DNA of 15,314 nt from NCBI GenBank assembly GCA_002715545.1, contig PAZI01000030.1:1-15314 (forward strand), given 5' to 3'. A model generated the notes under the pieces. That model had not been told where the DNA came from. It was given only the letters and a program-made list of their open reading frames with translations, and made no database searches. The position numbers and the translations under genes are program-made. Origin of the DNA: Methanobacteriota archaeon. GTDB lineage: Archaea > Thermoplasmatota > Poseidoniia > Poseidoniales > SP79. Of this stretch, positions 1-15,314 are shown piece after piece (within the stretch, counting starts at the first letter, position 1; each line of letters starts with the position of its first letter).

Positions 1-72
1 TCCACCGCCGTCTCCACCGCCGTCTCCACCGCCGTCTCCACCGCCGTCTCCACCGCCGTCTCCACCATCCTC
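1..72 (-). repeat. 12-bp tandem repeat encoding (DGGG)n
   Basis: Five perfect copies of the 12-mer tccaccgccgtc fill 1-60, and a diverged sixth copy (9 of 12 matching) fills 61-72. In the minus-strand frame each unit reads GAC GGC GGT GGA, giving EDGG followed by (DGGG)5. The array continues past the window edge, so total copy number is unknown. The unit is a multiple of three, so copy changes would alter linker length without breaking the frame. Confidence 0.97.
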
Positions 73-3000
73 TGGTTCCGGCGGAGCTGCACTCAAACGG
101 ACATGGATCATGGCATAATCCGCCGACTCCGGTATGTCTGAACTGGTGAGAGTGAACTCCACTTCAGGCAGGTTCTGTTCGTCGTTCTCCGGAATAACCG
201 CACGAGCATGAACTTGATCACCAACGCTGTAACCTTCGCCAGGCAGCACTTTGAGGACGATATCCTCCGCAACCTCGTTGACCGGATCATCAATAGCCTG
301 CACTTCGATGTTTACAGAACTGGTTCCCTTTGGCATGCGCACTCGGTTAGCAATGCTGACATAGTCAGACTGGTTGTTTGCCGTGCCACTAATAGAAATG
401 TTGACTTCAATTTCTTGGCTGGTGTCGTTCCGTCTCAACGTCATCTGTGTCGCGCTACCTCCCTCGGGAACTTCCGACTCGCCGCTCAAAGTTAGTTCAA
501 CGATTGGCATTGAGTCTTTAATCAAGATTGAAGCGCTGTTCTTTGGATGACTATTATATAAAGTACTATCAGAAATGTGCACCACTACATACTCATTCCC
601 TTCGGGATCTGAATCCTCCTTGGCATCAACACGAATAACCGCTGATATGTCGCCAGCCGGAATAACCACTGAACCACTCAGCGGCTCATAGTCCAGCCCC
701 TTGGTCGCTGAACCGGAAACCAAATAGTTTACCATCAAATCTTTGGAATGATCACCCGTGCGAAAAACTAGGAGACGAGCCCGATTGTCCCCAGGATTAT
801 CTTCCTCCTCCATCGCCACAGCATCCACTGCAGCAATGCTGATGACAGGGAGTTCGTTGTCGATGATGAGAATCTCCGCCTCGATAGGTGCTGCCATCTG
901 AAATGTCTCGCCAGGTGAGACGGAGAGAATGATGTTCTCGATTCCCTCAATATACTGGTCTTCATTTGGGCGGATTACAATTAAGCCCTTGGCCTGCCCG
1001 GCCTCGAAGGTGAACAGATCCGGAATCTCAGCATAGTCGAGGTTATTTTCTGCAGTGCCAGAAATAAGATAAGGAATCTCAAGCACCTCGCTGATATCGC
1101 CAACGCGAGACACCTCAACAATGGCCACATCTCGGCCGTTCTCACTGGCCAAACTATCGAGAAGTGTGACATTGACCATCGGCAAAACGGAAGGATCGTT
1201 ATCTTCAATATCCAGCATCAATTTCCCCGAACGGCCGGGTATCCAGTCGTAGGTGGACTGGTAATAATTGGTTTGCATATTGATCGAACCAGCAAACCAC
1301 CCCGGGGGGGTAATTTTCCCCATGCCTGTGATGATTCCAGGATTGACTCGGAGCATGATTTGCTCGGTGCCTTCAAAAACATCATCCTCCTCAACTGCCA
1401 ACTCGATCTGAACCTGATTAAGACCTACCGGAAAATAAAACTTCCCATCAGCAATGTTGGTCTGGGCATATCCATCCAGCGTATAGTCCGCCTCATACTC
1501 CGCAGCACCTTGAATCATGAAACTCACTTCAAGTGGTTCCACCAAGCTACCTGTACGCGTTACCGTAAGGAATGTCGGCAGAGTTGCCCCCTCTGTAACC
1601 GTGCTCACAGATGAAAGGATATCGATCTTGGGAATTTCCGCTGCAAGAAACAATAATTCGTTGGCATCCATATCGTTAACCTCGAGTGGATTTTCAAAAC
1701 CAACCGGAGTAGCATTATAGCCAAACAAATTAGCGTTAAGTGCATAAGACTTATCACGTTCCACACCGACCAGCACGAAGTTGCCTTCTGCATCCGTGAA
1801 GGCACGCAAGATCGGCCCAACCAGATCGGCTTCAGGATCACCGGGCACCGCCTCCTGAGCGGCTACCTCGACATTTTCCAACGGTATTCCAATATCCGAA
1901 ATGACTTTCCCGGTAACTCGAAGTGTCCCCGGGCTACCGACCGTTACAACCACATATCGGCTTGCGTGGCCACCTTTCATGTCGGTGACTTCGCAGCGCA
2001 CCAAGTATTCTCCTTCAAGAAGAAAAGCATGGCTGACCTCTGGCTCGTTGTAAGCATAGTTGCCATCCCCAAAGTCCCAGTAAATAGACAAAGCGTCATC
2101 ATTAGGATCAAATGCTCCAGCCATGAATGTGATTTCATCTTCCTCATCCACCACCGTAGTTGAAGCGGCCATCTCAACAACCGGTGATTTGTTATCCTTG
2201 AACGCACCAATATTGACCACTACATCGATCCAAGGCACCTCCTCGCCTTCCTCGCTCTGTGCCACTGGCGTCACATGCAGACCAATGCTCTGCTCAACAA
2301 ACGTCCGCCCAATCATGAGTGGCGAATCAAGAACGCCACCCGCACTGCCGGGTGAAGCATCAAGCAATTTGGAAAGAGAGCCCGAATCCTTCATTAACAA
2401 TTGAAGCCCATTGCGACTCCAATGATCGAGAAGAGGTGAAACTTCTTTTTCCTCTCCCATCATGTCGATAAACGTGTCACCGCCGGGCGACCATTGATTC
2501 CGCTGGTTAGATACCCGGTATTGAAGCCAGTAGGTCCGATCTTCATCTCGAGTGATGCGCAGTGCATGAATACCATCCTCAGTCAACCTCGGGACGTCGT
2601 AAGCATACAGCCTCAAGGACATGCTGGAATCCAACTCCGCAACAGAAGACTCCGGCAGCCATCCGAGACTATGTTTTGCAGGCGCATTAAACTGGCGATT
2701 ACCACCACCCATAATACTCCATAGATCCCCGTCATAAACCCATGTCCCTGGTCCATAAACACTGTCACGACCAAGTAGATCGGAGAGAGAATGAGGGATC
2801 GGAGGATCAGGAGACATTGGATCTGGTGGTACTTTTTCTGGTGCAACCGTGTCCCAGTAGTCCGCCGACTGACTAGAGCCAAACAGCCCGGAAGCCAAAT
2901 TTCTAATAATCGCCTCAACGTGGTATCCCTTTATGAACATCCCACCAGCAAATCCAGAAACGATCCAGTCATCATAGACCGGTCCTGTAAGATCACTAAC

Positions 3001-4299
3001 AGCAATCAAAATCCAATCATAAATGGCCGGATCATAGCCCTTGACTTCGGCTAGTTCTATGGCCGAATCCTTTATCAAACCCTGCCCATTCTGCTCATAC
3101 CACAACTTGCTGCTAGGAAGGGTAAGCGTCGGTGTAATGCTGGGGGTAAATGAGAGTGTCCCGTAGGATGATTCCACGAAAAAGTCGTTAACCTCCTTCA
3201 TTGTTTGCTCAAGCAACGCCGCACTTGGCGGCTCGGCAAGATCATCAGCAAAGTTGAGACGAATAATCAGCACATCCTTGTCGCCTTGGGCCGCAACAGC
3301 GTCCCAAGCCGAAAGGTGCGACTCATCACCTGGGCTGGGGCTGGCACCCGCCTCTGCGCCAAGCAGTTTGAAGCCAAGCTTGCGGGCATGTTCGCCACGC
3401 GACAGGACATAGGTATTCCCACCCGCCGAGGCAAGCACTCCACCTCTGGCCAAGCTGGCGGCCTCCCCGGTAACTGGATCGACGCCTTCTACTGATTGAC
3501 CCGCCGCAACTGCGGTAGTCGTTGAAGTTTCACCCATCAGACGTACAGGCGACTCGTCAAGCGCGGCGTGACCATCAAGCGCAATCCCGTTAACAGGAAG
3601 GTTCGCGTACGAACCTAAACCGGAAAGACGACCATAAGTATGAGCTGTGTAAGTTTCACCATTGTGTGTCAAGGTGACTATCGAAGTGTGATCCAGACCA
3701 GAAAATCCTGAACCTTGCGAAACGTGCTTGGCCAAACGGGGATCCAAGCCATAAAACTTATCCAAGTTGGAAGCAAACGGATTACGCCCATTGGCTGAGC
3801 GGTAGTACTCGTTTACATTAAAATTTCCGGTTCCATGAATTGTTTGCTCTAACTCGGAACGAATGGACTCCGGTAAAGCCTCACGGGTATCATCGTCGAC
3901 ACGCTGAGCCATGGTATGCGCCGGGTTATCCCGGATCAGACGAGCCATTTCAGTGCGGCGAACCTTCGCCAAGCGCAGCCCCTCCTCAACTCCTGCAGTC
4001 CCATCCATGAACTCCTTGGCCCATCTTTGGAACGATCCAATTGGATCAGATACAGTTCTTTCGTCGCTCTGACTGCCCCCCCTGTTTTCCACAGCCTTAA
4101 TGGATCTCAAGCCATTCTTAGGATTATTCAACCCTTTCTGTTCTACGGAAACCGAATCAATTGTCTTCTTAATTTGAGCTGAGGAAAAACCTTTCGCACC
4201 CTTTTCAAAAAGCGATAAATTATTTCGTGTGCTTGCAATTTTGAGGCCTAACAGCACAACCAATGCTGTGATAAAAGCGCTATAAAAAAAATTTTTCAT
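1..4299 (-). CDS. Secreted metalloprotease-like protein with a lost zinc site, PKD and Calx-beta domains (3' end outside window)
   Basis: The frame runs from ATG 4299 to the left edge without a stop (1433 codons). The start is secure: an in-frame TAG lies at 4303-4305, two codons upstream, and the ATG opens a hydrophobic export segment (residues 4-22). The Shine-Dalgarno sequence is poor; AGGGA abuts the start. Residues about 105-165 (RRTEMARLIRDNPAH...) and 225-255 resemble the pro-region of secreted metalloproteases of this phylum. Residues 342-555 form an M6/M11-like metzincin fold (VLIIRLNFADD, SSYGTLSF, SIMGGGNRQFNA, LGWLPE). Residues 556-700 continue that family's pattern (YWLQYR, LLDASPGS, IGRTFVEQSIGLHVTP). 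Then come PKD 704-788, a CarboxypepD-regulatory-like domain 791-885, and Calx-beta domains from 890 onward. There is one cysteine (C769). The catalytic HExxH is absent, so enzymatic activity is doubtful. Partner or substrate unknown; export is inferred. Confidence 0.92.
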   Translation of the reverse strand, partial: MKNFFYSAFITALVVLLGLKIASTRNNLSLFEKGAKGFSSAQIKKTIDSVSVEQKGLNNPKNGLRSIKAVENRGGSQSDERTVSDPIGSFQRWAKEFMDGTAGVEEGLRLAKVRRTEMARLIRDNPAHTMAQRVDDDTREALPESIRSELEQTIHGTGNFNVNEYYRSANGRNPFASNLDKFYGLDPRLAKHVSQGSGFSGLDHTSIVTLTHNGETYTAHTYGRLSGLGSYANLPVNGIALDGHAALDESPVRLMGETSTTTAVAAGQSVEGVDPVTGEAASLARGGVLASAGGNTYVLSRGEHARKLGFKLLGAEAGASPSPGDESHLSAWDAVAAQGDKDVLIIRLNFADDLAEPPSAALLEQTMKEVNDFFVESSYGTLSFTPSITPTLTLPSSKLWYEQNGQGLIKDSAIELAEVKGYDPAIYDWILIAVSDLTGPVYDDWIVSGFAGGMFIKGYHVEAIIRNLASGLFGSSQSADYWDTVAPEKVPPDPMSPDPPIPHSLSDLLGRDSVYGPGTWVYDGDLWSIMGGGNRQFNAPAKHSLGWLPESSVAELDSSMSLRLYAYDVPRLTEDGIHALRITRDEDRTYWLQYRVSNQRNQWSPGGDTFIDMMGEEKEVSPLLDHWSRNGLQLLMKDSGSLSKLLDASPGSAGGVLDSPLMIGRTFVEQSIGLHVTPVAQSEEGEEVPWIDVVVNIGAFKDNKSPVVEMAASTTVVDEEDEITFMAGAFDPNDDALSIYWDFGDGNYAYNEPEVSHAFLLEGEYLVRCEVTDMKGGHASRYVVVTVGSPGTLRVTGKVISDIGIPLENVEVAAQEAVPGDPEADLVGPILRAFTDAEGNFVLVGVERDKSYALNANLFGYNATPVGFENPLEVNDMDANELLFLAAEIPKIDILSSVSTVTEGATLPTFLTVTRTGSLVEPLEVSFMIQGAAEYEADYTLDGYAQTNIADGKFYFPVGLNQVQIELAVEEDDVFEGTEQIMLRVNPGIITGMGKITPPGWFAGSINMQTNYYQSTYDWIPGRSGKLMLDIEDNDPSVLPMVNVTLLDSLASENGRDVAIVEVSRVGDISEVLEIPYLISGTAENNLDYAEIPDLFTFEAGQAKGLIVIRPNEDQYIEGIENIILSVSPGETFQMAAPIEAEILIIDNELPVISIAAVDAVAMEEEDNPGDNRARLLVFRTGDHSKDLMVNYLVSGSATKGLDYEPLSGSVVIPAGDISAVIRVDAKEDSDPEGNEYVVVHISDSTLYNSHPKNSASILIKDSMPIVELTLSGESEVPEGGSATQMTLRRNDTSQEIEVNISISGTANNQSDYVSIANRVRMPKGTSSVNIEVQAIDDPVNEVAEDIVLKVLPGEGYSVGDQVHARAVIPENDEQNLPEVEFTLTSSDIPESADYAMIHVRLSAAPPEPEDGGDGGGDGGGDGGGDGGGDGGG
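73..1632 (-). repeat. Calx-beta domain array of the metalloprotease-like protein (four complete, fifth begun)
   Basis: Residues 890-1409. Domain 1 spans about 890-1034 (VTEGATLPTFLTVTRTGS ... VFEGTEQIMLRV ... LDIEDND). Domain 2 spans 1040-1150 (LEIPYLISGTAENNLDY ... EGIENIILSVSPG ... ILIIDNE). Domain 3 spans 1152-1265 (VNYLVSGSATKGLDYEPL ... NEYVVVHISD). Domain 4 spans 1266-1375 (VNISISGTANNQSDY ... EVAEDIVLKVLPG ... AVIPENDE). A fifth begins at about 1378 (PEVEFTLTSSDIPESADYAM) but is interrupted after two strands by the Gly/Asp linker. The 'GTA..xxDY' and 'E..E.i.L.v' signatures identify the family. Calcium binding is a known property of the fold and is not tested here. Confidence 0.82.
1645..1929 (-). 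other. Carboxypeptidase-regulatory-like beta-sandwich domain
   Basis: Residues 791-885 show the pattern GTLRVTGKVISDIGIPLENVEV ... RAFTDAEGNFVLVGV ... SYALNANLFGYNATP, typical of the CarboxypepD_reg/transthyretin-like fold (V.G.V.d..g.pl..v.V ... T...G.f.l..v ... y.l.a...gy). It probably acts as a structural spacer between the PKD domain and the Calx-beta array. Confidence 0.75.
1936..2190 (-). other. PKD domain
   Basis: Residues 704-788 begin KSPVVEMAAS and contain the hallmark YWDFGDG (W741-G746), followed by VSHAFLLEGEYLVRCEVTD and YVVVTV. This is the canonical PKD/Ig-like fold, an extracellular spacer or binding module that commonly follows the catalytic domain in secreted proteases. It holds the only cysteine of the visible protein (C769). 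Confidence 0.9.
2635..3276 (-). other. Metzincin-like (M6/M11-type) protease domain with degenerate active site
   Basis: Residues 342-555. The opening strand DVLIIRLNFADD, the segment VNDFFVESSYGTLSFTPSIT, the YDPAIYDWILIAVSDL strand and the Met-turn region SIMGGGNRQFNAPAKHSLGWL (Met 530) all match my recollection of secreted M6/M11-like peptidases. Where these carry HELGHNxGLxHAxxW, this protein has I464-I-R-N-L-A-S-G-L-F-G-S-S-Q-S-A-D-Y-W482 (nt 2854-2910). There is no histidine between H460 and about residue 504, and no Glu at the catalytic place. The other two reading frames here do not encode HExxH either, so a simple frameshift does not explain it. The fold assignment is from pattern memory; the missing motif is read directly. 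Confidence 0.72.
4231..4299 (-). other. N-terminal export signal or membrane anchor of the metalloprotease-like protein
   Basis: Residues 1-23 have a short basic start (MKN) followed by a hydrophobic run, FFYSAFITALVVLLGL, then KIAST. This is a Sec-type signal or uncleaved anchor. A possible cleavage lies after A22, but Lys at position -3 is unfavourable, so an uncleaved anchor is a real alternative. The segment supports the chosen start codon. Confidence 0.75.
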
Positions 4300-4414
4300 T
4301 CCCTATTGATCTACAATTGGGCTTAAACGGATCAAAATGACTATCGTTCAAATTCGAGCCCTAGTTACATTGATGCTTGATTTAACTAAAAGACCACTGT
4401 TTCCCAATACCTTC
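4300..4414. other. Intergenic gap between the two large genes
   Basis: These 115 bases lie between the stop of the giant gene and the ATG of the metalloprotease-like gene, both transcribed leftward. I see no stem followed by a T-run that would make an intrinsic terminator, and only poor matches to a sigma-70 promoter on the minus strand. An ATTGGG/CCCAAT pair occurs about 85 bases apart, too far to be meaningful. Read-through from the giant gene is plausible but unproven. Confidence 0.6.
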
Positions 4415-7400
4415 TTATTGCTCACTCATGATCGCCCTGAAGTACTGGGACTTAAATCTCATTACATCAATATCAAATTCAACTGAACCCTTTGAGTCTG
4501 ATTTCTCGTCAGCCAACTTGGACCAGTTCACCAAATCTAAACTGGATTGAATTTGATAGCGTCTAAATGATTCACCTAAGATAAGCACCTGACCATTCTC
4601 AATATCATAGTTAATAAACAACTCAGGTGGCAGTGGGCTTGTTAAAGCCTCAACAACGCCCAGGGCAGTATATGGTGAATCCTTCTGCTCCTCAAAAGCA
4701 CCACCAAACGCAAACAGCTTCCCAGGAACCTCACTTGTGGTATAAATTGTTCCATTCAAGTTAAGCTGATTGTAGCGGTCCGATACCAGAGCCCCCTCAG
4801 GTGAAAGGAGAACAATTCTGTTTGCCGATTGCCCACTCCATTTTGTGAAACCACCTGAAACTACCATTTTTTTGTCGGCACGCAGGACTATGTCTCTAAC
4901 CACGTTATTGAAGCCCGTCCCAACATTGAATGTCTCGTCGATCGACCCATCTCTGTTAAGGGCGGCAATCCTTCGGCTAGATATACCGTTTACTGTCACA
5001 AACGCGCCACCAATCAATACCGAGTCATCCCTAGCTAAAACTGAATAAACCGGTGCATCAGGATATGCAGATAAATCGAAAGAATGATCAACAGCACCAT
5101 CATGAGTGATTCTGGCAATATTCTTAAGCCCATCATTTGCCCCCCCTTGAAAATCACCTGCCAAATAAACTCCCTCATCGGTAACATCTAAGGAATAAAC
5201 CGCGCCATTGATCGCATCAGGCTTAAAGCTTTCATCCAACCCTCCATCAAGCAACAGCTTCGCAACACCAAAAGCACCGCCCACAAAAAGGTGACTCCCC
5301 CATTTTTGGATGTCATAGACTGTCGAATTTAGCTTGTTAGATGCCTTAAATGAAGAATCCAGATGACCGGCAAAATCAAATTTAGCTAAATGATTTACAG
5401 GCGTATCTCCTGAAAAATTGAAAAGACCGCCCGCAAATATACCATTGTAACCATACTCAATCGCGTACACCGCATTATTCAGCCCAAAATCTTCCGAGAG
5501 AAATCCAGAAACAACCCCGTTATCCTGAAAATATGACAACCGACCTGTTTGTACTCCATTTATCTCGGTGTAATCTCCCCCAACAAGGAAACCATTATTG
5601 TCTGACTGAATGCTATAAACCGGTCCATTCGCACCCTTTCCGCTGATAGCTGAAATAAAGTCTTCCGACTCATCATCGACAATAATCACATTGGCAAAAT
5701 TCGGGGGAGTGATCTTTGCATCACCGGTAGCTTTGATTAAGCGCACCTTGAATGCCTCGGCTCCTTCATCAATTTTGTCATCCAAGATAGGAATGTCCAT
5801 ATATTGAACAAAATCACCATCTGAAAATACAATCTTGCCGCTTTCCGTTGAATAATCCTTACCCAAAACTGCAGTTAAATCGCTCAATTCATATTCAATC
5901 TCGACAATACCCGTAAACCCATTGGTCCTGACAACCCCGAGTGTTGCGAAATTAGCATTCTCCATGGCCTTGAAGGTGGGATATTCAAATGAGAATTCAC
6001 CAGTGGCAAAATCGTTATCTATGATATTCAATTTCGACTCGTCAGATTGAATGAACGCATTCCCGACCAAATTTGTTATCAGTAAAACAACACTCTCTAT
6101 GGGCTCTATCTTATCATCATCCAAAATCGGGACAGTTACGAATTTGCTCGTTTCAAAGTCAGCAAAATGTACCTTGTTACTTACTGTGATAAAATCAGCG
6201 CTGGCTTGAGCGGTGCCGTTTGTGGCTGTCAAAAAGGACATCTCTAATTCGCCAAGCAATGAACCAATTCTCTGAATTTCTATTCTTGCCAAGGAACCAT
6301 CCTGACCTTCGGTAATCGAATACAATGGCTGGCCAAAACCAATGGAACTATCATTGCTTGTAATGATCAGCTCTGCCTTTGACTGAAGGCCCTCAGTATT
6401 TTCTTGAAAATCGTCGAGTTGAAGCTCCACAACCTCATCTGGTTCAATTTCGATGTCATCCAGAATTTCTATAGTTAAATTTTGAATGGCCTCCCCCTCT
6501 GGAAAATCGACGCGCGTTAATAGAGGTTGATAATCTAAACCACTAATCGCGCTGTTAATAGCATCTCCTTCAACGGTCGAGAAGTTAGCCGAAATTTCTC
6601 CGATCAAGCCTCCCGTTCTTACTACCCGAACCGTGGCATTAGTCCCCTTTTCATTGACGGCATACTCGGGAAAATCAAACTGCAATCTTCCAGGCGTGCG
6701 AATGATACCGCCATGTACCTGTACAATATGTTCCTTCGGCTCCGAATTGAACATTGTAAATCCGCCACCCAAGATCATCTTATAATCGGTTCGAAGGGCA
6801 ATGGCCAATACCGAACCATTTGCACCAGTACCAAAATTTATGGTTGGATCAACTGAACCATCGGTATTTAAGCGCACAATCGCATTCTTGTTGAGTCCAT
6901 TGAAGATACTAAAATCACCGCCCAAAAGAATTTTCCCATCAGGCTGCAAAACCACCTCGTAAATACCGGCATTGGCCCCAGATCCAATATCGAAACCCTC
7001 ATCAAGAGACCCATCAATCTTTACCCGGGTAACCCGATTAATGCTTTGATCTTGGTAACTGGTAAATAAACCAGCTGCAATTATGCTTAAATCAGGTTGG
7101 GCAACAACTTTCTTAACGGATCCATCAAAACCTTCACCAACAACAAAGTCCTCGATCAATTTTCCACTCGAATCAAGAAGCGCTATACCTTCGCGGGGCT
7201 TTAAATCAAAAAGATTAAAATCCCCACCTACAACTAATTGTCCATTCGCCAAAATATCAACCGAATTGACAGTAAAATCCGGCCCGATGCCTGGATCAAA
7301 GCTCTTATCCAAATCACCATTTGGAAAGAGCCTAGCTACCCGGACCATATTTAAACCATTATAAGTTGTAAAATCCCCCACAATGATGATCCGTCCATCA

Positions 7401-10400
7401 GGGTAAAGCGCCAAATCAGTGACAGGGTTGTCCGGTCCACCACCTGGATTGAAAGTTTCATCAAGCACACCATCTGCATTTAATCGAGCAATTCCATTTC
7501 GTGAAACACCGTTAAAATTATTGAAATAACCCGCAACCAATGCTTTTCCGTCGTCGTCAATTTTAACAACTCTCACCGGCCCATCGAAACCGTTTCCAAG
7601 ATTATAGGATCCGTCAATCTGACCATCTTGATTCAATCTTGCGATTCTGCTTCGATTCAAACCGTTTACATTAGTAAACTCGCCTCCAATAATAAATTTA
7701 CCGTCATCCTGAATCACCACAGTATCCACGAAATCATCTGTTGCAGCTCCTTGATTGAATGAAGTATCCCCGGTTCCTGGTGGAACATTGTTCAACTCAT
7801 CATCAATGATATTCAGTACTGCAACATTGGGTGTGCCAAGCAATGTCCTTCGCTTAAAATCATGCAGAGGTTTGGGATCGGTTAATTTCAATATCACAGT
7901 CTCATTTTGATCCTTGAGCTCGGTTCCGTTAAGTATCGCTACATTGAAGGTGGCACTAGGCTGGCCCGGTTCAAAGTGAAGTGTACCAGATACTGGAACA
8001 AAGTCTTGACCAGCCTTCGCAGATCCCTCGACCACCTCATAATCTACCGTTACAGATTCAGCCAAACCTTCACGCCTTAAAACAGATACTACAAACTCCC
8101 CACCGTTTTCAGTCACAAAGTAATCCGGACTGGCAAAAGCTAATTCTCCGAACTTATCATCATCTAAGATCAGCAAATCGGCGCTTTTCACTCCGAGCCT
8201 TGGCTGCTTTTGCTCGGTGCCCTGAGGATTTTGGAGAGTTAACTCAAAGGTTTTGTCAGGCTGGACCAATTCATCATCAGGAACTTCAAACAGAATGCTC
8301 TTGTTTTCGGAATCCTGATTTGCCCACACCAGCGTTCCCTTCATCGACTTAGCAACTGGATCATCGCCATCGGAAACTAGCTGAATGATGTAGTCAAGTT
8401 GCACCCGTCCCTGTGTGCCGCCAACCCTTCGGACAGGCATTTCATAAACCCCAGCACCTTCGTTAATTGTAAAATGGTCGGAGGTCAGGCTAAGTACACC
8501 CGCCTCGTAATCGTCATCAACAATAATAACCAACGCGCTGCTGTTGGAAAAAGGACCGTCAATTACCGCACCGCCCTTTGGCCTATCCAATTCAACAATG
8601 AAAGCCTCATCGCCCTCCTTTACTGTATCATTGTTTATTGTGATAGGCACCGACTTGAAATCCTCCTCAGGCTCAAAAGTAACATCAATCACACGAGGCA
8701 AATAATCCGAAAGAATGCTAGAACCATTAGCCTTAGAAAACTTCAAATTATTTACTTCCTGATCCGTGAGGTCACGTGCATGCAACTGCACACTAACTTG
8801 ACCATTAGAACCGGCAACCCTTTCCAAATCCACCCTCACCTGCCGCCTACCCTCATCGGTGAAATATTCGGATTGGACCATCCTAATGGTGCCATGGTTG
8901 AAATCATCATCGATTGCAGTCAAATAAGCAGTTCGTCGGCCCAAAGCAAAACCAGAAGCCATATTTGCACCACCCAGCGTCAGCCTCGACTTTGGCCGGT
9001 ACAGCGAAAGTTCAATACGTTCATTCCCTTCGATAAGAGCATCATCATTGATGTGAACAAACCACTCGTTTAGATCTGTAAAATATCTGGATCCTGTAAA
9101 TTTTGTAGCTAACGAACCGTCAGGAAGTCTCTCCATAACATCGTCTTGCTTGTGTCCCAAATTATTGACACCACTAAAGGCATCACTGACCTGCCAACCG
9201 CCCTTGTACATTGATGTGAAGGATGATGAAGGCCATAAAGTAGGATAGATAATTTCCTGAATATCCTTGTCGTAATCCACATTTTCAGATGCCGCTCCCG
9301 ATAAATCACTAGGATTGATCATGCCAGCCATTACCGAAGCCGCCCCCAGATTGCCTCCCTCACGTTTTAGCTTAATGAAATGCGATTTGATAAATTCATC
9401 TGCGCCATAAAACTCAGATTCAAACCCAATGCTGCCTGGGCCACGAGTGAGGCCGCTATCGACGAAGAAACCACCTCCAACAGGATAATGACCGTAACGA
9501 TTCCCAACTATTCTTGTCACATTGTTCTGCGGGCTTTTTTGGAAATTATTATATCCTCCACCCACCTGTTTAAAAGATCCGCTGATGTACAAATCCTTAT
9601 CACCTGTCAGACTCATGCCTTGAATGAAGCTTCTCGGATCCTGCGCTGCACTTCTCGGGATTCCAGCAAACTGGTTGAATGAATTGTCCATGAAGGAGGT
9701 GTCTAGCATGCCATTGGGCTTTAGCCTGGCCAATCCATACCGACGAACCTCGTCAAACTCATGGAACAGGCCGCCTGCATAAATCTTCATATAATCTGGG
9801 TTCTTAATCGGGGCACCACCTCCGGGGTTCCCGTCTGCATCATAAACCCTTCGCGAAGTATCGGTGTCCAGCAGAATGGTGTATACCGTCGAATCAAAAC
9901 CTTCACCTGGGTTAAAACTCCGGTCTACCGTGCCGTTCGGGTTCAGTCTCGCAATCCGGTTTCTTTCAACGAAATTAATGCGGGTAAAATCACCCGCGAT
10001 AATAATTTTGCCGTCAGGTTGAACGATAACATCATGTATGATTCCGTTGGCACCCTCAACACTTTCAAAATCGGGATCAACACGGCCATCTGACTTGTAT
10101 TTAACAATAAAATTTCGCGTTAGGTCACCCACCATGTTGAATTCACCAACGGCCACCACAGAACCGTCCTCATCATAATCCAAAGCATTAACCGCCCCGT
10201 TTGGCACCTTCTTTGGAGCAAACAAATGATCGATCTTTCCATCCGAATGAAGTCTCGCCATATAAACGGCATTGGTATTGTTATATGAGGTGAAATCGCC
10301 TCCAATCAGCAGTTTGTCATCCTCCATAACCCTGATGTTTCGCACAGTTCCGTTGAAACCAGCCCCCACATCAAATTCGGTATTTATTGAACCGTCATTA

Positions 10401-13400
10401 TTCAGTTCTGCGAGTCCATAACTAACAAAGCCATTGTAAGACCTGAAGCCCCCTCCAATCAGGATCCTTCCATCCCTCCTGACTTCTATCGATGTCACCG
10501 TATCATCAGCACCTGTGCCAGTCTCAAACTGTCTATCCACACTACCATCAACGTACAATCTACCGATACGGTTTAAAGGAAAACTGTTGAAGGAGGTGAA
10601 ATCACCACCGATCAAAACCTTGCCGTCAGCCTGAGCTGCAACAGCATGAACTTGATTGTTGGCGCCGGGATCAAAGTTGTAGGGCGGTTCAGTGTCAAAC
10701 TGGGAGTGTGGGTTAAAATTGCGGTCATATGCCCCAGCCGCGGTTTCACCCCGTTTCGGGTCATTAATAATACTAACCTTTTTGACCCCATCGTCATCCA
10801 CCGTAATATTTTTAGACTTTAAATCACCGTCCGCAACAATCGTGACTTGGGCAACCTGAGGATAATCAAGAGGCCATCTGCCTATTTCGGCGCAAAGGTC
10901 CTTCGGGTAGAGATAAACAAAAAAGTCCTGATTGAAATCAATCTCGTCGTTATTAATCAAAGGAATCCGAATTATCGAAAGGCCTGCTGATAGTGTCCCG
11001 CCGAGGGGAACAAAGTCACCATCTGGAAACGGATCTATATTGGCACTCTCGGGTGTTTCATTTGTAGGCCAAATAACCCCATTCCACTTCCAATACCAAG
11101 GTTTCGCATAATCAGAACCAGCCACAAGATCCCTGTCAAAACTGGTCATATAAGGAGTCTGAATAAAACCAGGGTTTACCATGTTTTCTGCTGGGCCAGG
11201 GCCATCTGGGAAAGGCGGCCCAGCGCCTGTTTCATTATTTCCGCTCCAGTCATGTGTCCCTACAGCCCAATCAAGTGTTCTTCTAGGGAGAGCCATCCAA
11301 TAAGCATCGCAATCTGATAGACCACTACTAACATAAACCAAGGCTTCACCCTGCGATTCCCGGACCCGATGATATTTGCGGAGGAAGTGGTAGCCATCAT
11401 AATCTGTCTCATCGTAATCTGTGACATTAGTCTGGTAGGTGTTATAGAAAGGCTGTCTTTCAACGATGATTGTTGCCGTGATTTCACCAGACGGTTGCCA
11501 GTTTTCATTCTTGAACTGGGGCTTGATGTAATCCGGCTCACCCTCATCCTTCCTTATGTTGAACAAGTTTAGAGTAAATGGCGCCTCATTAAATGTAGTA
11601 ATACTCGACTCAAATTCGTTAAAATCAAAATTGGTCCACACTCCAAAAGGCAGAATTGGAATCACAATATAAGCGTAGGTTTGCCCCTCCTCCATGACCA
11701 GTGTGCCCGACTGCGAAATGTAATGCTCTCCTGCCCTTCCCAAGCCATCTTGTGTTGCGTAATCCATCTTGATCCGACCATGAGATCCCTCCATCCTGGT
11801 AATCGTGACCCGGATCCCGGGGTCATCTCCCATGATCAAGCCATCCTGTGGATTTTCCTCGTCCACTGCGATCGAGTTACCCGAATACCAGCGATTGAGG
11901 TAAAATCCCTCCGACTCGGTAACGTAGTATTTATTATCCCTTCGATTAGTGCCTGAAATTAAGCCATCATCATCCAGTTCGTTCCACCGAGTGAACATAA
12001 CGGTCCCGGCTTCTCGATCCAGAATACTTATGACTGCTTCTGATTGATCCCCCAGCTTTGCCCCTTTCGATTCATAAAGTTCGATACCAAATCGCTCAGT
12101 ACTTTCCTGATCAAAGTCATCAATTATCTTCAATGTGACAGTTTTTTCGTCCTCACCTGGCTTAAATAACAACTCTCCCTCCATTGATTCGTAATCAGGA
12201 GAATCTCCTTCACTGACAGCGTTTAAGTCAATGGTCCTATATTTTACGGATGTGCTGTCTTCCAAACCTCCGATCCTTCTCACCTTTAGCTCCAATTGCT
12301 TCTCTGTTTCATCAAGATGATAACGATTGTACTCGAACGCAATCCGGGTCCTTGCCAGATCCTTGTCGCTATCATCAATAAGCAACTCCACAGATTTTGA
12401 ACCCAATAAAAGCGCTGAGCCTTCGGGTTTTGCATCCTTGAGGTGAACCAAGATGCTCTCTACACCCTCATGTTTGAAATCGTCTATGATCGGAATCGAA
12501 ACTGTCTTTTGTATTTCACCGGCATTAAATGAAATTGTCCCGAACACATCCTCGTAGTCCTGTCCCGGCGGTTCAGAACGAGCTGTACCAGGTTCTGTAT
12601 AGTAATCGACTCTTACAACCCTGTTGGTAGCACCTGTCCTGAATAAACTGAAATTGGCCACTTTTTCCTGATTCGATTCATCAACCATATAATCGAATTT
12701 GAGACCGGTTTCATAAACCCTGTCGAAACGTATCGCACTGTCATTGTTTTCGATGATTAAATCGGCAATCGATTGAGGCCCTGCTCCCAGCTCCTCAAAA
12801 TCATCAAGAACCATTGTCAATAATTCGTCTGGCTCATCTGCAAAAAGATCGTCAATTATGTAAATAATTAAATCATCACCATCTGCACTTCTGCTTAGTT
12901 TCTCAAGATCATCGATTTCTGAAATATCAGAAATTGAAATAATCCTGATATCCTTGAAAACCTCACCAACACCAAACTCAATCGACATAAAATCACTTTC
13001 CTCTTGCGATGAAAAACCGACGTAATCGTATACCAAATAAGGATTCCCACCCGGAATCCACTTGGTGGCACTGTTGGTTTGGATTCTCAATCTGCACCTA
13101 CCATTGGTTGTTAGCCCCAATTGGCGCTTGAGTGTGATCTTTAGACCGTTTTCATTCTCTGCAAACAAAACTTTTGGAGATACGAACGATACTAGTCCCC
13201 CTCCATAATTGATCCCCCCATATACCTTCGCTAAATATGGACTGACCAGATTATTGTAGGATGAGAAATCACCTCCGATTATTATTCTATAATCATCCTG
13301 AATGGCCAGAGTGCGGATGACATTGTCAGCCCCTAGTTCAAAATTAATAGTGGGATCCAAGACTCCATCGACGGTCAATCGGGCTATTCGGTTCCTACTC

Positions 13401-15314
13401 CTTCCATTTATCTGGGTAAAATCACCCACCAAAACCAATTTTCCATCTGGTTGCAGCTCGGCATCAAGAACCTGCCCATTCATGAATTGAGAACCGGAAC
13501 TTTCATTCGAGTTATAAGCTAGATAATCTTTCGCCCCTGCTTTTCCATCTGCTATTGCTACCGCTGCTTTAAGCTCCTTCAATTTTTCGACTGCTCCCTT
13601 GAGCTCAATATCAGCATTGGCTGCAACTGCAGAGGCGTTGGCTTCATTACTTAAAGCATTATCAAGCCCAACCTTAAGCAAATCAAACTCACTGGCCGCA
13701 CTTTCCGCAACGGTCTTGGCCTCCGCTGCCGCTGCGATATCCTCTGGAGTAGCACCCTCAGCCAATGCCTTGGCATCCGCCAACGCCAAAGCTTGATTCG
13801 CCTGATCCAGAGCAACCCTACCTGCTTCCAATTTCTCGTTGGCAACACCTACGGCATCCAACGCTTCATCAAACTTCAAATTTGCCGAATCTAGCTCTGC
13901 CTGAAGTATTGCCAATTGACCTTCAGCGACCTGCATGGCTTCCCTTGCCTCATCAGCAGCCAATACATCCTCAACAGAGGCTCCGGTTATCAGCTCGCCT
14001 GTAGGACTAATTTTGATGATATTCTTATAAGAACGCCCATTTCCGGTATTGATAGTAAAATCGCCCACAAGAATTAGATTTCCATCGGGATGCAATAACA
14101 CTTCTGTAACATGCCCGTCATTGAATTTCTCCTTCTGATAAATGGAAGAGAAATTATCTGTAAACAGTTGGTTAACTTTTCCATCGGTATCAATCCTCGC
14201 CACTTTCTGTGCGAATTCGTTATTAGCAAATTGCTCAAAATCTCCCCCGATAATCAGCGAACCATCATCCAACTCAGCCGCACTAAAAACAGCTCCTGCA
14301 CTTCCAATCTGCTCACTCCAAGAAGTCACATCCTGTGCATCAGAACCCAAGACAACAAGACCTCTCCTGGCTTTGCCCTTGTAACTCTGAAATTCCCCAG
14401 CAACGAGAAGTCCTCCACCAGCTAGAGGTACAATAGAATGGGCAACACCATCGAAACCAGAACCAGGATCAAACGAATCATTCAAATAACCATCACTATT
14501 TATTTTAGCAATTCGGTTTCTGACTGTCCCTCCCACTTCGGTAAAATCACCCACAACTATTATTGAACCATCTAACATTGGGAAAATATCCTTTATGAGA
14601 CCATTGGTTCCGCCCTCCACATTAAACTCACTATCTAATTCCCCCTTGTCACTAAGCTTGGCAATTCCCTTTCGGAGTATCCCATTAATCACTGTAAATT
14701 CACCCGAGAGCAACAGATTGTTATCAACGTCTCGTTTAATCACCTCAATCGGACCGTTCACCTTGATTCCAATTCCGGTATCAAAAAATGTATCTATACT
14801 TCCAGCTGGAACATTTACAGTTTCATCATCAACTATGTTGATCTTGGCCTGTGAAGGGGAACCGATAACCGCTCCCAAGGTTGGGTTACTAAGTGTAAGA
14901 TTGAAAAACTCAGTATTTTCAGTAGCAAAATCATCCAGAATTTTAACGGTTAAAGATTGTCCGTTTTGCCCATCCTCAAAATAGAGTGTCCCGCTTGAAA
15001 TAACATAGTCAGGAAAATCGCCTACGGAAGAAGCAGTTCCGTCACTCAGCGAATAATCAACCTGTATATTTCCCTTTGCGCCGCCCAACCTCTCAACATA
15101 AACCGTCAACTGAGCACCGTTCTCATTCAAATAGTAATTAGACTCGCCAAGGACAACCTCTCCCGCATCGTCATCGTCTTCTACTGAAACGATTATCTCG
15201 CTCCTTTCGCCAAGTATTACATTCGTAGGATTGGCCAAGACAACCTTAAATGACTCCAACCCCTCCACATCATTATTATCAATAATTGGAATTCGTATCT
15301 GCTTTTCCTCAACA
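4415..15314 (-). CDS. Giant surface protein with Calx-beta domains and four delta-60 propellers (5' end outside window)
   Basis: One uninterrupted frame gives 3632 visible residues and ends in TAA at 4415-4417. It is still open at the right edge: the first visible codons encode VEEKQIRIPIIDNNDVEG, the tail of a Calx-beta domain. The GTG at 15268 is therefore internal, and the true start and any signal peptide lie outside. Domain order: two Calx-beta (first cut), propeller 1, about five Calx-beta-like, propeller 2, four Calx-beta, propeller 3, three Calx-beta, propeller 4, C-terminal domain. Calx-beta units are recognised by endings such as IVDDE, IIDND or IVDDD and by 'E..E.F.l.L' strands; acidic loops in this family bind calcium. 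Propeller repeats read 'DGkiiiGGDFt.fNg...nRIArLn.DGslD.sF..G'. I see only three cysteines, which fits an exported protein. Known family members are surface or secreted proteins; adhesion or scaffolding is inferred. No catalytic domain is recognised. The gene ends 115 bases before the next same-strand gene. Confidence 0.93.
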   Translation of the reverse strand, partial: VEEKQIRIPIIDNNDVEGLESFKVVLANPTNVILGERSEIIVSVEDDDDAGEVVLGESNYYLNENGAQLTVYVERLGGAKGNIQVDYSLSDGTASSVGDFPDYVISSGTLYFEDGQNGQSLTVKILDDFATENTEFFNLTLSNPTLGAVIGSPSQAKINIVDDETVNVPAGSIDTFFDTGIGIKVNGPIEVIKRDVDNNLLLSGEFTVINGILRKGIAKLSDKGELDSEFNVEGGTNGLIKDIFPMLDGSIIVVGDFTEVGGTVRNRIAKINSDGYLNDSFDPGSGFDGVAHSIVPLAGGGLLVAGEFQSYKGKARRGLVVLGSDAQDVTSWSEQIGSAGAVFSAAELDDGSLIIGGDFEQFANNEFAQKVARIDTDGKVNQLFTDNFSSIYQKEKFNDGHVTEVLLHPDGNLILVGDFTINTGNGRSYKNIIKISPTGELITGASVEDVLAADEAREAMQVAEGQLAILQAELDSANLKFDEALDAVGVANEKLEAGRVALDQANQALALADAKALAEGATPEDIAAAAEAKTVAESAASEFDLLKVGLDNALSNEANASAVAANADIELKGAVEKLKELKAAVAIADGKAGAKDYLAYNSNESSGSQFMNGQVLDAELQPDGKLVLVGDFTQINGRSRNRIARLTVDGVLDPTINFELGADNVIRTLAIQDDYRIIIGGDFSSYNNLVSPYLAKVYGGINYGGGLVSFVSPKVLFAENENGLKITLKRQLGLTTNGRCRLRIQTNSATKWIPGGNPYLVYDYVGFSSQEESDFMSIEFGVGEVFKDIRIISISDISEIDDLEKLSRSADGDDLIIYIIDDLFADEPDELLTMVLDDFEELGAGPQSIADLIIENNDSAIRFDRVYETGLKFDYMVDESNQEKVANFSLFRTGATNRVVRVDYYTEPGTARSEPPGQDYEDVFGTISFNAGEIQKTVSIPIIDDFKHEGVESILVHLKDAKPEGSALLLGSKSVELLIDDSDKDLARTRIAFEYNRYHLDETEKQLELKVRRIGGLEDSTSVKYRTIDLNAVSEGDSPDYESMEGELLFKPGEDEKTVTLKIIDDFDQESTERFGIELYESKGAKLGDQSEAVISILDREAGTVMFTRWNELDDDGLISGTNRRDNKYYVTESEGFYLNRWYSGNSIAVDEENPQDGLIMGDDPGIRVTITRMEGSHGRIKMDYATQDGLGRAGEHYISQSGTLVMEEGQTYAYIVIPILPFGVWTNFDFNEFESSITTFNEAPFTLNLFNIRKDEGEPDYIKPQFKNENWQPSGEITATIIVERQPFYNTYQTNVTDYDETDYDGYHFLRKYHRVRESQGEALVYVSSGLSDCDAYWMALPRRTLDWAVGTHDWSGNNETGAGPPFPDGPGPAENMVNPGFIQTPYMTSFDRDLVAGSDYAKPWYWKWNGVIWPTNETPESANIDPFPDGDFVPLGGTLSAGLSIIRIPLINNDEIDFNQDFFVYLYPKDLCAEIGRWPLDYPQVAQVTIVADGDLKSKNITVDDDGVKKVSIINDPKRGETAAGAYDRNFNPHSQFDTEPPYNFDPGANNQVHAVAAQADGKVLIGGDFTSFNSFPLNRIGRLYVDGSVDRQFETGTGADDTVTSIEVRRDGRILIGGGFRSYNGFVSYGLAELNNDGSINTEFDVGAGFNGTVRNIRVMEDDKLLIGGDFTSYNNTNAVYMARLHSDGKIDHLFAPKKVPNGAVNALDYDEDGSVVAVGEFNMVGDLTRNFIVKYKSDGRVDPDFESVEGANGIIHDVIVQPDGKIIIAGDFTRINFVERNRIARLNPNGTVDRSFNPGEGFDSTVYTILLDTDTSRRVYDADGNPGGGAPIKNPDYMKIYAGGLFHEFDEVRRYGLARLKPNGMLDTSFMDNSFNQFAGIPRSAAQDPRSFIQGMSLTGDKDLYISGSFKQVGGGYNNFQKSPQNNVTRIVGNRYGHYPVGGGFFVDSGLTRGPGSIGFESEFYGADEFIKSHFIKLKREGGNLGAASVMAGMINPSDLSGAASENVDYDKDIQEIIYPTLWPSSSFTSMYKGGWQVSDAFSGVNNLGHKQDDVMERLPDGSLATKFTGSRYFTDLNEWFVHINDDALIEGNERIELSLYRPKSRLTLGGANMASGFALGRRTAYLTAIDDDFNHGTIRMVQSEYFTDEGRRQVRVDLERVAGSNGQVSVQLHARDLTDQEVNNLKFSKANGSSILSDYLPRVIDVTFEPEEDFKSVPITINNDTVKEGDEAFIVELDRPKGGAVIDGPFSNSSALVIIVDDDYEAGVLSLTSDHFTINEGAGVYEMPVRRVGGTQGRVQLDYIIQLVSDGDDPVAKSMKGTLVWANQDSENKSILFEVPDDELVQPDKTFELTLQNPQGTEQKQPRLGVKSADLLILDDDKFGELAFASPDYFVTENGGEFVVSVLRREGLAESVTVDYEVVEGSAKAGQDFVPVSGTLHFEPGQPSATFNVAILNGTELKDQNETVILKLTDPKPLHDFKRRTLLGTPNVAVLNIIDDELNNVPPGTGDTSFNQGAATDDFVDTVVIQDDGKFIIGGEFTNVNGLNRSRIARLNQDGQIDGSYNLGNGFDGPVRVVKIDDDGKALVAGYFNNFNGVSRNGIARLNADGVLDETFNPGGGPDNPVTDLALYPDGRIIIVGDFTTYNGLNMVRVARLFPNGDLDKSFDPGIGPDFTVNSVDILANGQLVVGGDFNLFDLKPREGIALLDSSGKLIEDFVVGEGFDGSVKKVVAQPDLSIIAAGLFTSYQDQSINRVTRVKIDGSLDEGFDIGSGANAGIYEVVLQPDGKILLGGDFSIFNGLNKNAIVRLNTDGSVDPTINFGTGANGSVLAIALRTDYKMILGGGFTMFNSEPKEHIVQVHGGIIRTPGRLQFDFPEYAVNEKGTNATVRVVRTGGLIGEISANFSTVEGDAINSAISGLDYQPLLTRVDFPEGEAIQNLTIEILDDIEIEPDEVVELQLDDFQENTEGLQSKAELIITSNDSSIGFGQPLYSITEGQDGSLARIEIQRIGSLLGELEMSFLTATNGTAQASADFITVSNKVHFADFETSKFVTVPILDDDKIEPIESVVLLITNLVGNAFIQSDESKLNIIDNDFATGEFSFEYPTFKAMENANFATLGVVRTNGFTGIVEIEYELSDLTAVLGKDYSTESGKIVFSDGDFVQYMDIPILDDKIDEGAEAFKVRLIKATGDAKITPPNFANVIIVDDESEDFISAISGKGANGPVYSIQSDNNGFLVGGDYTEINGVQTGRLSYFQDNGVVSGFLSEDFGLNNAVYAIEYGYNGIFAGGLFNFSGDTPVNHLAKFDFAGHLDSSFKASNKLNSTVYDIQKWGSHLFVGGAFGVAKLLLDGGLDESFKPDAINGAVYSLDVTDEGVYLAGDFQGGANDGLKNIARITHDGAVDHSFDLSAYPDAPVYSVLARDDSVLIGGAFVTVNGISSRRIAALNRDGSIDETFNVGTGFNNVVRDIVLRADKKMVVSGGFTKWSGQSANRIVLLSPEGALVSDRYNQLNLNGTIYTTSEVPGKLFAFGGAFEEQKDSPYTALGVVEALTSPLPPELFINYDIENGQVLILGESFRRYQIQSSLDLVNWSKLADEKSDSKGSVEFDIDVMRFKSQYFRAIMSEQ
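4418..4645 (-). other. C-terminal domain of the giant protein
   Basis: The last 76 residues, after SPLPPEL, contain QVLILGESFRRYQIQSS, LDLVNWSKLADE and a final SQYFRAIMSEQ. This matches the small beta-rich C-terminal unit ('y.lqSStDLvnWt ... ffR') that I recall at the ends of many secreted Verrucomicrobiota proteins. It may be a surface-anchoring or export-related terminus; that role is inferred. Confidence 0.6.
4645..5655 (-). repeat. Propeller 4: seven degenerate delta-60-like repeats
   Basis: Cores: GGDYTEINGVQTGRLSYF, AGGLFNFSGDTPVNHLAKF, GGAFGVAKLL (shortened), AGDFQGGANDGLKNIARI, GGAFVTVNGISSRRIAAL, SGGFTKWSGQSANRIVLL, FGGAFEEQKDSPYTALGVV. The 'DG' turn before each core is often replaced, and repeat 3 lacks most of the loop between the GGAF strand and the next strand. 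It is still seven units, so a full propeller is expected. Confidence 0.78.
5656..6706 (-). repeat. Three Calx-beta domains between propellers 3 and 4
   Basis: Unit one (about 6348-6706) has YAVNEKGTNATVRVVRTGG, EILDDIEIEPDEVVELQLDD and ELIITSNDSS. Unit two (about 6000-6347) has YSITEGQDGSLARIEIQRIG, VPILDDDKIEPIESVVLLIT and NIIDNDFATG. Unit three (about 5656-5999) has IEYELSDLTAVLGKDYSTES, IPILDDKIDEGAEAFKVRLI and IIVDDES. Spacing is regular and the acidic closing loops are intact. Confidence 0.85.
6707..7788 (-). repeat. Propeller 3: seven delta-60 repeats
   Basis: This is the most regular copy. Cores: GGEFTNVNGLNRSRIARL, AGYFNNFNGVSRNGIARL, VGDFTTYNGLNMVRVARL, GGDFNLFDLKPREGIALL, AGLFTSYQDQSINRVTRV, GGDFSIFNGLNKNAIVRL, GGGFTMFNSEPKEHIVQV. 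It opens VPPGTGDTSFNQGA, parallel to propeller 1's VPAGSIDTFFDTGI, and closes VHGG, parallel to VYGG. Confidence 0.9.
7790..9489 (-). repeat. Four Calx-beta domains between propellers 2 and 3
   Basis: Unit one (about 8893-9489) is enlarged, with IGFESEFYGADEFIKSHFIK, HINDDALIEGNERIELSLYR and a closing TAIDDDFNHG. Unit two (about 8500-8892) has EYFTDEGRRQVRVDLERVAG, ITINNDTVKEGDEAFIVELD and IIVDDDYEAG. Unit three (about 8148-8499) has DHFTINEGAGVYEMPVRRVG and closes LLILDDDKFG. Unit four (about 7790-8147) has DYFVTENGGEFVVSVLRREG, VDYEVVEGSAKAGQDFVPV and NIIDDELNN. The last three are textbook Calx-beta spacing. Confidence 0.84.
9490..10738 (-). repeat. Propeller 2: seven delta-60 repeats
   Basis: Repeat cores in order: GGDFTSFNSFPLNRIGRL, GGGFRSYNGFVSYGLAEL, GGDFTSYNNTNAVYMARL, VGEFNMVGDLTRNFIVKY, AGDFTRINFVERNRIARL, AGGLFHEFDEVRRYGLARL, SGSFKQVGGGYNNFQKSP. 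Repeat 6 carries an inserted loop (DADGNPGGGAPIKNPDYMK), and repeat 7 has an extended loop before NNVTRIV. It opens with two strand-like copies of 'F(D/N)P' (DRNFNPHSQFDTEPPYNFDP) instead of the usual one. Confidence 0.85.
10740..12007 (-). repeat. Two divergent Calx-beta-like domains with long aromatic-rich insertions
   Basis: The first (about 11440-12007) keeps ITRMEGSHGRIKMDYATQDG, HYISQSGTLVMEEGQTYAYI and a final TATIIVERQ, but has added N-terminal and internal loops. The second (about 10750-11370) keeps YHRVRESQGEALVYVSSG, FVPLGGTLSAGLSIIRIPLI and NDEIDFNQDFFVYLYP. Between them lies a loop rich in Trp, Tyr, Pro and Gly (about 11010-11330: DCDAYWMALPRRTLDWAVG, KPWYWKWNGVIWP). Two of the three visible cysteines lie in the second domain. 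The domain assignment is weaker here than elsewhere. Confidence 0.6.
12008..13214 (-). repeat. Three Calx-beta domains between propellers 1 and 2 (first part)
   Basis: Unit one (about 12740-13214) starts VSFVSPKVLFAENENG and ends ADLIIENNDS. It carries an extended middle and one of the three visible cysteines (GRCRLR). Unit two (about 12358-12739) includes VRVDYYTEPGTARSEPPGQD, VSIPIIDDFKHEGVESILV and ends ELLIDDSD. Unit three (about 12008-12357) includes YRTIDLNAVSEGDSPDYESM, VTLKIIDDFDQESTERFGIE and ends ISILDREAG. All keep the 'IIDDF..E..E' strand typical of the family. Confidence 0.8.
13215..14815 (-). repeat. Propeller 1: seven delta-60 repeats, interrupted by a helical insert
   Basis: Seven repeat cores occur in order: SGEFTVINGILRKGIAKL, VGDFTEVGGTVRNRIAKI, AGEFQSYKGKARRGLVVL, GGDFEQFANNEFAQKVARI, VGDFTINTGNGRSYKNIIKI, then after the insert VGDFTQINGRSRNRIARL and GGDFSSYNNLVSPYLAKV. 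It opens with VPAGSIDTFFDTGIG, which would supply the first outer strand, and closes with VYGG. Seven repeats are what one closed seven-bladed propeller would need. Confidence 0.85.
13520..13981 (-). other. 154-residue alpha-helical (coiled-coil-like) insert inside propeller 1
   Basis: The stretch from ASVEDVLAADEAREAMQVAE to AIADGKAGAKDYL is rich in Ala, Glu, Leu, Lys and Asp. It lacks the Gly/Val/Phe pattern of the surrounding beta repeats and has almost no helix breakers except EGATPEDI (about 13742-13759), which falls at its exact middle. This suggests two helices of about 75 residues folded as an antiparallel hairpin. It sits where the loop 'DxxFxxGxG' between blades 5 and 6 would be expected. 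No direct repeats flank it that I can see. Confidence 0.82.
14822..15314 (-). repeat. Calx-beta domains at the right edge (first incomplete)
   Basis: The first unit is cut by the window. It shows IRIPIIDNNDVEGLESFKVVL and ends VSVEDDDD. The second (about 14822-15170) is complete: VVLGESNYYLNENGAQLTVY, VERLGGAKGNIQVDY, SDGTASSVGDFPDYVISSGT, LTVKILDDFATENTEFFNLT and a closing KINIVDDE. Acidic closing loops fit calcium binding. They lead directly into propeller 1. Confidence 0.85.

What the first reader, a model, noticed from the sequence alone, without database searches (positions are those of the whole stretch)
2854..2910. Metzincin-like domain whose zinc-binding and catalytic motif has been replaced
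The flanking family signatures are intact (VLIIRLNFADD, SSYGTLSF, Met-turn SIMGGG, QFNA..K..LGWL, then the YWLQYR/LLDASPGS/IGRTF tail). The place expected to read HELGHNxGLxHA reads either R-N-L-A-S-G-L-F-G or L-A-S-G-L-F-G-S-S-Q-S, depending on the alignment. All three zinc His and the catalytic Glu are lost in both registers, with no frame damage. A preserved fold with an erased site suggests a pseudoprotease retained for binding, scaffolding or regulation.
Basis: partly seen in the sequence, partly recalled or inferred. Interest (0 to 1): 0.75.

Follow-up and report, generated by a model that had tools for sequence, protein, structure and literature searches.

The report
Conserved inactive M6-like pseudopeptidase clade
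In a group of mostly marine bacteria, a giant exported protein carries a protein-cutting enzyme domain whose zinc-holding site is erased in the relatives found while the rest stays conserved, so it probably survives as a binding part rather than as an enzyme.

The parts
1..4299 (-). Pseudopeptidase ORF, 1433 aa seen, open at the window edge (3' part missing)
   Evidence: relative L002 is open for 2578 codons to its contig end
4231..4290 (-). N-terminal hydrophobic segment (signal peptide or membrane anchor)
   Evidence: read from sequence; no predictor run
3310..4032 (-). Prodomain-like region (about residues 90-330); mostly missing in several clade members
   Evidence: alignment with outer relatives; borders approximate
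3388..3486 (-). Place of the prodomain Cys pair of many outer relatives (CPVSG or CxxC, then FCxxxH); here DPVTG ... VLSRGEH
   Evidence: 0 of 16 covering clade rows have Cys at either place; 24 of 27 and 22 of 27 outer rows do
2200..3276 (-). M6/InhA-like metzincin-fold domain (residues 342-700)
2881..2919 (-). Helix in the place of the active-site helix (residues 461-473)
   Evidence: DSSP on model; HELGH counterpart
2866..2904 (-). Replaced zinc motif: R466-N-L-A-S-G-L-F-G-S-S-Q-S478 where outer relatives read HExxHxxGxxH
2749..2847 (-). Insert after the motif (residues 485-517); a similar insert is in the nearest HELGH relatives
2686..2721 (-). Met-turn loop WSIMGGGNRQFN, nearly invariant in the clade
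   Evidence: M530 25 of 25
2425..2493 (-). Second insert (about residues 603-625) without counterpart in the outer rows
   Evidence: E616 and D625 20 of 20, no outer letters there
1942..2193 (-). PKD domain
   Evidence: Pfam PF18911 1.3e-14
1708..1917 (-). CarboxypepD_reg-like domain (below Pfam cut-off)
514..789 (-). Best-scoring of four Calx-beta repeats
   Evidence: PF03160 5.8e-27
1..66 (-). 12-bp tandem repeat coding Gly-Gly-Asp-Gly, at which the window ends
4415..15268 (-). Upstream neighbour on the same strand: 3617-aa DUF5122/Calx-beta protein; a homologue lies directly upstream in 5 of 5 clade loci looked at

Best explanation
A clade found mainly in Verrucomicrobiota keeps an exported or anchored giant protein whose head is a dead M6/InhA-type metzincin domain. 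The ancestor was probably an active peptidase with a prodomain, fused to PKD, Calx-beta and propeller modules, like today's HELGH relatives (inferred from comparison). On the clade's stem branch the three zinc His and the catalytic Glu were lost, the prodomain Cys pair went and loops were remodelled (one change on the tree; rooting outside the clade assumed). Since then the domain has been held by purifying selection while the empty zinc helix drifted (shown, roughly). The most likely present role is a binding head: the old cleft rim, with the nearly invariant Met-turn loop, holds a protein or glycan ligand without cutting it, and the long tail is a calcium-stiffened stalk (inferred).
Against: No ligand, partner, expression or activity datum. 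Inactivity is inferred from sequence; a new metal site is not excluded. The insert is only averagely conserved (0.63 against 0.60 bits) and poorly modelled (pLDDT block means 39-65), so it is weak support for a binding face. On the 22 codons around the old motif omega is 0.055-0.671 in the 6 of 15 unsaturated pairs. One clade row has a lone His at 466 (P0033). One clade copy looks broken: P0041 and P0032 share a contig length (30202) and P0041 leaves the frame just after the motif. L001 changes frame further down, outside the domain. Some HELGH relatives also lack the Cys pair, so its loss is not tied strictly to loss of the site.
Confidence: 0.6

Rival explanations
1. Regulator of an active sibling: the dead domain pairs with, inhibits or presents substrate to the separate ~1000-aa HExGH relative of the same cells, as in the prozyme case (PMC5201418, abstract start in listing).
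For: 3 of 5 clade-bearing genomes (G002, G003, G010) hold such a sibling on another contig, with HELGH or HEIGH.
Against: 2 of 5 (G001, G004) matched only the pseudopeptidase itself at E 1e-3 (MAGs may be incomplete). G006, G009, G011, G012 and G016 hold the sibling type without a clade match. The sibling domain is only about 26-33% identical and not next door.
Confidence: 0.13
2. A new catalytic or metal site elsewhere in the fold: the domain is a repurposed enzyme rather than a dead one.
For: Nearly invariant residues that differ from the outer rows: E462 28/28, D480 26/27, D507 24/24, H578 24/24, R511 24/24; low omega.
Against: H578 is the only His at 95% or more in the domain (H503 is 23 of 25). 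Spaced acid/Cys/His pairs in residues 455-484 (EAIC, DYWD, HVEAIC, ETKSAD) differ between rows. No other enzyme family matched the domain in Pfam or NCBIfam.
Confidence: 0.13
3. Passive spacer: the dead domain is kept only because misfolding inside a giant exported protein is costly; only the tail works.
For: The erased helix is variable and the insert only averagely conserved; most of the prodomain can be missing.
Against: Domain dN is lower than Calx-beta dN in 8 of 10 pairs, though higher in 2; the upstream neighbour is only 33-42% identical to the window's where the domain is 70-85%.
Confidence: 0.12
4. Lone decaying or mis-sequenced gene.
For: The window contig ends in a repeat; one clade copy (P0041/P0032) looks frameshifted.
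Against: No stops inside the domain match in 5 of 5 genome loci; 0 of 28 covering clade rows keep the motif; low omega.
Confidence: 0.01

Closest known systems
InhA2 (immune inhibitor A2 zymogen, PDB 4yu5/4yu6; M6-type peptidase)
   Different: 17% identity; InhA2 keeps a His-x-x-x-His helix (solved chain reads HAFGHDLGL); here all ligands are gone and loops are added
HELGH giant relatives (L041, L042, L043, L058)
   Same: M6-like domain with a similar insert after HANxW[DNE]T; in the two scanned (L042, L043) PKD, CarboxypepD_reg, Calx-beta and DUF5122 follow
   Different: HELGH intact in 4 of 4; first prodomain Cys in 4 of 4, both in 3 of 4 (not L042); 29-34% identity over the 501-residue query
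ADAM11/22/23 and other ADAM pseudopeptidases (M12 metzincins)
   Different: Animal proteins of another metzincin family; several of those tabulated keep part of the motif
CLCA zincins with substituted catalytic sites (PMC3650047)
   Same: Zincin family with substituted catalytic sites in some members, by its title
   Different: Other family; seen only as title and abstract start in a listing

Membership tests
M6 / InhA peptidases (NCBIfam TIGR03296 as yardstick) | HExxH zinc-binding and catalytic motif | tested here: not met
   0 of 28 covering clade rows; 44 of 44 covering outer rows have it
M6 / InhA peptidases (NCBIfam TIGR03296 as yardstick) | Reaches the curated profile cut-off | tested here: not met
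   window 21.8 bits against 110.8; L042 36.4; bit scores of the other 23 outer rows not printed
M6 / InhA peptidases (NCBIfam TIGR03296 as yardstick) | InhA-type fold | tested here: met
Metzincins | Met-turn methionine | tested here: met
   M530 25 of 25 clade rows and 45 of 45 outer rows with a letter there
Metzincins | Catalytic zinc bound by three His | tested here: not met
   ligand residues absent from the sequence; zinc content not measured
Pseudopeptidases (fold kept, catalytic motif lost) | Fold kept and motif lost across orthologues under constraint | tested here: met
Pseudopeptidases (fold kept, catalytic motif lost) | No catalytic activity | not testable with these tools
   needs protein and assay

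The most novel reading that the evidence does not exclude
A bacterial counterpart of the ADAM22 story: an M6-type metzincin lost its whole zinc site on one branch, became free to shed its prodomain (several times, or by swapping of 5' ends), and turned into the dedicated receptor head of a giant calcium-dependent exported protein, with the Met-turn loop GGGNRQFN at its new binding face.
Probability: 0.37. Interest if true: 0.62.

Novelty: new variant of a known kind. Interest (0 to 1): 0.5.

Why it matters
The 2024 review of inactive metallopeptidases treats mainly animal families by its outline; in its text 'immune inhibitor' does not occur and the word starts bacteri and prokaryot occur twice each. 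Here the loss is complete, fixed in every covering member of a clade and placed on one branch of a tree, with HELGH relatives that keep the same kind of domain order. That makes a natural experiment on what a protease fold does once cutting is gone: the prodomain becomes dispensable, the dead helix drifts, and the Met-turn loop stays fixed.

Tried and rejected
Rejected: compensated frameshift hiding HExxH (three frames on both strands around the site); HExxH elsewhere in the ORF; lone decaying copy; the idea that the replacement is a new conserved motif (entropy 1.34 against 0.60 bits). In viral contigs 41 stretches matched a pattern and none was a relative.

Not settled: whether the insert-bearing HELGH giants L041-L043 are the sister group (held with the clade lnL is 0.02 higher, p-AU 0.503); whether prodomain loss was repeated or spread by recombination (5 changes over 16 hand-scored rows; P0024, P0026, P0027 not scored).

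Led nowhere: PDB sequence search with the domain alone gave one row at E 0.019; the PDB profile search with A3, whose rows include longer proteins, has PKD domains as its best rows. Literature: the rows shown name no M6 pseudopeptidase; four of these showed only part of their hits (20 of 92, 10 of 220, 11 of 14, 10 of 111), and the library is open-licence only.

Rows dropped: 18 short rows and one near-copy (P0017) before the tree; loci L005-L008 and L012-L017 as duplicates; 6 of 34 clade and 3 of 47 outer rows do not cover the motif. P0049-P0051 are not among the hits and were not scored. L044-L047, L049 and L058 were read apart and are not in the counts; six of six have HExxH.

Full report
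What is there. The window's minus strand carries two large genes in a row. The first (15268-4415) is a 3617-aa DUF5122/Calx-beta protein. After 115 bases, with 0 promoter-like and 0 terminator-like sites found in 4200-4500, an ORF starts at 4299 and runs off the window at base 1 (1433 aa). It has an N-terminal hydrophobic segment (by eye), a prodomain-like region, an M6-like domain (342-700), PKD (703-786), a CarboxypepD_reg-like stretch and four Calx-beta repeats. The window ends in a 12-bp repeat coding Gly-Gly-Asp-Gly. The relative L002 goes on through TSP3 repeats, a PQQ-like propeller, more Calx-beta and DUF5122 and is open to its contig end, 2578 codons.

The observation. In the alignments HELGH faces R466-N-L-A-S470, with a two-residue insertion before the third ligand, which faces S478. 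The models agree: the helix has 13 residues (461-473) here and 11 in the HELGH relative L042. By eye the second register also fits L015/L041 without a gap. The four ligands are absent either way.

It is a clade, not a copy. A protein search found 22 relatives: five at 67-82% identity, 0 of 5 with HExxH, and 17 at 26-30%, 17 of 17 with it. A second search with the clade alignment gave 34 hits. Genome scans gave five genomes with the gene: four named Verrucomicrobiota MAGs and G010. It is rare: 5 of 58 and 5 of 98 genomes of relatives (the same five), and 2 of 384 in a sample of the class, where 8 of 384 matched at 1e-30. P0001 is named marine metagenome and P0025 Woeseia sp. by their sources; the window's own organism is not told. 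Rows were put in the clade by identity (over 55%; the next is 31%) before the motif was counted. Of 34 clade rows 28 cover positions 466, 467 and 470: 0 of 28 have HExxH, 1 of 28 (P0033) a lone His at 466. Of 47 outer rows 44 cover the site: 44 of 44 have HExxH and the third His. Six outer loci read apart have HExxH, six of six.

Tree. With residues 455-505 masked, 62 rows gave the clade (19 rows) as one side of a branch at 100/100, in 100% of 200 bootstrap trees, stem length 1.31 (midpoint root, so the clade reading assumes the root lies outside). Its sister is not resolved. The outer relatives nearest by score (L058, L041, L042, L043; best 8.7e-55) carry a similar insert after HANxW[DNE]T. 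Holding L041-L043 with the clade costs nothing (p-AU 0.503), so the insert may have come before the loss.

Constraint. Of 15 clade pairs, 11 are saturated at synonymous sites; the other four give omega 0.077-0.129. Fifteen of fifteen pairs of ~1000-aa HExGH siblings give 0.117-0.233, and three of three giant HELGH pairs 0.131-0.311. This is a simple counting method, and the sets differ in divergence, so the comparison is rough. dN in the clade is 0.087-0.250. Domain dN is below Calx-beta dN in 8 of 10 pairs and above it in 2. The 22 codons around the old motif give 0.055-0.671 in 6 of 15 pairs. The directly upstream neighbour is 33-42% identical to the window's in 5 of 5 loci; its repeats also match the tails of L041-L043 at 28-31%, so place counts more than score there. 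Within the domain the erased stretch (468-478) has mean entropy 1.34 bits, the insert (485-520) 0.63, the domain 0.60; the Met-turn loop is nearly fixed. So the domain is needed, the old helix letters are not, and the insert is not specially conserved.

Prodomain. Many outer relatives have a Cys pair there (CPVSG or CxxC, then FCxxxH): 24 of 27 covering rows at the first place and 22 of 27 at the second; the clade has 0 of 16 at either. Some HELGH relatives lack it too. Several clade members lack most of the prodomain (L001, L002, L040, P0004, P0005 and others). Scored by hand on 16 rows this state needs 5 changes, meaning repeated loss or swapping of 5' ends. That the pair is a latency device or metal site is a guess from its letters.

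Function. Shown: motif lost in the whole covering clade, domain constrained, Cys pair absent, Met-turn loop fixed; fold kept by prediction. Inferred: no catalysis, and binding through the old cleft rim. The dead ADAM22 domain, a receptor for LGI1 that binds by its surface, is the closest worked precedent I saw (PMC11266112, outline and passages). The regulator rival has some support, since 3 of 5 clade genomes also hold a HExGH sibling, but two show none and five relatives have the sibling type alone.

Known or new. Dead metzincins are a known kind. I saw no M6-type one in the rows shown, which is not proof of absence. I file it as a new variant of a known kind: an M6-related pseudopeptidase, not an M6 peptidase. 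That InhA belongs to M6, and the habitats behind the MAG names, are recalled.

Noticed in passing
window 13543-13966 (-): An alanine-rich, coiled-coil-like stretch of about 140 residues (VLAADEAREAMQ...) lies between DUF5122-like parts of the upstream 3617-aa protein (by eye; position).
   Followed up: no
window 1-66; ends of L004 and L040; L001 near 14100: Contigs end or change frame at Gly-Asp-rich coding repeats in this gene (window, L004 and L040 end there; L001 changes frame there): assembly faults or real length variation.
   Followed up: partly
L001, L002, L040, P0004, P0005, P0029, P0030: Most of the prodomain is missing in these clade members; the state needs 5 changes on the domain tree, so 5' ends were lost repeatedly or exchanged.
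   Followed up: partly
P0041 and P0032: Both come from a contig of 30202 bases; P0041 leaves the frame just after the old motif and P0032 begins at the Met-turn, which looks like one clade gene split by a frameshift.
   Followed up: no
L010, L009, L049 and other genomes: A separate ~1000-aa family with HExGH domain recurs in related genomes, in 3 of 5 beside the pseudopeptidase; PKD was matched in the one scanned, L010.
   Followed up: partly
window 4415-15268 and upstream of the clade gene in L001-L004, L040: The giant DUF5122/Calx-beta neighbour keeps its place directly upstream in 5 of 5 loci although only 33-42% identical, so the two giants may work together.
   Followed up: partly
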